Assembly: GCA_947373155.1 (NCBI GenBank)
Contig: CANBWO010000009.1
Coordinates: 1-64,000 of the forward strand
DNA length: 64,000 nt
From: Microbacteriaceae bacterium
GTDB taxonomy: Bacteria > Actinomycetota > Actinomycetes > Actinomycetales > Microbacteriaceae
Direction: 5' to 3'
Shown here: in pieces, positions 1 to 64,000 of the stretch
Numbering within the stretch: position 1 is the first letter of the stretch
Layout of the letters: every line of letters begins with the position of its first letter
Program-made: the position numbers and the translations under genes
The notes under the pieces: generated by a model
Databases searched by the model: none
What the model was told of the DNA's origin: nothing
Seen by the model: the letters and a program-made list of their open reading frames with translations, nothing else

Positions 1-3
1 CAT
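1..3 (-). CDS. possible start codon of a gene running off the left edge
   Basis: On the minus strand an ATG lies at the extreme left edge, preceded by AAGG four bases upstream. It follows the stop of the alpha/beta hydrolase gene by about 46 bases. It could be the first codon of the next minus-strand gene. Only the start codon is inside the window, so no product can be named and the call is tentative. Confidence 0.2.
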
Positions 4-48
4 AAGGCCTTGAACAGGGACCACAAAGGGGATTAGGGATACCTAAAG

Positions 49-882
49 CTAATGCTTCGCCCAGAACCCAACCAGAACATCAGCGGTGGCCGCAGGCTGG
101 TCCTCGTTTGGGCAGTGCCCAGCATTTGCAATAACGCTAACGGGAGCACCAAGTTCGGCCGCCATCTGGCGCTGCATGTCTAGCGGCCAGGCGTCGTCGT
201 TTTCGCCAAACACCACGTGAGCCGCAATTCCAGTGGCAGCAACCGCTGCGGTCATGGACTCGTCGTGCATCAGGTGGTTAGCGTGCCCAAGCAGCGCGTT
301 TTTGTCGCTGGCGTGCCAACGAGCCTTGCGCATTTCGTAACGAACGCGGCCACGTGCCTCGGTATCCCGTGCATCATCCCAAAGGGTTGCCATGTCGGTT
401 GCCGAAAGCCAGGCGTGCATCTGAGGCAGCTGACCCACATCCGGCAATGCTCCAGGACCGCTGCAGAACAGGGTCAAGCTGCGCCAAGCCTCCGGTGAAT
501 CAATCGCATTTCGCTGAGCCACCAAACCGCCAAACGAGTGACCAAACAGGTGTGGCTTATCCATGCCCAAAGCGGCGGCAACCAAAACGGCATCGCGGCC
601 GATAGAAGCAGTGGTGTAGGCGTCTGCTCGCTCACTATTTGCCGACTCGTGCATTCCACGGTTGTCCATGGTGGCCACGCGGTAACCGCGGGCTGCTAGC
701 TCTGGTCCCAGATCTAAAAAGTCCTCTTTACTGCCGGTGAAACCGTGAATCAGAAATGCCTCACCCAAGACCGCATTCGCATCGCCAGCAACTCCCGCGA
801 ATCCAAACGCAGCAGGCTCGTAAACATCGATGGCCAGGTCCTCGCCCTGAATCTGCATAAAACGGGTTGTTGCCTCAGCCAT
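49..882 (-). CDS. alpha/beta fold hydrolase
   Basis: A 277-residue protein with the alpha/beta hydrolase signature. The oxyanion-hole motif HGFTG is at residues 46-50. The nucleophile elbow GHSFGG places the catalytic serine near residue 116, and a C-terminal GHCP provides the likely catalytic histidine near 256; an acidic residue in GENDD about 25 residues earlier could complete the triad. There is no signal peptide, so it should be cytoplasmic. The substrate cannot be read from the sequence; esterase, lactonase or haloperoxidase-like activities are all possible. It follows rlmN by 10 bases with an AAGG Shine-Dalgarno before ATG, so it is probably co-transcribed with rlmN. Confidence 0.85.
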   Translation of the reverse strand: MAEATTRFMQIQGEDLAIDVYEPAAFGFAGVAGDANAVLGEAFLIHGFTGSKEDFLDLGPELAARGYRVATMDNRGMHESANSERADAYTTASIGRDAVLVAAALGMDKPHLFGHSFGGLVAQRNAIDSPEAWRSLTLFCSGPGALPDVGQLPQMHAWLSATDMATLWDDARDTEARGRVRYEMRKARWHASDKNALLGHANHLMHDESMTAAVAATGIAAHVVFGENDDAWPLDMQRQMAAELGAPVSVIANAGHCPNEDQPAATADVLVGFWAKH

Positions 883-892
883 GATCTACCTT

Positions 893-2089
893 CTAGTCAG
901 CGGCGGCCAACTGGCCACAGGCTCCGTCGATTTCCTTGCCGCGGGTGTCGCGCAAAGTTGTTGGAATGCCAAACTTCTCTAGTCGGCGCACAAACTCATC
1001 GGTGACTTCCGCGGTAGACGCAGTCCAGATTGAACCCGGAGTGGGGTTTAGCGGAATCGGGTTTACGTGCACCCAACCCTTGCCGCGGTCGTTTAACTTC
1101 TTGGCCAGCAACTCGGCACGCCAAGCGTGATCGTTCATGTCTTTAATGAGCGCGTACTCAATAGAAACTCGACGACCGGTGACCTCGTAGTAGTGGCGGG
1201 CTGCGTCCAGAGCCTCATCCACCTTCCACTTGGAGTTCACGGGAATCAGTTCATCGCGCAGTTCGTCGTCCGGTGCGTGCAAAGACAGTGCGAAGGTGAC
1301 CGGAATCTTTTCGTCGGCTAGCTTCAAAATAGCCGGAACCAAACCAACCGTAGAAACAGTGATGTGTCGGGCGCTCATGCCCAAGCCCTCAGGCTGCGGG
1401 GTAACCATGGTTCGAACCGCGGTCATGAGTCGGTTGTAGTTCGCCAGCGGCTCGCCCATGCCCATGAACACAATGTTGCTCACGCGCTCTGGTGCATCGC
1501 CCGGCTTTAGCTTTCGGCCACCAAGTTCCCCGGCAGCAATCACAGCATTGGCACGAACTACCTGGTCCACGATCTCTGCTGCCGACATATTGCGCGTAAG
1601 GCCCGCTTGACCTGTGGCACAGAACGGGCAGTTCATTCCACAACCAGCCTGCGATGAAACACACAGCGTGATTCTTCCGGTGTAACGCATCAGAACAGAT
1701 TCCACTAGGGCGCCATCGAACAAGCGCCAGAGGAACTTGATGGTGTCTCCCTTATCGGTCTTTAGTCGCTTGACTTCGGTGAGAAGCGGAGGCAAAAGAC
1801 CCGCTGCCATTTCCTCGCGGGTGGCAGCCGGCAGGTCTGTCATATCTGCGGGGTCACTGGTGTAGTGCTCAAAGTAATGCTTTGCCAACTGCTTGGCACG
1901 GAACCCGGGCAGCCCAAGTTCCTTCACGCGGTCGATTCGTTCCTGCGGGGTTAGATCGGCCAGGTGAACCGGCGGTTGACCGCGCTTTGGTTCTGCAAAC
2001 TGCAGCAGCGGCTTGCCATCGGGGCCAAGTTTTTGCTTCCAGCCCTCGGTTGCCGGGCGTACCTGAATTCCAAGATTTTGAGCAGCCAT
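893..2089 (-). CDS. rlmN: 23S rRNA (adenine2503-C2)-methyltransferase RlmN
   Basis: A radical-SAM RNA methyltransferase of 398 residues, the usual length. The 4Fe-4S motif CxxxCxxC is seen as Cys150, Cys154 and Cys157 (in CGMNCPFC). The second essential cysteine, which carries the methyl group, is Cys391 in the C-terminal DGACGQL motif. Members of this family methylate C2 of A2503 in 23S rRNA and A37 of some tRNAs. The ATG overlaps the TAA stop of the upstream DUF4328 gene by one base (TAATG), suggesting translational coupling. Assignment is very secure because both cysteine sets and their spacing are intact. Confidence 0.97.
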
Positions 2090-2733
2090 TACCAGCCATT
2101 TGCCTTTAGGTCGTAGGCCACGATTTCTGGCTCTTGTAGGTCTAACAAGTCTTTTTCCAACTGCGCAAAGAACGAGCGAGCCTGCATCATTGGAACAATC
2201 AGGAACGCCTGAATGCCGGCAAAGAACTCCCAGCCCTCCATTGCAAGATTGCCTTGGCTTAGTGCGAGGCTAACGCTAGAGACGTTGCCCATCAGAAGGA
2301 TTCCCATCCAGAGAATCCAGAATCCGGTGAGCTTGCCGCGGGCAGCTCGAGGGTCTTTTGGCTGGCTCGCATCGGTGATGTTTCTGAGCATTAGATAAGG
2401 AATCACCAGGTAGCAAAACGGCACCAGCCAGGCGGCAATTGCCCAGCCCGGAGTCCAACCGCTTACCCCGGTGCGACCACGAAGGTATTTGGTGGAGTGA
2501 AAAGTGAAACCAATCAGCGCCACGATAAACCAGGCATTGGCCACGAAAGAGATGGCCCCAAAGATATCTCGGGTTAGACCGAGAGTGGTGGTTTGAGCGT
2601 TTGGGTCGGTGTTCACTAGTTCTCGCAGAGTTGCAAACATCAGTAGCGAATAGAAGATCGATGAAAAGCCACTCAAGAAGGCGGCGGTGCGAAGGCTAAT
2701 GGCCCACTTTGCCATTCTGCTTAGGTTATTCAC
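2089..2733 (-). CDS. DUF4328 family membrane protein
   Basis: A 214-residue integral membrane protein with about four to six hydrophobic segments. The middle resembles the DUF4328 family of actinobacteria ([14 protein letters not shown] followed by a PYLMLRNI segment). Function is unknown. The GTG start overlaps the TGA of the PHP gene by four bases (GTGA), so the two are translationally coupled. A second possible start is the ATG at residue 7, which has TAACCT ending seven bases upstream, the arrangement seen in front of other putatively leaderless genes here; an internal promoter is therefore possible. Together with rlmN and the hydrolase it forms a compact minus-strand unit. Confidence 0.75.
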
Positions 2734-3650
2734 AGCTCTGCGACTCCCGCTTGGTCCATAATTTTTTGCAAAACCGAAACGTCGGTTAGGTGTTCTCCTA
2801 GCCTATTCTGCTTGCCCGTTCCGTGGTAATCGCTGCTGCCGGTGACAAACAGGTCGTGCTCAAAAGCCAACTGCTGCAGCCACTCTGAAACGTGCGGGGC
2901 AACATCGCGGTGATGTGCTTCGAAACCGGCCAAGCCGGCCTCGATCATTGCCTCAAAACCAGCCCTTGGCATTGGTTCGCCCGGCTGAGGGCCGTTTCCC
3001 CTGGCCATTGGGTGCGCGATCACGGGAACTCCTCCGGCACCGCGAATTAGACGAATGGCATCGATGGTGTTGGGCACACCGCGGTTGGGCTCATAGTATT
3101 TGGTGCCCGGGCGCACCAGGTTGAAAAACGGGTCGCGGGTTTCTAACAGCCCGCGCCGAATCATGGCGTCGGCGATCGCAGGTCGCCCCGCCACCTTGCC
3201 GTCGGATAGCACTTCTAGAACGTGATCCCAGGTGAGGTCAAAGTCCTCGGCTAGGCGATCCGTAATCGCCTTCAGGCGAGTGAGCCGGCTGGCAACCGAT
3301 TCGTCCAGCACCGCCCTGAGGTTTGGCTCGGTTGGATCCGGGAAATAAGCAAGTAGGTGCGTGGTGAATCGGCGGGCAACTCCATGGCTGTCGGTTTCTG
3401 CCGAACGCGTTGTTACCTCAATGCCGGGCACGAAACCCAAACCAAGTTCGCGTGCGGCGGCACGCGCTTCATCCCAGCCGGCAACGGTGTCGTGGTCGGT
3501 TAGTGCCACTATATCTAGGCCCGCAGCCTTGGCCTCTTGCATTACCTGACGTGGGCTTCCGCGGCCGTCTGATTTGAGGCTGTGGGTGTGGAGGTCTATC
3601 TTTGCCAGAGTCGAAAAACCTGCGACTCGAACTTGAGCGGATTCCTGCAT
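2730..3650 (-). CDS. PHP domain metal-dependent phosphoesterase
   Basis: The protein begins after a short lead with IDLHTHSLKSDG, the first metal-binding motif of the PHP superfamily, and carries further histidine motifs LTDHDT, VIAHPM and a C-terminal GSSDYHG. Relatives include the TrpH/YciV 3'-5' nucleoside bisphosphate phosphatase and RNase AM group, so cleavage of a phosphoester of a nucleotide or short RNA is likely. I chose the ATG at 3650 rather than the upstream GTG at 3668 because GGAGGA lies six bases before it, one of the strongest Shine-Dalgarno sites in the window. It is the first gene of the unit that includes DUF4328, rlmN and the hydrolase, and reads away from pepP. Confidence 0.88.
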   Translation of the reverse strand: MQESAQVRVAGFSTLAKIDLHTHSLKSDGRGSPRQVMQEAKAAGLDIVALTDHDTVAGWDEARAAARELGLGFVPGIEVTTRSAETDSHGVARRFTTHLLAYFPDPTEPNLRAVLDESVASRLTRLKAITDRLAEDFDLTWDHVLEVLSDGKVAGRPAIADAMIRRGLLETRDPFFNLVRPGTKYYEPNRGVPNTIDAIRLIRGAGGVPVIAHPMARGNGPQPGEPMPRAGFEAMIEAGLAGFEAHHRDVAPHVSEWLQQLAFEHDLFVTGSSDYHGTGKQNRLGEHLTDVSVLQKIMDQAGVAEL

Positions 3651-3671
3651 TTGTTGTCCTCCAGACACTAC

Positions 3672-3690
3672 AAATTTAGCCCCTAAATTT
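3672..3690. promoter_or_regulatory. perfect palindrome in the PHP/pepP divergent promoter region
   Basis: AAATTTAG, three bases, CTAAATTT: eight-base perfect arms with a CCC spacer. It sits 22 bases before the PHP start codon and overlaps the likely minus-strand -10 TAAATT. This geometry fits a repressor operator for the PHP gene or for both divergent genes. No cognate regulator is encoded next to it, so the binding protein is unknown. Confidence 0.4.
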
Positions 3691-3857
3691 GGCTCTAAAA
3701 ACCCAAGAACAGAGCTGTATTTAGGTGCGATTTTGCTAGTGTGCCGGCGAGTAAGTACCTAGGACTGCCAAGTTGAACTCGGGCTGAGCCACGCGTGGGA
3801 TTCAAACTAAATCACAAGTTAAATGCCGCCGAAAACAAAAAGTGGCAAACTTATTCA

Positions 3858-5414
3858 ATGAGCAACGAAGCCCAGACTATTAAGTCTTTATCCGCCACAG
3901 AGCCGAGTCCAACTGCGGAATCAAATGGACCCGGCGCAGAGCCGAATCCAACCGCGGAATCAAATGGCCCCGGCGCAGAGCCGACTCCTTCCGCCGAAGA
4001 ACTCGCCGGTCGCAACGCGAACCGCAGCCGAACCCCCAACTCGCCAGAGTTCATTGCCTATATGGGCTCCGGTTGGGCAGACAGTGCCGCAGACAAAAAC
4101 CTAAACGCCGCCAAGCAGTCCGCTTTGGCCAAGGCCGCACCATTCGCCGCCGCCCGCCGCGCCACTTTGGCACAGCGCTTTGCCGGGCACACCGTTGTGA
4201 TTGCCGCCGGCCCCATGCACACCCGCTCCAACGACACCGAGTACCGCTACCGCCCACACAGCGCGTTTGCCCACCTCACCGGTTGGGGCACCCACACAGT
4301 GCCAGATTCAGTTCTAGTCATCGATGCTCGCATGGCCCATAGCAAGTCGATCTTGTTTTTGCGCCCAACCGCAGGCAAAGGCAGCGATGAGTTCTTTGCC
4401 AACAATGTGATTGGTGAATTCTGGCTGGGATTCCGCCCGAGCCTGGCTCAGGTAAGCGCCACCCTCGGCCTAGAAACCCGAGACATCAAAGACTTAGACG
4501 CCTACCTGGCAGCCATTCCAGCAGAAGAAAAGCTTTCGCTAGAAGACCCATCGGTGGCTGAATTTTGCAGCGAAATGCGCTTGATAAAAGACCAGTTTGA
4601 GATTGCAGAAATGCAAGCCGCAGTAGACGCCACCGTGGCCGGGTTCGAGAACGTGGTTCGCACTTTGCCCAGCGCAATCGGTCACGCTCGCGGCGAGCGC
4701 CTGGTGGAAACCGCGTTCTTTACTAAGGCTCGTGAACTCGGCAACGACATTGGCTACGAAACCATCGCCGCGGCCGGTCACCATGCCTGCACCCTGCACT
4801 GGATCATCAACGATGGCCCGATTTTAGACGGTCAGCTGTTGCTGCTGGACGCCGGTGTTGAGGTAGACAGCCTCTACACCGCAGACGTGACCCGAACCAT
4901 GCCGGTGAACGGCAAGTTCAGTCACATTCAGCGCCTGATTTACGATGCCGTATTAGAGGCAGCCGACGCCGTGTTCGCCATGGCAAAGCCGGGTGTCACC
5001 TACAGCAAAATGCACGACACGGCCATGAGCGTTATCGCCCAAAAGACAGCCGAGTGGGGATTCCTACCAGAGGGCGTGACTGCCGAGCAATCGCAGGAAA
5101 TCGATAAGCAGTTCCACCGCCGTTGGATGGTTCACGGCACTGGGCACCACCTGGGCCTCGATGTGCACGACTGCGCTCAAGCCAGACGCAGCCAATACAA
5201 AGATGCCGTTCTGGAACCTGGCATGATTTTCACCATTGAACCGGGGCTTTACTTCCACCCAGACGACCTCTTGGTGCCCGAGGAATTCCGCGGAATTGGT
5301 GCCCGAATCGAAGACGATGTTTTGGTAACCGAAACCGGCGTTATCAACCTGAGCGGTGCGCTACCTCGTGAGGCCTCGGAGATCGAAGCCTGGATGGCCC
5401 GCCTGCAGGGCTAA
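3858..5414 (+). CDS. pepP: aminopeptidase P family (Xaa-Pro aminopeptidase)
   Basis: An M24B metallopeptidase of about 518 residues that removes an N-terminal residue preceding proline. An N-terminal creatinase-like domain is followed by the pita-bread catalytic domain. The metal ligands are visible: Asp in LLLDAGVE and TADVTRT, His in GTGHHLGLDVHD, Glu in IEPGLYF and Glu in GARIEDD. The reading frame extends upstream to a GTG at 3795, but I prefer the ATG at 3858 because CAAACT ends six bases before it, the spacing seen for leaderless genes here, and the upstream extension has no recognisable feature. The N-terminus carries an odd Pro/Glu/Ser/Asn/Gly repeat (separate entry) before the domain begins. 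Confidence 0.9.
   Translation: MSNEAQTIKSLSATEPSPTAESNGPGAEPNPTAESNGPGAEPTPSAEELAGRNANRSRTPNSPEFIAYMGSGWADSAADKNLNAAKQSALAKAAPFAAARRATLAQRFAGHTVVIAAGPMHTRSNDTEYRYRPHSAFAHLTGWGTHTVPDSVLVIDARMAHSKSILFLRPTAGKGSDEFFANNVIGEFWLGFRPSLAQVSATLGLETRDIKDLDAYLAAIPAEEKLSLEDPSVAEFCSEMRLIKDQFEIAEMQAAVDATVAGFENVVRTLPSAIGHARGERLVETAFFTKARELGNDIGYETIAAAGHHACTLHWIINDGPILDGQLLLLDAGVEVDSLYTADVTRTMPVNGKFSHIQRLIYDAVLEAADAVFAMAKPGVTYSKMHDTAMSVIAQKTAEWGFLPEGVTAEQSQEIDKQFHRRWMVHGTGHHLGLDVHDCAQARRSQYKDAVLEPGMIFTIEPGLYFHPDDLLVPEEFRGIGARIEDDVLVTETGVINLSGALPREASEIEAWMARLQG
3900..3977 (+). repeat. 39-bp in-frame tandem repeat in pepP
   Basis: Two consecutive 39-base units (3900-3938 and 3939-3977) encode the 13-residue units EPSPTAESNGPGA and EPNPTAESNGPGA; a degenerate third unit follows (EPTPSAEEL...). 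The copies differ at only a few bases, so the duplication looks recent. It extends a disordered N-terminal linker before the catalytic region. Confidence 0.85.
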
Positions 5415-5459
5415 CTGGCCAACTGGCAAACTGGCTAACTGGCTAACGCGCCAACTAAC
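5412..5459 (+). repeat. 8-bp tandem repeat (NAACTGGC) between convergent genes
   Basis: Starting in the pepP stop codon, the sequence reads as four 8-base units of the form N-AACTGGC (5412-5443), followed by two degenerate units (TAACGCGC and CAACTAAC). It ends just before the stop of the general stress protein gene. Such short units can change copy number by slippage. No terminator hairpin was recognised in this convergent junction. Confidence 0.8.
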
Positions 5460-5465
5460 TAACCT

Positions 5466-5990
5466 TTACTTGCAGTTAGCAGCGTGTTCGGCAACTGCCT
5501 TTTGCGCCTGTTCAACGAGCGGGTGAGGCACAACTACCTCGTACTTGGCGGCAACAACTGCCGACGCACTGCTGAACTCGTGGCGATTGCGGGTGAAGCT
5601 AAAGCGCAACACGTTGATCAGCATGCCAATACCCGCACCAATAAACACGGCCGCCAAGGTGGTCGAGCCAACCGCACTAGCCGCCGCAGTGGTTCCCGAA
5701 GCAGCGGTCGGCTGGATAAAGAGACTAATCAAAAGCCCTAGCCAAGAACCGGTAACCAAACCCTGGAAGGCAACTCGGCCGTAAGACAACTTGCCTCGCA
5801 CACGCTCTACGGTTCGTAGATCAGAACCCACGATTGCCACCATCGGTGCCGGAAAGTCATGGCGAATCAGCTGGTCCACAAAATCAACCGCAGCGGCGTA
5901 CTCAGGAAAGTCTGCGATGACCTCTCCGTTTGGCACGGTCAGTTGCTGGATGCGGGCATTTCGGCTTTTGCTATTTGGAGTATTCGACAC
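5466..5990 (-). CDS. general stress protein (GSP17M-like) membrane protein
   Basis: The core begins with a PNGEVIADFPEYAAAVDFVDQLIRH-like segment, then FPAPMVAIVGSDL and VERVRGKLSYGRVA, as in the actinobacterial general stress protein 17M-like family, followed by two hydrophobic segments (GLLISLFI... and AAVFIGAGIGMLINV). It is probably an inner-membrane stress protein of unknown biochemical role. The open frame runs upstream to an ATG at 6044, directly abutting the start of the divergent gene. I prefer the GTG at 5990, 18 codons in, because GACAAT ends six bases before it and the extra residues are outside the conserved core. The start is uncertain. Confidence 0.8.
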   Translation of the reverse strand: MSNTPNSKSRNARIQQLTVPNGEVIADFPEYAAAVDFVDQLIRHDFPAPMVAIVGSDLRTVERVRGKLSYGRVAFQGLVTGSWLGLLISLFIQPTAASGTTAAASAVGSTTLAAVFIGAGIGMLINVLRFSFTRNRHEFSSASAVVAAKYEVVVPHPLVEQAQKAVAEHAANCK

Positions 5991-6032
5991 CTTGTTATTG
6001 TCGCACGCTAGGGAGTTAATAAGGTCAAGGTC

Positions 6033-6038
6033 TAAACT
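6033..6038 (+). promoter_or_regulatory. -10 TAAACT for a leaderless transcript
   Basis: TAAACT ends exactly six bases before the GTG at 6045, so transcription would start at the first base of the start codon. There is no Shine-Dalgarno at a useful distance. Confidence 0.55.
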
Positions 6039-6044
6039 TGCCAT

Positions 6045-7355
6045 GTGAGTGCATCCAGAGTTTTTGTCGCGCGCCTAGTGGGTTGCGGGGTCTTCGACCC
6101 TGCCGGCGACAAAGTGGGCAAGGTCATCGATGTTTTGTTGGCCTACCGAAACACCGGATCCCCTAAAGCCACCGGACTGCTAGTTGAAATCAGCGGTCGT
6201 CGACGTGTATTTGTTCCAATCGCTCGCATCACCTCGATTGGTGCCGGTCAGGTAATCACCACAGGATTGATCGACGTTCGCCGTTTTAGCCAGCGCGGAC
6301 AAGAAGTGCGCGTTATCGCTGAAATGCTGGGACGCAAGGTGCGCCTGCTTGATGGCTCCGGCATTGCCACCATCGAAGACCTGGCAATCGAAGTAAACCG
6401 CCGCAAGGAATGGGCGGTTTCCGAGTTGTTCCTGCGCCGTCCAAAGGTTGGCGCCAGCCCATTTGCCCGCGGAGCCACCCTGTTTGCCGGCTGGGAACAG
6501 GTTGCCGAAGAAGCCAAAGACCCCGAGGAAGGGCAGAGCGCACAGCAGCTGATTGCCACCTACTCAGACCTCCGCCCAGCGGATATCGCATCGGCTCTTT
6601 TGGACCTACCAGACGAGCGCATGGTTGAGGTTGCCGAGGAACTAGACGACGAACGCCTGGCAGACGTGCTTGAGGAGCTGCCAGAAGACGAGCAGCTGGA
6701 TATCATCGAGGAACTAGACGACGAACGTGCCGCCGAGATTCTGGACCTGATGGAACCAGACGACGCAGCCGACCTGATGGCAAACCTGCCTGAGGAACGT
6801 ACCGAAGCCCTGCTTGAGCTGATGGACGAAGACGAAGCAGAAGACCTGCGACGCCTGATGACCTATGCGCCATTTACCGCGGGTGGTCTGATGACCACCG
6901 AGCCAATCATTTGTGCCGCCGACGCCACAGTGGCCGAGGCCATGGCTTTGATTCGCCGCCAAGAGGTAGCCCCCGCCCTAGCCGCCAGCGTTTTTGTAAC
7001 TCTGCCACCTTATGAGACGGTGACCGGCCGCTACCTGGGAGTGGTTCACTTCCAGCGCATGCTGCGCTACCCGCCGCACGAGCGCCTTGCCACCATTTTG
7101 GACACGGAACTCGAACCAGTTTCGCCAGACACCCCCATCCAGGTTATTCACCGAGCACTGGCCAACTACAACCTGGTTGCCCTGCCCGTGGTGGATGCAG
7201 AAAACCACCTGGTTGGCGTGGTCACGGTAGACGACGTGCTAGACCACCTGTTGCCAGATGACTGGCGAACCGAAGAATCCATCGATGAAGCAACCCACGT
7301 GGCCGCAAAAGCCGCCAAGGTCGCGGCTAAGACCGCAGGTGGTGCACGTGGCTAA
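6045..7355 (+). CDS. PRC-barrel/MgtE N-terminal/CBS domain protein without membrane domain
   Basis: A 436-residue soluble protein. Residues about 1-130 look like one or two PRC-barrel-like units. Residues about 170-280 hold the acidic helical repeats of the MgtE N domain (DERLADVLEELPEDEQ, DDAADLMANLPEERTEALL). Residues about 290-410 form a CBS-domain pair. The five-helix transmembrane domain of the true MgtE Mg2+ channel is absent, so this is not itself a transporter. It could sense Mg2+ or nucleotides and act on a partner. The next gene (DUF1003, two membrane helices) overlaps it by eight bases, making that protein a candidate partner. The start is GTG with a TAAACT -10 six bases upstream. 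Confidence 0.88.
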   Translation: MSASRVFVARLVGCGVFDPAGDKVGKVIDVLLAYRNTGSPKATGLLVEISGRRRVFVPIARITSIGAGQVITTGLIDVRRFSQRGQEVRVIAEMLGRKVRLLDGSGIATIEDLAIEVNRRKEWAVSELFLRRPKVGASPFARGATLFAGWEQVAEEAKDPEEGQSAQQLIATYSDLRPADIASALLDLPDERMVEVAEELDDERLADVLEELPEDEQLDIIEELDDERAAEILDLMEPDDAADLMANLPEERTEALLELMDEDEAEDLRRLMTYAPFTAGGLMTTEPIICAADATVAEAMALIRRQEVAPALAASVFVTLPPYETVTGRYLGVVHFQRMLRYPPHERLATILDTELEPVSPDTPIQVIHRALANYNLVALPVVDAENHLVGVVTVDDVLDHLLPDDWRTEESIDEATHVAAKAAKVAAKTAGGARG

Positions 7356-7917
7356 GCAAGACTTTCTAGAGAACCCGCTAGGCCAGCGCCGCCGTGTTCT
7401 TAGCAAACTAACTATCGACCAAGAGAAATTCGGTCGCGCCAGCGAGAGCTTTGCCCGCGCCATGGGAACGGGCGAATTCCTGATTTGGATGACGGTTTTT
7501 GTGACCGTTTGGCTTACCTGGAACAGCCTGGCCCCGATTCACTGGCAGTTCGACCCGCGTTCGTTGAACTTCACCCTGCTCACCATGATCCTGAGCTTGC
7601 AGGCAAGTTACGCCGCACCGCTGATTTTGTTGGCGCAGAACCGCCAGGCCGACCGCGACCGCGTAAAGACCGAGCAAGACCGCCAGCGTGCCGAGCGCAA
7701 CCTAGCCGACACCGAGTACCTGGCCCGCGAGGTTGTGGCGCTGCGTTTGGGCCTCGAAGAGATGGCTACCAAGGACTTTGTGCGCGACGAGATCCGCGAC
7801 CTACTGCGCGATTTGCTAGACGAAATCCGCGAGGACCGCGGCGAGGGCTCGGCCAAGGCTGCCAAGGCTGCGCGTAAAGCCGCCCGCAAAGCCGAATCTT
7901 CGGCCGAAGCCGAATAG
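7348..7917 (+). CDS. DUF1003 domain membrane protein
   Basis: About 189 residues with two hydrophobic helices (FLIWMTVFVTVWLTWN and the LNFTLLTMILSLQASYAAPLIL region) followed by a long charged coiled coil rich in Arg, Asp and Glu, and an Ala/Lys tail. This is the DUF1003 family, of unknown function. I set the start at GTG 7348, which overlaps the MgtE_N gene by eight bases and has AGGTGG a few bases upstream; the longer frame from 7258 would run inside the neighbour. The pairing with a soluble MgtE_N/CBS protein is a recurring actinobacterial arrangement and suggests a shared complex. Confidence 0.88.
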   Translation: MAKQDFLENPLGQRRRVLSKLTIDQEKFGRASESFARAMGTGEFLIWMTVFVTVWLTWNSLAPIHWQFDPRSLNFTLLTMILSLQASYAAPLILLAQNRQADRDRVKTEQDRQRAERNLADTEYLAREVVALRLGLEEMATKDFVRDEIRDLLRDLLDEIREDRGEGSAKAAKAARKAARKAESSAEAE

Positions 7918-7957
7918 CCCAAAGTTTAGGCTCGCGCCAACACTCGCAACCCAACTC

Positions 7958-9079
7958 ATGAACGAATCAATTCGCAGAGCGCTAAGCACGGTAATAGACC
8001 CGGAGCTCAGGCTTCCAATCACCGAACTGGGCATGGTTGGTCAGGCTGAAATCATCGATGGCGTAGCCCAGGCGGTAATCAAACTGACCGTGGTGGGTTG
8101 CCCAGCTGCCAACCGCATTGAAGCAGACGTGGTTGCTGCACTGGCTGGAATTTCGGGCGTTACCGAAACCGCTGTGACCATGACCGTGATGTCGGCCGAG
8201 GAGCGCGCGGAACTGAAAGACAAACTGCGAGCTGGCAAGCCGATTCGCAGCAACCCGTTTGATAAAGACACCCTGACCCGCGTTTTTTTGATTGGAAGCG
8301 GCAAGGGCGGAGTGGGCAAGAGTTCGATCACCGCGAATCTGGCCGTGGCTCTTGCGGCTCAGGGCAAGCGCGTTGGGTTGATCGACGCCGACATTTTTGG
8401 CTTTAGTATTCCTGGTCAGCTTGGTCTTGGTGCCGCGGGTGACACCGTAAAACCCACCCGAATCGACGACCTGATTCTGCCGCCGGTTGCCTACGACGTA
8501 AAGGTGATCAGCATCGGAATGTTCCTAGACGGCAACAAGCCGGTGGCATGGCGCGGCCCGATGCTGCACCGCGCGGTGGAGCAATTTTTGTTAGACGTGC
8601 ACTGGGGCGACCTGGATTTCCTTTTGGTAGACCTGCCTCCCGGCACCGGCGACATCGCCATTAGCCTGGGTCAACTGCTACCCACCGCCAAGACCATTGT
8701 GGTAACCACCCCGCAGATGGCGGCAGCCGAGGTTGCCGAACGCAGCGGCTCAGTAGGTTTGCAAACCGGGCAAAAGGTGTTTGGCGTAATCGAAAACATG
8801 GCCTGGCTAGAGCTAGCCGACGGTACCAAAATGGAACTTTTTGGCACCGGTGGCGGGCAAGAAGTGGCCAACCGGTTGTCAACTTTGCAAGGTTCACCCG
8901 TGAGCGTTTTGGGTCAGGTGCCAATTAGTGTGCCGCTTAGAGAAGGCAGCGATGCCGGCAAGCCGGTGGTTGCCGAGACCCCGAACGACCCAGCAGCCAG
9001 TGCCATTGAGCGAATCGCCAACCTCATGGCAGCGGACCAGCTTGGTTTAGCGGGCAAAAAGCTTAAACTTAGCGTGTGA
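7958..9079 (+). CDS. mrp: Mrp/ApbC-type P-loop ATPase, iron-sulfur cluster carrier
   Basis: A 373-residue protein. Residues 1 to about 90 form a MIP18-like domain (VIDPELRLPITELGM, VVGCPAANRIE). From about 110 there is a deviant Walker A motif GKGGVGKSS, with the ATPase core including LLVDLPPGTGD. The family carries or delivers Fe-S clusters. The CxxC that bridges the cluster in many ApbC proteins is not visible after GVIENMAW, so cluster binding may differ. A TAGGCT hexamer at 7927-7932 could be its -10. Its TGA overlaps the GTG of the aldehyde dehydrogenase gene (GTGA). Confidence 0.93.
   Translation: MNESIRRALSTVIDPELRLPITELGMVGQAEIIDGVAQAVIKLTVVGCPAANRIEADVVAALAGISGVTETAVTMTVMSAEERAELKDKLRAGKPIRSNPFDKDTLTRVFLIGSGKGGVGKSSITANLAVALAAQGKRVGLIDADIFGFSIPGQLGLGAAGDTVKPTRIDDLILPPVAYDVKVISIGMFLDGNKPVAWRGPMLHRAVEQFLLDVHWGDLDFLLVDLPPGTGDIAISLGQLLPTAKTIVVTTPQMAAAEVAERSGSVGLQTGQKVFGVIENMAWLELADGTKMELFGTGGGQEVANRLSTLQGSPVSVLGQVPISVPLREGSDAGKPVVAETPNDPAASAIERIANLMAADQLGLAGKKLKLSV
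9064..9069 (+). promoter_or_regulatory. -10 TAAACT for the aldehyde dehydrogenase gene
   Basis: TAAACT lies inside the last codons of mrp and ends six bases before the GTG at 9076, the same geometry as the promoter at 6033. This could give an internal leaderless transcript in addition to read-through from mrp. Confidence 0.45.
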
Positions 9080-10596
9080 GTTCAACGAAGATTCAGGGGC
9101 TACTTAGCCACCTTGGCAGCCGCGCTAGCAGCGTGGAAATCATTAACCCGAGCACTGGCAAAAACGCCTATCCCCTGCCGCAATTTTCGGCTCATGAGGT
9201 AGCGGTGGCCGCTCAGGCCTTGCGGGACTCTGCTCACATTTGGCGCGATACCCCGGTTCACCAGCGTGGTCAGGTTTTGCTGAACCTACACGACCTGATG
9301 ATCAAGCACGAAACCGACTTACTCGAACTGTTGCAGTTCGAGACTGGCAAAGCGCGCGCTCACGCCTTTGAAGACTTCGCCGGAGCACTCAACTCGGCCC
9401 GCCACTTTGGCAAGCTGGCGCCAAAGGTATTGCACACCAAACGTGTGCGCTCGGGGGCACCTACCCTGACTCGTAACTATGTTGACCTGGTGCCGGTGGG
9501 CATTGTTGGCGTTATTACTCCTTGGAACTATCCACTTGCCCTCACTGGCCTAGACGTGCTGCCCGCTTTAGCCGCCGGAAACCCGGTGCTGCACAAGATC
9601 GATAACCAAACCGCACTCACCGCTCTTTATCTGCGCGAACTCGCGGTACAGGCCGGCCTTCCGGAATCGGCTTGGACCATTGTGGTTGGAGACGGCCCAG
9701 AAGTTGGCAACGCGGTTACCGACAACGTGGACTTTGTAGCCTTCACTGGCTCGACCGCTACGGGCAAGATTGTGGCCCAGCGCGCAGCCAGCCGCCTGAT
9801 TGGCTTCAGCCTCGAACTCGGCGGCAAGAACCCGATGATTGTTTTGCCAAGCGCCAACATCAAAAAAGCTGCCAAGTTGGCTGTGACCAGTTCGGTGGCA
9901 AACACCGGCCAGCTTTGTGTTTCGATTGAGCGCGTCTACGTGCCAAATGCCAGCATCGATGAGTTCATCGCTGCCGCCACTGCGGATGCCGCCAGCCTGA
10001 GCATTGGCAAGGACGGTGGGTTCGAAACCGACCTGGGAACCCTCACCGGAGCCGCCCAGTTCAAGCGATTCACGAGCATGTTGGCAGACGCCAAAGCAAA
10101 GGGTGCAACGGTGGCCGGCGGCCAACCGCAACCGCAGATTGGCCCCTACTTTGTGAGCCCAGCCATTGTTAGCCATGTTCCTATCTCGGCAGACCTAGAT
10201 CGCCGCGAGGTATTCGGCCCAATCCTTCAGGTCTACGGCTACGACTCGGTAGAAGACGCCATCGATGCCGCTAACGACACCGACTTTGGCCTAAACGCGT
10301 CCGTTGTTGGCAACACCACCGAGGCCATGGCTGTTGCCAAGCGCCTTCAGGCCGGCAGCGTGAACATCAATGAGGGTTTCCGCGCCAGTTTTGCCAGCAT
10401 GGATTCACCGATGGGCGGTGTGAAACAATCTGGTCAGGGTCGCCGAAACGGAGACTACGGCCTTACCCGTTTTACCGAAGCCAAGGCAATTGGTGTGACC
10501 ACCGGGTTCCTGGCCCTGCCAAACAACGGACACGACTACGTGTTCATTCGCAAACTGCTCATCTTGCTGAGCCAGACGCTTCGACGTCTTCCGTAG
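9076..10596 (+). CDS. NAD(P)-dependent aldehyde dehydrogenase, succinate-semialdehyde type
   Basis: A 506-residue aldehyde dehydrogenase. The catalytic glutamate is in LELGGKNPM and the catalytic cysteine in NTGQLCVS. The C-terminal signature PMGGVKQSGQGRRNGDYG resembles actinobacterial GabD2-type succinate-semialdehyde dehydrogenases, which feed succinate into the TCA cycle. The exact substrate is an inference. A C-terminal extension after the catalytic fold (HDYVFIRKLLILLSQTLRR) is typical of this group. The GTG start overlaps the mrp stop by four bases. No gabT or transaminase lies nearby. Confidence 0.9.
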   Translation: MSSTKIQGLLSHLGSRASSVEIINPSTGKNAYPLPQFSAHEVAVAAQALRDSAHIWRDTPVHQRGQVLLNLHDLMIKHETDLLELLQFETGKARAHAFEDFAGALNSARHFGKLAPKVLHTKRVRSGAPTLTRNYVDLVPVGIVGVITPWNYPLALTGLDVLPALAAGNPVLHKIDNQTALTALYLRELAVQAGLPESAWTIVVGDGPEVGNAVTDNVDFVAFTGSTATGKIVAQRAASRLIGFSLELGGKNPMIVLPSANIKKAAKLAVTSSVANTGQLCVSIERVYVPNASIDEFIAAATADAASLSIGKDGGFETDLGTLTGAAQFKRFTSMLADAKAKGATVAGGQPQPQIGPYFVSPAIVSHVPISADLDRREVFGPILQVYGYDSVEDAIDAANDTDFGLNASVVGNTTEAMAVAKRLQAGSVNINEGFRASFASMDSPMGGVKQSGQGRRNGDYGLTRFTEAKAIGVTTGFLALPNNGHDYVFIRKLLILLSQTLRRLP

Positions 10597-10617
10597 ATTT
10601 AGGTTCTTTTATATCTA

Positions 10618-11262
10618 ATGCCAACGCTTAGCCAACTAATCGGGTTTCTTGTCACGTCTATCGTGATTATTGCCATACCCGGCCCCAGCGTGGTCTTTTC
10701 TGTTGGACGCACATTGGCTTTGGGGCGAACCACCGGCTTGCTGACCGTCTTGGGCAACACTATTGGCGGAAGCATGTGGCTGCTAGCTACCGCTTTTGGG
10801 GTAAGTACTTTGCTGGGAGCGTTTCCCTGGCTGTTGGCCGCTGTGAAGATTGCCGGCGCCGCCTACCTTGGCTACCTGGGGTTCAACACTTTTCGCAAAA
10901 GCAGCCAGCAGCAGGCACAGATCGAGCAGTCCTCCACTACAGCTCAGAGCAGCTGGACCACTTTGAAACAAGGCTTTTTAGTGGGCTTGAGCAATCCAAA
11001 GGTTGCGGTTTTCTTTTTGGCAGTTCTGCCGCAGTTTATAAATGAGACCGGCGACTTCACGCTTCAGTTCTTGTTACTTGGCCTAACCTTTGAGGTTTTG
11101 GGAACCATCGGGGATTCCATCTATGTATTCACCGCGGCACTGGTGCGCGACTGGATCCTGGTAAAGCCGGCAAGACTCGGTCTCATTGTTCGAGTGGGTG
11201 GTGCCATGATCATGGGGTTGTCGGTCTGGTTGTTGCTGGCATCGCTGCTTGAACTGCACTAG
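10618..11262 (+). CDS. LysE/RhtB family amino acid exporter
   Basis: A 214-residue membrane protein with about six hydrophobic segments. The N-terminal IIAIPGPSVVFSVGRTLALGR contains the conserved PGP of LysE/RhtB translocators and the later GLSNPKVAVFFLAVLPQF is also characteristic. Such proteins export amino acids or derivatives across the inner membrane; the substrate here is unknown. A TAGGTT hexamer at 10600-10605 would give a leader of only about six bases before ATG, and no Shine-Dalgarno is visible. Confidence 0.9.
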   Translation: MPTLSQLIGFLVTSIVIIAIPGPSVVFSVGRTLALGRTTGLLTVLGNTIGGSMWLLATAFGVSTLLGAFPWLLAAVKIAGAAYLGYLGFNTFRKSSQQQAQIEQSSTTAQSSWTTLKQGFLVGLSNPKVAVFFLAVLPQFINETGDFTLQFLLLGLTFEVLGTIGDSIYVFTAALVRDWILVKPARLGLIVRVGGAMIMGLSVWLLLASLLELH

Positions 11263-11313
11263 CTTATTAGCCCGGAACCTAGCCGGCGCTAAAACGCACC
11301 CATGCCTAAATTA

Positions 11314-11664
11314 CTAGGTTGCCTCTTGGTCAAACGGGGCCGATTCCCCGGCTTGTAACCGCACAGCAGGCTTCACCGATGCCTCTTCGCCAACCGGCAA
11401 AGTAGCAACCGCAGGGGTGAGGTCTTCTAATAGGGCTTCGCGAATGATTCGTCTTGGGTCGTATTGACGCGGGTCTAACTTGCGCCAATCCACTTCCTCG
11501 CCCAGCTCTTCACTCAGTTGCGACTGAGCATTTTTGGCGTAATCCCTCGCGGTCCGAGCCCATTTAGCCAGAGTCCTGGAGTATTCCGGCAGGCGCTGCG
11601 GACCAAGCACGACCACGGCGATAATCGCCAGGATTACGAGCTTTTCGCTATCGATGCCAAACAC
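11314..11664 (-). CDS. tatB: twin-arginine translocase subunit TatB
   Basis: A 116-residue protein with a short N-terminal membrane helix (KLVILAIIAVVVLGPQRLPEY) followed by an amphipathic helix and a charged cytoplasmic tail, the plan of TatB/TatA proteins. The FGID start and the LGPQRLPEY hinge favour TatB. It would form the substrate-recognition part of the Tat export pathway for folded proteins together with TatC, which is not in this window. In actinobacteria a lone tatB next to mrp and an O-methyltransferase gene is common. The start is GTG with TAACCT ending six bases upstream and no Shine-Dalgarno. Confidence 0.92.
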   Translation of the reverse strand: MFGIDSEKLVILAIIAVVVLGPQRLPEYSRTLAKWARTARDYAKNAQSQLSEELGEEVDWRKLDPRQYDPRRIIREALLEDLTPAVATLPVGEEASVKPAVRLQAGESAPFDQEAT

Positions 11665-11670
11665 CTTTAA

Positions 11671-11676
11671 AGGTTA
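11671..11676 (-). promoter_or_regulatory. -10 TAACCT for leaderless tatB
   Basis: On the minus strand TAACCT ends exactly six bases before the tatB GTG, with no ribosome-binding site between. Confidence 0.55.
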
Positions 11677-11734
11677 CCCTGCGGCTACACCGCTTTGGGG
11701 CATCACCCTTTTAGACTTGGCGCAGGAGGGCCAA

Positions 11735-12364
11735 ATGGCAGACAAAATCAGCAGCTGGAAATACGCCGAAGAATTCGCGGGTGAACCCGAGTCGATTGCA
11801 CGCGCGCGCATGCGAGCGAGCGAGTTGGGCGTAGAGTGCGTAACTGCCAGCGTTGGTTCTCACCTTGCTGTGCTTGCCAGCGCCACCTCTGCTAAGGCAA
11901 TAGTAGAAGCCGGAACCGGTACCGGTGTGAGCGGGCTTTGGCTTATGGCCGGAGCACCAACGGCAGTGCTTGCCACCATCGATGTGGAGCCAGAAAACCA
12001 GGTGGCGGCAAAGACCGCGTTTACCGAGGGCGGAATCAAAGCCAGCCAGACCCGAGTTATTAGCGGGCGTGCAATAGACGTTATGAGCAACATGGCCGAC
12101 GGCGCCTATGACCTGGTTTTTCTAGACGCCGATCGCGACACCCTAGAAGAACAATTGGTTGAGGCTCAGCGCTTGCTGCGAGTTGGCGGAGTGGTTGCGG
12201 TAGCTCACGCACTGTGGCGAGACCGTGTTCCAGATCCTGCCATGCGAGACGAAGCCACCACTATTTACCGCGAGGTAATCAAGTTCTTTACCGAGAGCAA
12301 GTCTTTTGCAACAGCGCTCTCCGCGGCCGGCGATGGACTTTTGATTGCTAGCAAATTGGCGTAG
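11735..12364 (+). CDS. class I SAM-dependent O-methyltransferase
   Basis: A 209-residue methyltransferase of the O-methyltransferase family 3 (catechol/caffeoyl-CoA-like) fold. SAM-binding motif I is seen as IVEAGTGTGVSGLWL and the later VFLDADRDTL matches the acidic metal/SAM motif. The substrate is unknown. The frame extends to 11654, but I place the start at the ATG at 11735 because AGGAGGG lies five bases before it and TAGACT at 11712-11717 provides a -10. This makes it one of the few genes here with both a clear promoter and a strong Shine-Dalgarno. A strong bidirectional terminator follows. Confidence 0.9.
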   Translation: MADKISSWKYAEEFAGEPESIARARMRASELGVECVTASVGSHLAVLASATSAKAIVEAGTGTGVSGLWLMAGAPTAVLATIDVEPENQVAAKTAFTEGGIKASQTRVISGRAIDVMSNMADGAYDLVFLDADRDTLEEQLVEAQRLLRVGGVVAVAHALWRDRVPDPAMRDEATTIYREVIKFFTESKSFATALSAAGDGLLIASKLA

Positions 12365-12378
12365 CCAAGACTTAAAGC

Positions 12379-12417
12379 AAATCGGGCCGGTCGCATTTGA
12401 CCGGCCCGATTTTTTAT
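12379..12417. terminator. bidirectional rho-independent terminator
   Basis: Fourteen-base perfect stem (AAATCGGGCCGGTC with GACCGGCCCGATTT), six-base loop GCATTT, then a T tract. It lies between the convergent O-methyltransferase and DUF3117 genes and can serve both. Confidence 0.93.
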
Positions 12418-12425
12418 GAAACTAA

Positions 12426-12599
12426 TTAACGCTTTACTACGCCCTCAAGAACCTGGTAAAGACGGTTCGCCTCTTCTTCGTTTACCGAAACAACAAGGCG
12501 GCCTCCGCCTTCTAGTGGTACACGAAGAATGATTAGACCACGTGGTTCGCGCTCGGCTTCCATTGGTCCGTCTCCGGTGCGTGGCTTCATTGCTGCCAT
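12426..12599 (-). CDS. DUF3117 domain protein
   Basis: A 57-residue protein, MAAMKPRTGDGP at the start and RVPLEGGGRLVV in the middle, matching the DUF3117 family that is widespread in actinobacteria and of unknown function. I set the start at ATG 12599 because the family begins at MAAMKPRTG and AAGGAG lies seven bases upstream; the frame extends to 12641 but would add 14 unrelated residues. A GATAAT -10 at 12646-12651 would give a leader of about 40 bases. It ends at the shared terminator. Confidence 0.92.
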   Translation of the reverse strand: MAAMKPRTGDGPMEAEREPRGLIILRVPLEGGGRLVVSVNEEEANRLYQVLEGVVKR

Positions 12600-12652
12600 G
12601 GAACAACTCCTTGTATTGCTTGGCATAAAACATGCCTCCACTCAATTATCCC

Positions 12653-12687
12653 AGAGCGTTTGGGCCCAAAAAACCGAATAACGCTCT
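12653..12687. promoter_or_regulatory. inverted repeat upstream of the DUF3117 promoter
   Basis: AGAGCGTT (12653-12660) and AACGCTCT (12680-12687) are perfect eight-base arms separated by 19 bases. They sit immediately upstream of the GATAAT -10 of the DUF3117 gene and would span its -35. The rest of 12600-12813 shows no further gene or RNA that I recognise. Confidence 0.35.
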
Positions 12688-12813
12688 AATCGCTTTCGAC
12701 TTGATAACGGTTAGGCAAACAAACCGTTCACTTAGGCAAAAGCAGCACTAGACTCAGCGGTTTTTGGCAGTTTCAAGCCCACTTACCCGATTACCGCGCT
12801 GACTGAAAATTGC

Positions 12814-14037
12814 CTAGGGAGGTGTGAAATCTGGCGAAACATAAACCCAACACACTGCCAGCCAAAACATTTGCAACACAACCAGGGCAACCAGTATGAA
12901 CCATTTGACCATTTTGGACAGCTGGTAAGTTTTCAAAGCGAAGACAGCAACCAAGGGGAACGCCGGCATGAGGATCCTAAAAGTGCTGCTCTGCGGGTAA
13001 AAGAAAGCAATAATGTAGAGCAGGTATGCGCCAACCCAGAGCCTCAGTTCCATTCCCAGAGCGCGCGCACTCTTGGTGAAAAGCAACCAGGTTGCTACCG
13101 CCAGCACCAAAATCACAAACAGCCAACCCCAATAGCTGCCCCAGAGAGCCGCACCTAAATCTGCAAAACCGCCAAACCAGATCAACTCTCGGTGCGGGTC
13201 GCCGGAGCGCCAAGCAAGTTCAGTTTGGGTATAGGCATCTTGCCTGCCGGTAATAGCCCAAGCGAACAGTGGCCAGGCTAGTCCTAGAAGGCCACTCAGC
13301 AGAGTGAGAATGGCAAGTTTTATGCGCTCCGCGGTTGGAAACCCCTCGATGCCCTTTTTGGCATTCCACCAGCGCACCACCCACATGCCCGCTAGCATCA
13401 ATGCAAATGAGACCATCCCCGGGCGAGTGATGCTTAGACCCGCCAGAAAAGGCAAAGCGGCTACGTATCGGCGCTGCATCAATTGCAACAAGCCACCCGC
13501 AAGCAATAGCAAACCAAGGGTTTCGGCGTAGCCGGTTTGCAGCACAGGGCTGGCAACCCAGAAACCGAAAAGCGTTACCGCCCAAAGTGAGACCTGAGGT
13601 TCAAAGCGAAGAGAGAACAGCCGGTACATCACAAGGGCAAGCGCAAAACTCAACACCAAACTTATGGTGGGAGCTAGGAACTTCCATTCGATTACACCGC
13701 CAGTTACAGACGAAAAAGCGCGTACCAGCATGGGAAATCCCGGCATAAAAGCCCAGGCGTTTTGGTCCACGGCACCGTTGGCGGCGATTGGAAGCTGCGC
13801 CGAGTATCCAGGCGGACTGCCCAGGCCGTAGTCAAAAATCTTTTGGTACCACTCCACGTCCCAGAAGTTCACAAAGTCGAAATAGTTTGGGTTGGGTTTG
13901 GGAATCCAGTAACTAGGCCCTTGGATGCTGGCAGCCCAAATAAACAGCGTGGTTGAAACCAGGCGCGTGCCAGCCCAGGCGGCCAAAACTCGGAACCACC
14001 AGTTGGTGGCCCAAAGTGTTCTTAGGCGGTCAACCAC
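12814..14037 (-). CDS. PIG-V/mannosyltransferase-like polytopic membrane glycosyltransferase
   Basis: A 407-residue integral membrane protein with about ten helices. After the first helix there is FDFVNFWDVEWYQKIFDYG, an acidic loop resembling the catalytic first loop of PIG-V type GT-C mannosyltransferases, followed by QNAWAFMPGFPMLVRAF, the conserved FxPxYP-like region. Actinobacterial relatives probably transfer mannose from polyprenyl-phosphate-mannose onto membrane glycans outside the membrane. The substrate here is unknown. It overlaps the end of dapE by 16 bases, so the two are probably co-transcribed. Confidence 0.82.
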   Translation of the reverse strand: MVDRLRTLWATNWWFRVLAAWAGTRLVSTTLFIWAASIQGPSYWIPKPNPNYFDFVNFWDVEWYQKIFDYGLGSPPGYSAQLPIAANGAVDQNAWAFMPGFPMLVRAFSSVTGGVIEWKFLAPTISLVLSFALALVMYRLFSLRFEPQVSLWAVTLFGFWVASPVLQTGYAETLGLLLLAGGLLQLMQRRYVAALPFLAGLSITRPGMVSFALMLAGMWVVRWWNAKKGIEGFPTAERIKLAILTLLSGLLGLAWPLFAWAITGRQDAYTQTELAWRSGDPHRELIWFGGFADLGAALWGSYWGWLFVILVLAVATWLLFTKSARALGMELRLWVGAYLLYIIAFFYPQSSTFRILMPAFPLVAVFALKTYQLSKMVKWFILVALVVLQMFWLAVCWVYVSPDFTPP

Positions 14038-15113
14038 TTACGCAGTGCCTCTTCACATTGGTAAATCTGAGCCAGGGGAACGGATTCGTCGTCGGCGTGA
14101 GCCTTGTTTGGGTCGCCGGGACCAAAATTCACTGCAGGAACGCCAAGTTCGCTGAAGCGCGCTACATCGGTCCACCCGTATTTGGGCTTTGCGCTTAGGC
14201 CGGTCGCAGCCATGAAGGCCGCCGCGGCTGGTTGGTCTAGGCCGGGGCGAGCCCCACTGGCAGCGTCTGTCACAACCAGCTCGAATCCGTGAAATACCTC
14301 GCGCAGGTGGGCCTCGGCTTGGGCCACGGAACGGCTCGGGGCAAATCTAAAGTTGATCACCGCGGTAGCGGCATCGGGGATCACGTTGGTGGCAATGCCG
14401 CCATTGATCATGACTGCGTTCAGGCTTTCGCGGTAAACCAGTCCATCTACCTCAATCTCTTGGGTCTGGTAGGCGTTCAGGCGGTTCAGAACCTCGGCCA
14501 TTCCGTGAATCGCGTTTTTACCCATCCATGGGCGCGCGCTGTGAGCCTTCACTCCTCGAGTGGTCACATCGATGCGCATTGTGCCGTTGCAACCGCCTTC
14601 GATTCCCGCCGACGACGGCTCGCAAAGCACCGCGAAGTCGCCCTGCAAAAGCTCTGGGTGGTTTCGGCTGATACGGCCAAGGCCGTTCAGGTCGGCTGCC
14701 ACTTCTTCGTGGTCATAGAAAATCCAGGTGATGTCGGCGTTCGGGTTGGTAAGTTCGGCAGCCAGTTTGAGCTGAACCGCAACACCGGCCTTCATATCTA
14801 CCGTGCCCCGACCCCAGAGGTGTTCCTCCGTTCCGTTTGGGCCATCGATGCTCACAAAGCGGGTTGGTAGGTTATCTGCAACCGGCACTGTGTCGATGTG
14901 ACCGGCGATCAAAACCCTAGTTGGGCGACCCAAATTGGTGCGAGCCACAATGGCATCGGCATCGCGGATTACCTCTAGGTGCGGGTAGCCGCGGAGGGCG
15001 GTTTCGATCAGGTCGGCGAGCGCCTTTTCGTTTCCGGAGACGCTCTGAACATCGCAGATTTGGCGGGTCAATTCCACCGCATCGATGGTTAGATCTAACT
15101 GAGTTTCGGGCAC
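14022..15113 (-). CDS. dapE: succinyl-diaminopimelate desuccinylase
   Basis: An M20 metallopeptidase-family protein of 363 residues. First metal-site motif LIAGHIDTVPV, then WGRGTVDMKAG, a DHEEVA motif with the catalytic glutamate pair, and a C-terminal DVARFSELGVPAVNFGPGD. It hydrolyses N-succinyl-LL-diaminopimelate in lysine and peptidoglycan synthesis. The assignment is supported by dapD immediately across the divergent promoter; together they frame the acylated DAP branch. GTG start with TAGGCT ending six bases upstream and no Shine-Dalgarno, so probably leaderless. Confidence 0.95.
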   Translation of the reverse strand: MPETQLDLTIDAVELTRQICDVQSVSGNEKALADLIETALRGYPHLEVIRDADAIVARTNLGRPTRVLIAGHIDTVPVADNLPTRFVSIDGPNGTEEHLWGRGTVDMKAGVAVQLKLAAELTNPNADITWIFYDHEEVAADLNGLGRISRNHPELLQGDFAVLCEPSSAGIEGGCNGTMRIDVTTRGVKAHSARPWMGKNAIHGMAEVLNRLNAYQTQEIEVDGLVYRESLNAVMINGGIATNVIPDAATAVINFRFAPSRSVAQAEAHLREVFHGFELVVTDAASGARPGLDQPAAAAFMAATGLSAKPKYGWTDVARFSELGVPAVNFGPGDPNKAHADDESVPLAQIYQCEEALRKWLTA

Positions 15114-15119
15114 GTTCTA

Positions 15120-15125
15120 AGCCTA
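15120..15125 (-). promoter_or_regulatory. -10 TAGGCT for leaderless dapE
   Basis: On the minus strand TAGGCT ends six bases before the dapE GTG. It lies only three bases from the plus-strand -10 of dapD in a 28-base divergent intergenic region. Confidence 0.55.
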
Positions 15126-15128
15126 AGG

Positions 15129-15134
15129 TAACCT
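15129..15134 (+). promoter_or_regulatory. -10 TAACCT for leaderless dapD
   Basis: TAACCT ends seven bases before the dapD GTG at 15142. It is back-to-back with the dapE -10, so both polymerases would compete for the same short stretch. Confidence 0.55.
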
Positions 15135-15141
15135 TGGTTTT

Positions 15142-16098
15142 GTGAGTAACTCAAACAACTTTGAAGGCATTGCCTGGGGCCACGGACTGGCCACGATTGC
15201 AGCCGATGGCACCGTTCTAGACGTGTGGTATCCAAACCCTAAGTTGGGTGCCGCACCTACCAACGATTCGCTCTGGGTGGTTCCAAAGGAGCTAGATGCC
15301 CATGTGGGAACCGATGCCCGCCGCAATGTGAGCACTCAGGTAGTTCGAACCGAAATCGAACTAGCTTTGCCGGTTACCAGCACCGCAGATGCCTACCTGC
15401 GCCTTCAGCTTTTGAGCCACCTTCTGGTCAAGCCAAACACCATCAACCTCGAGGGTCTGATTCCAAATCTTCCGATTGTGGCTTTCACCAACATCGGCCC
15501 AATCGCGCTTGCAGACCTAGATCGGCTGCGTCCATCGTTGCAGCGAGCCGGTGTTGTGATTCACAGCATCGATAAGTTCCCGCGTTTGGTGGACTACGTT
15601 ACCCCGCAAAAGGTTCGTATCGCCGATGCCAACCGCGTTCGCCTAGGTGCCTATTTGTCGCCGGGCACGACAATCATGCACGAGGGTTTTGTGAACTTCA
15701 ACGCTGGCACCCTGGGCACTGCAATGGTTGAGGGTCGAATCAGCCAGGGCGTGGTTGTAGGAGACGGCAGCGATGTGGGTGGTGGCGCCAGCATCATGGG
15801 AACCCTTAGCGGCGGTGGCAAACAGCGTGTTGCCATTGGCTCGCGCGCACTACTTGGAGCTAACTCTGGTGTTGGAATCAGCATCGGAGACGACACCGTG
15901 GTCGAGGCCGGTCTTTACATCACCGCGGGAACCAAGGTTGCCATTGTGGATGGCGGAGAACCGCGTTCGGTAAAGGCTATAGACCTAAGCGGTGTACCAA
16001 ACCTGCTGTTCCGCCGCAACTCCGTCACCGGTCGCGTCGAGGTTTTGCCTCGCTCGGGCGTTGGAGTCACGCTCAACCAACAGCTTCAGAACCTCTAA
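15142..16098 (+). CDS. dapD: tetrahydrodipicolinate N-succinyltransferase
   Basis: A 318-residue protein of the actinobacterial DapD type. The N-terminal part is followed by a left-handed beta-helix made of hexapeptide repeats (for example RLGAYLSPGTTIMHEGFVNFNAGTLG). It transfers succinyl from succinyl-CoA to tetrahydrodipicolinate in the lysine/diaminopimelate pathway, the step two before DapE. GTG start, no Shine-Dalgarno. Its TAA overlaps the TAG of convergent thiL within four bases (CTAA). Confidence 0.96.
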   Translation: MSNSNNFEGIAWGHGLATIAADGTVLDVWYPNPKLGAAPTNDSLWVVPKELDAHVGTDARRNVSTQVVRTEIELALPVTSTADAYLRLQLLSHLLVKPNTINLEGLIPNLPIVAFTNIGPIALADLDRLRPSLQRAGVVIHSIDKFPRLVDYVTPQKVRIADANRVRLGAYLSPGTTIMHEGFVNFNAGTLGTAMVEGRISQGVVVGDGSDVGGGASIMGTLSGGGKQRVAIGSRALLGANSGVGISIGDDTVVEAGLYITAGTKVAIVDGGEPRSVKAIDLSGVPNLLFRRNSVTGRVEVLPRSGVGVTLNQQLQNL

Positions 16099-17132
16099 GA
16101 ACCAGTTACCGAATCCCAACCCATATTGGTGTCAATCGGTTTGTCGCTCAGATAAACGGTTGGCTGCTGTCCGCCTGCAAGCGCCACAACTTGGCCGATG
16201 CGCTTGAATCCTCTTGGCAAAGTAGTGCCCGCGGCAAATGTTGCCAGCAAACTGTGGTCTTCTCCCCCGCCAATCACCCATTTGTGTTCGTACTCGGCGG
16301 CGCTCATTTTGCCCTGCGGCGAGGTTGCCAAAGCCTGCGAGGCGCCTTCTAGAATCGCCTCAAAACCCTGAAGCTGCATGGGTTCAATCACCAGGTGCAC
16401 ACCGCTGGCGGCCGCAATCCGGCTGGCATCCTTGGCAAGGCCATCGCTGATATCTAACATTGCTGTGGCACCAACCTCACCGGCTGCAATTCCGGCAGCG
16501 ATGGGGGGCTGCGGGCGACGCTGAACGTTTACCCAGTCATCCCAGGCGCTCACTAAATCAGAGTTAGAACTAAGCAGTAGGTCTAGGCCGCAGGCGGCAC
16601 GGCCCAGAGTACCGGCTACCGCAAGAACGTCTCCGGGCTGCGCTCCCGAACGAAGCACCGGCTGGCGACCCTGCAGGTCTCCGTGAGCCGTTACCGAAAT
16701 CACAATCTGCGACCCGCTCGCAAGATCTCCGCCAACCACTGCGCTGCCAGGCGCCAGGGTCTGGCACGCATCGCGCAGACCATCGGCAAATGACTCAAGC
16801 CAGGAAACCAAAGTGTTTTTTGGAACCACCATGGCCACCACCAAAACCGTTGGCTGTGCCCCCATGGCTGCCACATCTGCGATGTTTGAGGCCACGGCTT
16901 TCCACCCGAGGTCGTAGCCTGTGCTCCACTCGAGCTTAAAATCGTGATCCTGAACCAGGGTGTCTGTGGTGACCACAAAACTTCCGTTGGGTGCCGAGAT
17001 TACCGCAGCGTCATCGCCCGGGCCAACCAACTCGTGTTCGCCTTTGTTGAGGCGGCTGATTGTGCGCTTAAGGCTGGCGTTTTCACCAATCAATTCGATG
17101 GTCTCTGCAGCAGGATTCAGTGGATTTGGCAC
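16095..17132 (-). CDS. thiL: thiamine-monophosphate kinase
   Basis: A 345-residue protein of the PurM/ThiL ATP-grasp-like fold. GPGDDAAVI is the first metal-binding motif, followed by VTTDTLVQDHDFKL, AAMGAQPT, GGDLAS and DISDGLAKD, all in the ThiL order. It phosphorylates thiamine monophosphate to thiamine diphosphate, the cofactor used for instance by IlvB in this window. GTG start with TACCTT ending six bases upstream. No TPP riboswitch is visible in the 23-base divergent gap. Confidence 0.95.
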   Translation of the reverse strand: MPNPLNPAAETIELIGENASLKRTISRLNKGEHELVGPGDDAAVISAPNGSFVVTTDTLVQDHDFKLEWSTGYDLGWKAVASNIADVAAMGAQPTVLVVAMVVPKNTLVSWLESFADGLRDACQTLAPGSAVVGGDLASGSQIVISVTAHGDLQGRQPVLRSGAQPGDVLAVAGTLGRAACGLDLLLSSNSDLVSAWDDWVNVQRRPQPPIAAGIAAGEVGATAMLDISDGLAKDASRIAAASGVHLVIEPMQLQGFEAILEGASQALATSPQGKMSAAEYEHKWVIGGGEDHSLLATFAAGTTLPRGFKRIGQVVALAGGQQPTVYLSDKPIDTNMGWDSVTGS

Positions 17133-17138
17133 AAGTCA

Positions 17139-17144
17139 AAGGTA
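17139..17144 (-). promoter_or_regulatory. -10 TACCTT for leaderless thiL
   Basis: TACCTT on the minus strand ends six bases before the thiL GTG. Its TA shares two base pairs with the plus-strand -10 of the DUF3515 gene. Confidence 0.5.
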
Positions 17145-17148
17145 GCCT
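17143..17148 (+). promoter_or_regulatory. -10 TAGCCT for the DUF3515 lipoprotein gene
   Basis: TAGCCT ends seven bases before the ATG at 17156. The hexamer physically overlaps the minus-strand thiL -10 by two bases, so simultaneous initiation from both looks impossible. Confidence 0.5.
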
Positions 17149-17155
17149 GTAACCG

Positions 17156-17638
17156 ATGACTTTTTCACTTCGCAACTTTATTAGGCCACTACTTTCGTTG
17201 GTTGCCGTTGGCTTAGCCGCAGCCTCGCTAACCGCCTGCACTCAGGCCGTAACTCTTGAGGCGGCACCAGATTCGAACAACCCGCGATGCGCTGCCGTCA
17301 CGGTACGGCTCCCGGATTCGGTTGCCGGATTCAAAAGCCGAACCACAGACGCCCAGGCCACAGGAGCTTGGGGCACCCCAGCCAGAGTTCTATTGCGCTG
17401 CGGATTACCAGAGGTAAAAGCAAGCACACTAACCTGCGTTACCGCGGGTGGAGTGGACTGGCTGGTTGACCCAAGTGAAGCACCGAGCTACCGATTCATC
17501 ACCTTTGGGCGAAACCCTGCCACTGAAGTAATTGTGGATTCTAAGCATGTGAGTGGATCCACAGCTCTGGATTCGCTGGGTGCGGCAATCTCTCAGGGAG
17601 TTCCCGTTGATCGGCTTTGCACAGACCCTAAGAGTTAG
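17156..17638 (+). CDS. DUF3515 family lipoprotein
   Basis: A 160-residue protein with a signal peptide ending in a lipobox (LTAC), so it should be lipid-anchored outside the membrane. Four further cysteines in the mature part (NPRCAAV, LLRCGLP, TLTCVTA, DRLC) could form disulfides. It matches DUF3515, a family usually found beside thiL and ddl in actinobacteria and of unknown function, possibly cell-envelope related. Here it lies beside thiL but on the opposite strand, and is separated from ddl by the amide cluster. Its TAG interlocks with the TAA of the MarR gene (TTAG). Confidence 0.85.
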   Translation: MTFSLRNFIRPLLSLVAVGLAAASLTACTQAVTLEAAPDSNNPRCAAVTVRLPDSVAGFKSRTTDAQATGAWGTPARVLLRCGLPEVKASTLTCVTAGGVDWLVDPSEAPSYRFITFGRNPATEVIVDSKHVSGSTALDSLGAAISQGVPVDRLCTDPKS

Positions 17639-18018
17639 TTAGCTACCTTAATCTCAGTGGCGCTCGCCCACTGGTTGGCTCGACCACAAGCACGCTCAAA
17701 TAGCGAAACCCCGAGCGCCGAAAGCTGAACTGTGATTCTGCGCTTGTCCGAAGGATCAGGGACTCGATACGCCAGCGCCTGGTCCTCTAGGCCATCGATG
17801 ATTCGACTCAGGCTCGCATTAGCAAAACCGGTGTCTTTCACGAGTTCACCCATCACTGGGGACTCCAAGCGAGTGATGGCTTCCATTGCCCGAAACTGCT
17901 CTACAGAGAGCCCATCTTCGGAAAGAGCCAGGCTCAGACCAGCCTGCAGTTTCGCAACCTGATCGGCCATGGCCCAAAGAGTCTGCGCCAGCTGTGGTAC
18001 CGAACTGTTATCAGACAA
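17635..18018 (-). CDS. MarR family transcriptional regulator of the amide cluster
   Basis: About 127 residues of winged-helix MarR type: EQFRAMEAITRLESPVMGELVKDTGFANASLSRIIDGLEDQALAYRVPDPSDKRRITVQLS shows the recognition helix and the D-x-R-x beta wing in pieces (DKRRITVQLS). The frame extends far upstream over the next gene, but I place the start at the TTG at 18018 because AGGGG lies about seven bases before it. By position it should control the divergent amide-receptor/permease/amidase genes. Mycobacterium smegmatis amidase operons also carry a MarR-type repressor (AmiA), which supports this role by analogy. Confidence 0.85.
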   Translation of the reverse strand: MSDNSSVPQLAQTLWAMADQVAKLQAGLSLALSEDGLSVEQFRAMEAITRLESPVMGELVKDTGFANASLSRIIDGLEDQALAYRVPDPSDKRRITVQLSALGVSLFERACGRANQWASATEIKVAN

Positions 18019-18076
18019 AGCGCACCCCTTTTCCTTTCGAAACCTATTCGAAATCATAGTAAGACATACTTGGATT
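18019..18076. promoter_or_regulatory. divergent promoter/operator region of the amide cluster
   Basis: On the minus strand TACTAT forms a good -10 for the MarR gene. Downstream of it two TTTCGAA elements lie as TTTCGAA-TAGG-TTTCGAAA, each palindromic at its core, in the expected MarR leader. An imperfect dyad AGTATG-T-CTTACT overlaps the -10 itself. CATACT on the plus strand ends six bases before the ATG of the receptor gene. This fits binding of the MarR protein to both promoters. Confidence 0.45.
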
Positions 18077-19186
18077 ATGTCCTCCAATGTTGCTGTGCTC
18101 ATGCCAGACGAGGCGCTCATGCGCGGCCCCGTCTCAGGCAGACTCGCCATTGGATTGCTGGTGCCAATGTCTGGCGTGATGGGCGTGGCTGGGCCTTCAA
18201 TTATCAACTGCGCGCTTTTAGCTGCCGAAGAATATGCCAGGTTCTCTGGCAACGGCACAGACCTGATTCTGATTGATGCCGGCCAAGCTCCAATGAATGT
18301 GTCGCGAGCAGTGAACAATCTGGTGTCGGGCAATTTGGTGCACGTGCTTGTAGGAACCCACACTTCAAATGTTCGCGTCGCGGTTGAGCAAAATTTGGGA
18401 AATCGAGTTCCCTATATTTTTACTCCCCCGCATGAGTCCGATGTCAGTTTGGTTTCCAACTGGGGCACTATGTTCCTCGGACAAAACCCGGAACTTCAAC
18501 TTCGCCAACCGCTCAGCTGGCTCAGCCAAAACCGGTCGGTAACTCGCTGGGCATTGATCGGCAATGACTATGTCTGGCCAAGGAAAGTGCACTTGGCGGC
18601 GCGGAAGATCCTGCGTGAGCTCGACCAAATGGTTGTCATGGATGAACTAGTGCCCATAAACCAGGTGGACGCCGAGTACCTCATTAACTCGGCAAAGCGC
18701 GCCCATGCCGACGCCATTTTGGTTTCTCTGGTGGGACGCGATGGCATCAGCTTCCACCGTGCCATCAGAGACCTTGGAGCAGACAACAGTTTCATTCGGC
18801 TCTGCACCGCCCTCGATGAAAACTGCTTGGTAGCTGCAGGCGGAGACGAAACCGGCAACCTGTATTCGGCTATGCCGACCTTCATGAATCAGAAGGACGA
18901 GAAACACCAACGGCTGATCGAGCTCTACGTGGATCGATTCGGGCTGAGCGCTCCACTGCCTGGAACCTACGCCGAAGGTTGTTATCGCGGGCTACATTTT
19001 GCCGCCGCATTGGCTTCTAGCGGGCTGTTGAAACAGAAATCAAACATCGATGCGCTTCGCCTGTTGAACAAGGTAACCACTCAAACTTGGGAAAACCCGC
19101 TGTTCATGGTTGATGCAATGGATTCCCTGGCTCGTATGGCACGAGCAGAAGGAAACGAGCTTGAAGTGGTGGGCACTTTCAGATAG
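18077..19186 (+). CDS. AmiC-like amide-binding sensor (cytoplasmic periplasmic-binding-protein fold)
   Basis: A 369-residue type I periplasmic-binding-protein fold (GRLAIGLLVPMSGVMGVAGP at its start, VLVGTHTSNVRVAVE, and ALIGNDYVWPRK). The last motif closely parallels the GSDYIYPRE of Pseudomonas AmiC, the amide receptor that regulates aliphatic amidase. There is no signal peptide or lipobox after the ATG at 18077, so it should stay in the cytoplasm as AmiC does, rather than feed an ABC transporter, and no ABC genes are present. No AmiR antiterminator gene is visible, so signal output may go through the MarR protein or something encoded elsewhere. The frame upstream of 18077 overlaps the MarR gene and is rejected. 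Confidence 0.75.
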   Translation: MSSNVAVLMPDEALMRGPVSGRLAIGLLVPMSGVMGVAGPSIINCALLAAEEYARFSGNGTDLILIDAGQAPMNVSRAVNNLVSGNLVHVLVGTHTSNVRVAVEQNLGNRVPYIFTPPHESDVSLVSNWGTMFLGQNPELQLRQPLSWLSQNRSVTRWALIGNDYVWPRKVHLAARKILRELDQMVVMDELVPINQVDAEYLINSAKRAHADAILVSLVGRDGISFHRAIRDLGADNSFIRLCTALDENCLVAAGGDETGNLYSAMPTFMNQKDEKHQRLIELYVDRFGLSAPLPGTYAEGCYRGLHFAAALASSGLLKQKSNIDALRLLNKVTTQTWENPLFMVDAMDSLARMARAEGNELEVVGTFR

Positions 19187-19187
19187 G

Positions 19188-19217
19188 TATAGTATTCAAT
19201 CATTTCCAACTGGAAAT
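19188..19217 (+). promoter_or_regulatory. TATAGT -10 and palindrome before the permease gene
   Basis: TATAGT at 19188-19193 directly follows the stop codon of the sensor gene. Eight bases further lies the perfect dyad ATTTCCA-AC-TGGAAAT (19202-19217), where the transcript would begin. This is the classic position for a repressor operator acting on the permease and amidase genes. Confidence 0.5.
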
Positions 19218-19243
19218 ATTTTCCCGTTTTGATTGGAGCAGTA

Positions 19244-20647
19244 ATGACTAGCCCTAATAGTGCAACTGGCGCGCAAGGTAGCGACGCCTCCGGCATCGAG
19301 CAATTTGGATACAAACAAGAGCTCAAGCGAACCCTCAAGTTCAGTGACCTCATTGTCTACGGAATGATCTTCATGGTGCCAATCGCACCATTCGCAATCT
19401 TTGGTGGCGTCTTCCAGGCCTCCGGCGGCATGATCGCCCTTGCCTACATCATCGCCATGGTTGGCATGATGTTCTCGGCTAACTCTTACTCGCAGATGGC
19501 ACAGGCCTTCCCAATGTCGGGATCGGTTTACACCTATGCGGCTCGCGGAATTGCAAAGCCAGTTGGCTTCATCGCCGGTTGGATGATTCTGCTTGACTAC
19601 ATTCTCATTCCAGCGCTCTTGTATTTAGCAGCTGGTATGGCCATGAACGGCATCATTCCTTCGATCCCAGTCTGGGTTTGGTTGGTTGCTTTCATCGGCC
19701 TAAACACCGTGATTAACTACCTCGGTATTTCCCTAACCGCCAAGGTCAACAAGATCATGCTCGTGGGCGAGCTAATCGCTCTTGCAATCTTCTTGGTAGT
19801 GGGCATCTCGGCAGTTGCAGCGGGCAAGGGTGCTGGTTTCAGCTTCGACGCGTTCTTCAACCCAGCCACCTTCTCCTGGTCACTAGTGTTTGGCGCTGCA
19901 TCCATTGCGGTTCTTTCGTTCCTAGGCTTCGACGCAATCTCGACACTGGCAGAAGAAAACGCCGGAAGCGCCAAGTCACTTGGTCGCTCGATGATTGGTG
20001 CACTTCTAGTTGTTGGAACCCTGTTCATTGCACAGACCTGGGTTGCATCGATGTTGGTTGAAGACCCTGCATCGTTGATCAAGAACGGTGACCCAACCGG
20101 CGTTGCCTTCTACCAGGCCAGCGAAACCGCAGGCGGCCACTGGATGTTCATCCTTACCGCTGTTTCCACCGCAATCGCCTGGGGCTTTGCAAACGCCCTG
20201 GTTGCTCAGGCTGCTACCGCACGCTTGATCTTCGCTATGGCCCGCGACGGACAGCTTCCTAAGTTCTTGTCCAAGGTTGACAGCAAGCGCCAGGTTCCAT
20301 GGAACGCAACCCTCTTGGTTGTAATCGTTTCGCTGGCACTCGGCATCTACCTAACCTTGCTTCCAGACGGACTAGTTGCGATCTCGGCTCTGGTTAACTT
20401 TGGAGCCATCGTTGGATTCATGCTTTTGAACGCCTCAGTTATCTGGTGGTTCTTCATCAAGCAGAAATCAGGCCGCGTATTTGTTCACCTGATTTACCCA
20501 GCACTGGGCATTCTGGTTCTAGCATTCGTTCTTTGGAATGCTCGTGCAGCCGCTCAGATTCTAGGTATCGGCTGGCTAGTCGTTGGAATCATCGTTGCTG
20601 TCATTCTTCGCTCTCGCGGCAAAGACCTTTCAGTAGTTACCGAATAG
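19244..20647 (+). CDS. APC superfamily amino acid/amine permease
   Basis: A 467-residue polytopic protein with about 12 helices. The start of the membrane region (LKRTLKFSDLIVYGMIFMVPIAPFAIFGGV) and the LSFLGFDAISTLAEE motif in helix 6 are typical of APC transporters. Position between an amide sensor and an acetamidase/formamidase suggests that it imports a short-chain amide or a compound that yields one. ATG 19244 is preferred because GGAG lies five bases upstream; the frame extends to 19229 only by chance. Codon use is strongly biased to AAC, GCA and CTT types, suggesting high expression. Ten bases separate it from the amidase gene. Confidence 0.88.
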   Translation: MTSPNSATGAQGSDASGIEQFGYKQELKRTLKFSDLIVYGMIFMVPIAPFAIFGGVFQASGGMIALAYIIAMVGMMFSANSYSQMAQAFPMSGSVYTYAARGIAKPVGFIAGWMILLDYILIPALLYLAAGMAMNGIIPSIPVWVWLVAFIGLNTVINYLGISLTAKVNKIMLVGELIALAIFLVVGISAVAAGKGAGFSFDAFFNPATFSWSLVFGAASIAVLSFLGFDAISTLAEENAGSAKSLGRSMIGALLVVGTLFIAQTWVASMLVEDPASLIKNGDPTGVAFYQASETAGGHWMFILTAVSTAIAWGFANALVAQAATARLIFAMARDGQLPKFLSKVDSKRQVPWNATLLVVIVSLALGIYLTLLPDGLVAISALVNFGAIVGFMLLNASVIWWFFIKQKSGRVFVHLIYPALGILVLAFVLWNARAAAQILGIGWLVVGIIVAVILRSRGKDLSVVTE

Positions 20648-20656
20648 GACCCAAAA

Positions 20657-21670
20657 ATGGCTGTTCACGAACTCCGGCCTCGCACAGAGGACTACTCCTA
20701 CACCTTTGGTGGCAGAAGTCCTCTGATCTCGGTGAAGCCTGGCGACATCGTTGAACTATCTACTGAAGATTGCTTTGGTGGTCGGGTTCGCTCAGCAAGC
20801 GACATTCCAAGTAAGGTTGTCGACTTTTCTGAGCTGAACCCGGTTACCGGGCCAATCTATGTAGATGGCGCTGAACCTGGCGACCTACTGGCCGTGCACT
20901 TTGTATCTATTGTGCCCTCGCGTAAGTACGGCGTTTCCTGCACGTTCCCGCTGTTTGGTGCACTTACTGCAACTCACGAAACACCAACTCTTCAGGAACC
21001 CCTTGAAGAGCGCGTTTGGTTCTATGACTTGGATCTAGAGTCTTGGACCGCGGGGTTTGCAGCAAGTTCCAACGGAGCCAAGATTCGTCTTCCGCTAGAC
21101 CCGATGCACGGCACCGTAGGTGTGGCACCGGCTAGCGGCGAGGTTCGTCTGGTTGTTACCCCAAGCACCTATGGCGGAAACATGGACACCCCCGAGGCAC
21201 GCGCTGGAGCAACTCTTTACCTTCCGGTAAATGTTGCGGGAGCCATGCTTTCCGTGGGAGACGGCCACGCGCGTCAAGGTGAAGGCGAAGTTTGTGGAAC
21301 CGGAATCGAAGCCGCCATGAACTCCGTGATTGCACTAGACGTGATCAAAGGTGGCGCCGCAGCTTGGCCTCGCCTAGAGAACGACGATTTCATTATGACG
21401 ACAGGTTCGATTCGCCCGCTCGAAGATGCCTATCGCATCAGCCAGAAAGAGTTGGTCGATTGGACCAGCTCGTTGACTGGCATGGACTCACTAGACGCGT
21501 ATCAGCTAGTGAGCCAGATGGGATTGGCGCCGGCAGCGAATGTGTGCGACCCGAACTACACCATGGTGGCAAAACTGCCTAAGTGGTTGCTTGGCGAGGC
21601 CGAGGCCTACGGAGGAGCCCACAAGCGCCTTCGCGCTGCGGCAGAGGTCTACAAGGCAAGCAAAAAATAG
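20657..21670 (+). CDS. acetamidase/formamidase family protein
   Basis: A 337-residue protein of the FmdA/AmdA fold. Key regions are VKPGDIVELSTEDCFGGRV, the NPVTGPIYVDGAEPGDLL motif, DPMHGTVGVAP, and GDGHARQGEGEVCGTGIE, all characteristic of this family. It hydrolyses short-chain amides to ammonium and the carboxylate. Together with the AmiC-like sensor and APC permease it forms a nitrogen- and carbon-scavenging unit. Whether formamide, acetamide or another amide is preferred cannot be read from the sequence. Confidence 0.93.
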   Translation: MAVHELRPRTEDYSYTFGGRSPLISVKPGDIVELSTEDCFGGRVRSASDIPSKVVDFSELNPVTGPIYVDGAEPGDLLAVHFVSIVPSRKYGVSCTFPLFGALTATHETPTLQEPLEERVWFYDLDLESWTAGFAASSNGAKIRLPLDPMHGTVGVAPASGEVRLVVTPSTYGGNMDTPEARAGATLYLPVNVAGAMLSVGDGHARQGEGEVCGTGIEAAMNSVIALDVIKGGAAAWPRLENDDFIMTTGSIRPLEDAYRISQKELVDWTSSLTGMDSLDAYQLVSQMGLAPAANVCDPNYTMVAKLPKWLLGEAEAYGGAHKRLRAAAEVYKASKK

Positions 21671-21685
21671 CGCAACTCTCAGCGC

Positions 21686-21726
21686 AAAATGGTGGGCACT
21701 CAGCGATGAGTGCCCACCATTTTTTT
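21686..21726. terminator. strong bidirectional terminator
   Basis: A perfect 17-base stem (21686-21702 with 21707-21723) closed by the tetraloop GCGA and flanked by A and T tracts. It isolates the amide cluster from the convergent ddl operon. Confidence 0.96.
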
Positions 21727-21736
21727 GCATGTTGGT

Positions 21737-22828
21737 TTACCGCTTGGCAGTTAGGCCCAGCTGAATCAGCTGGTCGATTAGGTCCGCGTACTCAATGCCG
21801 GTGGCGCCCCAGAGCGACGGATACATGCTCAGACGGGTAAACCCAGGCATGGTGTTGATCTCGTTGATCAAGAATCCGTCGGCGGTCAAAAAGAAGTCCA
21901 CTCGGGCCAGCCCAAAGCCGCCAAGCGCCTCAAACGCCTTGCGGGCCAAGCGTTGCATCTCGGCCAGCTCTTCGGCGCTCAGCACGGCCGGAATGATCAA
22001 ATCAACTGCGGCCTCATCGCGGTATTTGGCTTCAAAGTCGTAGAACTCACGGCCGGTGACCACAATCTCACCGGCCACGGAAACCCTTGCTGGGCCGCCA
22101 TCTAGGCTGGAAAGTACAGCACACTCAACCTCACGGCCCACCAGGCCGCGTTCCACAACCACCTTGGTGTCGTGTTCTAGCCCAAGTGCCACAGCGGCAG
22201 CAAACTCAGACATGCGCTTGACCTTAGAGACCCCCACCGATGAACCAGCGCGCGCAGGTTTCACAAACAGCGGCACTCCACCGAGACCACGCACGGCCTC
22301 GAGTGCAGATTCTGGATCTGCAAGCCAATCGTGCTGGCGAATCACAACGTGAGGAGTTGCGGGCACACCGGCCTGCAAGAAAAGCGCCTTGCTGAACTCT
22401 TTGTCCATTCCGGCGGCGGAGGCGAAAACGCCGTTGCCAACGTAAGGCAGCCCGGCCAATTCCAAGAAGCCCTGCATGGTGCCGTCTTCGCCGAAAGGGC
22501 CGTGCAAAACAGGGAAAACCACATCGATGTTGGCGTGAAGGGTGCGCGAGCCTGCCGCATCAATGACAAACAGCTGGCGGGAGCCATCCATGGCAAAATC
22601 TAACCGGCTGCCCTCGAACTCAACCACCGGCAGCGGTCCATCGCTGAGGGCCCAATGATCTACCGAATCTAGCGCAGGAACAAAAACCCCATCGCGGGTG
22701 ATGCCGACCGGAATTACGTTGTACTTGTTGCGGTCTATCGACCCAAAAACGCCGGCAGCGGTGGCGCAAGAAATACTGTGCTCGCTACTGCGACCACCAA
22801 ACATCACTGCAACGGTTAGTTTCGCCAT
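21737..22828 (-). CDS. ddl: D-alanine--D-alanine ligase
   Basis: A 363-residue ATP-grasp ligase that makes the D-Ala-D-Ala dipeptide for peptidoglycan. Motifs: MFGGRSSEHSIS at the N-terminus, HGPFGEDGTMQGFLE, KPARAGSSVGVSK, and a C-terminal INEINTMPGFTRLSMYP. It is the last gene of the leuC-leuD-murA-plsC-gpsA-ddl series. The nine-base gap to gpsA contains no Shine-Dalgarno; instead TAGGGT, whose TAG is the gpsA stop, ends six bases before the ATG. Confidence 0.97.
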   Translation of the reverse strand: MAKLTVAVMFGGRSSEHSISCATAAGVFGSIDRNKYNVIPVGITRDGVFVPALDSVDHWALSDGPLPVVEFEGSRLDFAMDGSRQLFVIDAAGSRTLHANIDVVFPVLHGPFGEDGTMQGFLELAGLPYVGNGVFASAAGMDKEFSKALFLQAGVPATPHVVIRQHDWLADPESALEAVRGLGGVPLFVKPARAGSSVGVSKVKRMSEFAAAVALGLEHDTKVVVERGLVGREVECAVLSSLDGGPARVSVAGEIVVTGREFYDFEAKYRDEAAVDLIIPAVLSAEELAEMQRLARKAFEALGGFGLARVDFFLTADGFLINEINTMPGFTRLSMYPSLWGATGIEYADLIDQLIQLGLTAKR

Positions 22829-22834
22829 TTGCCG

Positions 22835-22840
22835 ACCCTA
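22835..22840 (-). promoter_or_regulatory. -10 TAGGGT formed from the gpsA stop codon
   Basis: The gpsA TAG stop codon (22838-22840) is the first half of TAGGGT, which ends six bases before the ddl ATG. This is one of three such junctions in the window. Confidence 0.5.
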
Positions 22841-23839
22841 CTCGCCCTGTGGTTCTTCGTCTTCGCCCATTAGGTGCGGGGCAATATCCTTTGGCTTCAT
22901 TTTGCCTTCGATCACCAGCTGAACCTGCTCAACAATCGGCATTTTCACGCCCTTGGCGGCGGCCAGTTCAAGAATAGGAGCAACGCTGTTCAGGCCCTCG
23001 GCGGTCTGGTTTAGGCGCTTCAGCACCTCTCGCTTGCTAAAGCCCTTGCCTAGCATCTCGCCGGCTTTATGGTTACGACTTAGCGGTGATTCCGATGTGG
23101 CAATCAGGTCTCCAAGGCCGGCCAAACCCACCATGGTCTGTGGGCGAGCACCGTAGGCAACAGCAAAGCGGCTGATCTCTGCAAGTCCACGAGTCATGAT
23201 CGAGGCCTTGGTATTTTCGCCGTATCCAACGCCGTTCACAATGCCAATGGCTACCGCGATTAGGTTCTTTAGGATTCCGCCGAACTCGGTTCCAATCACG
23301 TCTTTGTTGGTGAAAGTGGCAAAGTATTCGTTGGTGCAGGCGCGGGCCACTGCGGCCGCGGTCTCTGGGCTACTGCAAGCCGCCACCGATGCGGTTGGCT
23401 GCTCAAGCGCGATTTCGCCCGAAAGGTTTGGTCCGGAAACTACCGCAATGCGGCTCTTGGGAAGCTTGGTTACCTGCTCGATTACCTCGCTCATCCGAAG
23501 CCCGGTGCCCTGTTCCACACCCTTCATCAAGCTGACCACAATGGCATCTCTTGGAATCAGCGAACCCCAGATTTCTAGGTTGTCGCGCAGTGAAGAAGAA
23601 GGAACAGCGATGTAAACCTGCTCGGCTCCGGCCATGGCCTCGGCGGCATCCAAGGTGGCGGTGAGGCTGACCGGCAAATCGATTCCAGGTAGGTAATCGC
23701 CGTTGCGGTGGTGCTCATTGATGTCCTCAACCACGTCTTCGCGACGAGCCCAAAGGATCACGTCGTTCTGGGCATCGGCTAGCACCTTAGCGAAAGTGGT
23801 TCCCCAGCTTCCCGCACCCATCACTGCAATTTTGGTCAT
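22838..23839 (-). CDS. gpsA: glycerol-3-phosphate dehydrogenase [NAD(P)+]
   Basis: A 333-residue protein making sn-glycerol-3-phosphate for phospholipids. GAGSWGTTFAKVLAD is the dinucleotide-binding motif. AVPSSSLRDNL, SLMKGVEQGTGLRMSE and the catalytic lysine region NLIAVAIGIVNGVGYG with ASIMTRGLAEISRFA follow in family order. It lies directly behind plsC, the acyltransferase of the same pathway. The nine-base gap has TAGGTT, using the plsC stop codon, in place of a Shine-Dalgarno. Confidence 0.96.
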   Translation of the reverse strand: MTKIAVMGAGSWGTTFAKVLADAQNDVILWARREDVVEDINEHHRNGDYLPGIDLPVSLTATLDAAEAMAGAEQVYIAVPSSSLRDNLEIWGSLIPRDAIVVSLMKGVEQGTGLRMSEVIEQVTKLPKSRIAVVSGPNLSGEIALEQPTASVAACSSPETAAAVARACTNEYFATFTNKDVIGTEFGGILKNLIAVAIGIVNGVGYGENTKASIMTRGLAEISRFAVAYGARPQTMVGLAGLGDLIATSESPLSRNHKAGEMLGKGFSKREVLKRLNQTAEGLNSVAPILELAAAKGVKMPIVEQVQLVIEGKMKPKDIAPHLMGEDEEPQGE

Positions 23840-23845
23840 GGCAAA

Positions 23846-23851
23846 AACCTA
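23846..23851 (-). promoter_or_regulatory. -10 TAGGTT formed from the plsC stop codon
   Basis: The plsC TAG stop (23849-23851) begins TAGGTT, which ends six bases before the gpsA ATG. Confidence 0.5.
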
Positions 23852-24646
23852 CTTCTTCTTCTTTAGAAAATTACCAGTGATGCTCTGGCCGGCGACCGCA
23901 GGATCCCAAAGGGTTTCCGGTGCCTTCTCGCCACGCAACTGCTCAACTAAACCTGTGATGTGGCGCATAACCACCACCGTTGCCTCGGTAACTTCTTGAG
24001 GGGTGATTTGTGGGTGGCGGAATTTGTCGAGGTTGATAGGATCGCCAACCAGCATGTCCACTCGCTTCCAGAAACCGGGACGGAACTTGCTGCCATAGCG
24101 AGGCAAAATTTCGTGACTACCCCAATGGGCTATCGGGTAAACCGGCACGTTGGTATCCAAAGCCAAACGAACCGCACCGGTCTTGCCACGCATGGGCCAC
24201 ATGTTGGGGTCACGGGTTAGCGTACCCTCGGGGAAAATGGTGATCATGTGACCGCGCTCCAGGTAATCGTGGGCCACTTTGAGGGGTTCATCGTTGCGTT
24301 GCCCGCTGGTGCGGTAAACCGGAATCTGCCCGGCTACCAGCAGGATGCGGCCAATCACTGGAATGCGAAAAAGTCCCTCTTTAGCCAAAAAGTGAGGGGC
24401 GCGCTTGAGCTTGACGTAGACCAGGTAGGCAACCGCTAGGGCATCCACGTTGGTTACGTGATTGCTTACTAATACATAAGGACCGGACTTTGGCAGTTTT
24501 TCCAGCCCAGTAACGCGCAACCCAAACATGAGTCGCACCACTGGAATCAGGAAACCAGCAACCAGGTGGAGCCTAAAGTGGCGCTCACGCTTGTAGAACT
24601 TTGGCATGGGCAGCACGCTTTTTTTACCGGCTGGTCTGTTAGCCAC
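23849..24646 (-). CDS. plsC: 1-acyl-sn-glycerol-3-phosphate acyltransferase
   Basis: A 265-residue membrane-associated acyltransferase. The HX4D catalytic motif is NHVTNVDA, and FPEGTLTRD holds the substrate-binding EGT. It produces phosphatidic acid from lysophosphatidic acid. A short hydrophobic stretch follows the basic N-terminus. GTG start with GGAG nine bases upstream. It lies between murA and gpsA, linking envelope lipid and wall precursor synthesis. Confidence 0.92.
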   Translation of the reverse strand: MANRPAGKKSVLPMPKFYKRERHFRLHLVAGFLIPVVRLMFGLRVTGLEKLPKSGPYVLVSNHVTNVDALAVAYLVYVKLKRAPHFLAKEGLFRIPVIGRILLVAGQIPVYRTSGQRNDEPLKVAHDYLERGHMITIFPEGTLTRDPNMWPMRGKTGAVRLALDTNVPVYPIAHWGSHEILPRYGSKFRPGFWKRVDMLVGDPINLDKFRHPQITPQEVTEATVVVMRHITGLVEQLRGEKAPETLWDPAVAGQSITGNFLKKKK

Positions 24647-24652
24647 TTTGCG

Positions 24653-25966
24653 CTACTCCGTGTAGGTGAAGTCGGCGCCCAGATCCGCGAGCTTCTGCAA
24701 GAAGTTCTCGTATCCGCGCGAAATCAACTGCACGTTGGTCACGTTTGAAACACCCTCGGCTGCCAGCGCCGCCACCATGTGGCTAAAGCCTCCGCGCAAA
24801 TCTGGCACGCGAATGTCGGCGCCAGTTAGCTTGGTTGGCCCACTGATTACAGCCGAGTGGTTGTAGTTGCGCTGGCCAAAGCGGCAGGAGGTGCCGCCGA
24901 GGCATTCGCTATAAATCTGAATCTGAGCGCCCATGTCTTTTAGAGCATCGGTGAATCCAAAACGCTGCTCGTAAACGGTCTCGTGAATAATGCTGAAGCC
25001 ATGCGCCTGGGTTAAAGCCACTACCAATGGCTGTTGCCAGTCGGTCATAAAGCCCGGGTGGACGTCGGTTTCGATAACTACCGAATTCAGCTGACCACCC
25101 GGATGCCAAAAACGAATTCCGTCGTCTTCGATCTGGAAAGCACCGCCAACCTTGCGGTAAACGTTCAAGAATGTGGTCATCTCCTGCTGGCGAGCACCTC
25201 CAACAAAAATGTCGCCCTCGGTGGCGAGAGCGGCGGCGGCCCAAGAAGCGGCTTCGTTGCGGTCGAAGAGCGCGCGGTGGGTGTATCCGGAAAGAGTTTT
25301 TACGCCTTCGATACGAATCACGCGATCGGCGTCCACGCTGATGATGGCGCCCATCTTCTGCAGAATCGCGATCAGGTCCATGATCTCTGGCTCAATTGCG
25401 GCACCCGATAGCTCGGTCTTGCCCTGAGCCTTCACGGCAGTTAGGAGTACCTGTTCGGTTGCTCCAACGCTCGGATAAGGCAGGTTGATCTTGGCGCCCT
25501 TTAGGCCTTTAGGTGCGGTGAGTCGGGTACCGTTTGGCAGTTCCTCGATCTTGGCACCAAAGTTGCGCAACACCTCAAAGTGGTAGTCAACCGGGCGGTC
25601 GCCAATGTGGCATCCGCCAAGTCCTGGAATAAACGCTTCGCCAAGCTGATGCAGCAGTGGGCCGCAGAACAGAATTGGAATGCGGCTAGAACCAGCGTGA
25701 GCATCGATGTCGACCATGCGCGCGCTCTTAACATTGGTTGGGTCGAGGTGCATCACGCCGTCTTCGGTGAACTCGATCACCACACCGTGAAGGCGCAGCA
25801 GACCCGAGACAACCTCGACATCGCTGATTCGTGGCACGTCTTTTAGAACGCTAGGGGTTTCGCCTAGCAGAGCCGCAACCATTGCTTTGGTCACTAGGTT
25901 TTTGGCGCCTTTGAGGTCTACTCGACCCTTGAGTGGCTTGCCACCGGTAACGGTGATCTGGCTCAT
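24653..25966 (-). CDS. murA: UDP-N-acetylglucosamine 1-carboxyvinyltransferase
   Basis: A 437-residue EPSP-synthase-like enzyme for the first committed step of peptidoglycan synthesis. The catalytic cysteine is present in GGCHIGDRPVDYH (the fosfomycin-targeted position; some actinobacteria have Asp instead). KGAKNLVTKAMVAALL at the N-terminus gives the Lys-Asn substrate motif. Its ATG overlaps the leuD stop by one base (TAATG), so it should be translated with the leucine genes. Confidence 0.96.
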   Translation of the reverse strand: MSQITVTGGKPLKGRVDLKGAKNLVTKAMVAALLGETPSVLKDVPRISDVEVVSGLLRLHGVVIEFTEDGVMHLDPTNVKSARMVDIDAHAGSSRIPILFCGPLLHQLGEAFIPGLGGCHIGDRPVDYHFEVLRNFGAKIEELPNGTRLTAPKGLKGAKINLPYPSVGATEQVLLTAVKAQGKTELSGAAIEPEIMDLIAILQKMGAIISVDADRVIRIEGVKTLSGYTHRALFDRNEAASWAAAALATEGDIFVGGARQQEMTTFLNVYRKVGGAFQIEDDGIRFWHPGGQLNSVVIETDVHPGFMTDWQQPLVVALTQAHGFSIIHETVYEQRFGFTDALKDMGAQIQIYSECLGGTSCRFGQRNYNHSAVISGPTKLTGADIRVPDLRGGFSHMVAALAAEGVSNVTNVQLISRGYENFLQKLADLGADFTYTE

Positions 25967-26567
25967 TAGACTCCCTTGGCTGGCAGGGTCTTTGGCTTAA
26001 ACGATGCTCGCTTAGCCTCAAACTCGGCGATTGCCTGCTGGCTCTGAAGGGTAAGACCAATGTCATCCAAGCCCTCAAGCAGACGCCACCTAGTGTAATC
26101 ATCAATCTGGAAAGGCACGCTTAGGCTGCCGATGCTAACAGTGCGATTCACTAGGTCGACGGTTGCGCCCACTCCAGGATTAGCCTCGATGGCCGCCCAC
26201 AGCGCCTCCGTGTCGGCATCGCTGATGACACCGGCAACCAAGCCTTGCTTACCGGCATTGCCACGGAAGATATCCGCGAACTTGCTGCTGAATACCGCCT
26301 TGAAGCCGTAATCGCGAAGCGCCCAAACCGCGTGCTCGCGGCTGGAACCAGTGCCAAAGTCGGCTCCAGCAATCAGAACCTCGCCAGCCTTATAAGGCTC
26401 CTGGTTCAGAACGAACTCGGAGTCACCACGCCAGGCGGCAAACAGGGCGTCGTCGAAGCCGGTCTTGGTGATGCGCTTTAGATAAACCGCAGGGATGATT
26501 TGATCGGTGTCTACGTTGCTGCGCTTTAGTGGAACAGCGGTACCGGTGAAAACTTGGATCTTTTCCA

Positions 26568-26568
<1 letters not shown>
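25966..26568 (-). CDS. leuD: 3-isopropylmalate dehydratase small subunit
   Basis: A 200-residue aconitase swivel domain: [21 protein letters not shown] and [17 protein letters not shown] are characteristic. With LeuC it isomerises isopropylmalate in leucine synthesis. TAATG overlap with leuC ensures equimolar translation. LeuB is encoded 12 kb away in this window. Confidence 0.97.
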
Positions 26569-28025
<1,457 letters not shown>

Positions 28026-28101
28026 GCAAACACCTCAATTTAAACGAACCTAAATTCTACCGCAGAAGCCCCATTTTGCATTTCCTACAAAGAACTAGGG
28101 A

Positions 28102-28107
28102 TAGGCT
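28102..28107 (+). promoter_or_regulatory. -10 TAGGCT for the MFS transporter gene
   Basis: TAGGCT ends seven bases before the ATG at 28115. No Shine-Dalgarno is present. Confidence 0.5.
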
Positions 28108-28114
28108 TGCAGCC

Positions 28115-29362
28115 ATGACAGTCATCGATGTAGCAAGCCTCCAGAAAAAAGTCCTGCGAACCCTGATGGCTGGTCAGATGCTCAGTGGATTCGGTGTTGG
28201 AGCCACTTTTTCGGCCGGCGCAATGCTGGCCGAGGTAATCAGCGGTTCGGCCGCTTGGAGTGGCGCAGCCAGCACTTTCAGCACCCTGGGAGCGGCGTTG
28301 TGGGCAATCCCGCTGAGTCGCCTGGCGGTAGCGCGTGGCCGCCGTATCGCACTGGCCACCGGCGCAGCGCTTGCGGTTCTTGGTGCACTGACCATTGTGA
28401 CCTCGGCGGTCCTAAACATTTTTGCAATCCTCATTGTGGGTTTGATTTTCATCGGTGCGGCCAGCGCGATCAGCCTGCAGGCTAGGTTCTCGGCAACCGA
28501 CCTACCAAGCAACCGCTCCACCAGCCGCGATCTGTCACTTGTGGTCTGGGCAACTACCATCGGTGCGGTTATTGGCCCGAACCTGATTGCACCGGGCGAT
28601 GCCCTGGGCCTAGCGCTGGGCCTACCTCACTTGAGTGGCCCGTTCTTGATCACCGTATTTGCTCAGCTGGCCGGCGCAACCGCCTTCTGGATTGGTCTAC
28701 GCCCAGACCCGCTGCTTACAGCCAGAAGCCTTGACCCAAATCGCACCGGGGTGCGAGCCAAGGGTTCGATTAAATCGGCTATCGCAATTTTGCGCGGCAA
28801 TCCAACCGCGGCCTACGCCGTGGCAACTGTCGCGCTGAGCCACATGGTTATGGTGGCGGTAATGAGCATGACACCTGTGCACATGAAAGACATGGGATTC
28901 AGCTTGGTGATTGTGGGCTTCACGATCAGCCTGCACGTTGCCGGCATGTGGGCATTCAGCCCAATTTTCGGCTGGGCCGCAGACAAGCTTGGCAAAGTAA
29001 CCGTGATTGTGATTGCGCAGGTCATCTACCTGGCCGCGCTAGCCTTCTGCGCCTTTGGCAGCATGGACCGCGTGACCATCTCGATCGGACTTTTGCTCCT
29101 TGGCCTTGGTTGGTCAGCCGCCACCGTGGCAGGATCATCGCTGCTTTCAACCAGCATCACAGGCGAAGAGAAGGCTCACGTTCAGGGACTTAGCGATTCA
29201 TTGATGAGCCTTAGCGGCGCAACCGGAGGAGCCACCGCAGGACTCGTTTTGGCCAGCGTTGCATATCCCGGATTGGCAGTTGTGGCTTTGGTGCCGGTAA
29301 CCCTGATTCTTTTGCTGACCGGCATTCGCCGTTTTGGCAAGACCCCCGAGGCCGCCAACTAA
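28115..29362 (+). CDS. MFS transporter
   Basis: A 415-residue major facilitator protein with about 12 helices. The motif-A-like loop SRLAVARGRRIALATG follows helix 2, and the second half has FGWAADKLGKVTVIV in the equivalent place. Substrate unknown; such proteins are often drug or metabolite exporters. The open frame extends to 28019, but the ATG at 28115 is preferred because of the TAGGCT -10 seven bases upstream and because the extra 32 residues are charged and unlike a transporter N-terminus. Confidence 0.88.
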   Translation: MTVIDVASLQKKVLRTLMAGQMLSGFGVGATFSAGAMLAEVISGSAAWSGAASTFSTLGAALWAIPLSRLAVARGRRIALATGAALAVLGALTIVTSAVLNIFAILIVGLIFIGAASAISLQARFSATDLPSNRSTSRDLSLVVWATTIGAVIGPNLIAPGDALGLALGLPHLSGPFLITVFAQLAGATAFWIGLRPDPLLTARSLDPNRTGVRAKGSIKSAIAILRGNPTAAYAVATVALSHMVMVAVMSMTPVHMKDMGFSLVIVGFTISLHVAGMWAFSPIFGWAADKLGKVTVIVIAQVIYLAALAFCAFGSMDRVTISIGLLLLGLGWSAATVAGSSLLSTSITGEEKAHVQGLSDSLMSLSGATGGATAGLVLASVAYPGLAVVALVPVTLILLLTGIRRFGKTPEAAN

Positions 29363-29394
29363 AACCTCGCGTTAGGTCGCCAACTAAAACCTCG
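29353..29394 (+). repeat. 17-bp direct repeat, 25-bp period, at the MFS gene end
   Basis: The 17 bases CGCCAACTAAAACCTCG occur at 29353-29369 (including the stop codon of the MFS gene) and again at 29378-29394. This looks like a recent tandem duplication of the gene terminus. Confidence 0.85.
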
Positions 29395-29405
29395 TTAAAG
29401 CGAAG

Positions 29406-29443
29406 ACTCGCTCCCGGGAACCTAAGTTCAACCAAGAGCGAGT
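29406..29443 (-). terminator. hairpin downstream of tRNA-Glu
   Basis: ACTCGCTC and GAGCGAGT are perfect eight-base arms around a 22-base loop that itself can pair GAAC with GTTC. On the minus strand it follows the tRNA 3' end by four bases. Only a weak T-rich stretch follows, so it may be a processing or termination element. Confidence 0.5.
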
Positions 29444-29447
29444 ATCG

Positions 29448-29520
29448 TGACCCCAAGGGGATTCGAACCCCTGCTACTGCCGTGAGAGGGCAGCGTCCTA
29501 GGCCGCTAAACGATGGGGCC
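29448..29520 (-). tRNA. tRNA-Glu (anticodon CTC)
   Basis: A 73-base cloverleaf on the minus strand. Acceptor GGCCCCA pairs with TGGGGTC (one G-U), the T arm contains GGTTCGAATCC, and the anticodon stem CTGCC/GGCAG holds the loop CTCTCAC, giving anticodon CTC for GAG codons. The 3' CCA is not encoded. Confidence 0.96.
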
Positions 29521-29581
29521 GTCTGAGCAACCTGTCTATTATGCCACTACCGATGGCCTTAGCGCAAACGGTTTTGGTGGG

Positions 29582-30484
29582 TCAGGATTGGCTTGGAGCC
29601 AACACCAGCAGCGCCTGCTTGGCCACTTTGGTCTCCACGGGAGATTGCCCAACATACTCGCCATCCGCGTAAACGGGCATGTTGCCAGCGTCTAGAACCA
29701 CGGTTTGTGCCTCTACAAACTCCACAGCTGGGTGAGTAACGTGTTTCCCCGTGTAAACGGTTGGAAAGATCTTGAGCAGTGTGGCTCGCGTGATTTTATG
29801 CACAATGAACAGATCAAGTTTTCCGTCGCGCAAATCGGCATGCGGAGCAATCAGCATTCCTCCGCCAAAACTCGGTGCATTGGCCACCGCGCAAAGCATG
29901 GCGCTTATTTTGCGCTCCACGCCATCGATGACCGCCTTGTAGTGGATTCCCTTGAATTTAAGCAGTTCCAAAACCATGGCGACTTCGTAACGTCGCTGCC
30001 CCTTTGGCCAACTCATTTGGTTGGCTCTGGCGTTTACCAGCGCGTCAAAACCAGCACTGACCGTTCCAAAGGCAAAGAACTCACCCAGGCTTGCGGAACC
30101 CGCGATTAGGTCGATTCGCTGCGGACTAGCCAACGACGCAACTGCCACACGCGCCGCCTCGGCTGGGTCGGTCAATGGCAACCCCATGGTCATTGCGCTG
30201 TCGTTTCCGGTTCCAGCAGCGATGATTCCAAGCGGGACCTCGGTACCGCCGCAGAGGTTGGCGCCCAGGTGCACCATGCCGTCTCCGCCAACTACCAAAA
30301 GCGCACTCAGCTCGCCGCTAGCTATGCAATCCTGGGCGTTCTGGCGCGATTGTTGCAACGAACCACCGGTGAGGTTTCTGAACGGTTGCCCAAGTTGCTC
30401 TAGCGCTGCAAGCACCTTTTGGCCGGCTGCTTCGCCTTTTCCCTTGCCCGAAGTTGGGTTGATCAAAACACCGATCGACTTCAA
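29582..30484 (-). CDS. diacylglycerol kinase family lipid kinase
   Basis: A 300-residue protein of the DAGK catalytic family. INPTSGKGKG is the N-terminal motif and VVGGDGMVHL is the nucleotide-binding GGDG motif, followed by PLGIIAAGTGND. It phosphorylates diacylglycerol or a related lipid at the membrane. The start is TTG with AAAGGAG seven bases upstream, a strong ribosome-binding site that fixes this rare start. It is on the same strand as the downstream tRNA-Glu. Confidence 0.9.
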   Translation of the reverse strand: MKSIGVLINPTSGKGKGEAAGQKVLAALEQLGQPFRNLTGGSLQQSRQNAQDCIASGELSALLVVGGDGMVHLGANLCGGTEVPLGIIAAGTGNDSAMTMGLPLTDPAEAARVAVASLASPQRIDLIAGSASLGEFFAFGTVSAGFDALVNARANQMSWPKGQRRYEVAMVLELLKFKGIHYKAVIDGVERKISAMLCAVANAPSFGGGMLIAPHADLRDGKLDLFIVHKITRATLLKIFPTVYTGKHVTHPAVEFVEAQTVVLDAGNMPVYADGEYVGQSPVETKVAKQALLVLAPSQS

Positions 30485-30507
30485 CGGGGGCTCCTTTGGT
30501 TAGCTAA

Positions 30508-32670
30508 CTACCGCTGGCGCCGTAGCAACTGAGCATTAGCGGCAACGATTATGGTCGATAGCGACATTAGCACCGCACCGATTGCTGGCGACAGAACGAA
30601 ACCTAACGAATTGAGCACGCCCGCGGCCAACGGGATAGCCAGAAGGTTGTATCCGGCTCCCCACCAGAGGTTTTGAACCATCTTGGAATAGCTGCGCTTG
30701 GCAAGCCATACCGCTTTGCCAACCGAAATCGGGTCGTCGCTCACCAACACGATATCGGCGCTCTCCACGGCAACAGCGGTGCCGGTGCCAATGGCGATTC
30801 CAACATCGGCTTGAGCCAGTGCCGGTGCATCATTGATTCCATCGCCAATCATGGCAACCGTGGCGCCTTGCAACTGAAGGCCAGCCACCACATCGGCTTT
30901 TTGGTGCGGAAGCACCTCTGCGTAAACCTCTGTGATCCCCAGTTCTTTGGCCACCGCGTTTACCACTCCGTGAGCGTCGCCGCTCAAAATCGCCACACGT
31001 TTCCCAAGAGACTGCAGCTCCGCAACTGCTTGGGCACTGGTTTCACGAAGCACATCGCCTATTGCCACAAAGCCCAGCAAGAGCGTGTCTCGCACAACGT
31101 AAACCACGGTGTAACCAGCTGTGTTTGCTGCGTCTGCCACTACCAGGTCCTGAACATCGATGTCGATTTTTTGGTTGGTAAGCAGCGCGGGGCCACCGGC
31201 AAAAACCCGAAACTCCCCAACTCGCCCGTTTACACCGATTCCGGGGTTGGTCATCACGTCTTTGACTTCCAGCGGGTCAATCTCACGCTTTGTGGCTTCA
31301 TCCACAATCGCCTTGGCCAGCGGGTGCTCCGAACCTGCCTCTAGACCGGCTGCCACCGCCAACAATTCATCGATGTCCTCGAGCCCGCCCTTGCGAGTGA
31401 TGTGAGCCGAGACAAAGCCCCGCTCCCCCGTAGTTAGAGTTCCGGTTTTATCGAACAAGAAAACATCGATCTTGCGGGTTGACTCGAAAGCGATTCGATC
31501 GCGAATCAGAATTCCGTTTCTGGCGGCTAGGTCAGTGGTTATGGCCGAAACCAGCGGAATTGCTAGGCCCAGTGCGTGCGGGCAAGCGATAACCAAGACG
31601 GTTACCGCTCGCTCCAAAACAAAACTCGGGCTGGCATGCCCAACCAGCGCCCAAAAGACTGCGGTCACGGCGGCAGAACCGAGTGCCAAATAGAACAGCC
31701 AGCCGGCAGCTCTGTCGGCTAGTCGCTGAGTCTTGCTCTTGCTGGCTTGAGCGGCCGCCACCAAACGCATGATGTTGCTGATTACGCTGTCCTCACCCAC
31801 GGCGGTAAGGCGCACCTCGAGCGCACCAAGAATTGACATGTCATGGCCGTCGAGGCTGTCGTCGTCGAGCAACTCTGCGATTGAACCTCTGGGAGCGAAG
31901 GCGTTAAGGGTTCCGCCAAAAACTTGGCTTCCAGGGGTCTTGTGAACCACGTTGGATTCGCCGGTGAGCATTGCCTCGTTGACCTGAGATTTACCGGCCT
32001 CAACAACGCCGTCTCCAGGGATTCCGGCGCCAGGGCGAACCAAAACCAAGTCTCCGGCGCTCAATGTAGAAACCGGAACCTTGGTTGCAATCCCGTCAAC
32101 CAGCAAATCGGCAGTAGTCGGAATCAGCGCTGCTAGTTCACCAACGGCATTCTGAGCTTTCATCACCGAAGACATCTCGATCCAATGGCCCAGCAGCATA
32201 ATCGTTACAAGCGCTGCGCCCTCCCACCAGAAGTCCATGCCGGTAAAGCCCAGGTTTAGCAGTTGCGCGATGCTCAAAAAAGCACTGTAGCCAAAGGCAA
32301 CAACCAGAGCCAGACTAATCAGCGCCATCATCCCCGGCTTGCGCGAGCGAATCTCCTTGATGCCAGACCTAATGAATACGCGGCCTCCCGTGGCCAGCAA
32401 AATCAGGCCGAGCAAGGCCGGTAGATACTGGCTAAGTGGGAAGGCTGGCATCTGAAAGTGCAGCAACATTTGGAACCCGGAAGACCAAAGCATTGTGGGA
32501 ATGGTTAGGACAAACGCGATCCAAAACTGGCGTTTGAAAACTCGAGGGTCGTGATGCGCGTGGCCTTCGTGGCCCTCGTGATGCGCATGGCTCTGAGCGT
32601 GAACCTCGTGTTCAGCCTTGCCTTGGCCATGGTTGTGACCCTCGTGCAGTTGGTGATTTTCGTGTTCCAT
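30508..32670 (-). CDS. copB: CopB-type heavy-metal P-type ATPase (Cu exporter)
   Basis: A 720-residue P1B-type ATPase. The metal-translocation motif in helix 6 is CPH (ACPHALGLAIP), which defines the CopB/IB-3 group, rather than CPC. DKTGTLTTG is the phosphorylation site, LTGES the actuator loop and GDGINDAPALAQADVG the hinge. There is no CxxC heavy-metal domain; instead the first 40 residues contain 14 histidines, likely a metal-binding tail. It probably exports Cu+ or Cu2+, possibly Ag+. ATG 32670 is preferred over the GTG two codons upstream because AGGAAG is then correctly spaced. No copper regulator or chaperone gene is adjacent. Confidence 0.92.
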   Translation of the reverse strand: MEHENHQLHEGHNHGQGKAEHEVHAQSHAHHEGHEGHAHHDPRVFKRQFWIAFVLTIPTMLWSSGFQMLLHFQMPAFPLSQYLPALLGLILLATGGRVFIRSGIKEIRSRKPGMMALISLALVVAFGYSAFLSIAQLLNLGFTGMDFWWEGAALVTIMLLGHWIEMSSVMKAQNAVGELAALIPTTADLLVDGIATKVPVSTLSAGDLVLVRPGAGIPGDGVVEAGKSQVNEAMLTGESNVVHKTPGSQVFGGTLNAFAPRGSIAELLDDDSLDGHDMSILGALEVRLTAVGEDSVISNIMRLVAAAQASKSKTQRLADRAAGWLFYLALGSAAVTAVFWALVGHASPSFVLERAVTVLVIACPHALGLAIPLVSAITTDLAARNGILIRDRIAFESTRKIDVFLFDKTGTLTTGERGFVSAHITRKGGLEDIDELLAVAAGLEAGSEHPLAKAIVDEATKREIDPLEVKDVMTNPGIGVNGRVGEFRVFAGGPALLTNQKIDIDVQDLVVADAANTAGYTVVYVVRDTLLLGFVAIGDVLRETSAQAVAELQSLGKRVAILSGDAHGVVNAVAKELGITEVYAEVLPHQKADVVAGLQLQGATVAMIGDGINDAPALAQADVGIAIGTGTAVAVESADIVLVSDDPISVGKAVWLAKRSYSKMVQNLWWGAGYNLLAIPLAAGVLNSLGFVLSPAIGAVLMSLSTIIVAANAQLLRRQR

Positions 32671-32698
32671 GGGCACTTCCTAGTTAGCCTTCCAAGAC

Positions 32699-32704
32699 TA
32701 GGGT
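32699..32704 (+). promoter_or_regulatory. -10 TAGGGT for the metallo-hydrolase gene
   Basis: TAGGGT ends exactly six bases before the ATG at 32711, in the 40-base gap to divergent copB. Confidence 0.55.
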
Positions 32705-32710
32705 AAGACT

Positions 32711-33364
32711 ATGCGCTTAGTTAAACACGGTCACGCCTGCCTAGAAATCATCGATGGCGAAAGCCGCCTAATTGTTGACCCGGGCGTCTACACCGAGCAA
32801 ATGACCGGGCTGACCGGAGTTGCCGCAGTAGTGATCACCCACATGCACGACGACCACTGCTTTGAAGCCCAACTAGACCGCATTCTTGCCGATAACCCGG
32901 ACCTGCGGATATTTGGCACAGATGAAGTGTGCCAGCGCCTTGCCAAAGCCGAGGGCGGGGAGCGCTTCAACACCACCGCAGTGCACCACGGAGACTGGCA
33001 CAAAGTGGGTAACTTCACCTTGGAGTTTTTTGGCGATCTTCACCAGGAGATTCACCGCAGCATCCCATTGATTCAAAACGTTGGAGTGATGGTCAACGAC
33101 TCGCTCTACTACCCGGGAGACAGCTACACCAAGCCGGATCGCCCGGTTGCGTTACTTGCCTGCCCAACCAGCGCGCCGTGGCTAAAAATCGGCGATGTGA
33201 TTGATTTTCTTGCCGAAGTCAAACCAAAACGCAGTTTTGCCACCCACAACATTCACCTGAGCGACCTGGGACACCAGATGAACAACGGCAGAGTTCAGGC
33301 CGTAACAGAGCAGTTTGGCGGAACCTTTGAGTACCTAAAAGTGGGCGACTCAACCGAGTTCTAG
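32711..33364 (+). CDS. MBL-fold metallo-hydrolase
   Basis: A 217-residue metallo-beta-lactamase-fold protein of the compact UlaG-like type. The metal motif HxHxDH is THMHDDHCF, followed by DPGVYT upstream and further ligands in YPGDSYT and a C-terminal THNIH. The substrate is unknown. Leaderless start. Its TAG overlaps the stop of the convergent small membrane protein gene within four bases (CTAG). Confidence 0.9.
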   Translation: MRLVKHGHACLEIIDGESRLIVDPGVYTEQMTGLTGVAAVVITHMHDDHCFEAQLDRILADNPDLRIFGTDEVCQRLAKAEGGERFNTTAVHHGDWHKVGNFTLEFFGDLHQEIHRSIPLIQNVGVMVNDSLYYPGDSYTKPDRPVALLACPTSAPWLKIGDVIDFLAEVKPKRSFATHNIHLSDLGHQMNNGRVQAVTEQFGGTFEYLKVGDSTEF

Positions 33365-33690
33365 GACTTAGGTTTTGCCGACACGATAGTGATGTTGGCC
33401 ACAAATAGCACAGCGCTAACAGCCACCCAAATCAGTTGATTCGGACCGCCTAGCAAGACCAGACTTGTCGCAAACCACAGGGTGGAAAGCGCCAGCAGGC
33501 CAAATTCCGCAAAGCGCTGCCACCTGGCATTTAATAGCGCTGGTAGCCAGCCGGCCATCGATGAATAATGCCCCGCGATTGCCAGCAGGACAACCGAGGC
33601 AACCCAACCTAAACCGTAAAACAGCTCAGCAACGGCAGCGACCAAGCTAGTAGACATGGCAACCAAGATGGCGAGTTTGCGATTGGTCAT
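33361..33690 (-). CDS. small membrane protein, YrdB/DUF2568-like
   Basis: A 109-residue protein with four hydrophobic segments (AILVAMSTSLVAAVAELFYG, VVLLAIAGHYSS, FGLLALSTLWFATSLVLL, LIWVAVSAVLFVANITIV). It resembles small four-helix membrane proteins of the DUF2568 kind, but I cannot confirm the family by eye. The ATG overlaps the stop of the upstream DUF1801 gene by four bases, so they are coupled. Function unknown. Confidence 0.7.
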   Translation of the reverse strand: MTNRKLAILVAMSTSLVAAVAELFYGLGWVASVVLLAIAGHYSSMAGWLPALLNARWQRFAEFGLLALSTLWFATSLVLLGGPNQLIWVAVSAVLFVANITIVSAKPKS

Positions 33691-34061
33691 TGGGCTGTTT
33701 CCTTTAGGTAAGTCTCGTACCGTTCGCTGGCGACCTCACGAATGATCGCTTCCGGAAGCTCGGGATTTGCCTGAAACTGGAGAGTCATTCCCTTGAGCGT
33801 GAACCAATCCGGATAGGTGTCGGCCATGTTCTGGTTGGTGTGCTTGTGTGTGCCGTGAAAACTTAGGTGATCGTTCCAGCCACTCACGTAAAAGATTTTC
33901 TTCTTGCCTACTGCAAAGCCAATGATTTGATAACTAATGCAGGGGGTGGCACCTGGAATCACTTCTTGCACTATTCGAATAATGCGTTCAAGTTGCGCCC
34001 GATTCTGAGGCGATTGCTGGGCCAAATACTCTGGCACCTGGGCCGGACCAAGTTTTTCCAT
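33687..34061 (-). CDS. DUF1801 (YdhG-like) family protein
   Basis: A 124-residue soluble protein. IIRIVQEVIPGATPCISYQIIGFAVGKKKIFYVSGWNDHLSFHG and the ending QFQANPELPEAIIREVASERYETYL show, in segments, the DUF1801 pattern of conserved aromatic residues. Some relatives are described as iron chaperones, but the biochemical role here is unknown. ATG start with TAGCCT ending six bases upstream, no Shine-Dalgarno. Confidence 0.82.
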   Translation of the reverse strand: MEKLGPAQVPEYLAQQSPQNRAQLERIIRIVQEVIPGATPCISYQIIGFAVGKKKIFYVSGWNDHLSFHGTHKHTNQNMADTYPDWFTLKGMTLQFQANPELPEAIIREVASERYETYLKETAQ

Positions 34062-34067
34062 TGCTTT

Positions 34068-34073
34068 AGGCTA
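34068..34073 (-). promoter_or_regulatory. -10 TAGCCT for the DUF1801 gene
   Basis: TAGCCT on the minus strand ends exactly six bases before the ATG at 34061, and lies just downstream of the tRNA-Gln terminator. Confidence 0.55.
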
Positions 34074-34089
34074 CCCACGATTAAAGTAA

Positions 34090-34115
34090 AAAACAGTCCT
34101 TATTTGGACTGTTTT
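34090..34115 (-). terminator. rho-independent terminator of tRNA-Gln
   Basis: Ten-base stem AAAACAGTCC/GGACTGTTTT with a six-base loop, followed on the minus strand by further Ts. It lies five bases beyond the tRNA 3' end. Confidence 0.85.
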
Positions 34116-34120
34116 ACTTG

Positions 34121-34192
34121 CTGGGGTACCTGGACTCGAACCAAGAACAAAGGTACCAGAAACCTCCGTGTTGCCAATTACACCATACCCCA
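34121..34192 (-). tRNA. tRNA-Gln (anticodon CTG)
   Basis: A 72-base cloverleaf on the minus strand. Acceptor TGGGGTA pairs with TACCCCA, discriminator base G. The T arm has GGTTCGAGTCC. The anticodon stem GAGGT/ACCTT (one G-U) holds the loop TTCTGGT, anticodon CTG for CAG codons. CCA is not encoded. It is just downstream of gltX on the same strand. Confidence 0.94.
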
Positions 34193-34298
34193 AGGTACTT
34201 TTCGGGTGACCTAACGGCCCGCACCGACTCTCAATCTTACGACAAACCCGCCACGGCAGGCAAATGCTTGTCCGCCAGGTTCGGAGTCCTAATCTGGG

Positions 34299-35810
34299 CT
34301 AGTTTGCCGCCGCAAAGTTGGCTAAGCGTTGGATGCTCTCTGCCTTGCCCAAGATCTCCATGCTCTCGAAAAGCGGTGGCGAAATCCTGCGACCGCTGAT
34401 TGCGGTTCGGATAGGCCCGAACGCGATTCTAGGCTTGAGCCCCATTGCTTCGATCAGCGAAGCCTGAAGAGCCAATTGGATTGCCTCGGTCTTGAACTCG
34501 GTTTCGGCAATTCCAGAAACTGCATCGATGGCCGCCCGAGCGATTTCGGCGGCGTTTTCTGGAAGCCCTGCCTTGGCATCGTCCTCCACAACAATTTGGT
34601 CTGCTTTCTTGAACAAGAATCCCAGCATGTCCGGTGCTTCGCCAAGGACCACGATGCGCTCTTGAATCAGCGGTGCACCCGCGGCAAGGATTTGCTCTTG
34701 CTCTGCGGTTAGCTCCGACCCAACAATGCCCGCACTCTGCAGATACGGCAATACTCGGTTCTTGAAATCATCGATGTCCAGCTTGCGAATATGAGCCGAG
34801 TTAATTGCGTCGGCTTTCTTCTGGTCGAACCGAGCAGGGTTTGGGTTCACATTCGCTACGTCGAAGGCGGCGGTGAACTCATCGAGGCTAAAAATGTCTT
34901 GGTCGGCGCTTAGGCCCCAGCCCAACAGAGCCAAGTAGTTCAAAAGGCCTTCTGGGATGAACCCGCGGTCGCGGTGGTGGAACAGGTTGCTCTCCGGGTC
35001 GCGTTTTGAGAGCTTCTTGTTGCCCTCGCCCATTACGAACGGAAGGTGTCCAAACTGCGGAATGAACTTGGCGATTCCGGCCTGGTACATGGCGTTGTAA
35101 AGCGCGATCTGGCGTGGAGTGCTAGAGAGCAGATCCTCGCCTCGAAGAACGTGGGTCACTCCCATTAGGGCGTCGTCTACCGGGTTGACCAGAGTGTAAA
35201 GCGGTTGTCCGTTGGGGCGAACCACCACGAAGTCTGGGAACGAACCAGCAGGGAAAGTGATTGGTCCGCGAACCAGGTCGGTGAAACTGATGTCTTGGTC
35301 TGGCACCCGAAGACGCAAAGCTGGCTGGCGCCCCTGGGCACGATAGGCCGCACGCTGTTCTTCGGTTAGGTCGCGTTCGCTGTTGTCGTAACCCAACTGA
35401 ACGGCACGTCCGTTTGACTTATTGCGCTCATCGATTTCCTCGCCGGTGAGGTAGCTCTCGTAGATGTGCCCGCTGGCCTTGAGCTTTTCGATTACATCAA
35501 GGTAAATGTGCTTGCGTTCACTCTGGCGGTATGGCTCGTTCGGGCCACCAACGCCAACGCCTTCGTCCCAGTTGAGGCCCAACCAGCGCAAGCCATCGAG
35601 GATCATCTCGAAGGATTCCTCGCTGTCGCGCTCTGCATCGGTGTCTTCGATTCGGAACACAAAAGTTCCACCGGTGTGGCGAGCGTAGGCCCAGTTGAAA
35701 AGTGCGGTTCGCACCAAACCAACGTGTGGGGTTCCGGTAGGCGAAGGACAGAATCGAACGCGAATATCGGCGCCGGTGGCAGTGGTTACAGGTGCGGTGA
35801 TTTCAGACAT
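34299..35810 (-). CDS. gltX: glutamyl-tRNA synthetase
   Basis: A 503-residue class I aminoacyl-tRNA synthetase. The HIGH motif is [17 protein letters not shown] and the KMSKS motif is [10 protein letters not shown]. In actinobacteria without GlnRS this enzyme usually also charges tRNA-Gln with glutamate for later GatCAB amidation. That is an inference here, made suggestive by the tRNA-Gln gene 106 bases downstream on the same strand and a tRNA-Glu 5 kb away. TAAACT at 35820-35825 would start transcription two or three bases before the ATG. Confidence 0.97.
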
Positions 35811-35819
35811 GATTTAAAA

Positions 35820-35853
35820 AGTTTACCCGCAGGGCCTGCTGGCGACTGCGGGT
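35820..35853 (-). terminator. terminator hairpin abutting the gltX promoter
   Basis: ACCCGCAG (35825-35832) and CTGCGGGT (35846-35853) form an eight-base stem after the stop of the secreted DxR protein gene. On the minus strand the stem is followed by AAACTTTTT. The last T of the stem begins TAAACT (35820-35825), the likely -10 of gltX. Terminator and promoter thus share sequence. Confidence 0.65.
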
Positions 35854-35868
35854 GACTTTCGAATCTTG

Positions 35869-36315
35869 TTATGGCCTGTGCTTGCCGCCATTTGGGCCGT
35901 GGCCTCTAGCTGGGGCACCAAAAGGTGGCCTGGCATCCTGCGATGGGCGTGCATCAAAACTTGCGCCAAACTTAGGAGGCTTTGGTGGGCGGACATCAAA
36001 ACTTGGACGGGCGTCTGAGCTCTTTGGCGCGAAGTGTGGCGGCTTTGGTGGTCGAATATCGCCAGAACGGAAATCAAAGGTTCCGCGAATGTCACCGGTG
36101 CGAATGTCACCGGTGCGGATGTCGCCGCTAACCAGGTGGTGCTTGCCGTGTCCGCGGTGCTTGTGGCCGCCAAATTGTGGCAGAGCCGACGGAGCTGTGG
36201 TTGGGGCCGCGGTGGCGCCTGCTACCTTTGGCAACGACTTTGCGTTGGCTGCCAAAACCTGACCGGCACCAAGCAGGATTGCTGCGCTGGCTACAACTGC
36301 GATTAGCTTCTTCAT
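35869..36315 (-). CDS. secreted protein with DxR repeats, unrecognised
   Basis: A 148-residue protein with a clear signal peptide (MKKLIAVVASAAILLGAGQV, cleavage probably after LA at 22). A His/Lys/Gly patch (FGGHKHRGHGKHH) is followed by a low-complexity region with nine Asp-x-Arg motifs: three successive GDIR units, DFR, another GDIR, then DAR and DVR units alternating with PPKPP. The C-terminus is Gly/Pro/His rich. It is strongly basic and probably disordered, exported by Sec. I do not recognise a family. GAGG five bases before the ATG is a good Shine-Dalgarno. Binding of metal, nucleic acid or the cell wall are all possible. Confidence 0.75.
   Translation of the reverse strand: MKKLIAVVASAAILLGAGQVLAANAKSLPKVAGATAAPTTAPSALPQFGGHKHRGHGKHHLVSGDIRTGDIRTGDIRGTFDFRSGDIRPPKPPHFAPKSSDARPSFDVRPPKPPKFGASFDARPSQDARPPFGAPARGHGPNGGKHRP
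36085..36129 (+). repeat. 15-bp tandem repeat encoding the GDIRT units
   Basis: Three 15-base units: two identical copies of GCGAATGTCACCGGT (36085-36099 and 36100-36114) and a diverged third (36115-36129). They encode the consecutive GDIR motifs on the minus strand and could vary in copy number between strains. Confidence 0.85.
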
Positions 36316-36430
36316 TACATCCTCAATCTGCGAAAAGTGAGTTACTTTGCTGACTTATCACTGAGGATAAAGAACGAACCTTGGAGTTTGCCGAGAGAAC
36401 TGTCTTAAAAGTCTTAGAAAACTTTGTGAA

Positions 36431-37189
36431 TCACGCAACTACGGGGTTGCTAAGCACACCCACGCCATCGATGCCGCAAGAAACAGTTTGACCGGAATCG
36501 AACTTTGTGATCCCGGCGGGAGTGCCAGTTAGGATGACATCCCCTGGCAATAGCGTCATGTTCTGGCTCACGTAACTGACAATCTGAGCAACCCCGTGGA
36601 TCATCTGGTCTACCGTGGCGTCTTGCGCTACTCCCCCGGAAATCTCACTCCAGATGCGCTGGCTAGCAGGAACCCAGTCGGTTTCAATCCAAGGTCCGAG
36701 TGGGCAAAAAGTATCGAATGCTTTGGAGCGAGCCCACTGGTCATCGGTGAATTGAAGGTCACGCGCAGTCACGTCGTTGGCCACCGTGTAACCCCAAACC
36801 GCACTTAGTGCGTTCTCGACACCCACGTTTTTAGTCAGCTGACCAATCACCACTGCCAGCTCCACTTCGACTTCCACCTGAGAACTCTGTGGCGGCAGAA
36901 CGATCGCGTCGCCGTGTCCAATGATGGCGCTGTTCGGCTTGAAGAACAGAGTTGGTTCGGCGCTTGCAGCCAAGCCCAGCTCGGTTATGTGCGCCCCGTA
37001 GTTTTTGCCCACGCAAACCACTTTGCTTGGCAGGGTGGGCGCCAGCAGCTTTACCTGGCTAAGCAAAACCCGCTCGCCCGTGGTTTCGTATTGGTTCACC
37101 AGGGGGTGACCCTTTAGTTGAATAAGGTAGTTTTCATCCACGATGCCAAAACTTACCTGGCCATCGTGACTGTAACGCGCTACCTTCAT
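36431..37189 (-). CDS. fumarylacetoacetate hydrolase family protein
   Basis: A 252-residue FAH-fold protein. The metal ligands are the two glutamates in VEVEVELAVVIG and the aspartate in VANDVTARDLQ; GKNYGAHITELG and a C-terminal TGTPAGI complete the pattern. Such enzymes act on acylpyruvates, oxaloacetate or related keto acids. The exact substrate is not clear. ATG 37189 is chosen since it overlaps the ilvE stop by one base (TAATG); the frame upstream lies in ilvE. Being translated with ilvE suggests a link to keto-acid metabolism. Confidence 0.9.
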   Translation of the reverse strand: MKVARYSHDGQVSFGIVDENYLIQLKGHPLVNQYETTGERVLLSQVKLLAPTLPSKVVCVGKNYGAHITELGLAASAEPTLFFKPNSAIIGHGDAIVLPPQSSQVEVEVELAVVIGQLTKNVGVENALSAVWGYTVANDVTARDLQFTDDQWARSKAFDTFCPLGPWIETDWVPASQRIWSEISGGVAQDATVDQMIHGVAQIVSYVSQNMTLLPGDVILTGTPAGITKFDSGQTVSCGIDGVGVLSNPVVA

Positions 37190-38289
37190 TAGTCGGCTAG
37201 CTTGTGCATCCAACCGTGACGGTCGGCGACGGTTCCATACTGGATTCCGGTTAGTTCGGCACGCAACGATGTGGTTAGCTCGCCCGGCTGCTGGTCCTCG
37301 GCTCCGATTACCTCGAGGCGGCTCTTGAGCTGACCCACCGGAGTAATAACAGCGGCGGTACCGCAGGCGAAGACCTCGATTATTGCACCGCTGTTGATGC
37401 CCTCGCGGACCTCATCCAGGCTAATCAGACGCTCTTCGACAGTGATGCCGCGGTCGCGAATCAGGGTAATCACGCTGTCGCGGGTAATTCCGCGCAAGAT
37501 GTTTCCATCTAGGCTCGGGGTGGCAACGTGGCCGTCGGCGTAAACAAAGAACAGGTTCATGCCTCCCAGCTCTTCGATATGGGTTCCGGTCTCGGCGTCT
37601 AGGAACATCACCTGGGAGCAACCGTTCTCGTAGCCTTCGCTCTGAGCTAGTAGCGAAGCCGCGTAGTTACCGCCTGTCTTGGCCTCTCCGGTTCCATGCT
37701 TACCAGCGCGAGAAGAATCCAGTGCAATCCAGATCTTTACCGGCTTGAGTCCGCCGGTGAAGTAAGGCCCAACTGGAGATGCAATAACGCGGTACTCGGC
37801 ACGTGCCGCTGGTCGTACACCTAGGAAGGTCTCGGCAGCGATCTCGAAAGGGCGAATGTAAAGGGTTTTCTCATTTACCGGCTGTGGCACCCATGCGCCA
37901 TCAACCGCAATAAGTTGACGCAGGCTTTCAACAAAAATCTCTACCGGAACCTCTGGCAAAGCCATGCGGTGTGCGCTGCGCTGCAGGCGCTGGGCGTTGG
38001 CGGTCGGGCGGAAGGTCCAGATGCTGCCGTCCTGGTGACGGTAGGCCTTGATGCCCTCAAAGATTTCCTGGCCGTAGTGCAGAACAGCGGCGGCCGGGTC
38101 CATCATGATAGGGCCGTATGGCTCAACGCGGGCATCGTGCCAGCCCAGTTCCTCGGTCCAGGTAACAATCACCTGGTGGTCGGTGAACTTGGTACCAAAC
38201 ACCGGGTTCGCCAGAATCGCCTCGCGGTCTGCATCTGCAAGGGGTTTAGTGCTTTGGACTACAGTCCATTCGTAGTGCTGATCAGCCAT
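37189..38289 (-). CDS. ilvE: branched-chain amino acid aminotransferase
   Basis: A 366-residue fold-type IV PLP enzyme. The PLP lysine lies in EAKTGGNYAASLLAQ; YGQEIFEGIKAYR and VMFLDAETGTHIEELGGMNLF in parts match IlvE (EELGGMNLF). It transfers the amino group between glutamate and branched-chain keto acids. ATG 38289 is preferred over the TTG two codons earlier because GAGAGG lies six bases upstream. It follows leuB by 23 bases. Confidence 0.95.
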   Translation of the reverse strand: MADQHYEWTVVQSTKPLADADREAILANPVFGTKFTDHQVIVTWTEELGWHDARVEPYGPIMMDPAAAVLHYGQEIFEGIKAYRHQDGSIWTFRPTANAQRLQRSAHRMALPEVPVEIFVESLRQLIAVDGAWVPQPVNEKTLYIRPFEIAAETFLGVRPAARAEYRVIASPVGPYFTGGLKPVKIWIALDSSRAGKHGTGEAKTGGNYAASLLAQSEGYENGCSQVMFLDAETGTHIEELGGMNLFFVYADGHVATPSLDGNILRGITRDSVITLIRDRGITVEERLISLDEVREGINSGAIIEVFACGTAAVITPVGQLKSRLEVIGAEDQQPGELTTSLRAELTGIQYGTVADRHGWMHKLAD

Positions 38290-38312
38290 GATCAACCTCT
38301 CTGATTAAAGAT

Positions 38313-39350
38313 TTATAGGTAAGCGAAGATGCCTTGGGCAACTTCGGTTGTGGTGCGCTTGCCCGGTCCGCGGCTGGCCAGATCGGCAGCCACGGCCTTC
38401 TCGATTCGTGCCGCAGCCACCGGGTTGTTTAGGTGGTCTAGCAACATGGCCGCGCTCAAGATTGCGGCGGTTGGGTCGGCAAGGTTTTTGCCTGCGATGT
38501 CAGGCGCCGAACCATGTACCGGTTCGAACATGCTTGGGAAATCGCCATCGGGGTTGATGTTTCCGCTGGCGGCCAAGCCAATACCTCCGCTGATGGCGGC
38601 GGCTAGGTCTGTCAGGATGTCACCAAATAGGTTGTCGGTGACAATCACATCGAAGCGTTCCGGATTGGTAACCATAAAGATGGTTGCTGCATCGATGTGA
38701 AGGTAATCGGTAGTAACTCCAGGGTACTCCTGGGCTACTCGGTTCACAGTGTTCTGCCATAGCCAGCCAGCGTGAACCAAAACATTGTGCTTGTGGACTA
38801 GAGTCACGTGCTTGCGCTCGCGGCCGCTCGCCAACTCGAATGCGTAGCGAACGGTTCGTTCCACGCCGAAAGCGGTGTTCACCGAAACTTCGTTAGCTAC
38901 CTCATGCGGGGTGCCAACGCGAATGGCTCCGCCGTTACCCACGTATGGGCCCTCGGTGCCTTCACGAACTACAACAAAGTCAACGTTTCCGGGATCTGCT
39001 AGCGGGCTGGTTACTCCCGGGTAGAGCTTGGTTGGGCGCAAGTTTATGTAGTGGCTGAACGCAAAGCGCAGCTTCAGTAGCAAACCGCGTTCCAAGACAC
39101 CGCTCGGCACCTTTGGGTCGCCAATTGCACCCAGCAGGATCGCGTCGTGTTCCTTGAGCGAATCCAAATCAGCCTGGGTCAGGGTTTCACCGGTGGCGTG
39201 ATAACGGCGAGCGCCTAGGTCGTATTCGGTGGTCTTGAATTCCACACCCGAACCGCGAGTGGCAAGCGAAATTGCCTCTAGTGCGATAGCCGTTACCTCT
39301 GGGCCAATGCCGTCTCCGCCGATTACTGCGAGTTTGTATTCACGAGTCAA
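38313..39350 (-). CDS. leuB: 3-isopropylmalate dehydrogenase
   Basis: A 345-residue decarboxylating dehydrogenase of leucine synthesis. [15 protein letters not shown] is the N-terminal signature; [13 protein letters not shown] and [13 protein letters not shown] are metal and cofactor motifs. The open frame extends to 39422, but the family begins at [12 protein letters not shown] therefore choose the TTG at 39350, with GGAG nine bases upstream and a TAAAGT -10 at 39383-39388. It leads a leuB-ilvE-FAH unit. Confidence 0.95.
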
Positions 39351-39402
39351 TTTTTGCTGCTCCTGCAAGTTTGTTGCATCCAACTTTACTCTTGTGCCAG
39401 CC

Positions 39403-40023
39403 CTAGATTGGCTTGGTTGCAAGCAAAATAACAGTCACCGATGGCTTTGGGCCCTCATCGGTGCGAACGAAGCCATCGCGGTTTTCACAAACTTGTACCC
39501 GAAGGCCAAGACCGTGGCAAAGCTCTGTCAGGGATTCCACACTGGGCAAGGTGTCTGGGTTCTGAGGTCCGTGTGAGTTGTGCTGAATGTTCTCCAAGGC
39601 GTGCCAGACACCCATGAGGGTTCCGCCGGGCTTCAGAGCTGCCACTGCGTTTTGCATTGCAACGGCAAATTGGTGCGAGTAAATGTGAAGGTACGCCACC
39701 AACACCAAATCCACTGGAGCTAGCTGGCTGGTGAAATCGAGCGCACTTGCGCAGGTGGTGAGTACCTTTGCAACAACACCACGTTCTTTGGCCAGAAGCG
39801 CACACTTGTCCAAGGCATTCTGCGCGAAGTCGATATTCTCAACCTGCCAGCCCTTTTCGGCTAGCCAAACCGCGTTGCGACCCTCGCCGCCGGCAAGGTC
39901 AATCGCGGTACCCGGTGTGAGACCCTCTGTTAGTTCAACCACAAACTGGTTGACATCTTTGGTGTAGACGTACCTTTCGGTTTCATACTTCTTAATCCAA
40001 GAGGTTGGGTCCATGGCTTGCAT
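39403..40023 (-). CDS. class I SAM-dependent methyltransferase (TehB-like)
   Basis: A 206-residue methyltransferase. SAM motif I is [19 protein letters not shown], close to the TehB/thiopurine group (DLxGGxGRN), then the acidic VENIDFAQ and a later [14 protein letters not shown]. Substrate unknown; tellurite or small-thiol methylation is possible by analogy. ATG 40023 or the ATG three codons later are both possible starts; neither has a strong Shine-Dalgarno. It lies 11 bases behind the membrane rhodanese-like gene. Confidence 0.88.
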
Positions 40024-40034
40024 CGATGTTCTTT

Positions 40035-40412
40035 CTAAAAAGTTTGTTCGAGGCCGGTGGCATCGGTGGCTTGTTGCAAACTACCCAGATTCAAGAGGTT
40101 GTCAAAGCCCCAGCCTCGCATCTTCTGAATCACGCGCTCCGCATCATCCCAGTTGGCTCCGTAAACGCCAATACGATCGTGACGCTTCAACTGGGAAACC
40201 AATGACTCAAAATTCTTGTTCATATGGCTGATTCCGCTGGCACCTGTCAGGTGGCTGTAGATGTAGTTGTTCTCATCGCGTACATCCACAATTGCCACGA
40301 GCGACTTTGGATTTGTTTTGGGAATGTAGTGTGCTGTCAAAATTGAAACCACTACGTAGGTTATGCCTATAAGAAGCACGAGCGTGGCAAACGCTATTTT
40401 CTTCATGCTCAT
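40035..40412 (-). CDS. membrane-anchored rhodanese-like protein lacking the catalytic cysteine
   Basis: A 125-residue protein with an N-terminal membrane anchor (KIAFATLVLLIGITYVVVSIL) and an external or cytoplasmic rhodanese fold. The domain starts with VAIVDVRDENNYIYSHLTGA and contains RIGVYGANWDDAERVIQKM, where the active-site loop is expected. The loop reads YGANW with no cysteine, so sulfurtransferase activity is unlikely; a binding or regulatory role is more plausible. Upstream AAGGCGG could serve as a Shine-Dalgarno. Confidence 0.78.
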   Translation of the reverse strand: MSMKKIAFATLVLLIGITYVVVSILTAHYIPKTNPKSLVAIVDVRDENNYIYSHLTGASGISHMNKNFESLVSQLKRHDRIGVYGANWDDAERVIQKMRGWGFDNLLNLGSLQQATDATGLEQTF

Positions 40413-40509
40413 TAAAAGACCGCCTTCAACGGCTATTCTGGCAGACAGAACTGTGCCTAAAAGCGCACGGTCACAGATGTGAAACCAATTCTCAACAAAA
40501 GGGCTCGTT

Positions 40510-40818
40510 ATGGCTACTGAAATCTCCCTCGAAGACCTCGCTCGCGAAATCGCAGCAGGCAGTTACGTTCTAGATGTTCGCGAAGACGACGAATGGGCCG
40601 AGGGTCACGTTCCTAACGCTGTGCACATTCCCCTTGGACAGTTAGAAGCGCGCATCGATGAAGTTGAAGACGGCGGCCGCGTTTTTGTGATTTGCCGCTC
40701 GGGAGTTCGCAGCCAAAAAGGCGCAGACATCCTGTTTGCCAATGGCCTCGACGCCGTTTCGGTCGCAGGTGGAACCATGGGTTGGATTGCCGCGGGCAAC
40801 GAAGTTGTAAAACCCTAG
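40510..40818 (+). CDS. rhodanese-like sulfurtransferase domain protein
   Basis: A 102-residue single-domain rhodanese. YVLDVREDDEWAEGHVPNAVHIPLG in segments shows the DVRE and HIPxA motifs, and the active-site cysteine is present in VICRSGVRS. It probably transfers sulfur or acts in thiol chemistry in the cytoplasm. AAGGG six bases before the ATG. It stands divergently from the cysteine-less membrane rhodanese, an unusual juxtaposition of an active and an apparently inactive copy. Confidence 0.92.
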   Translation: MATEISLEDLAREIAAGSYVLDVREDDEWAEGHVPNAVHIPLGQLEARIDEVEDGGRVFVICRSGVRSQKGADILFANGLDAVSVAGGTMGWIAAGNEVVKP

Positions 40819-40870
40819 CTTTTCAAGGCAAACCTTTTGGGCTGTGAAACCTTTGGGTAGGCCAAAGAGA

Positions 40871-40907
40871 AAGTGGCCCCTGGCATCGCGCCCGGGGCCA
40901 CTTCTTT
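40871..40907. terminator. bidirectional terminator between rhodanese and serA
   Basis: Ten-base stem AAGTGGCCCC/GGGGCCACTT with a T-rich 3' side on the plus strand and A/T-rich flank on the other. It serves the convergent rhodanese and serA genes. Confidence 0.88.
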
Positions 40908-40918
40908 GTTTTGAAAAA

Positions 40919-42508
40919 CTAGAAGGTGACGTCGATTGCCTTTAGCACGTCGGCCTCGATTGCAACGCGAACTGCCTCTAGTACGTCGTCTGCCACCTTG
41001 CTGTCTACGGTGATCACGCTTAGCGCTTTGCCGCCCTTTTGCTGACGAGCAATCTGCATAGCCGCGATGTTGATGCCCGCATCTGCGAAGGCCTTACCGT
41101 AAACCGCAACGATACCTGGGCGGTCGGTGTAAACCATGAGCACGAGGTGCTCGGCTACCGCTAGCTCAACCTCGTAGCCGTTGATGCCCACAATCTTCTG
41201 ATGGTGCTTCGGGCCAATAACGGTTCCCGAAACGCTGGCGGTGGTGCCGTCGGCCAGGGTTGCCTTGATGCTGGTCACGTTGCGGTATTCATCGCTGTGA
41301 GCATCGATGGTCAACTTCACGTCAACCCCACGCTGCTCGGCCATAAGCGGTGCGTTCACATAGGAAACCTGCTCGGTTACGGCGTTTTGATAGAAACCCT
41401 TTAGGCCGGCAAGCTTCAGAACCGACACGTCGTGAGCTGCGATCTCGCCGCGCACCTCGACCTCGATTGCGGTGACATTGCCACCGCTGATGCCGAACAG
41501 AATCTGACCCATGTTCTCCATGAGTGCGATACCCGGCTTCACGCTGGCATCGATGTTTCCACCGGCAACGTTCACCGCGTCTGGCACTAGGTCGCCAGCT
41601 AGCGCCAAACGAACGCTCTTGGCAACACTGATGCCAGCCTTCTCCTGCGCCTCATCGGTGCTGGCACCAAGGTGTGGAGTGACAACGATGTTTGGCAGGG
41701 TAAGCAGCGGGTTACCCTTTGGTGGCTCCTGAACGAATACGTCCAGACCGGCTCCGGCAATCTGGCCGGTGCTAAGGGCTTCGTATAAGGCAGTCTCATC
41801 GATGATTCCACCGCGCGAGCAGTTCACAATTCGAAGGTTGCTCTTTGCCTTAGCAAACTGAGCCGTGCCAATCATGCCGGTGGTCTCAGGAGTCTTTGGA
41901 ATGTGAATGGTAATGAAGTCAGACTGCTCCATGACCTGGTCGAGGGTTGCTAGCTTTACACCCAGCTGCTCGGCGCGAGCCGCGGTAACGTACGGGTCGT
42001 AACCAATGATGTTCACGCCAAACCCAGCAAGACGCTGGGCAACCAGGGCACCGATGCGGCCGAGGCCCACGATTCCAACGGTCTTCTCGAAGAACTCAAC
42101 ACCGGTGTACTTGCTGCGCTTCCATTCGCCGGCCTTTAGCGAGGCATTGGCATCAGGAATGTGGCGAGCCAGCGCGAACATCTGACCAATGGCCAACTCG
42201 GCGGCCGAGATCACGTTTGAGGTTGGTGCGTTAACTACCATGACACCCGCGTTAGTTGCAGCCTTGATATCTACATTGTCTAGGCCAACTCCGGCGCGAG
42301 CGATTACCTTGAGCTTAGGGGCGGCGGCGATTGCCTCGGCGTCTACCTGAGTTGCGGAGCGAACCAGAATGGCGTCTGCGGTGGCTAGCTCTTTTAGAAG
42401 TAGCGGGCGGTCGGTTCCATCGATGTTGCGAACTTCAAAATCTGGGCCCAGGGCCTCAACGGTGGCTGGCGATAGTTCTTCTGCGATCAAAACAATTGGC
42501 TTAGTCAT
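40919..42508 (-). CDS. serA: D-3-phosphoglycerate dehydrogenase
   Basis: A 529-residue long-form SerA. An N-terminal catalytic domain with ARAGVGLDNVDI, a Rossmann motif VGIVGLGRIGALVA, the catalytic NCSRGGIIDE and HLGASTDEAQEKAG segments, then an intervening allosteric domain and a C-terminal ACT domain (GIVAVYGKAFADAGINIA). It starts serine synthesis and is typically inhibited by serine through the ACT domain. I choose ATG 42508 since the family begins at MTKPIVLIAEE and TAAACT ends seven bases upstream; the frame continues ten residues further. Confidence 0.96.
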   Translation of the reverse strand: MTKPIVLIAEELSPATVEALGPDFEVRNIDGTDRPLLLKELATADAILVRSATQVDAEAIAAAPKLKVIARAGVGLDNVDIKAATNAGVMVVNAPTSNVISAAELAIGQMFALARHIPDANASLKAGEWKRSKYTGVEFFEKTVGIVGLGRIGALVAQRLAGFGVNIIGYDPYVTAARAEQLGVKLATLDQVMEQSDFITIHIPKTPETTGMIGTAQFAKAKSNLRIVNCSRGGIIDETALYEALSTGQIAGAGLDVFVQEPPKGNPLLTLPNIVVTPHLGASTDEAQEKAGISVAKSVRLALAGDLVPDAVNVAGGNIDASVKPGIALMENMGQILFGISGGNVTAIEVEVRGEIAAHDVSVLKLAGLKGFYQNAVTEQVSYVNAPLMAEQRGVDVKLTIDAHSDEYRNVTSIKATLADGTTASVSGTVIGPKHHQKIVGINGYEVELAVAEHLVLMVYTDRPGIVAVYGKAFADAGINIAAMQIARQQKGGKALSVITVDSKVADDVLEAVRVAIEADVLKAIDVTF

Positions 42509-42515
42509 AGGCTCA

Positions 42516-42521
42516 AGTTTA
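42516..42521 (-). promoter_or_regulatory. -10 TAAACT for leaderless serA
   Basis: TAAACT on the minus strand ends seven bases before the serA ATG. No Shine-Dalgarno is visible. Confidence 0.55.
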
Positions 42522-42569
42522 GTTTTTGATATAGTCAAAAAACAGATTCAAGTTTCAATAAATGTAAGT

Positions 42570-42575
42570 TACTGT
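42570..42575 (+). promoter_or_regulatory. -10 TACTGT for the nucleotidyltransferase/HEPN pair
   Basis: TACTGT ends seven bases before the ATG at 42583 with AT-rich sequence around it. The surrounding AACAG ... CTGTT elements could be part of an autoregulatory site. Confidence 0.4.
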
Positions 42576-42582
42576 TCATATT

Positions 42583-43164
42583 ATGAAACAACAGCCTGCG
42601 CAACTTTTCCCCCTCATCAAAAGCGATGCTCAGGGCCTCATTTTGGCTCGCCTGTTCATGATGCAAGATGAAGGATTTGGTATTTCCGAACTTGCAGAGT
42701 TTTCGGGAGTTAGCGTTCCAACAGCCATGCGTGAGGTGGATCGGCTTTTAGACGCGCATCTGGTGACGCAAAAACACTTTGGCCGAACTCGTGTTATCCA
42801 GGTAAATGCCCTGCACGAACTTTATGAATCGGTAAAGAAAATTATTGCCTACACTTACGGCCCGGCAGCGGTCTTACCGATTGCCCTAGCAGGCGTGGAC
42901 GGACTGGAGAAGGCCTACATTTACGGGTCGTGGGCTGCAAGGTTAAAACGTCAACGAGGACCCGAACCAAAAGATGTGGACCTAATTCTTGTTGGCTACA
43001 TGAACAGAATCGAAGCGTCGCGCGCTGCCTCAACCGCGGAGCGACTGCTTGACCGTGAAATTAATGTGCAGTTTGTTAGTAACTCTGAGTGGGAAAAAGG
43101 GGAATCTGGTTTCATTCAAACCGTAAAGTCCCGACCACTTGTAGAGATACCGATTGAAAAATAG
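42583..43164 (+). CDS. winged-helix nucleotidyltransferase (putative antitoxin)
   Basis: A 193-residue protein. Residues about 15-75 form a winged helix (GISELAEFSGVSVPTAMREVDRLLDAHLV). Residues 112-165 form a minimal nucleotidyltransferase domain: Gly115-Ser116 in YGSWAAR and the metal pair Asp131-x-Asp133 in DVDLILV. A third acidic residue is not evident; the expected position reads INVQF. It overlaps the following HEPN gene by 11 bases. MNT-HEPN pairs are known toxin-antitoxin modules in which the NTase modifies the HEPN toxin, and here a fused DNA-binding domain would allow autoregulation. Base composition is more AT-rich than neighbours, consistent with acquisition. Confidence 0.8.
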   Translation: MKQQPAQLFPLIKSDAQGLILARLFMMQDEGFGISELAEFSGVSVPTAMREVDRLLDAHLVTQKHFGRTRVIQVNALHELYESVKKIIAYTYGPAAVLPIALAGVDGLEKAYIYGSWAARLKRQRGPEPKDVDLILVGYMNRIEASRAASTAERLLDREINVQFVSNSEWEKGESGFIQTVKSRPLVEIPIEK

Positions 43165-43615
43165 CCTACTTACTCAGATAACGCTTGCACTTCCACCAGG
43201 TCAGTATGAACGAGTCCAGACAGGGCTCGCAGACGCAGAAAATGATTTGACCAATGCGCGTCGGCATCTCGAATCCGCTCAAACAATAGCGAAGCTAGAC
43301 CCAGTGGGTTCTTACCAACTGGCTTATGACGCAGCAAGAAAATCTATTCAGGCAGTCCTTACCGCATTAGGGCTGCGCATCACTTCAGCAGGAGGACACT
43401 ATGGATTTGTCCGCGTTGCTGAGTCTGGGATTTTTGAGGCTCCTGCCTGGCGCGAGTTCAGAACCATGAGAATAGTTAGAAATCAAGTTGAGTATCCGGA
43501 AACGAGTGCGCCGTTGCTAGATGAGAAAACCGTGCGTTTCGCAATCGAATGTGACGACTACATGCAACAAGAGGCAACCCAGTTGCTTGATTCATTAGGC
43601 TCGTTGCATGCTTGA
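43154..43615 (+). CDS. HEPN-like domain protein (putative toxin)
   Basis: A 153-residue all-helical protein. AYDAARKSIQAVLTALGL (residues 57-74) and RTMRIVRNQVEYPE (residues 103-116) match the HEPN fold pattern, in which RN starts the catalytic Rx4-6H motif. The histidine is not present: Arg109-Asn110 is followed by Tyr114, a variant seen in some HEPN proteins, so RNase activity is uncertain. TTG start inside the upstream gene; no better start is visible. Its last eight bases overlap the next gene. Pairing with the nucleotidyltransferase supports a toxin-antitoxin or tRNA/RNA-modifying role. Confidence 0.72.
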   Translation: MKNSLLTQITLALPPGQYERVQTGLADAENDLTNARRHLESAQTIAKLDPVGSYQLAYDAARKSIQAVLTALGLRITSAGGHYGFVRVAESGIFEAPAWREFRTMRIVRNQVEYPETSAPLLDEKTVRFAIECDDYMQQEATQLLDSLGSLHA

Positions 43616-44156
43616 ACTTATCTTCTTTGCCGCTATCTCCAGCGATGGCTATCTCGCCGGGCCAGATGGCGACATGAGCTGGGCGGAAAAATACCTAGAC
43701 ACAGACGAGGATTACGGTTTTGTTGAACTGCTTGGTTCAACCAGCGCGGTTCTTATGGGCAGCAAGACTTTTGATTTCGAACTCGAGGCCATGGGAACCG
43801 AGCCAAGAGCCCTGCCGACCTACGTACTAACCAATAACCCCATGCGCTACGACGGCATAACCGACCAGTTTGTGCATCTGGTTGCCGGCCCAATTGATGG
43901 CGTGGTCGAGGAAATGAATCGGCATCTAAAGGGGCGCATCTTGGTGATGGGCGGAGCCGACGTGGTTCGCCAGCTAATCGATGCAGGATTACTGGACCAG
44001 GTGCGGCTCTTTGTTACCCCGGATCAACTAGGTGGAGGCCGGGCGCTTTTTGAGCAGGAACTCGAAGGCGCCCTTGCAGCCTTTGCGCTAGCCGAAACTC
44101 GAACTTTCAAAACCGGTCTGGTGGAGCGCGACTACCGCGTTAAGCGCTCGAACTAA
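43608..44156 (+). CDS. dihydrofolate reductase/RibD C-terminal family protein
   Basis: A 182-residue reductase-like protein. LIFFAAISSDGYLAGPDGDMSW is the N-terminal signature in part (AAISSDGYLAGPDG), then VLMGSKTFDFELEA and GRILVMGGADVVRQLIDAG. It resembles the RibD C-terminal/DHFR-like family found in many actinobacteria, likely NAD(P)H dependent with unknown substrate. ATG overlaps the HEPN gene stop by eight bases, so it may be transcribed with the preceding pair, although it is common on its own. A terminator follows. Confidence 0.88.
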   Translation: MLELIFFAAISSDGYLAGPDGDMSWAEKYLDTDEDYGFVELLGSTSAVLMGSKTFDFELEAMGTEPRALPTYVLTNNPMRYDGITDQFVHLVAGPIDGVVEEMNRHLKGRILVMGGADVVRQLIDAGLLDQVRLFVTPDQLGGGRALFEQELEGALAAFALAETRTFKTGLVERDYRVKRSN

Positions 44157-44167
44157 AGGCAAAATGC

Positions 44168-44200
44168 AAAAAGGGCCCCGCCTAAGCGGAGCCCTTTTTT
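44168..44200. terminator. bidirectional terminator before ilvC
   Basis: Stem AAAAAGGGC/GCCCTTTTT with an inner CCGC/GCGG stem, CTAA loop and one C-A mismatch, ending in a T tract. It lies between the convergent reductase and ilvC genes. Confidence 0.92.
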
Positions 44201-44213
44201 GTAGTTCTAGAGA

Positions 44214-45281
<1,068 letters not shown>

Positions 45282-45311
45282 TTACTAGTTGGGGGTGGAA
45301 CTAAGACTTTG

Positions 45312-45818
45312 TTACTTGAGGACCTTTTCGGTGATCGACTTTGAGCCACGGCCCATTGCCAAAACGCCAGACTGGACCAACTCTTTAATGCCGAATGGCT
45401 CAAGGACCTTGATAAACGCAGCGCACTTAGCTGTGTCGCCGGTGACCTCAATGATTAGTGCATCGCTCACTACATCGATGACGCGTGCACGGAACAAGGT
45501 TACCGCTTCTAGGACCTGACCACGAGTTGTGGCGTCGGTTTTGACCTTGATTAGCATGTGATCGCGCTGAACTGCCTGCTCCGGCTCCAGCTCAACCACC
45601 TTGATTACATTGATGAGTTTGTTGAGCTGCTTGGTGACCTGCTCTAGCGGAGCACCTTCCACTCCAACCACAACGGTGATGCGGCTCAGGCCTTCGATTT
45701 CGGAAATACCAACGGCCAGCGACTCAATGTTGAATCCACGGCGTGCGAATAGACCTGCTACACGGGTAAGAAGACCTGGCTTGTCTTCTACAAGCAACGA
45801 AAGAACGTGACGGCTCAT
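45312..45818 (-). CDS. ilvN: acetolactate synthase small subunit
   Basis: A 168-residue regulatory subunit. The ACT domain begins HVLSLLVEDKPGLLTRVAGLFARRGFNIESL in pieces, and the C-terminal half follows. It confers valine feedback inhibition on IlvB. GGAG five bases upstream of the ATG overlaps the end of ilvB (GGAGTAAAAATG), coupling the subunits. Confidence 0.97.
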   Translation of the reverse strand: MSRHVLSLLVEDKPGLLTRVAGLFARRGFNIESLAVGISEIEGLSRITVVVGVEGAPLEQVTKQLNKLINVIKVVELEPEQAVQRDHMLIKVKTDATTRGQVLEAVTLFRARVIDVVSDALIIEVTGDTAKCAAFIKVLEPFGIKELVQSGVLAMGRGSKSITEKVLK

Positions 45819-45820
45819 TT

Positions 45821-47575
45821 TTACTCCTCACCATCCCAAACCGGTGCTGCATCTCTGGCGTACTTGACCTCATCGTTTGAAACACCGGCGGAGACCATCG
45901 GCCAAACCATGGCGTCTCGGCTCACGATGAAGTCGATAACAACCGGACGGTCGTTGGTTTCGATTGCCAACTTGATGGCGGCATCGATGTCATCTTCTTT
46001 TTCAACGCGGATGCCAAGGCAACCGTAGGCGTCGGCCAACTTCACAAAGTCGGGAACCATCAGTGCGTCGGTTCCGGTGTGCAAATCGGTGTTGCTGTAA
46101 CGCTCGTTGTAGAACAGGGTCTGCCACTGGCGAACCATTCCCAGCGAAGAGTTGTTGATGATCGCAACCTTGATTGGAATGTTGTTGATTGTGCAGGTAG
46201 CCAACTCCTGGTTGGTCATCTGGAAGCAACCATCGCCGTCGATTGCCCAAACCAAACGATCTGGCTGAGCCACCTTGGCACCCATTGCGGCAGGAACCGA
46301 GTAACCCATGGTTCCGGCACCGCCCGAGTTCAACCAGGAGTTTGGGCGCTCATACTTGATGAACTGCGCAGACCACATCTGGTGCTGGCCAACACCTGCG
46401 GCGTAGATAGCCTCAGGTCCGCTCAGGGCGCCGATGCGCTCGATCACATGCTGCGGGCTAAGTTTGCCGTCTTCTACGTGGGTGTAGCCAAGCGGGTAAC
46501 GTTCAACTAGGCCATCGATGAATTGCCACCATTCTGCGATGTCAGGTTTCTTGGAAGCAATCACAGTCTTAAGTTCGGCGTTTAGCTCGGTGATTACCTC
46601 GCGGGCATCGCCCACGATTGGCACATCGGCGAAACGAATCTTGCCAATCTCGGCAGGGTCTACATCTACGTGAATAACCTTGGCGCCAACAGCGAAGCTC
46701 TTAACATCTCCGGTTACGCGGTCGTCGAAACGAGCACCCAGGGTAATCAGAAGGTCGCTCTTTTGCAGTGCGGTAACCGCAGGAACGGTTCCGTGCATGC
46801 CAGGCATTCCCAGGTTCTGGTGGTGCGAGTCAGGGAAAGCACCGCGAGCCATAAGAGTGGTTACAACCGGTGCCCCGATTAGTTCGGCTAGCTGAAGCAA
46901 CTCTTTGTGCGCTCCCGAGCGGATAATTCCGCCACCAACATAAAGAACTGGCTTCTTTGAGTCGACAATCAGCTGTGCCGCAGCCTGAATCTGCTTGCCG
47001 TGTGGCTTGGTTACAGGCTTGTAGCCAGGAAGATCAACCTTTGGCGGCCAGATAAATGGCGCCTTCTTGTTCTGAGCATCCTTGGTGATGTCTACAAGAA
47101 CCGGGCCAGGACGACCGGTGGTGGCAATCAAAACAGCAGATGCCAAAACCTCAGGGATGTCCTCTGGCTTGGTGACCAAGAACGAATGCTTGGTGATTGG
47201 CATTGTGATTCCAACGATGTCCGCCTCTTGGAACGCGTCGGTTCCAATCAGGGTGGAGCCCACCTGGCCGGTGATAGCCAACAGTGGAACAGAGTCCATG
47301 TGGGCGTCGGCGATGGCGGTTACCAGGTTGGTGGCACCGGGACCTGAGGTTGCAATGCAAACACCCAGTTTTCCCGAAGCCGAGGCATAGCCTTCGGCAG
47401 CGTGACCAGCACCCTGCTCGTGGCGAACCAAAATGTGGCGGATCTTCTTGGAGTCCATCAATGGGTCGTAGGTTGGCAAAATAGCGCCGCCCGGGAGACC
47501 AAAGATGTGCTCAATGCCGAGCATCTCGAGCGATCGAATGATCGCCTGAGCGCCGGTGAGAATCTCGGTAGTCAT
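45821..47575 (-). CDS. ilvB: acetolactate synthase large subunit
   Basis: A 584-residue TPP-dependent enzyme. The catalytic glutamate is in [15 protein letters not shown] and the TPP/Mg motif in [15 protein letters not shown] with the NN ending in VAIINN. FAD-binding central domain present. It condenses pyruvate for valine/leucine and pyruvate with 2-ketobutyrate for isoleucine. GAGGG nine bases before the ATG. ilvB-ilvN-ilvC lie in the classic order. Confidence 0.97.
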
Positions 47576-47625
47576 GATTAATTACCCTCGTTAGCTAAAT
47601 ACGAAAAATCGGATTTGGAAACGAA

Positions 47626-49317
47626 CTAGCCGCAGTACGCACCCTCTGCTGCAGAGTGTACGAGCTTCGAATACTTCGCGAGAACGCCGCGAGTGTAGCG
47701 CGGTGGAAGAGGAGCCCAGTCTGCTTTACGGGCTTCCAGCTCTTCTGGCTCAACGAGTAGTTCGAGCGAACGAGCAGCGATGTCGACTCGAATTAAGTCT
47801 CCATCGCGAACCAGAGCAATGGGTCCGCCATCGGTAGCCTCTGGAGCAATGTGTCCGATGCAAAGGCCGGTTGTGCCGCCTGAGAATCGTCCGTCTGTTA
47901 ATAGTAGAACATCTTTGCCCAAACCGGCACCCTTAATTGCTCCGGTGATAGCAAGCATCTCGCGCATACCCGGTCCACCCTTAGGGCCTTCGTAGCGGAT
48001 TACAACCACGTCTCCGGCACCAATCTTGCCCTCGGTAAGAGCATCCATGGCTGCGGCTTCGCGCTCGAAAACGCGAGCTGGTCCTGTGAACTCTTCTAGG
48101 TCGAAGCCCGCGGTCTTGACAACTGCACCCTCTGGGGCCATAGTTCCGTGCAGAACTGCGATTCCACCGGTCTTGTGAATCGGGTTGTTCATGGCACGAA
48201 TAATGTGGCCGTCTGGGTCTGGCGGGTTGATGCCTTCTAGGTTCTCGGCCAAAGTCTTACCGGTTACGGTGAGGGCATCGCCGTGCAGTAGCCCTGCGTC
48301 TAGCAGCGCCTTCATAAGAACTGGTACACCGCCAACGCGGTCTACGTCTGCCATCACGTACTGGCCGAATGGCTTGAGGTCTCCGAGGTGAGGCACCTTG
48401 TCTGCGATGCGGTTGAAGTCAGAAAGCTGAAGATCCACCTCTGCCTCGCGAGCGATTGCCAACAGGTGAAGAACGGCGTTGGTGGATCCACCAAATGCCA
48501 TGGTCACCGCAATAGCGTTCTCGAAAGCCTTCTTGGTAAGAATCTGGCGTGCGGTGATTCCCTTGGCGATTAGGTTTACCACTGCTTCACCCGAACGGTG
48601 TGCCCAGTTGTCGCGGCGGCGGTCGGCCGAGCCAGGCGACGCCGAACCAGGAAGGCTCATGCCCAACGCCTCGGCTGCCGCTGCCATTGTGTTTGCCGTG
48701 TACATGCCGCCGCAGGCACCTTCGCCAGGGCAAATAGCGCGCTCAATGCGGTCTAGGTCTTCAAGGCTCATCTTGCCGGCCTTGCAAGCACCAACTGCCT
48801 CAAAGGCATCGATGATGGTCACCTGCTTTTCGGTGCCGTCTTCAAGCTTTACCCATCCCGGAGCAATCGATCCTGCGTAGAGGAATACCGAGGCCAGGTC
48901 CAGACGTGCGGCTGCCATGAGCATGCCAGGAAGTGACTTGTCGCAACCAGCCAAAAGCACCGAGCCATCGAGGCGCTCGGCCTGCATCACGGTCTCGACC
49001 GAGTCGGCGATCACCTCACGGGAAACCAACGAGAAGTGCATTCCCTCGTGACCCATGCTGATTCCATCGGAAACCGAAATAGTTCCGAACTCAAGTGGGT
49101 AGCCGTTAGCGGCGTGAACACCCTGCTTGGCTGCATCGGCTAAGCGGTCCAGCGAAAGGTTGCAAGGGGTCACCTCGTTCCAAGAACTGGCGACACCAAT
49201 TTGTGGCTTGACCCAGTCTTCGTCTCCCATACCAACAGCGCGGAGCATTCCGCGAGCGGCTGCGCGCTCAATTCCATCGGTGACAACGTGACTACGAGGC
49301 TTCATATTGCTAGGCAT
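47626..49317 (-). CDS. ilvD: dihydroxy-acid dehydratase
   Basis: A 563-residue Fe-S dehydratase. Cysteines lie in [24 protein letters not shown] and [12 protein letters not shown], the cluster ligands of the family. Catalytic serine region [17 protein letters not shown]. It forms the 2-keto acids that IlvE aminates. ATG start with TAGACT ending six bases upstream, so it can start its own leaderless transcript; the gap to ilvB is 50 bases. Confidence 0.97.
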
Positions 49318-49323
49318 TGTTCA

Positions 49324-49329
49324 AGTCTA
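49324..49329 (-). promoter_or_regulatory. -10 TAGACT for leaderless ilvD
   Basis: TAGACT on the minus strand ends exactly six bases before the ilvD ATG. It is paired with a divergent corA promoter in a 71-base gap. Confidence 0.55.
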
Positions 49330-49376
49330 AACCTTAAGTGCGCCGATTTCTCGGGGCTTAAGTAAGGCTATTTGCC

Positions 49377-49382
49377 TAAGAT
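49377..49382 (+). promoter_or_regulatory. -10 TAAGAT for leaderless corA
   Basis: TAAGAT ends exactly six bases before the corA ATG at 49389. Confidence 0.5.
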
Positions 49383-49388
49383 GAAGGC

Positions 49389-50363
49389 ATGCAGCAGAGC
49401 CGAATTTACATTGATGGAATCTTGGTCGACGGCGACGTCACGCTTGGCAATCTGAAGAACTTTCGGCGAAAGCGAAAGAGCGCCATTTGGGTCGACCTGG
49501 TAAACCCAACTCCAACCGACTTGGAACACCTGGGGCAAGAACTTGGGCTGCATCCGCTTGCGGTCGAAGACGCCCTGGTTGGTCGCCAACGAGCCAAGCT
49601 CGAACACTACGACAGCCACCTATTCATCAATGCCTATTCGGCTTCCTGGGACTCCGATGCCGACAAACTCACCACCTGCGAACTAAGTGTGTTTGTGACT
49701 CAAAACGCACTGATTACCGTTCGCGACGACGACAGCTTTGACATCACATCGCTGACTAGGCGCTGGGACGACAGCGCCACCATGGCCGAGATGGGTGTGG
49801 CGTTTTTGCTTTGGGGTCTGCTGGATGTGATTGTGGATGGCTACTTTGAGGTAGTCGAGAAACTAGATCTAGAAGTTGACGAGCTTGAAGACCTACTTTT
49901 CACCGACAACCAAATGCACAGCCAGGAGATTCAAAAGCGCACCTATAAGTTGCGTAAAGCACTGGTCACACTCAGGCGCGTGGCAATCCCGATGCGCGAA
50001 ATCGTGAACCCGCTGGTTCGCCGCGACACCCAGGTTATTGGCGGCGAAATGATGCCCTACTTCCAGGACATCTATGACCACGTAATGCGCGTTGCCGACT
50101 GGACCGACTCTCTTCGCGATCTGGTAACCACTCTTTTGGAAACCAATCTCACTATCCAGGGAAATCGCATGAACCTGGTGATGAAGAAGGTAACCAGCTG
50201 GGCGGCGATCATTGCGGTTCCGACTGCAATCACGGGCTGGTTTGGGCAAAACGTTCCTTATGTTGGCTTTGGAACAGCCTGGGGAGTCTGGGAATCATTG
50301 GGGTCGATTGTGGTGGTTTCCACAGTGCTTTACTGGGCCTTTAGAAGAAACGATTGGTTGTAG
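49389..50363 (+). CDS. corA: CorA family magnesium/cobalt transporter
   Basis: A 324-residue CorA protein. A large N-terminal cytoplasmic domain and long helix are followed by two C-terminal membrane helices with a GxN signature (WFGQN) between them. It imports Mg2+ as a pentamer. Leaderless start. Its TAG stop is also the start of the crtB -10, so a channel gene and carotenoid genes are physically interlocked. Confidence 0.94.
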   Translation: MQQSRIYIDGILVDGDVTLGNLKNFRRKRKSAIWVDLVNPTPTDLEHLGQELGLHPLAVEDALVGRQRAKLEHYDSHLFINAYSASWDSDADKLTTCELSVFVTQNALITVRDDDSFDITSLTRRWDDSATMAEMGVAFLLWGLLDVIVDGYFEVVEKLDLEVDELEDLLFTDNQMHSQEIQKRTYKLRKALVTLRRVAIPMREIVNPLVRRDTQVIGGEMMPYFQDIYDHVMRVADWTDSLRDLVTTLLETNLTIQGNRMNLVMKKVTSWAAIIAVPTAITGWFGQNVPYVGFGTAWGVWESLGSIVVVSTVLYWAFRRNDWL

Positions 50364-50366
50364 CCT
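50361..50366 (+). promoter_or_regulatory. -10 TAGCCT of crtB formed from the corA stop codon
   Basis: The corA TAG stop (50361-50363) is the first half of TAGCCT, which ends six bases before the crtB ATG. Third example of this arrangement. Confidence 0.5.
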
Positions 50367-50372
50367 CTTAGT

Positions 50373-51269
50373 ATGAACGCGCCAGAAGCCACCAAGGACC
50401 CGACTGGGCTTTCTCTTTATACTTTGGCTGCCGAGCGCAGCAGCAACCAGGTAATCGCCGCTTACAGCACCAGTTTTGGCTGGGCAACCAAGTTGCTTGG
50501 CGGGCCTGTGCGCCAAAGTGTGAAAAACATATACGCACTGGTGCGAGTAGCCGATGAAATCGTAGATGGGGCCGCGGCAGAAGCTGCTTCCAAGGGCGGA
50601 AAAGTGATTCCGGCTCAGCAGCTAGACGACCTAGAGGCCGAGGTTTACGCCGCGCTCAGCAATGGTTTTAGCACCAATCTGGTGGTTCACGCTTTTGCGT
50701 TGACCGCAAACGAAACCGGCTTTGGAAAAGACCTAATCGAGCCGTTTTTCTGGTCTATGCGCCAGGACCTCACGGTTCAGGAATACGACCAAGCCGGCTT
50801 CGAACGCTATGTCTACGGAAGCGCCGAAGTGGTTGGACTCATGTGTCTGGCTGCATTCATTAAATTCGGCGGGGTTCAGTACACCCAGGAACAGAAGCTT
50901 GAACTAGCACTCGGAGCAAGGGCCTTGGGAGCCGCGTTTCAAAAGGTGAATTTTTTGCGAGACCTCGCTGCGGACTTTAAAGCGCTCGGGCGTAGTTACT
51001 TTCCAGGAGTGTCTGTAACCAGCTTTGACGAAAACCAAAAGTCAGCGCTAGTTGCGGACATTCAAAATGACATCGAAGTTGCATTGCGGCAGGTGGCGAA
51101 TCTGCCAAAGTCTTCATCGATGGCGGTAAAGGCTGTTCTCATGCTCTTTGCCGAACTCAACCAAAAGATTTCCAGAACCCCAGCGAACCAGTTGGTGCAA
51201 AAGCGCATTCGCGTTACCGACGGTAAAAAACTTGTGATTCTGGCCCAAGCGTATTTCGGAGTGAAATAA
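50373..51269 (+). CDS. crtB: phytoene synthase
   Basis: A 298-residue head-to-head prenyl synthase. The first aspartate motif is VRVADEIVDG and the second is in NFLRDLAADFKALGRSYFPG in part (RDLAAD, GRSYFPG). It condenses two GGPP to phytoene (C40). First gene of the crtB-crtI-crtYe-crtYf-crtEb operon. The GGPP synthase gene (crtE) is not adjacent. Confidence 0.95.
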   Translation: MNAPEATKDPTGLSLYTLAAERSSNQVIAAYSTSFGWATKLLGGPVRQSVKNIYALVRVADEIVDGAAAEAASKGGKVIPAQQLDDLEAEVYAALSNGFSTNLVVHAFALTANETGFGKDLIEPFFWSMRQDLTVQEYDQAGFERYVYGSAEVVGLMCLAAFIKFGGVQYTQEQKLELALGARALGAAFQKVNFLRDLAADFKALGRSYFPGVSVTSFDENQKSALVADIQNDIEVALRQVANLPKSSSMAVKAVLMLFAELNQKISRTPANQLVQKRIRVTDGKKLVILAQAYFGVK

Positions 51270-52853
51270 ATGGCTAAGACTGCGATTGTCATCGGCGGCG
51301 GCATCGGCGGGTTGGCAACAGCTGCTCTGCTAGCCAAGGCTGGCATGAAGGTGAAACTTTTTGAAGCCCGCGAAAAAGTCGGTGGCCGCGCCTACCTGTG
51401 GGAACAGGATGGCTTCAAGTTCGACATGGGCCCTAGCTGGTACCTGATGCCAGATGCGTTCGACCAGTTTTTCAAACTCATGGGCACCACCTCGGCGGCA
51501 GAGTTGGATTTGGTTCGACTAGATCCGGCTTACCAAACCCGCAACGAAGGCAGCCCCGACGTGCTTTTGGTGCGAGATAACGTTGCCGACAACAAGGCTC
51601 TCTTTGAGAGTCTGGAACCTGGTTCGGGCCAGCGCCTTCAGGCCTACCTTGACAGCGCTCAGGAAACCTACGACCTGGCCAAAGAACACTTTCTGTACAC
51701 CAACTTCACCAACACCAATTCGTTTACTAACCCAGCGGTTCTCAAAAAGGCCGGCACGTTTGTAAAGCACCTGCTGACTTCGCTCGACTCCTTTGCAGGC
51801 TCTCACGTGAAAGATTCAAGGCTCCGCAAGATCCTGGATTTCCCAGCGGTTTTCCTGGGGGCTTCGCCATTTGACACCCCATCGATGTATCACCTGATGA
51901 CTCACATTGACATGAATGTTGGAGTGTTCTATCCCATGGGTGGCCTCTACACGATCATCGAAGCAATCGAGCGTTTGGCGATAAAGCACGGTGTTGAGAT
52001 TCACACCAACTCCCCTGTTACTAAGATTCTGGTCGGTTCCGATTCCAAGGTTCAAGGCGTTCAGGTTGGCGGCGCTCAAATCCACGGAGACATCGTGGTT
52101 GGAAACGCAGACCTGCACCACCTAGAGACCCAACTACTCGAGCCAAAGCACCAGACCCTGCCAGCCAAATGGTGGGAAAAGCGCGTTCCCGGGCCAAGCG
52201 CAGTTTTGCTTTATCTGGGAGTCAAGGGCGAGCTTCCTCAGCTAAACCACCACACACTTTTGTACACCGAGGACTGGGCCAGCAACTTTAGCGAGGTCTT
52301 TCACAAGGCAGACGGCAAACGCAAGGTCCCTAACCCGGCTTCGCTTTACATCTGCAAGCCGAGCGCAACCGACCCTTCGGTTGCTCCGGAGGGATTCGAG
52401 AACGTTTTCGTTCTGGTTCCTATCGCGGCCGACCCGAGCATTGGCGGTGGCGGAATCAACGGCTCTGGCGACCCTGCTTTTGAAGCGGCTGCAGACAAGG
52501 TAATTCAGCAAATCGCCGACTGGTGTCACATTCCGGACCTCGCAGAACGAATCGTGTTGCGTCGCAGCATGGGACCGGCCGATTTCGTACGCGAGCTAAA
52601 CGCCTGGAGCGGAACCGCGCTGGGAATGGCACACACCCTGCGCCAGAGCGCGTTCTTTAGACCCCGAAACGTAAGCTCCAAGGTCAAGGGTCTTTACTAC
52701 GCCGGCCACCACTCGGTTCCGGGTATCGGCTTACCAATGTGCCTAATCGGCGCAGAACTGGTTTACAAGAGACTCATCGATGACCACTCGGCCGGGCCAA
52801 TCCCGAATGAAATCCAACCGCTCAGTGAAAACCAATGGAAGGGCATCAAGTAG
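51270..52853 (+). CDS. crtI: phytoene desaturase
   Basis: A 527-residue FAD enzyme. N-terminal dinucleotide motif IVIGGGIGGLATAALL, then RVGGRAYLWEQDGFKF-like segment and a C-terminal GLYYAGHHSVPGIGLPM motif. It introduces double bonds to make lycopene from phytoene. The ATG abuts the crtB stop with no gap; GGAG lies about nine bases upstream. Confidence 0.96.
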   Translation: MAKTAIVIGGGIGGLATAALLAKAGMKVKLFEAREKVGGRAYLWEQDGFKFDMGPSWYLMPDAFDQFFKLMGTTSAAELDLVRLDPAYQTRNEGSPDVLLVRDNVADNKALFESLEPGSGQRLQAYLDSAQETYDLAKEHFLYTNFTNTNSFTNPAVLKKAGTFVKHLLTSLDSFAGSHVKDSRLRKILDFPAVFLGASPFDTPSMYHLMTHIDMNVGVFYPMGGLYTIIEAIERLAIKHGVEIHTNSPVTKILVGSDSKVQGVQVGGAQIHGDIVVGNADLHHLETQLLEPKHQTLPAKWWEKRVPGPSAVLLYLGVKGELPQLNHHTLLYTEDWASNFSEVFHKADGKRKVPNPASLYICKPSATDPSVAPEGFENVFVLVPIAADPSIGGGGINGSGDPAFEAAADKVIQQIADWCHIPDLAERIVLRRSMGPADFVRELNAWSGTALGMAHTLRQSAFFRPRNVSSKVKGLYYAGHHSVPGIGLPMCLIGAELVYKRLIDDHSAGPIPNEIQPLSENQWKGIK

Positions 52854-52856
52854 CCG

Positions 52857-53165
52857 ATGCCTGGGGCGTATTTAATCGCGCTTTCGCTTAGCGTTTTGGG
52901 CCTGGCGGGGATCGACCGCAGGCACAAAATAGCTTTCTTTAACCAACCCAAAAGGGCGGGGCTGACCCTGGGCGCTGCCGTTCCGTTTTTTCTGCTTTGG
53001 GATTTGAGCGGTATTTGGTTCGGAGTGTTTTTTGAGCAAAACAAAAGCTTCTCGGTTGGGCTGGATCTGCTGCCAAATCTGCCAATCGAAGAGCCAGTCT
53101 TTCTGCTCTTGCTTTCCTACACGCTCCTGATCACCTACCTTTTAGCAGAACGCAGGCGCAAATGA
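52857..53165 (+). CDS. crtYe: C50 carotenoid epsilon-cyclase subunit
   Basis: A 102-residue membrane protein with three hydrophobic segments and the motif PIEEPVFLLLLSYT, which defines heterodimeric lycopene cyclase subunits. It pairs with the next gene to cyclise flavuxanthin-like ends. Gene overlap with crtYf is four bases (ATGA). Confidence 0.9.
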   Translation: MPGAYLIALSLSVLGLAGIDRRHKIAFFNQPKRAGLTLGAAVPFFLLWDLSGIWFGVFFEQNKSFSVGLDLLPNLPIEEPVFLLLLSYTLLITYLLAERRRK

Positions 53166-53482
53166 CCTGGCTTTATTTGGGCATCAATGCCACGTTCACG
53201 CTGTTGGCTCTAGTTGCCGTTTTTCCCGTGGCCAAAGACCTTAGAGTTCGTCCCTGGCTAGTTTCCGCTTTGTTGGTTGGGCTGCTAACCCTGGTGTTCG
53301 ACAACCTGATTGTGGGTCTCGAAATTGTGGGTTACAACCCATCGTTGATTAGCGGGCTCAGGTTGGGCTACGCACCTATCGAAGACTTTGGATACCTCTT
53401 GACCGGATCGGTTTTGATACCCGCACTATGGCAACGTTTTGGCAAAGTTGGCAAGTCGGTAAGTCAAATAGGCAAAGATTAG
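53162..53482 (+). CDS. crtYf: C50 carotenoid epsilon-cyclase subunit
   Basis: A 106-residue membrane protein with three helices and the matching PIEDFGYLLTGSVLIP motif. Together with CrtYe it forms the heterodimeric cyclase, epsilon or gamma type as in decaprenoxanthin or sarcinaxanthin synthesis. Ring type cannot be told from the sequence alone. Confidence 0.9.
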   Translation: MTWLYLGINATFTLLALVAVFPVAKDLRVRPWLVSALLVGLLTLVFDNLIVGLEIVGYNPSLISGLRLGYAPIEDFGYLLTGSVLIPALWQRFGKVGKSVSQIGKD

Positions 53483-53486
53483 AAAC

Positions 53487-54386
53487 ATGCCCCCTAAGCC
53501 CACCTTTTTAAAGCTGATTCGTCAGTTGTTTTGGGCGAGCCGGCCGGTTTCCTGGATCAACACCGCCTACCCGTTTTCGGTTGCCTATTTCTTGGCGACC
53601 AACCGCATGGATGCCGTTTTTTGGGTGGGAACGTTTTTCTTTCTAATTCCCTACAACCTACTCATGTACGGAATCAACGATGTTTTCGACTACGAAAGTG
53701 ACCTAAGAAATCCGCGTAAGGGTTCGGTTCAGGGAAGCATCCTTGATCCGATTTGGCATCGGCCAACGTTGTTGGCAGCTTTCGTGCTGCCAATACCCTT
53801 TGTGATCTTTTTGATGATCACGGGTAACTTGGTGAGCGATCTTTGGCTAGCCTTCTTCATCTTTACCGTGATTGCCTACAGCGCCAAGGGCCTGCGGTTC
53901 AAGGAGATTCCATTCCTAGATTCAGTAACCAGCGCCAGCCACTTTGTGGGCCCAATGCTGGTTGGCGCAGCCATGGCCGGGGTAGATCTTTTGACCGGAA
54001 GTGTGGTCAAGATTGCCGTTGCCTTTGCGCTTTGGGGTATGGCATCTCATGCCTTTGGAGCGGTTCAAGATATCAAGGCCGATCGTCAGGGAGGCTTGGC
54101 TAGCATTGCCACCGCTTTCGGCGCCAAAGACACCGTGCGCTTTGCCTTTATCGCCTATGGCTTTGCCGGACTCATTTTGCTCAGCGGCATTTGGCCTATC
54201 TCGCTAGCCGCTGCTGCGGTTGTGCCTTACATGGTGATTGTGGGCAGGTACTGGAACCTAACCGATGCCCAATGCGAGAAAGCGAATTCCGGCTGGAAGC
54301 TATTCATGTGGTCGAATATAGCTGCTGGCTGGCTGGTGTCGATGATTGCGATTAACGTTTACAACGCCGCACATGGTTTGGCCTAG
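53487..54386 (+). CDS. crtEb: lycopene elongase (UbiA family prenyltransferase)
   Basis: A 299-residue polytopic UbiA-fold prenyltransferase. The two aspartate motifs are NDVFDYESD and DIKADRQGG. In C50 carotenoid clusters this enzyme adds dimethylallyl groups to both ends of lycopene. Final gene of the operon. The start has no Shine-Dalgarno and lies four bases after crtYf. Confidence 0.92.
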   Translation: MPPKPTFLKLIRQLFWASRPVSWINTAYPFSVAYFLATNRMDAVFWVGTFFFLIPYNLLMYGINDVFDYESDLRNPRKGSVQGSILDPIWHRPTLLAAFVLPIPFVIFLMITGNLVSDLWLAFFIFTVIAYSAKGLRFKEIPFLDSVTSASHFVGPMLVGAAMAGVDLLTGSVVKIAVAFALWGMASHAFGAVQDIKADRQGGLASIATAFGAKDTVRFAFIAYGFAGLILLSGIWPISLAAAAVVPYMVIVGRYWNLTDAQCEKANSGWKLFMWSNIAAGWLVSMIAINVYNAAHGLA

Positions 54387-54393
54387 CAAACCC

Positions 54394-54409
54394 ATTCCAT
54401 ATTTGGAAT
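54394..54409. terminator. weak hairpin between crtEb and the GNAT-SprT gene
   Basis: ATTCCA-TATT-TGGAAT, a six-base stem in the 27-base convergent gap. No clear T tract, so it is a weak terminator candidate. Confidence 0.3.
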
Positions 54410-54413
54410 ACCT

Positions 54414-55376
54414 TTACCAGCGCTTATTCCAAGTGATTGAGTGTTCGGCGCTAAAGCCACGATGACACCTTGAACAGCTAGCAACTCCGGTCGGTTTTTT
54501 ATAGCGGTAATACTTGTGACCGGCCGGGCACATACCCAACCAGGTGGCCTGATTTTCATCGATGGTCTTGCCGCTGAATTTTTCGTTGCGGTATCCCAGT
54601 TTCATGGCGGCGGCCAACCAGGTTTTGTCGTGACCGTGATTTACCCCAACCTGGGCATGACCGATTTCGTGCCACAGCACCTGCCTCGACTGCTCTACCG
54701 AGTGCAACTGCGCCATGTGCTTACTGAGGCTGATGCGCTTGTTGGTGTGGTCGCATAGGCCCGCGCGCCGTTTTCCGGAATCAAAGGTGAAAGACCAGCG
54801 GCTCAGGTCTAGATGATTTGCCATTTGGGTTTGGCACATTGCTCCGATGTAATCCAGTTTGGTTGCGCTCATTCTTTGATACCTGAGGCCACCTTGGTTG
54901 TACTGTCTACCGGCAACGAAACCCAGTTTGGAATACACGTGTTGAGCGCGGGGGTTGTCTATTAGAACACTCAGCGTCAACTTGGCTAGGTCAAGTTGAT
55001 CGAAGGCAAAAACCATCACCGCTTCTATGGCCGCGGATCCCAATCCACGGTTGAACCAATCAGGCGAAGCCAGACATATTCTTAGGTTCATAGAGTTCTT
55101 GTCGGCATCTAATTCGTTGAGCACAATTTCTCCGGCAAAGTCCCCCGAAGCCACGTCTAGGATTGCCCAGTCGCAGCGGCCAGTTTGACCAGCGCGAGTC
55201 GCCACCCAGTTATCCAGCTCTGCGCGACTAAAGGTTTTCTTGGTTCCGGTAAGCCGAGAGTTTTCCGGATCATTGACCATGGCTTCGACTTCATCGAGCC
55301 AGACCGAACTCAACTGGCGCAGAGCCACTAACGGGGTGTCGAGTGGCTGCGCTGGTGGGCTAGAAAACTGTGGCAT
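54414..55376 (-). CDS. GNAT acetyltransferase-SprT-like metalloprotease fusion
   Basis: A 320-residue two-domain protein. Residues about 15-160 are a GNAT N-acetyltransferase, with the acetyl-CoA loop NRGLGSAAIEAVM at 109-121 and the VYSKLGFV ending. Residues about 180-320 are a SprT-like domain with the zinc motif HEIGH (His236, Glu237, His240), a downstream NHGHDKTW and a zinc ribbon (Cys283, Cys301, Cys304). SprT/Spartan proteases cleave DNA-bound proteins in eukaryotes. The fusion is unusual and suggests linked acetylation and proteolysis. Leaderless start with TAGGGT ending seven bases upstream. Confidence 0.87.
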   Translation of the reverse strand: MPQFSSPPAQPLDTPLVALRQLSSVWLDEVEAMVNDPENSRLTGTKKTFSRAELDNWVATRAGQTGRCDWAILDVASGDFAGEIVLNELDADKNSMNLRICLASPDWFNRGLGSAAIEAVMVFAFDQLDLAKLTLSVLIDNPRAQHVYSKLGFVAGRQYNQGGLRYQRMSATKLDYIGAMCQTQMANHLDLSRWSFTFDSGKRRAGLCDHTNKRISLSKHMAQLHSVEQSRQVLWHEIGHAQVGVNHGHDKTWLAAAMKLGYRNEKFSGKTIDENQATWLGMCPAGHKYYRYKKPTGVASCSRCHRGFSAEHSITWNKRW

Positions 55377-55383
55377 CTAGGCA

Positions 55384-55389
55384 ACCCTA
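55384..55389 (-). promoter_or_regulatory. -10 TAGGGT of the GNAT-SprT gene
   Basis: TAGGGT on the minus strand ends seven bases before the ATG at 55376. Confidence 0.5.
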
Positions 55390-55489
55390 AACCGTAAAAA
55401 CTGCAATTTTGCGCACCAATTTGCTGGATTAACTGCAAGTGTGTTTCAGGTTAACGAAAACGTAATGAGAATTCGATTTCGGGCACGTT

Positions 55490-55538
55490 AAAACACTCGA
55501 AAAGCGCTAAATGACCGTACATTTGCCAATAGTGTTTT
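55490..55538. promoter_or_regulatory. distant inverted repeat and -10 before the cytosine permease gene
   Basis: AAAACACT (55490-55497) and AGTGTTTT (55531-55538) are perfect eight-base arms. The right arm overlaps TAGTGT (55530-55535), which ends exactly six bases before the ATG at 55542 and is the likely -10. A dimeric repressor or looping site is possible. The rest of 55377-55541 shows no other gene. Confidence 0.4.
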
Positions 55539-55541
55539 CCC

Positions 55542-56933
55542 ATGGCACAAAACACAACTGGCTCTGCTTCGGCAACCGCAATCGAGATCAACGACGTCCA
55601 GCCGATTCCGGCTGCCGAGCGTCACGGCAAGGCATGGCATCTGTTCACTGTCTGGTCGTCCCCAAACCTAGAGTTCGCAACCGTATTCGTAGGCGCACTA
55701 GCAATCGGCTTCGGCTTGAACGTATGGCAGGGTATCCTGGCCGTTCTGGTCGGTAACGCTCTTGCTGGCATCACCCACGGAATCCTAAGCACCTGGGGTC
55801 CAGAAGCTGGTCTTCCTCAGATGGTGCTAAGCCGCAACGCCTTTGGCAAGTTTGGAAACCTGATTCCTGCTGGTCTTTCCACCCTGGTTGCCGGTATCGG
55901 TTGGTTCGCGGTTAACACCATCTCTGGAACCTTCGCCCTTCAGGCGCTGCTTCCTGGAATTGGCGTATACGGCGCACTTCTTGTGATCATCGTTCTGCAG
56001 GTTGGTGTTGCATTCGTTGGCCACAACCTAATTCAGAAGTGGGAGCGCTACGCGTCTTACTTCTTGGCAGTGGTCTGGCTAATCGTGATCGTAAGCGTAT
56101 TCACCGTGAACGGCGCATTCAGCGTTGCTCCTGGTGGCTCGGCAGACTTCCCATGGGCAGGTTTCACCCTGACCGCAGGTGCAGCCTACGGCTACACCGC
56201 TGGCTGGACCGCCTTCGCTTCGGACTACACCCGCTACCTACCTGCTAACACCAGCAAGGTTGCACTGGGCTGGTTCGCTGGTTTGGGTAACTTCCTAAGC
56301 ACCACCCTGATCATGACCGTTGGTGTTGCTGCATTCAACGTTCTAGCCGGAAACCCTGGCGACTTCTGGGGTATCGCAAACCCAACCGAAGCATTCACCA
56401 AGACTTTCCAGCCATTCTTTGGCGCAGTAGTCTTGCTGGCAATCGTTATCGGTTCGGTTTCGGCTAACATCCTCAACGTTTACTCGGGTGCAATGTCGTT
56501 CTTGGCAATGGGCTTCAAGTTGGGCTTCAAGACTCGCCGTGCCATCATGGTGGCTCTTGCTGGTCTAGTTGGCGGACTGATCTCGTACATCGGTGTTGTA
56601 AACGGCGACGTAGCGCACCAGCTTGATGGTTTCTTGCTAGTTGTTTCGTACTGGGTATCGCCTTGGATCGCAGTTGTTCTTACCGAGCGCATCATGTCTA
56701 AGGGCAAGAACGCCGGCGAGCGCGCACTAGCTCCAAAGAACTCATGGGCAGGTGCAGCAGCATTCGTGATTGCAACCGCAGTTTCCATCTGGGGCTTTGC
56801 AAACCAGGTTCAGTACACCGGCCCATTGGCTAAGTCTTGGGGTGTCGGTGACCTAACCGCACTCGTTGGCTTTGTGCTTGCAGCAGTGCTTTTCGCTGTA
56901 TTCAGCCAGGTAGACAAGAACAGCAAGAACTAA
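55542..56933 (+). CDS. codB: NCS1 family cytosine/purine permease
   Basis: A 463-residue polytopic protein of the NCS1 (nucleobase-cation symport) family with about 12 helices. The motif WQGILAVLVGNALAGITHG and the GWTAFASDYTRYLP segment in the middle are diagnostic. The adjacent cytosine-type deaminase gene, 34 bases downstream, points to cytosine as substrate. Codon use is highly biased (GCA, CTT, AAC), suggesting strong expression. Confidence 0.9.
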   Translation: MAQNTTGSASATAIEINDVQPIPAAERHGKAWHLFTVWSSPNLEFATVFVGALAIGFGLNVWQGILAVLVGNALAGITHGILSTWGPEAGLPQMVLSRNAFGKFGNLIPAGLSTLVAGIGWFAVNTISGTFALQALLPGIGVYGALLVIIVLQVGVAFVGHNLIQKWERYASYFLAVVWLIVIVSVFTVNGAFSVAPGGSADFPWAGFTLTAGAAYGYTAGWTAFASDYTRYLPANTSKVALGWFAGLGNFLSTTLIMTVGVAAFNVLAGNPGDFWGIANPTEAFTKTFQPFFGAVVLLAIVIGSVSANILNVYSGAMSFLAMGFKLGFKTRRAIMVALAGLVGGLISYIGVVNGDVAHQLDGFLLVVSYWVSPWIAVVLTERIMSKGKNAGERALAPKNSWAGAAAFVIATAVSIWGFANQVQYTGPLAKSWGVGDLTALVGFVLAAVLFAVFSQVDKNSKN

Positions 56934-56967
56934 TCAAAAACAATTAAGTAACTAGGGAGCCTCGGCT

Positions 56968-57453
56968 ATGGAATTTAAAGTAGGACAAATCTTCGCTACA
57001 GACGAAGAAAAACTACAGGTTGCCATAGCCGAGGCGCACCTTGGCTTAGCGGACGGCGGCATTCCGATTGGTGCTGCTCTGTTCGACGAAAACGGACGAC
57101 TGCTCGGCAGTGGTCACAATCTGAGAGTGCAAGAAGGCGATGCCTCGATGCATGGCGAAACCAGCGCCTTCAGAAACGCTGGTCGCCAAAAGAGCTACCG
57201 CAAGGTAACACTGGCTACTAGCCTTTCGCCTTGCTGGTACTGCAGCGGACTAATCCGCCAGTTTGGAATCGGTCGCCTAATCGTGGGCGACGACATCAAC
57301 TTTATGGGTGGGCAAGACTGGGTGCAGGAACACGGAACCGAGGTTCACGTGTTGAACAACCCGGGACTTGTGGAACTGATGCGCGAGTTCATCGAGGCCA
57401 ACCCGCACCTCTGGAACGAAGACATCGGCGAAGAAGACGAAGAGAACGACTAG
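56968..57453 (+). CDS. cytosine deaminase, yeast FCY1-like
   Basis: A 161-residue zinc deaminase of the CDA fold. The catalytic glutamate and zinc histidine are in MHGETSAF, and the two zinc cysteines in LSPCWYCSGLI. The HGE form (not HAE) and SPCxxC resemble the yeast cytosine deaminase rather than the bacterial CodA amidohydrolase. It would convert cytosine to uracil and ammonia for pyrimidine salvage, fed by the permease upstream. The C-terminus is acidic (GEEDEEND). Confidence 0.88.
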   Translation: MEFKVGQIFATDEEKLQVAIAEAHLGLADGGIPIGAALFDENGRLLGSGHNLRVQEGDASMHGETSAFRNAGRQKSYRKVTLATSLSPCWYCSGLIRQFGIGRLIVGDDINFMGGQDWVQEHGTEVHVLNNPGLVELMREFIEANPHLWNEDIGEEDEEND

Positions 57454-57473
57454 TTCTTTTTAGCAGCGCTCTT

Positions 57474-58388
57474 TTACAGCAGCGCCATGGTCTGGATCAA
57501 CTGGTAAATAGCTGGTCCCAAGACCACTACAAACATCGCTGGCAAGAAGCACAGCATCAGCGGCATCAGAATCTTGATTGTTACCTTTTGACCCTGTTCA
57601 CGAGCCTTGTCCTTGCGCTTGGATCTCATCTCAGACGCCTGCTCGGCTAGCACACCGCTGATTGGAACACCGAGTCGATCAACCTGAAGCAAGGCGCTCA
57701 AGAACTGCTGCATGCCCTTGCTACGAGTTCTGTCGGCCAGTTCGTTCATGGCCTCCACTCGGCTCTTGCCAAGTTGCATTTCACTAAGCAAAGCCCCGAA
57801 TTCCTCGGCAACCGGCCCGTTTAGGCTCACCGAAACGCGAGCGATACCGGCCTCAAAACTCAAACCGGATTCCACGCAAAGATTCAATAGGTCGATGGCA
57901 TCCGGCATTGCCAAATCCATCTCCTGTTCGCGATTTTGACCATCGCTGATAACTAGAAGATCTGCAACAAAGAAACCTGCCACGGCTCCCGTAAGTATTA
58001 CAGCGATGCCCATGGCCAAGCCCTTGGAAAGGAACAGGGCTCCAAACATGGCACCAACAATGGCGTAGGTAACCTTCTTGGTTAGTAGAGCGGCCAGTGC
58101 CACGTTCCCGCGCTGGCCTGCAATCTGCAACTTATTGACCAGCCAGGCTCGGTACCTAGCGTTCAGAAGGCGCTGCCCGATACTGAGGAAAAGACTGGTG
58201 TCAACCGCCTCGTCTACCTCTGCTAGCTGCTCCGGGGTGGAGTGATCGCGCAGAGTGTATTTGGGCATGGCCGCAATGGTCTGGCGGTTCTGGGCGCCAC
58301 TAACCGCACGGATGATTGTGAAGACCAGAATGGCAACGGCAGTTGCCGCCAGAAGTGAAATAAACAGAGGGAGAATCAGACTAAACAC
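57474..58388 (-). CDS. tadC: type II secretion F family protein TadC
   Basis: A 304-residue inner-membrane platform protein with GspF-type domain. N-terminal membrane segment, a cytoplasmic part, and MQLGKSRVEAMNELADRT with the later SGVLAEQASEMRSKRKDKAREQ motif, then C-terminal helices. It forms with TadB the base of the Tad/Flp pilus. Overlaps tadB by eight bases. Confidence 0.92.
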   Translation of the reverse strand: MFSLILPLFISLLAATAVAILVFTIIRAVSGAQNRQTIAAMPKYTLRDHSTPEQLAEVDEAVDTSLFLSIGQRLLNARYRAWLVNKLQIAGQRGNVALAALLTKKVTYAIVGAMFGALFLSKGLAMGIAVILTGAVAGFFVADLLVISDGQNREQEMDLAMPDAIDLLNLCVESGLSFEAGIARVSVSLNGPVAEEFGALLSEMQLGKSRVEAMNELADRTRSKGMQQFLSALLQVDRLGVPISGVLAEQASEMRSKRKDKAREQGQKVTIKILMPLMLCFLPAMFVVVLGPAIYQLIQTMALL

Positions 58389-59343
58389 GAACTGCCACCA
58401 CCTTGCTCATCCAAACCCAGCCCACAGCCAACAGGGCGATGAAAGCACCCATCATGGCAAACCCGGCCGGGTTGGTCCAGAAAAAACTCACGTACTCGGG
58501 TCGAATCACAAACAGTGACACGAACGAAAAAATCGGAAGTGCAATCAAGATGTACCCGCTCATGCGGCCTTCTGCGGAGATCACCCTAATCTCGCGTTGA
58601 ATCTCGGCCCGAGACTTAATGGTGGCTGCAACGCCATCGAGGATATGGCTAAGCGAACCACCGATTTCGCGCTGAATCTCGAGCGCCATCACTAACCAGA
58701 GCAGGTCGTCGCTAGACATACGCTGCGAGACGCGCTTGAGGGCGTCTTCCAGGTTGGAACCGAACTGAACCTCAGCGATGGCTCGTCTGAGTTGCCGCCC
58801 AACCTCTCCGCGGTCCTGAGCTGCGGTAGAACCAAGCGCTACCTGAAAAGTAAGACCGGCACGCAAACCGCTGGCAAGAATTTGTAGAACCTGTGGCAGT
58901 TCGTCGGCGAACTTTAGAGCTCGGGCTTTCACACGCGAGCTCAGAAAAACGTTCAGCAAATAAAACCCAACGATGGCGGCCATGACAAGGCCAATCAAAG
59001 CGTTGCCGAAGAAAGCCGAAGACAGAGCAAATACCAAAACCGAAGCCGCGAGCGAACCGGTTATCCAGGACTGCGAGGTGTACTCCAGGTCGGCTCCGGC
59101 CAACTTTTCATCGATGTCCCGGGTGAACTTTTTCCAAAAGACGAATCGAACCTGCTTGGGAGAATCCGCCGCCAATTCGGCTGCCTCACCAGCGCCGATT
59201 ACGCGGGCGTAACTCGACAGAACTTTGTCTAGGCGCTGCCCTTTTCTGCTGCTGAAGTTGGCGTTGACCAAGACCAGCAAAACCGCTGCCGTGGCCAACG
59301 AAACCAGTAGCGCAATAAATAACGGTCCGATGATCCACATCAT
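58381..59343 (-). CDS. tadB: type II secretion F family protein TadB
   Basis: A 320-residue inner-membrane protein of the GspF type, with two N-terminal helices, a cytoplasmic domain (LQILASGLRAGLTFQVAL, SSDDLLWLVMALEIQREIGGSL) and C-terminal helices. Partner of TadC. Its ATG overlaps the tadA stop by four bases. Confidence 0.92.
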   Translation of the reverse strand: MMWIIGPLFIALLVSLATAAVLLVLVNANFSSRKGQRLDKVLSSYARVIGAGEAAELAADSPKQVRFVFWKKFTRDIDEKLAGADLEYTSQSWITGSLAASVLVFALSSAFFGNALIGLVMAAIVGFYLLNVFLSSRVKARALKFADELPQVLQILASGLRAGLTFQVALGSTAAQDRGEVGRQLRRAIAEVQFGSNLEDALKRVSQRMSSDDLLWLVMALEIQREIGGSLSHILDGVAATIKSRAEIQREIRVISAEGRMSGYILIALPIFSFVSLFVIRPEYVSFFWTNPAGFAMMGAFIALLAVGWVWMSKVVAVRV

Positions 59344-60701
59344 TTCTTGAACACCTCTTTAGCAAGGAAAATCCCGCGTTGATTTAGTCGGTCCATGAAA
59401 CTTGGCACATGTCCGGTTGGCATCAACTGGCCCAGCTCCGCAGAATCCTTGTCCTTGTTATAGACAAAGTGAAAAATATCCTGGGTCTTGATGTGGCCGT
59501 CGTGCATTCCCAAAAGCTCAGTGATGGCGGTGATTCGGCGTGAACCGTCGTGCATTCGGGTCTGCTGAATAATCAGGTTCACCGCTCTGCCCACCTGGTC
59601 GCGAATAGCCGTCATGGGTAGTTCCATGCCAGCCATCAAACTCATGGTCTCGAGCCTGCTAATGGCATCGGTGGTGCTGTTGGCGTGCACTGTGGTGAGC
59701 GAGCCGTCGTGTCCGGTGTTCATGGCCTGAAGCATGTCGAGCGCGGCACCGTCTCGAACCTCACCAACCACGATTCGGTCTGGGCGCATTCGAAGCGAGT
59801 TACGAACCAAATCGCGAATGGTGACAAGACCCGTGCCTTCGATGTTGAGCGGCCTGGTTTCCATTCGGATAACGTGCGGTTTAGCCAGCTGAAGTTCAGC
59901 GGAGTCCTCGATGGTGACGATTCGCTCGTCATCTGGGATAAAGCTACTCACCACGTTCAGCGTGGTGGTTTTTCCCGAACCGGTTCCACCGCTAATCACG
60001 ATGTTCATGCGGCCTCGAACGGCAGCGTCCAGAAACTCCATGGCGTGCTGGGTTAGCGTGCCGGTGTTGACCATGTCTTTTGCCGTGAACGGATCCTTGA
60101 AGAACTTGCGAATCGTCAGAGTGGAGCCATCTAGCGCAATAGGCGGAACCACAGCGTTCACACGGCTACCGTCTTTGAGGCGGGCATCAACCAGCGGACT
60201 AGATTCATCGATGCGGCGGCCCACCTTGCCAACAATGCGGTCGATCGTCTTACGCAGGTGGTCCTCATTGGTGAAACTTAGCCCGGTTGCGGTGAGCTTT
60301 CCGTAGCGCTCCACATAAATGGTGTCGTAGCGAGCCACCATGATTTCGGTCACCTCGGTGTCGCGAAGCAACTGCTCCAAAGGACCATTACCAAGGATGT
60401 CATCGACAATTTCCTGCACCAGTTCGGCGCGATCGCTGTCGGTAAGTGGGTGATCGCTTCGTTCGATGACAATGGCGATGGCCTTGTAAACCATGGATTG
60501 CAGCGTGTCCGGGTCAAGATTGCCGCTGTAAAGGCTCTTGCCCACCAGCTCCTTGAGCTCGTCGTTTACCTGAATCCTAATTTCACCGATGTCCAAACGC
60601 TCGGGCATCACATTGGCAATAGTGCGAAGGGCACCGGTTGCTAGATACGGAGTGGATTCCGTGGTGTGATCGGTGCGATTAAGGCGATCGGAAAGGCTCA
60701 T
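59340..60701 (-). CDS. tadA: CpaF/TadA secretion ATPase
   Basis: A 453-residue hexameric ATPase. Walker A is [12 protein letters not shown], the Asp box is [15 protein letters not shown] in part, and the Walker B region [20 protein letters not shown] precedes [12 protein letters not shown]. It drives assembly of Flp pili at the inner membrane. The gap to the upstream tadZ gene is seven bases. Confidence 0.96.
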
Positions 60702-60708
60702 CTTTTAT

Positions 60709-61866
60709 CTATCTCTTCTTTCCAAAAAACAATCCGCGACGAGGTTCGGCGATCTTGACTCCGGTGATTTCTTGAGCAATACCCTTGATGGACTTTGCCA
60801 CCGCGTGCTTAGGGCTTGCCTCAACCACGGTCTTGCCCTGGTTAGTGCTGATAGGAACAATCTCGTGGTTTGGAATGGTCGCGGATATCTCCATTCCAAT
60901 CGTGGATTGAACATCCTTGACGGAGATTCCGGCCTTAGCGGTGGAGCGGTTAACCACTACCTTCCATTTGCTTCGTGGCATGCCCAGAGCCTGCAAGGTG
61001 CCCAAAGTCACCTTTAGGTTTTTCAGCGATGGGGTGTCCAAGGTGGTCAGCAACAGATACTGATCGGCCATATCAAATGCGCGCAGAATTACCTCGGTGA
61101 AGGCTGGTGGGGCATCAACTACTACGTAGTCGTAGCTGTCCTTTAGTCCGCGAAGAATTTTTTGCGCAAGGTCTGGGGTGATGAACTCAACATCGCTGGG
61201 GTCAAGCGGGGCAAGCAAAACATGAAAGTTTGGCTTGTGCTGGGTTACCAAACTGCGGATTCCAGGTAGATCCAAGCTGTGCTGCATGCGAATGGCATCG
61301 CTGATTGTCTTGGCTGGCTCTAGCTGCAAGGCAACCGCCACGTCACCGAACTGCAGGTCGAAGTCCACTAGGCAAACGCTCTTGCTCGGGTCCATGGCCA
61401 GGGCCTCGGCAAGGTTGGTGCTAACCGTGGTCTTGCCACACCCGCCCTTAGCGCTGAACACCAAAATCATCTTGCCTTTTTTAGCCGGACTAAGGTCTGG
61501 TTGTTTGTCGGTGAAGACTTCGCTAACGGTTTGACTGCGGCGAGTGGCGGCTAAAAGTTCGGCCGCATCATCGCTGCTGATGACCTCACGAATACCGGCC
61601 TGCATCGCCTGGCTCAGAGTTGCAACCTCTAGTCGCTGGCGAACTAGAATCACGCCGAGAGCGGGTCTTACCGTTCGGTAGTGCTTGGAAAGCTCAACCG
61701 CAACATTCAGCGGCACCTCAGGCGCAATAACAATAAGCAACTCGTTCGGGTCTTGCTCAATCCAGTCGAGTAGCTCACGTGGAGTGGGTACAACCTTGGT
61801 TTCGGCTCCCAGAGTAAGGCGGTAGCGTTCGGCTCCGGTTTGAGTTTCAGAAAGAATGACAGTCAT
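60709..61866 (-). CDS. tadZ: CpaE/TadZ-like ParA-family ATPase
   Basis: A 385-residue protein. Residues about 1-115 form an atypical receiver-like domain, followed by a MinD/ParA ATPase with the deviant Walker A SAKGGCGKTT and VVVDAPPAF. TadZ localises the pilus machine to its site in the cell. Directly downstream of cpaB. Confidence 0.9.
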   Translation of the reverse strand: MTVILSETQTGAERYRLTLGAETKVVPTPRELLDWIEQDPNELLIVIAPEVPLNVAVELSKHYRTVRPALGVILVRQRLEVATLSQAMQAGIREVISSDDAAELLAATRRSQTVSEVFTDKQPDLSPAKKGKMILVFSAKGGCGKTTVSTNLAEALAMDPSKSVCLVDFDLQFGDVAVALQLEPAKTISDAIRMQHSLDLPGIRSLVTQHKPNFHVLLAPLDPSDVEFITPDLAQKILRGLKDSYDYVVVDAPPAFTEVILRAFDMADQYLLLTTLDTPSLKNLKVTLGTLQALGMPRSKWKVVVNRSTAKAGISVKDVQSTIGMEISATIPNHEIVPISTNQGKTVVEASPKHAVAKSIKGIAQEITGVKIAEPRRGLFFGKKR

Positions 61867-61868
61867 CG

Positions 61869-62573
61869 CTAGTTTCCAAACAGGTTGCTAAGTGCAACAC
61901 CCGAACCGGGCGCTACATCGGTGGTTTTGCTGAGCAAGCCAAAGTAGACAGTTCCGTTGTGCGTTGCCAAAACAACTCGGGCGGCATCTGCCGGCGGTAA
62001 AGACAAAGTGACGAGCGGACTCACCACGGTGCCGGTTCCGGTTGAACTACTGGTGCTGGTGCTTCCAACAGCGATGATGTCTGCTCGAGGCAAAAGCACG
62101 CGCACCGAGGTGCGATCGGCTGCGGTGTAATAAACCACAACCTGTGCGCCCGGTACCAAGAAGTTAGCCACGCGTTGCGAGTCGTCTACGTTGACACTCA
62201 CGGCAACCTGGCCGTCTGGAACCACAATCTGCGATGCCGCTGCCGCCTGGGTGCCCACCTGGCTTTCTAGCAAGAGTTGACCCTTGGTGATCGGGTGGCT
62301 CACAACCAGATCCCCGTTGGCAGTGGTGATATCGGTGATTGCTCCAACCGGCAGTGAGTCCGCCGGAAAGTTTTCCTTCTTAGCCAAGCCCTGAAGGTAG
62401 ACGTCGCTTAGTTTGACCCCAACCGGGATATCCTGCTGCGAGACATAGACCTGCACTGCCTCCTTGCCTTGCAAGGCTCGCTGATCTGCGCTGGCCTGAT
62501 ACGCGTAAACAGCCACGCCTGCAATCAGTGCCAAAATAATGGCCACAATGTAAGAGATTCTGGATATTTTCAT
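61869..62573 (-). CDS. cpaB: Flp pilus assembly protein CpaB/RcpC
   Basis: A 234-residue protein with an N-terminal membrane helix (ISYIVAIILALIAGVAVYAY) and an SAF domain (VYVSQQDIPVGVKLSDVYL onwards). RcpC-like C-terminal part (VVVYYTAADRTSVRVLL). Usually located in the periplasm or wall side of the Tad apparatus, where it may link the pilus to peptidoglycan. Confidence 0.88.
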   Translation of the reverse strand: MKISRISYIVAIILALIAGVAVYAYQASADQRALQGKEAVQVYVSQQDIPVGVKLSDVYLQGLAKKENFPADSLPVGAITDITTANGDLVVSHPITKGQLLLESQVGTQAAAASQIVVPDGQVAVSVNVDDSQRVANFLVPGAQVVVYYTAADRTSVRVLLPRADIIAVGSTSTSSSTGTGTVVSPLVTLSLPPADAARVVLATHNGTVYFGLLSKTTDVAPGSGVALSNLFGN

Positions 62574-62584
62574 GGTTTTCCTGT

Positions 62585-63859
62585 CTACCTCAAGTGCCTA
62601 ACAACCTGGTACCCCAGATCTGGAACGTTTGCGCTGGTGGTGTATGTAAGGCCCGGAGTTCTGCCCGACGGAGCAGCCACCCGGCTGTTGAAAGTGCCAA
62701 CGATGCAAAAAGCCGAAGAAACACTCTGGGCCGCGGCGCAAGAGCCGGTCCACGTGTAGTTGATAGCACCCGGCTGGCCAGGATAGCTGCTGGCAGTGCT
62801 GGCCGTGATGGCGTTGGCGCCGGTTACCGTGGGCATCTTGTAACCCAGCAACGTAAAGCTCACATAGGAGACAACCTTGTAACTGGCTCCTGAAATATCC
62901 ACCACAGGCACCAGAGCCGGCTTATTTAGGTTGGTATTCATTGATGCCAAAAGACCCTTATAACTGGCAGGGGAATAACTAATGCCGGTTCGGCCGCGAA
63001 CGGTTGATAGCGCTACCTTGTTGCAGCCACCGGTGAGCAAAGTCCAGCAGTTGGCGGTTGCAGCTCCCGGGTCGAAGTCGATAAATCCATGTGCGGTTGC
63101 CGCAAAACTCACGTTTTGCCGGTCTCGAACGCTGCAGCTGGTCACGTTGGTGTCATCACCAATCAGCTGTTGTCTCACGGCAGAGTTATTTACTGCGGAA
63201 TCGCACAGCCCGATAGCAAACGGAAGCTGGCCGCCGGTTGCGTCCACATTGATAGCGTTTGCCTTGGCCCAGTAAACCTGAGAGCAGGCGGTCTCCTGAT
63301 ACTTCTTTGGAATTGGGTTGATGAAGTTCTCGAACGCCGGAGTAATGCCGTTCAGATCAGAGCTGGAGTAAACCCGAACCCAATTTGTGAATCCGGTTGT
63401 GCCCATCTCGGTTTTGCAGTCATTGGGGCTGGTCGTGAGGCTTGGGCAGGCTGGGATGCCCACTGCGGTGGTGGACTGCCCGCAGATATTGGTGATGGCG
63501 GTGTTACCACCCTTGGGGTTTGCGAGGGCTGAAGTGAAATCCGCGAAGGTCATGCTGGCGGTTACCGCAGATGTGGTTGGACTCCTGGTATCGAAGTTAT
63601 CGGCTAGGCAGTTCACGCCCACAACGTCTTTGGCGCAGTGCAAAGCCACTGCCTCGGCTACCGCATCTGCTGCGTTCTGAACCAGGCGTTTCTCCGCATA
63701 GATTTGGCCGCCGTCTACCACCAGTCCAATTAGCATCATGAATACGCCGCTACCCAAAATGATCGCGAACAGCGGCATAATGGCGCCGCGGTCATCGGTG
63801 ATAAAACGGCTACGGCGAGCGCCATTCAGATACCTAAATACCCCACTCAGTTTTGGCAT
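62585..63859 (-). CDS. TadG-like pilus assembly protein (Tad domain)
   Basis: A 424-residue secreted or membrane-anchored protein. The N-terminal segment DDRGAIMPLFAIILGSGVFMMLIGLVVDGGQIYAEKRLVQNAADA contains, in pieces, the Tad domain transmembrane helix and the DGGxxYxxKRxxQNAAD motif of TadE/TadG proteins. The rest is a large Ser/Thr/Asn-rich extracellular part with many cysteines (CPS, CGQ, CSQVY, CDS, CSVRD), likely minor pilin or pseudopilin. I place the start at the ATG at 63859 (MPKLSGVF); the longer frame to 63985 would overlap the upstream coding region. Confidence 0.85.
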   Translation of the reverse strand: MPKLSGVFRYLNGARRSRFITDDRGAIMPLFAIILGSGVFMMLIGLVVDGGQIYAEKRLVQNAADAVAEAVALHCAKDVVGVNCLADNFDTRSPTTSAVTASMTFADFTSALANPKGGNTAITNICGQSTTAVGIPACPSLTTSPNDCKTEMGTTGFTNWVRVYSSSDLNGITPAFENFINPIPKKYQETACSQVYWAKANAINVDATGGQLPFAIGLCDSAVNNSAVRQQLIGDDTNVTSCSVRDRQNVSFAATAHGFIDFDPGAATANCWTLLTGGCNKVALSTVRGRTGISYSPASYKGLLASMNTNLNKPALVPVVDISGASYKVVSYVSFTLLGYKMPTVTGANAITASTASSYPGQPGAINYTWTGSCAAAQSVSSAFCIVGTFNSRVAAPSGRTPGLTYTTSANVPDLGYQVVRHLR

Positions 63860-64000
63860 AGCAGCTTGGCCTTGCCTTCGATTGTGGTGGTATCGGTTGC
63901 GTTTCGGTTGAAGTAAATACTGCCGTTGGGGCCAACCAGGTTGGGATCCGCGAGGTCGATGATTAGTCCCAGTGGAGTAATCCACTTGAACGTAACGCTG
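63847..64000 (-). CDS. TadE-like protein, 3' part only (runs off the right edge)
   Basis: In the frame one base off the left-hand Tad gene, the minus strand is open from the right edge (first full codon at 63999) to a TGA at 63847. The C-terminal residues read FKWITPLGLIIDLADPNLVG and, after a few more, ATDTTTIEGKAKLLC. The stop overlaps the ATG of the next gene by 13 bases, as expected in this tightly packed locus. By position it is probably another TadE-type pilus component; the fragment alone carries no diagnostic motif. Confidence 0.6.
   Translation of the reverse strand, partial: SVTFKWITPLGLIIDLADPNLVGPNGSIYFNRNATDTTTIEGKAKLLCQN

Follow-up and report, generated by a model that had tools for sequence, protein, structure and literature searches.

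Results

The gene and its surroundings

The DNA analysed here, a stretch of 64,000 nucleotides that we call the window, comes from a genome that belongs to Rhodoluna (Microbacteriaceae), a genus of small freshwater bacteria. On its minus strand, positions 54414-55376 form a single intact frame of 320 codons plus a stop, with the ATG at 55376, the stop codon at 54414-54416 and no internal stop; the product has 320 amino acids, and the plus-strand reading of the same interval contains stops. An earlier note on this DNA, made from the letters alone, had placed here a GNAT acetyltransferase fused to a SprT-like metalloprotease. Its coordinates are correct, and the strand, which it had not given, is minus. 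The features of the gene are as follows.

54414..55376, minus strand: GNAT-SprT fusion gene, an open frame whose homologues are complete in 18 further Rhodoluna genomes
55385..55388, minus strand: AGGG, a likely ribosome-binding site read from the sequence, 8 nt before the ATG
54915..55322, minus strand: GNAT domain (Acetyltransf_3), residues 19-154; Pfam E 9.2e-17, structural match to SpeG with Z 21.5
55029..55049, minus strand: RGLGSAA, residues 110-116, which we take to be the acetyl-CoA binding loop; G113 and A116 in 19/19 and G111 in 18/19 intact fusions
54813..54860, minus strand: junction helix, residues 173-188, at which the GNAT joins the N-terminus of the ancestral stand-alone SprT protein; a helix in the model, where stand-alone SprT proteins begin
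54591..54809, minus strand: SprT-like metalloprotease domain, residues 190-262; Pfam E 6.7e-8, the equivalent part of a half-GNAT relative matching minigluzincins, SPRTN and Wss1
54657..54671, minus strand: HEIGH zinc-binding and catalytic motif, residues 236-240; H236, E237 and H240 invariant in 57/57 genus and 18/18 stand-alone rows
54630..54632, minus strand: H249, presumably the third zinc-ligand histidine; invariant in the same 57/57 and 18/18 rows
54465..54530, minus strand: C-terminal zinc ribbon (C-x2-G-H ... C-x2-C), residues 283-304; C283, H287, C301 and C304 in 56/57 genus and 18/18 stand-alone rows

The fusion ends 27 bases from the end of a convergent UbiA-type gene (53487-54386), which matches the NCBIfam model PRK13105, named only prenyltransferase, and it starts 165 bases from a divergent permease gene (55542-56933; PF02133). 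From the sequence we take the adjoining stretch 50373-54386 to encode a phytoene synthase, a desaturase, two small cyclase subunits and a UbiA lycopene elongase; this carotenoid-type neighbourhood is conserved across the genus loci compared. Farther along, at 57474-61866, lies a run of minus-strand frames that presumably are Tad-type pilus genes, judging by their resemblance.

Two intact domains in one frame

By the curated Pfam cut-offs the window protein belongs to both PF13302 (Acetyltransf_3; residues 19-154, 62.5 bits, E 9.2e-17, cut-off 25.4) and PF10263 (SprT-like; residues 190-262, 32.8 bits, E 6.7e-8, cut-off 25.6), and it has the HExxH motif and third histidine of the latter family. 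These cut-offs were compared for the window protein; the other complete fusions were scored at E 0.01 or better, a level at which both models match in 19 of 19. The two-domain make-up of the frame is far beyond chance, and with both matches above cut-off and complete copies in 18 other genomes the gene is a genuine one. An AlphaFold2 model built on the 19 aligned fusions has two well-formed domains (mean pLDDT 89.6, pTM 0.82), and the pTM value makes their relative placement confident. The acetyl-CoA loop and the HEIGH motif, described as intact in the earlier note, and the C-terminal ribbon that it names were found and are conserved in position across the complete fusions.

Within the cofactor loop, G113 and A116 are present in 19/19 complete fusions and G111 in 18/19, while position 110 is R in 13, H in 3 and Q in 3. 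N141 is kept in 19/19 and Y148 in 18/19 intact rows, the window being among those that keep both the loop and the catalytic tyrosine position; the roles of these loop and tyrosine positions in the fused GNAT are our assumption. The closest fold to this part of the model is SpeG (Z 21.5, rmsd 1.6 over 158 residues), followed by RimL/RimJ at Z about 20. Among the 50 matches listed, then, the fusion shares the fold of PF13302, SpeG and RimL/RimJ at Z 18.2-21.5, along with the cofactor loop and the catalytic tyrosine position, but at an identity of about 10-24%, and it falls below the SpeG equivalog cut-off of NCBIfam (31.6 bits against 218). It differs from the GNAT family further in being fused to a protease and in having many relatives that lack the catalytic positions. 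For the intact model, GNATs took up the fold-match lists, so that the protease fold was tested through the model of the half-GNAT relative described below.

In the protease part H236, E237, H240 and the third histidine at 249 occur in 19/19 complete fusions, with the two residues inside HExxH variable, and the ribbon positions C283, H287, C301 and C304 likewise in 19/19. A wider residue table of 57 Rhodoluna rows (19 intact, 38 with an eroded N-terminal part) and 18 stand-alone rows gives the same picture: the four protease positions are invariant throughout, and the ribbon positions are kept wherever a row extends that far, the single exception among the genus rows (L081) ending before the ribbon. 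The HExxH motif and third histidine are held in common with the SprT-like family, including the SprT domain of SPRTN (PF10263), and with the minigluzincins selecase, jannalysin and Wss1.

The available text of three papers places this domain in a known setting: a single protease tree places bacterial SprT domains alongside SPRTN, Wss1 and GCNA (PMC5098910), Wss1 is described as a minigluzincin-like protease (PMC4559962), and SPRTN has a metalloprotease subdomain followed by a zinc-binding domain (ZBD), the zinc-binding part aiding DNA binding (PMC9240642). The fusion shows a comparable order, protease and then a putative zinc-binding part; the equivalence of ribbon and ZBD is positional only, and the structural matches to the half-GNAT model end at about residue 176, before the ribbon. 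Unlike SPRTN, Wss1 and the minigluzincins, the fusion carries an N-terminal GNAT or its remnant; Pfam recognises no further domain. By homology to SPRTN and Wss1 it probably acts on DNA-protein crosslinks.

Phages carry a counterpart of the protease part. The family phrog_1006, which has no assigned function, covers the SprT domain and ribbon of the fusion, residues 180-319 (window 54420-54839), with E 5.6e-30, and includes no GNAT; since the match spans positions 18-154 of a model of 155, nearly its whole length, phages carry the stand-alone form. One matching locus was found in the viral contigs searched, again with the SprT part only. SprT-like proteins are reported, in the part of PMC12363180 available, to be widespread in mycobacteriophages. 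A search of the fusion against PADLOC-DB returned none of its anti-phage defence families up to E 0.1.

Distribution within Rhodoluna

The fusion protein finds a match (E 1e-3) in 62 of 67 Rhodoluna genomes and none at that threshold in the other five (G015, G026, G075, G079, G083); most genomes of the genus are drafts, with completeness of 59-99%. Nineteen, the window's included, hold a complete, intact two-domain fusion, and three more hold contig-cut pieces of intact type (G077, G003, G085), none of which reaches the protease and two of which, those of G003 and G085, end short of the cofactor loop. By a manual reading of the frames, which is how all 62 genomes were assigned, the N-terminal part is not an intact GNAT in the remaining 40 (class B 14, F 4, C 13, D 4, E 3, G 2). 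Two contig-cut loci, L082 (class C) and L083 (class E), were excluded from the residue table; L074 and L081, also cut, were included. Second SprT pieces at contig ends in G081 (L076) and G023 (L080) were left uncounted; they could reflect a duplicated gene, a strain mixture or contamination.

In 20 of 21 loci compared (12 intact and 9 eroded, made up of the window and 20 of the other 61 matching genomes) the gene has the UbiA-type gene as its neighbour; the twenty-first (L113) stops at a contig end, and from this shared position we take the intact and eroded genes to be orthologous. The type strain, Rhodoluna lacicola MWH-Ta8 (G005), has the half-GNAT form.

The earlier note had named a frameshift joining two genes, or separated genes in all relatives, as what would refute its reading; a search for the identical domain order instead found it complete in 18 other genomes. 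A frameshift or an assembly join of two adjacent genes is also refuted by the full-length fusion in 18 of 80 loci returned from a named collection, largely from the same assemblies, and by 74 loci outside the genus, in which the SprT frame never contains a GNAT and a separate GNAT is matched once, weakly. Nothing was found in favour of such an artefact, and we regard it as next to impossible. One locus of the collection, L153 (CAMDEE010000002.1), is titled Auritidibacter sp.; the title is probably wrong, and the locus is likely the same as G080:C2 of Rhodoluna.

Erosion of the acetyltransferase

The eroded genes keep the protease. Proteins of classes B and F, 220-234 amino acids long, match the SprT model in 18/18 rows and a GNAT model in 0/18; of the 17 rows of the longer forms (classes C, D and E), all match SprT and 10 match Acetyltransf_3 weakly. 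When their profiles were matched to that of the intact GNAT, classes B/F reached a probability of 98.7% (from 12 of 18 rows), class C 97.4% (from 8 of 13 rows) and class D 98.9% (4/4 rows), but class E only 5.9% (3 genomes, 3 rows). By this comparison of sequence profiles the eroded N-termini of classes B/F, C and D are GNAT-derived; the claim covers those classes, with E (3 genomes) and G (2 genomes) standing outside it. The positions that mark the intact domain have largely gone: among the 38 eroded rows, G113 is kept in 1, A116 in 18, N141 in 4 and Y148 in 3.

A half-GNAT protein was modelled from an alignment with L015 as its first row (AlphaFold pLDDT 87.8). Ahead of the protease it has a helix, a strand, a helix and two strands, and its residues from about 1 to 74 overlay the C-terminal half of GNATs with a best Z of about 8 over 63-71 residues; the match to 8iym (Z 8.1 over 69 residues) is modest by itself. 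In this form, as modelled, the remnant is about the C-terminal half of a GNAT fold. For residues 73-176 the structural matches are selecase and jannalysin (Z about 11), SPRTN 6mdx (Z 10.1) and Wss1 (Z 7.8), so that the protease part of the half-GNAT relative has the minigluzincin and SPRTN fold. Foldseek with the same model returned nothing at E 0.001 or better, its best match being SPRTN 6mdx (0.0025), followed by GNATs and minigluzincins.

We traced the intact label on a tree of the SprT part alone (75 rows, 148 columns), in which deep nodes are weak. Set against all other rows, it requires five changes if the gain is counted, and starred branches force three of them. AU tests reject a single clade of intact rows (p 0.018) and a single clade of eroded rows (p 0.007), and do not reject a single clade of B rows (p 0.058). 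Given that B/F, C and D have N-termini derived from a GNAT, the change runs towards loss, and the tree suggests that the GNAT was lost at least twice and probably more times. Two intact rows, L033 and L034, are placed among B rows, a hint of recombination or of the limits of the tree.

Selection on the two parts was compared by a counting method, with 27 usable pairs of intact genes, 6 of class B, 11 of class C and none of D or F; since dS is often above 1, the values are rough. In the 14 intact pairs of lowest dS, dN/dS is 0.05-0.38 for the N-terminal part and 0.02-0.33 for the protease part. The eroded N-termini give 0.04-0.20 in class B and 0.05-0.23 in class C, the B rows L011, L012, L014, L015 and L018 having been begun at a later in-frame ATG, so that pairs among them cover 51 and not 71 N-terminal codons. 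These comparisons indicate that the N-termini of intact and eroded genes alike are under constraint, which in 16 of 17 eroded pairs (class B 5/6, class C 11/11) is weaker than that on the protease part.

That excess, together with a length that varies between clades, is what might be expected if the eroded N-termini were functionless leftovers in decay, with nothing entrenched. Yet their dN/dS is low in all 6 class B and 11 class C pairs, their fold is predicted confidently, and an N-terminal extension is retained in every complete eroded gene read, which encodes at least 220 amino acids in total against about 150-190 for most stand-alone forms. We find simple decay very doubtful.

The stand-alone protease outside the genus

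A search across the family found matches in 378 of 398 genomes and 82 of 85 genera; outside Rhodoluna, among the matches listed, the protease part only is covered. The stand-alone SprT protein of other Microbacteriaceae is mostly about 150-190 amino acids long and has protease and ribbon as in the fusion, at 35-48% identity among the matches listed; it differs in having no GNAT and, among the clusters listed, in its neighbouring frames. It starts at about the junction helix of the fusion, which implies that it was a whole protease that received the GNAT. In 74 outside loci, which include duplicates (e.g., L047/L094 and L087/L185), a GNAT in the SprT frame was found in none, and a GNAT elsewhere in a locus only as one weak match (L200, E 0.003), with the positive control recovered in 7/7 in both cases. 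These loci thus show no neighbouring pair of GNAT and SprT genes from which the fusion could have come. Alignment ends had suggested read-through upstream past a stop into a GNAT in some outside genera; no GNAT was present in the 37 loci read.

In a sample of the phylum, searched for independent fusions of this kind, 64 of 198 genomes match the fusion profile (E 1e-10), all with GNAT-type proteins except the window's genome. That genome aside, no listed match extends to HExxH, the longest ending at position 214; stand-alone SprT proteins also stay below the E 1e-10 level in this sample, so that a divergent fusion could escape it.

The location of the SprT gene in Rhodoluna differs from that in the outside loci. 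In 35 of 48 of these (L169-L205, L086-L093, L095, L101, L102) a same-strand frame that Pfam does not recognise lies upstream of SprT. This frame may be spermidine-synthase-like, and a gene near SprT in some outside loci is presumably that of RNA polymerase beta. Given that Pfam leaves the upstream frame unnamed and that a search of the window's genome, run with no positive control, was empty, a polyamine link was given no weight.

Separate GNATs

A profile of the fused GNAT was searched (E 1e-6) in 14 genomes with eroded genes, four of them single-contig, in 3 with intact fusions and in 8 of a neighbouring small-genome genus. It recovers the domain in 3/3 intact genomes. At that threshold 13 of the 14 eroded genomes have no separate GNAT of the fused kind, the match in G067 being its own remnant only; the exception is G084, which carries one stand-alone copy besides a further match that is weaker. 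Of the 8 genomes of the neighbouring genus, 1 (G101) has a stand-alone copy. A GNAT tree groups the stand-alone GNATs of G101 (L222) and G084 (L225:5230-5778) with the fused domains in one clade, well supported (starred) as a whole but not in its internal order, so that the stand-alone copies may be either the source gene or copies released from the fusion.

The kinship with stand-alone GNATs, and closest solved folds of SpeG and RimL/RimJ type, would fit a chain that carries two enzymes with nothing to do with each other: a GNAT acting in a SpeG- or RimL-like manner on a small molecule or another protein, and a protease whose expression alone the fusion couples to it. The SpeG model score is far under its cut-off, however, and such an arrangement leaves unexplained why a constrained half-GNAT should stay attached after catalysis was lost. 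We consider it unlikely.

Discussion

We think it likely that the gene encodes a SPRTN-like protease with an accessory GNAT, of which the GNAT part has become structurally entrenched and its catalysis often lost. A GNAT was joined in frame to the N-terminus of the small SprT-like zinc protease that stands alone in most Microbacteriaceae genomes searched, with protease and ribbon wholly kept. The protease is the conserved working part and, by homology to SPRTN and Wss1, probably cleaves proteins stuck to DNA with the ribbon aiding DNA binding. In the window's species and scattered others, the GNAT has retained both the acetyl-CoA loop and the catalytic positions and is probably active; in other species comparison shows that the cofactor site was lost more than once, leaving a remnant under purifying selection. 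We suspect that this moiety persists for structural reasons, capping the N-terminal side of the protease or offering it a contact surface, a role to which its conservation points.

The earlier note had proposed that acetylation, of a substrate or of the protein itself, might control the protease, and had remarked that no standard pathway uses this pairing. On the one-chain form, no title or abstract about a GNAT-SprT fusion turned up in the open-licence PMC literature; of four papers there that contain both words, PMC7824862 has SprT and GNAT as unrelated mentions. In trans, the pairing is known. PMC9240642, with reference to Huang et al. 2020, reports that the GNATs PCAF/GCN5 acetylate human SPRTN at K230, a modification tied to chromatin retention. 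There too a GNAT acts with a SprT protease, but as two separate proteins with a reported regulatory acetylation, whereas the single chain described here is not known to undergo one.

This precedent lends the idea of acetylation in cis some weight, and the comparative evidence leans against it. The GNAT would acetylate its own protease or a protein stuck on DNA and so alter DNA retention or cleavage, with the eroded species having replaced the switch otherwise. Conserved cofactor and catalytic positions in intact rows, dN/dS below 1 in both halves and the confident placement of the domains in the model agree with such a switch. Against it, the GNAT is not intact in 40 of 62 matching genomes, yet all rows long enough to include the protease residues have them unaltered; separate GNATs of the fused kind are absent from 13 of the 14 eroded genomes searched; the fused GNAT occurs at 0/74 SprT loci outside the genus; and the protease domain has no lysine that sets intact-GNAT species apart, K202 being K or R in 38/38 eroded and 18/18 stand-alone rows. 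The proposed control is thus not supported, and we judge the switch rather unlikely. Equally improbable, in our estimate, is the fuller form of the idea, that intact species have a self-contained, acetylation-controlled DNA-protein-crosslink protease, a one-chain counterpart of PCAF/GCN5-SPRTN, of which the half-GNAT would be a contact surface left over after the switch had become superfluous and turned into a new non-catalytic domain, the C-terminal half of a GNAT.

The same observations favour a protease with an accessory GNAT. Because the GNAT is eroded in so many genomes with the protease ligands unchanged, and almost all of those searched have no separate copy, acetylation appears dispensable for the conserved job; and since the protease is kept nearly everywhere while the acetyltransferase chemistry is often lost, the fused acetyltransferase looks like an optional extra on a protease core.

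The literature searched on SprT proteins is mainly eukaryotic, and bacterial SprT is widespread, as its presence in 378 of the 398 genomes of this family attests. The half-GNAT would be a case of an enzyme fold halved and retained as a structural module, and since R. lacicola MWH-Ta8 carries that form, a cultured strain exists for tests. Rhodoluna offers a natural series in one orthologous gene, from the full fusion through a dead GNAT to a half-GNAT, with stand-alone forms in sister genera, and the series lets one ask what an acetyltransferase adds to a SPRTN-like protease.
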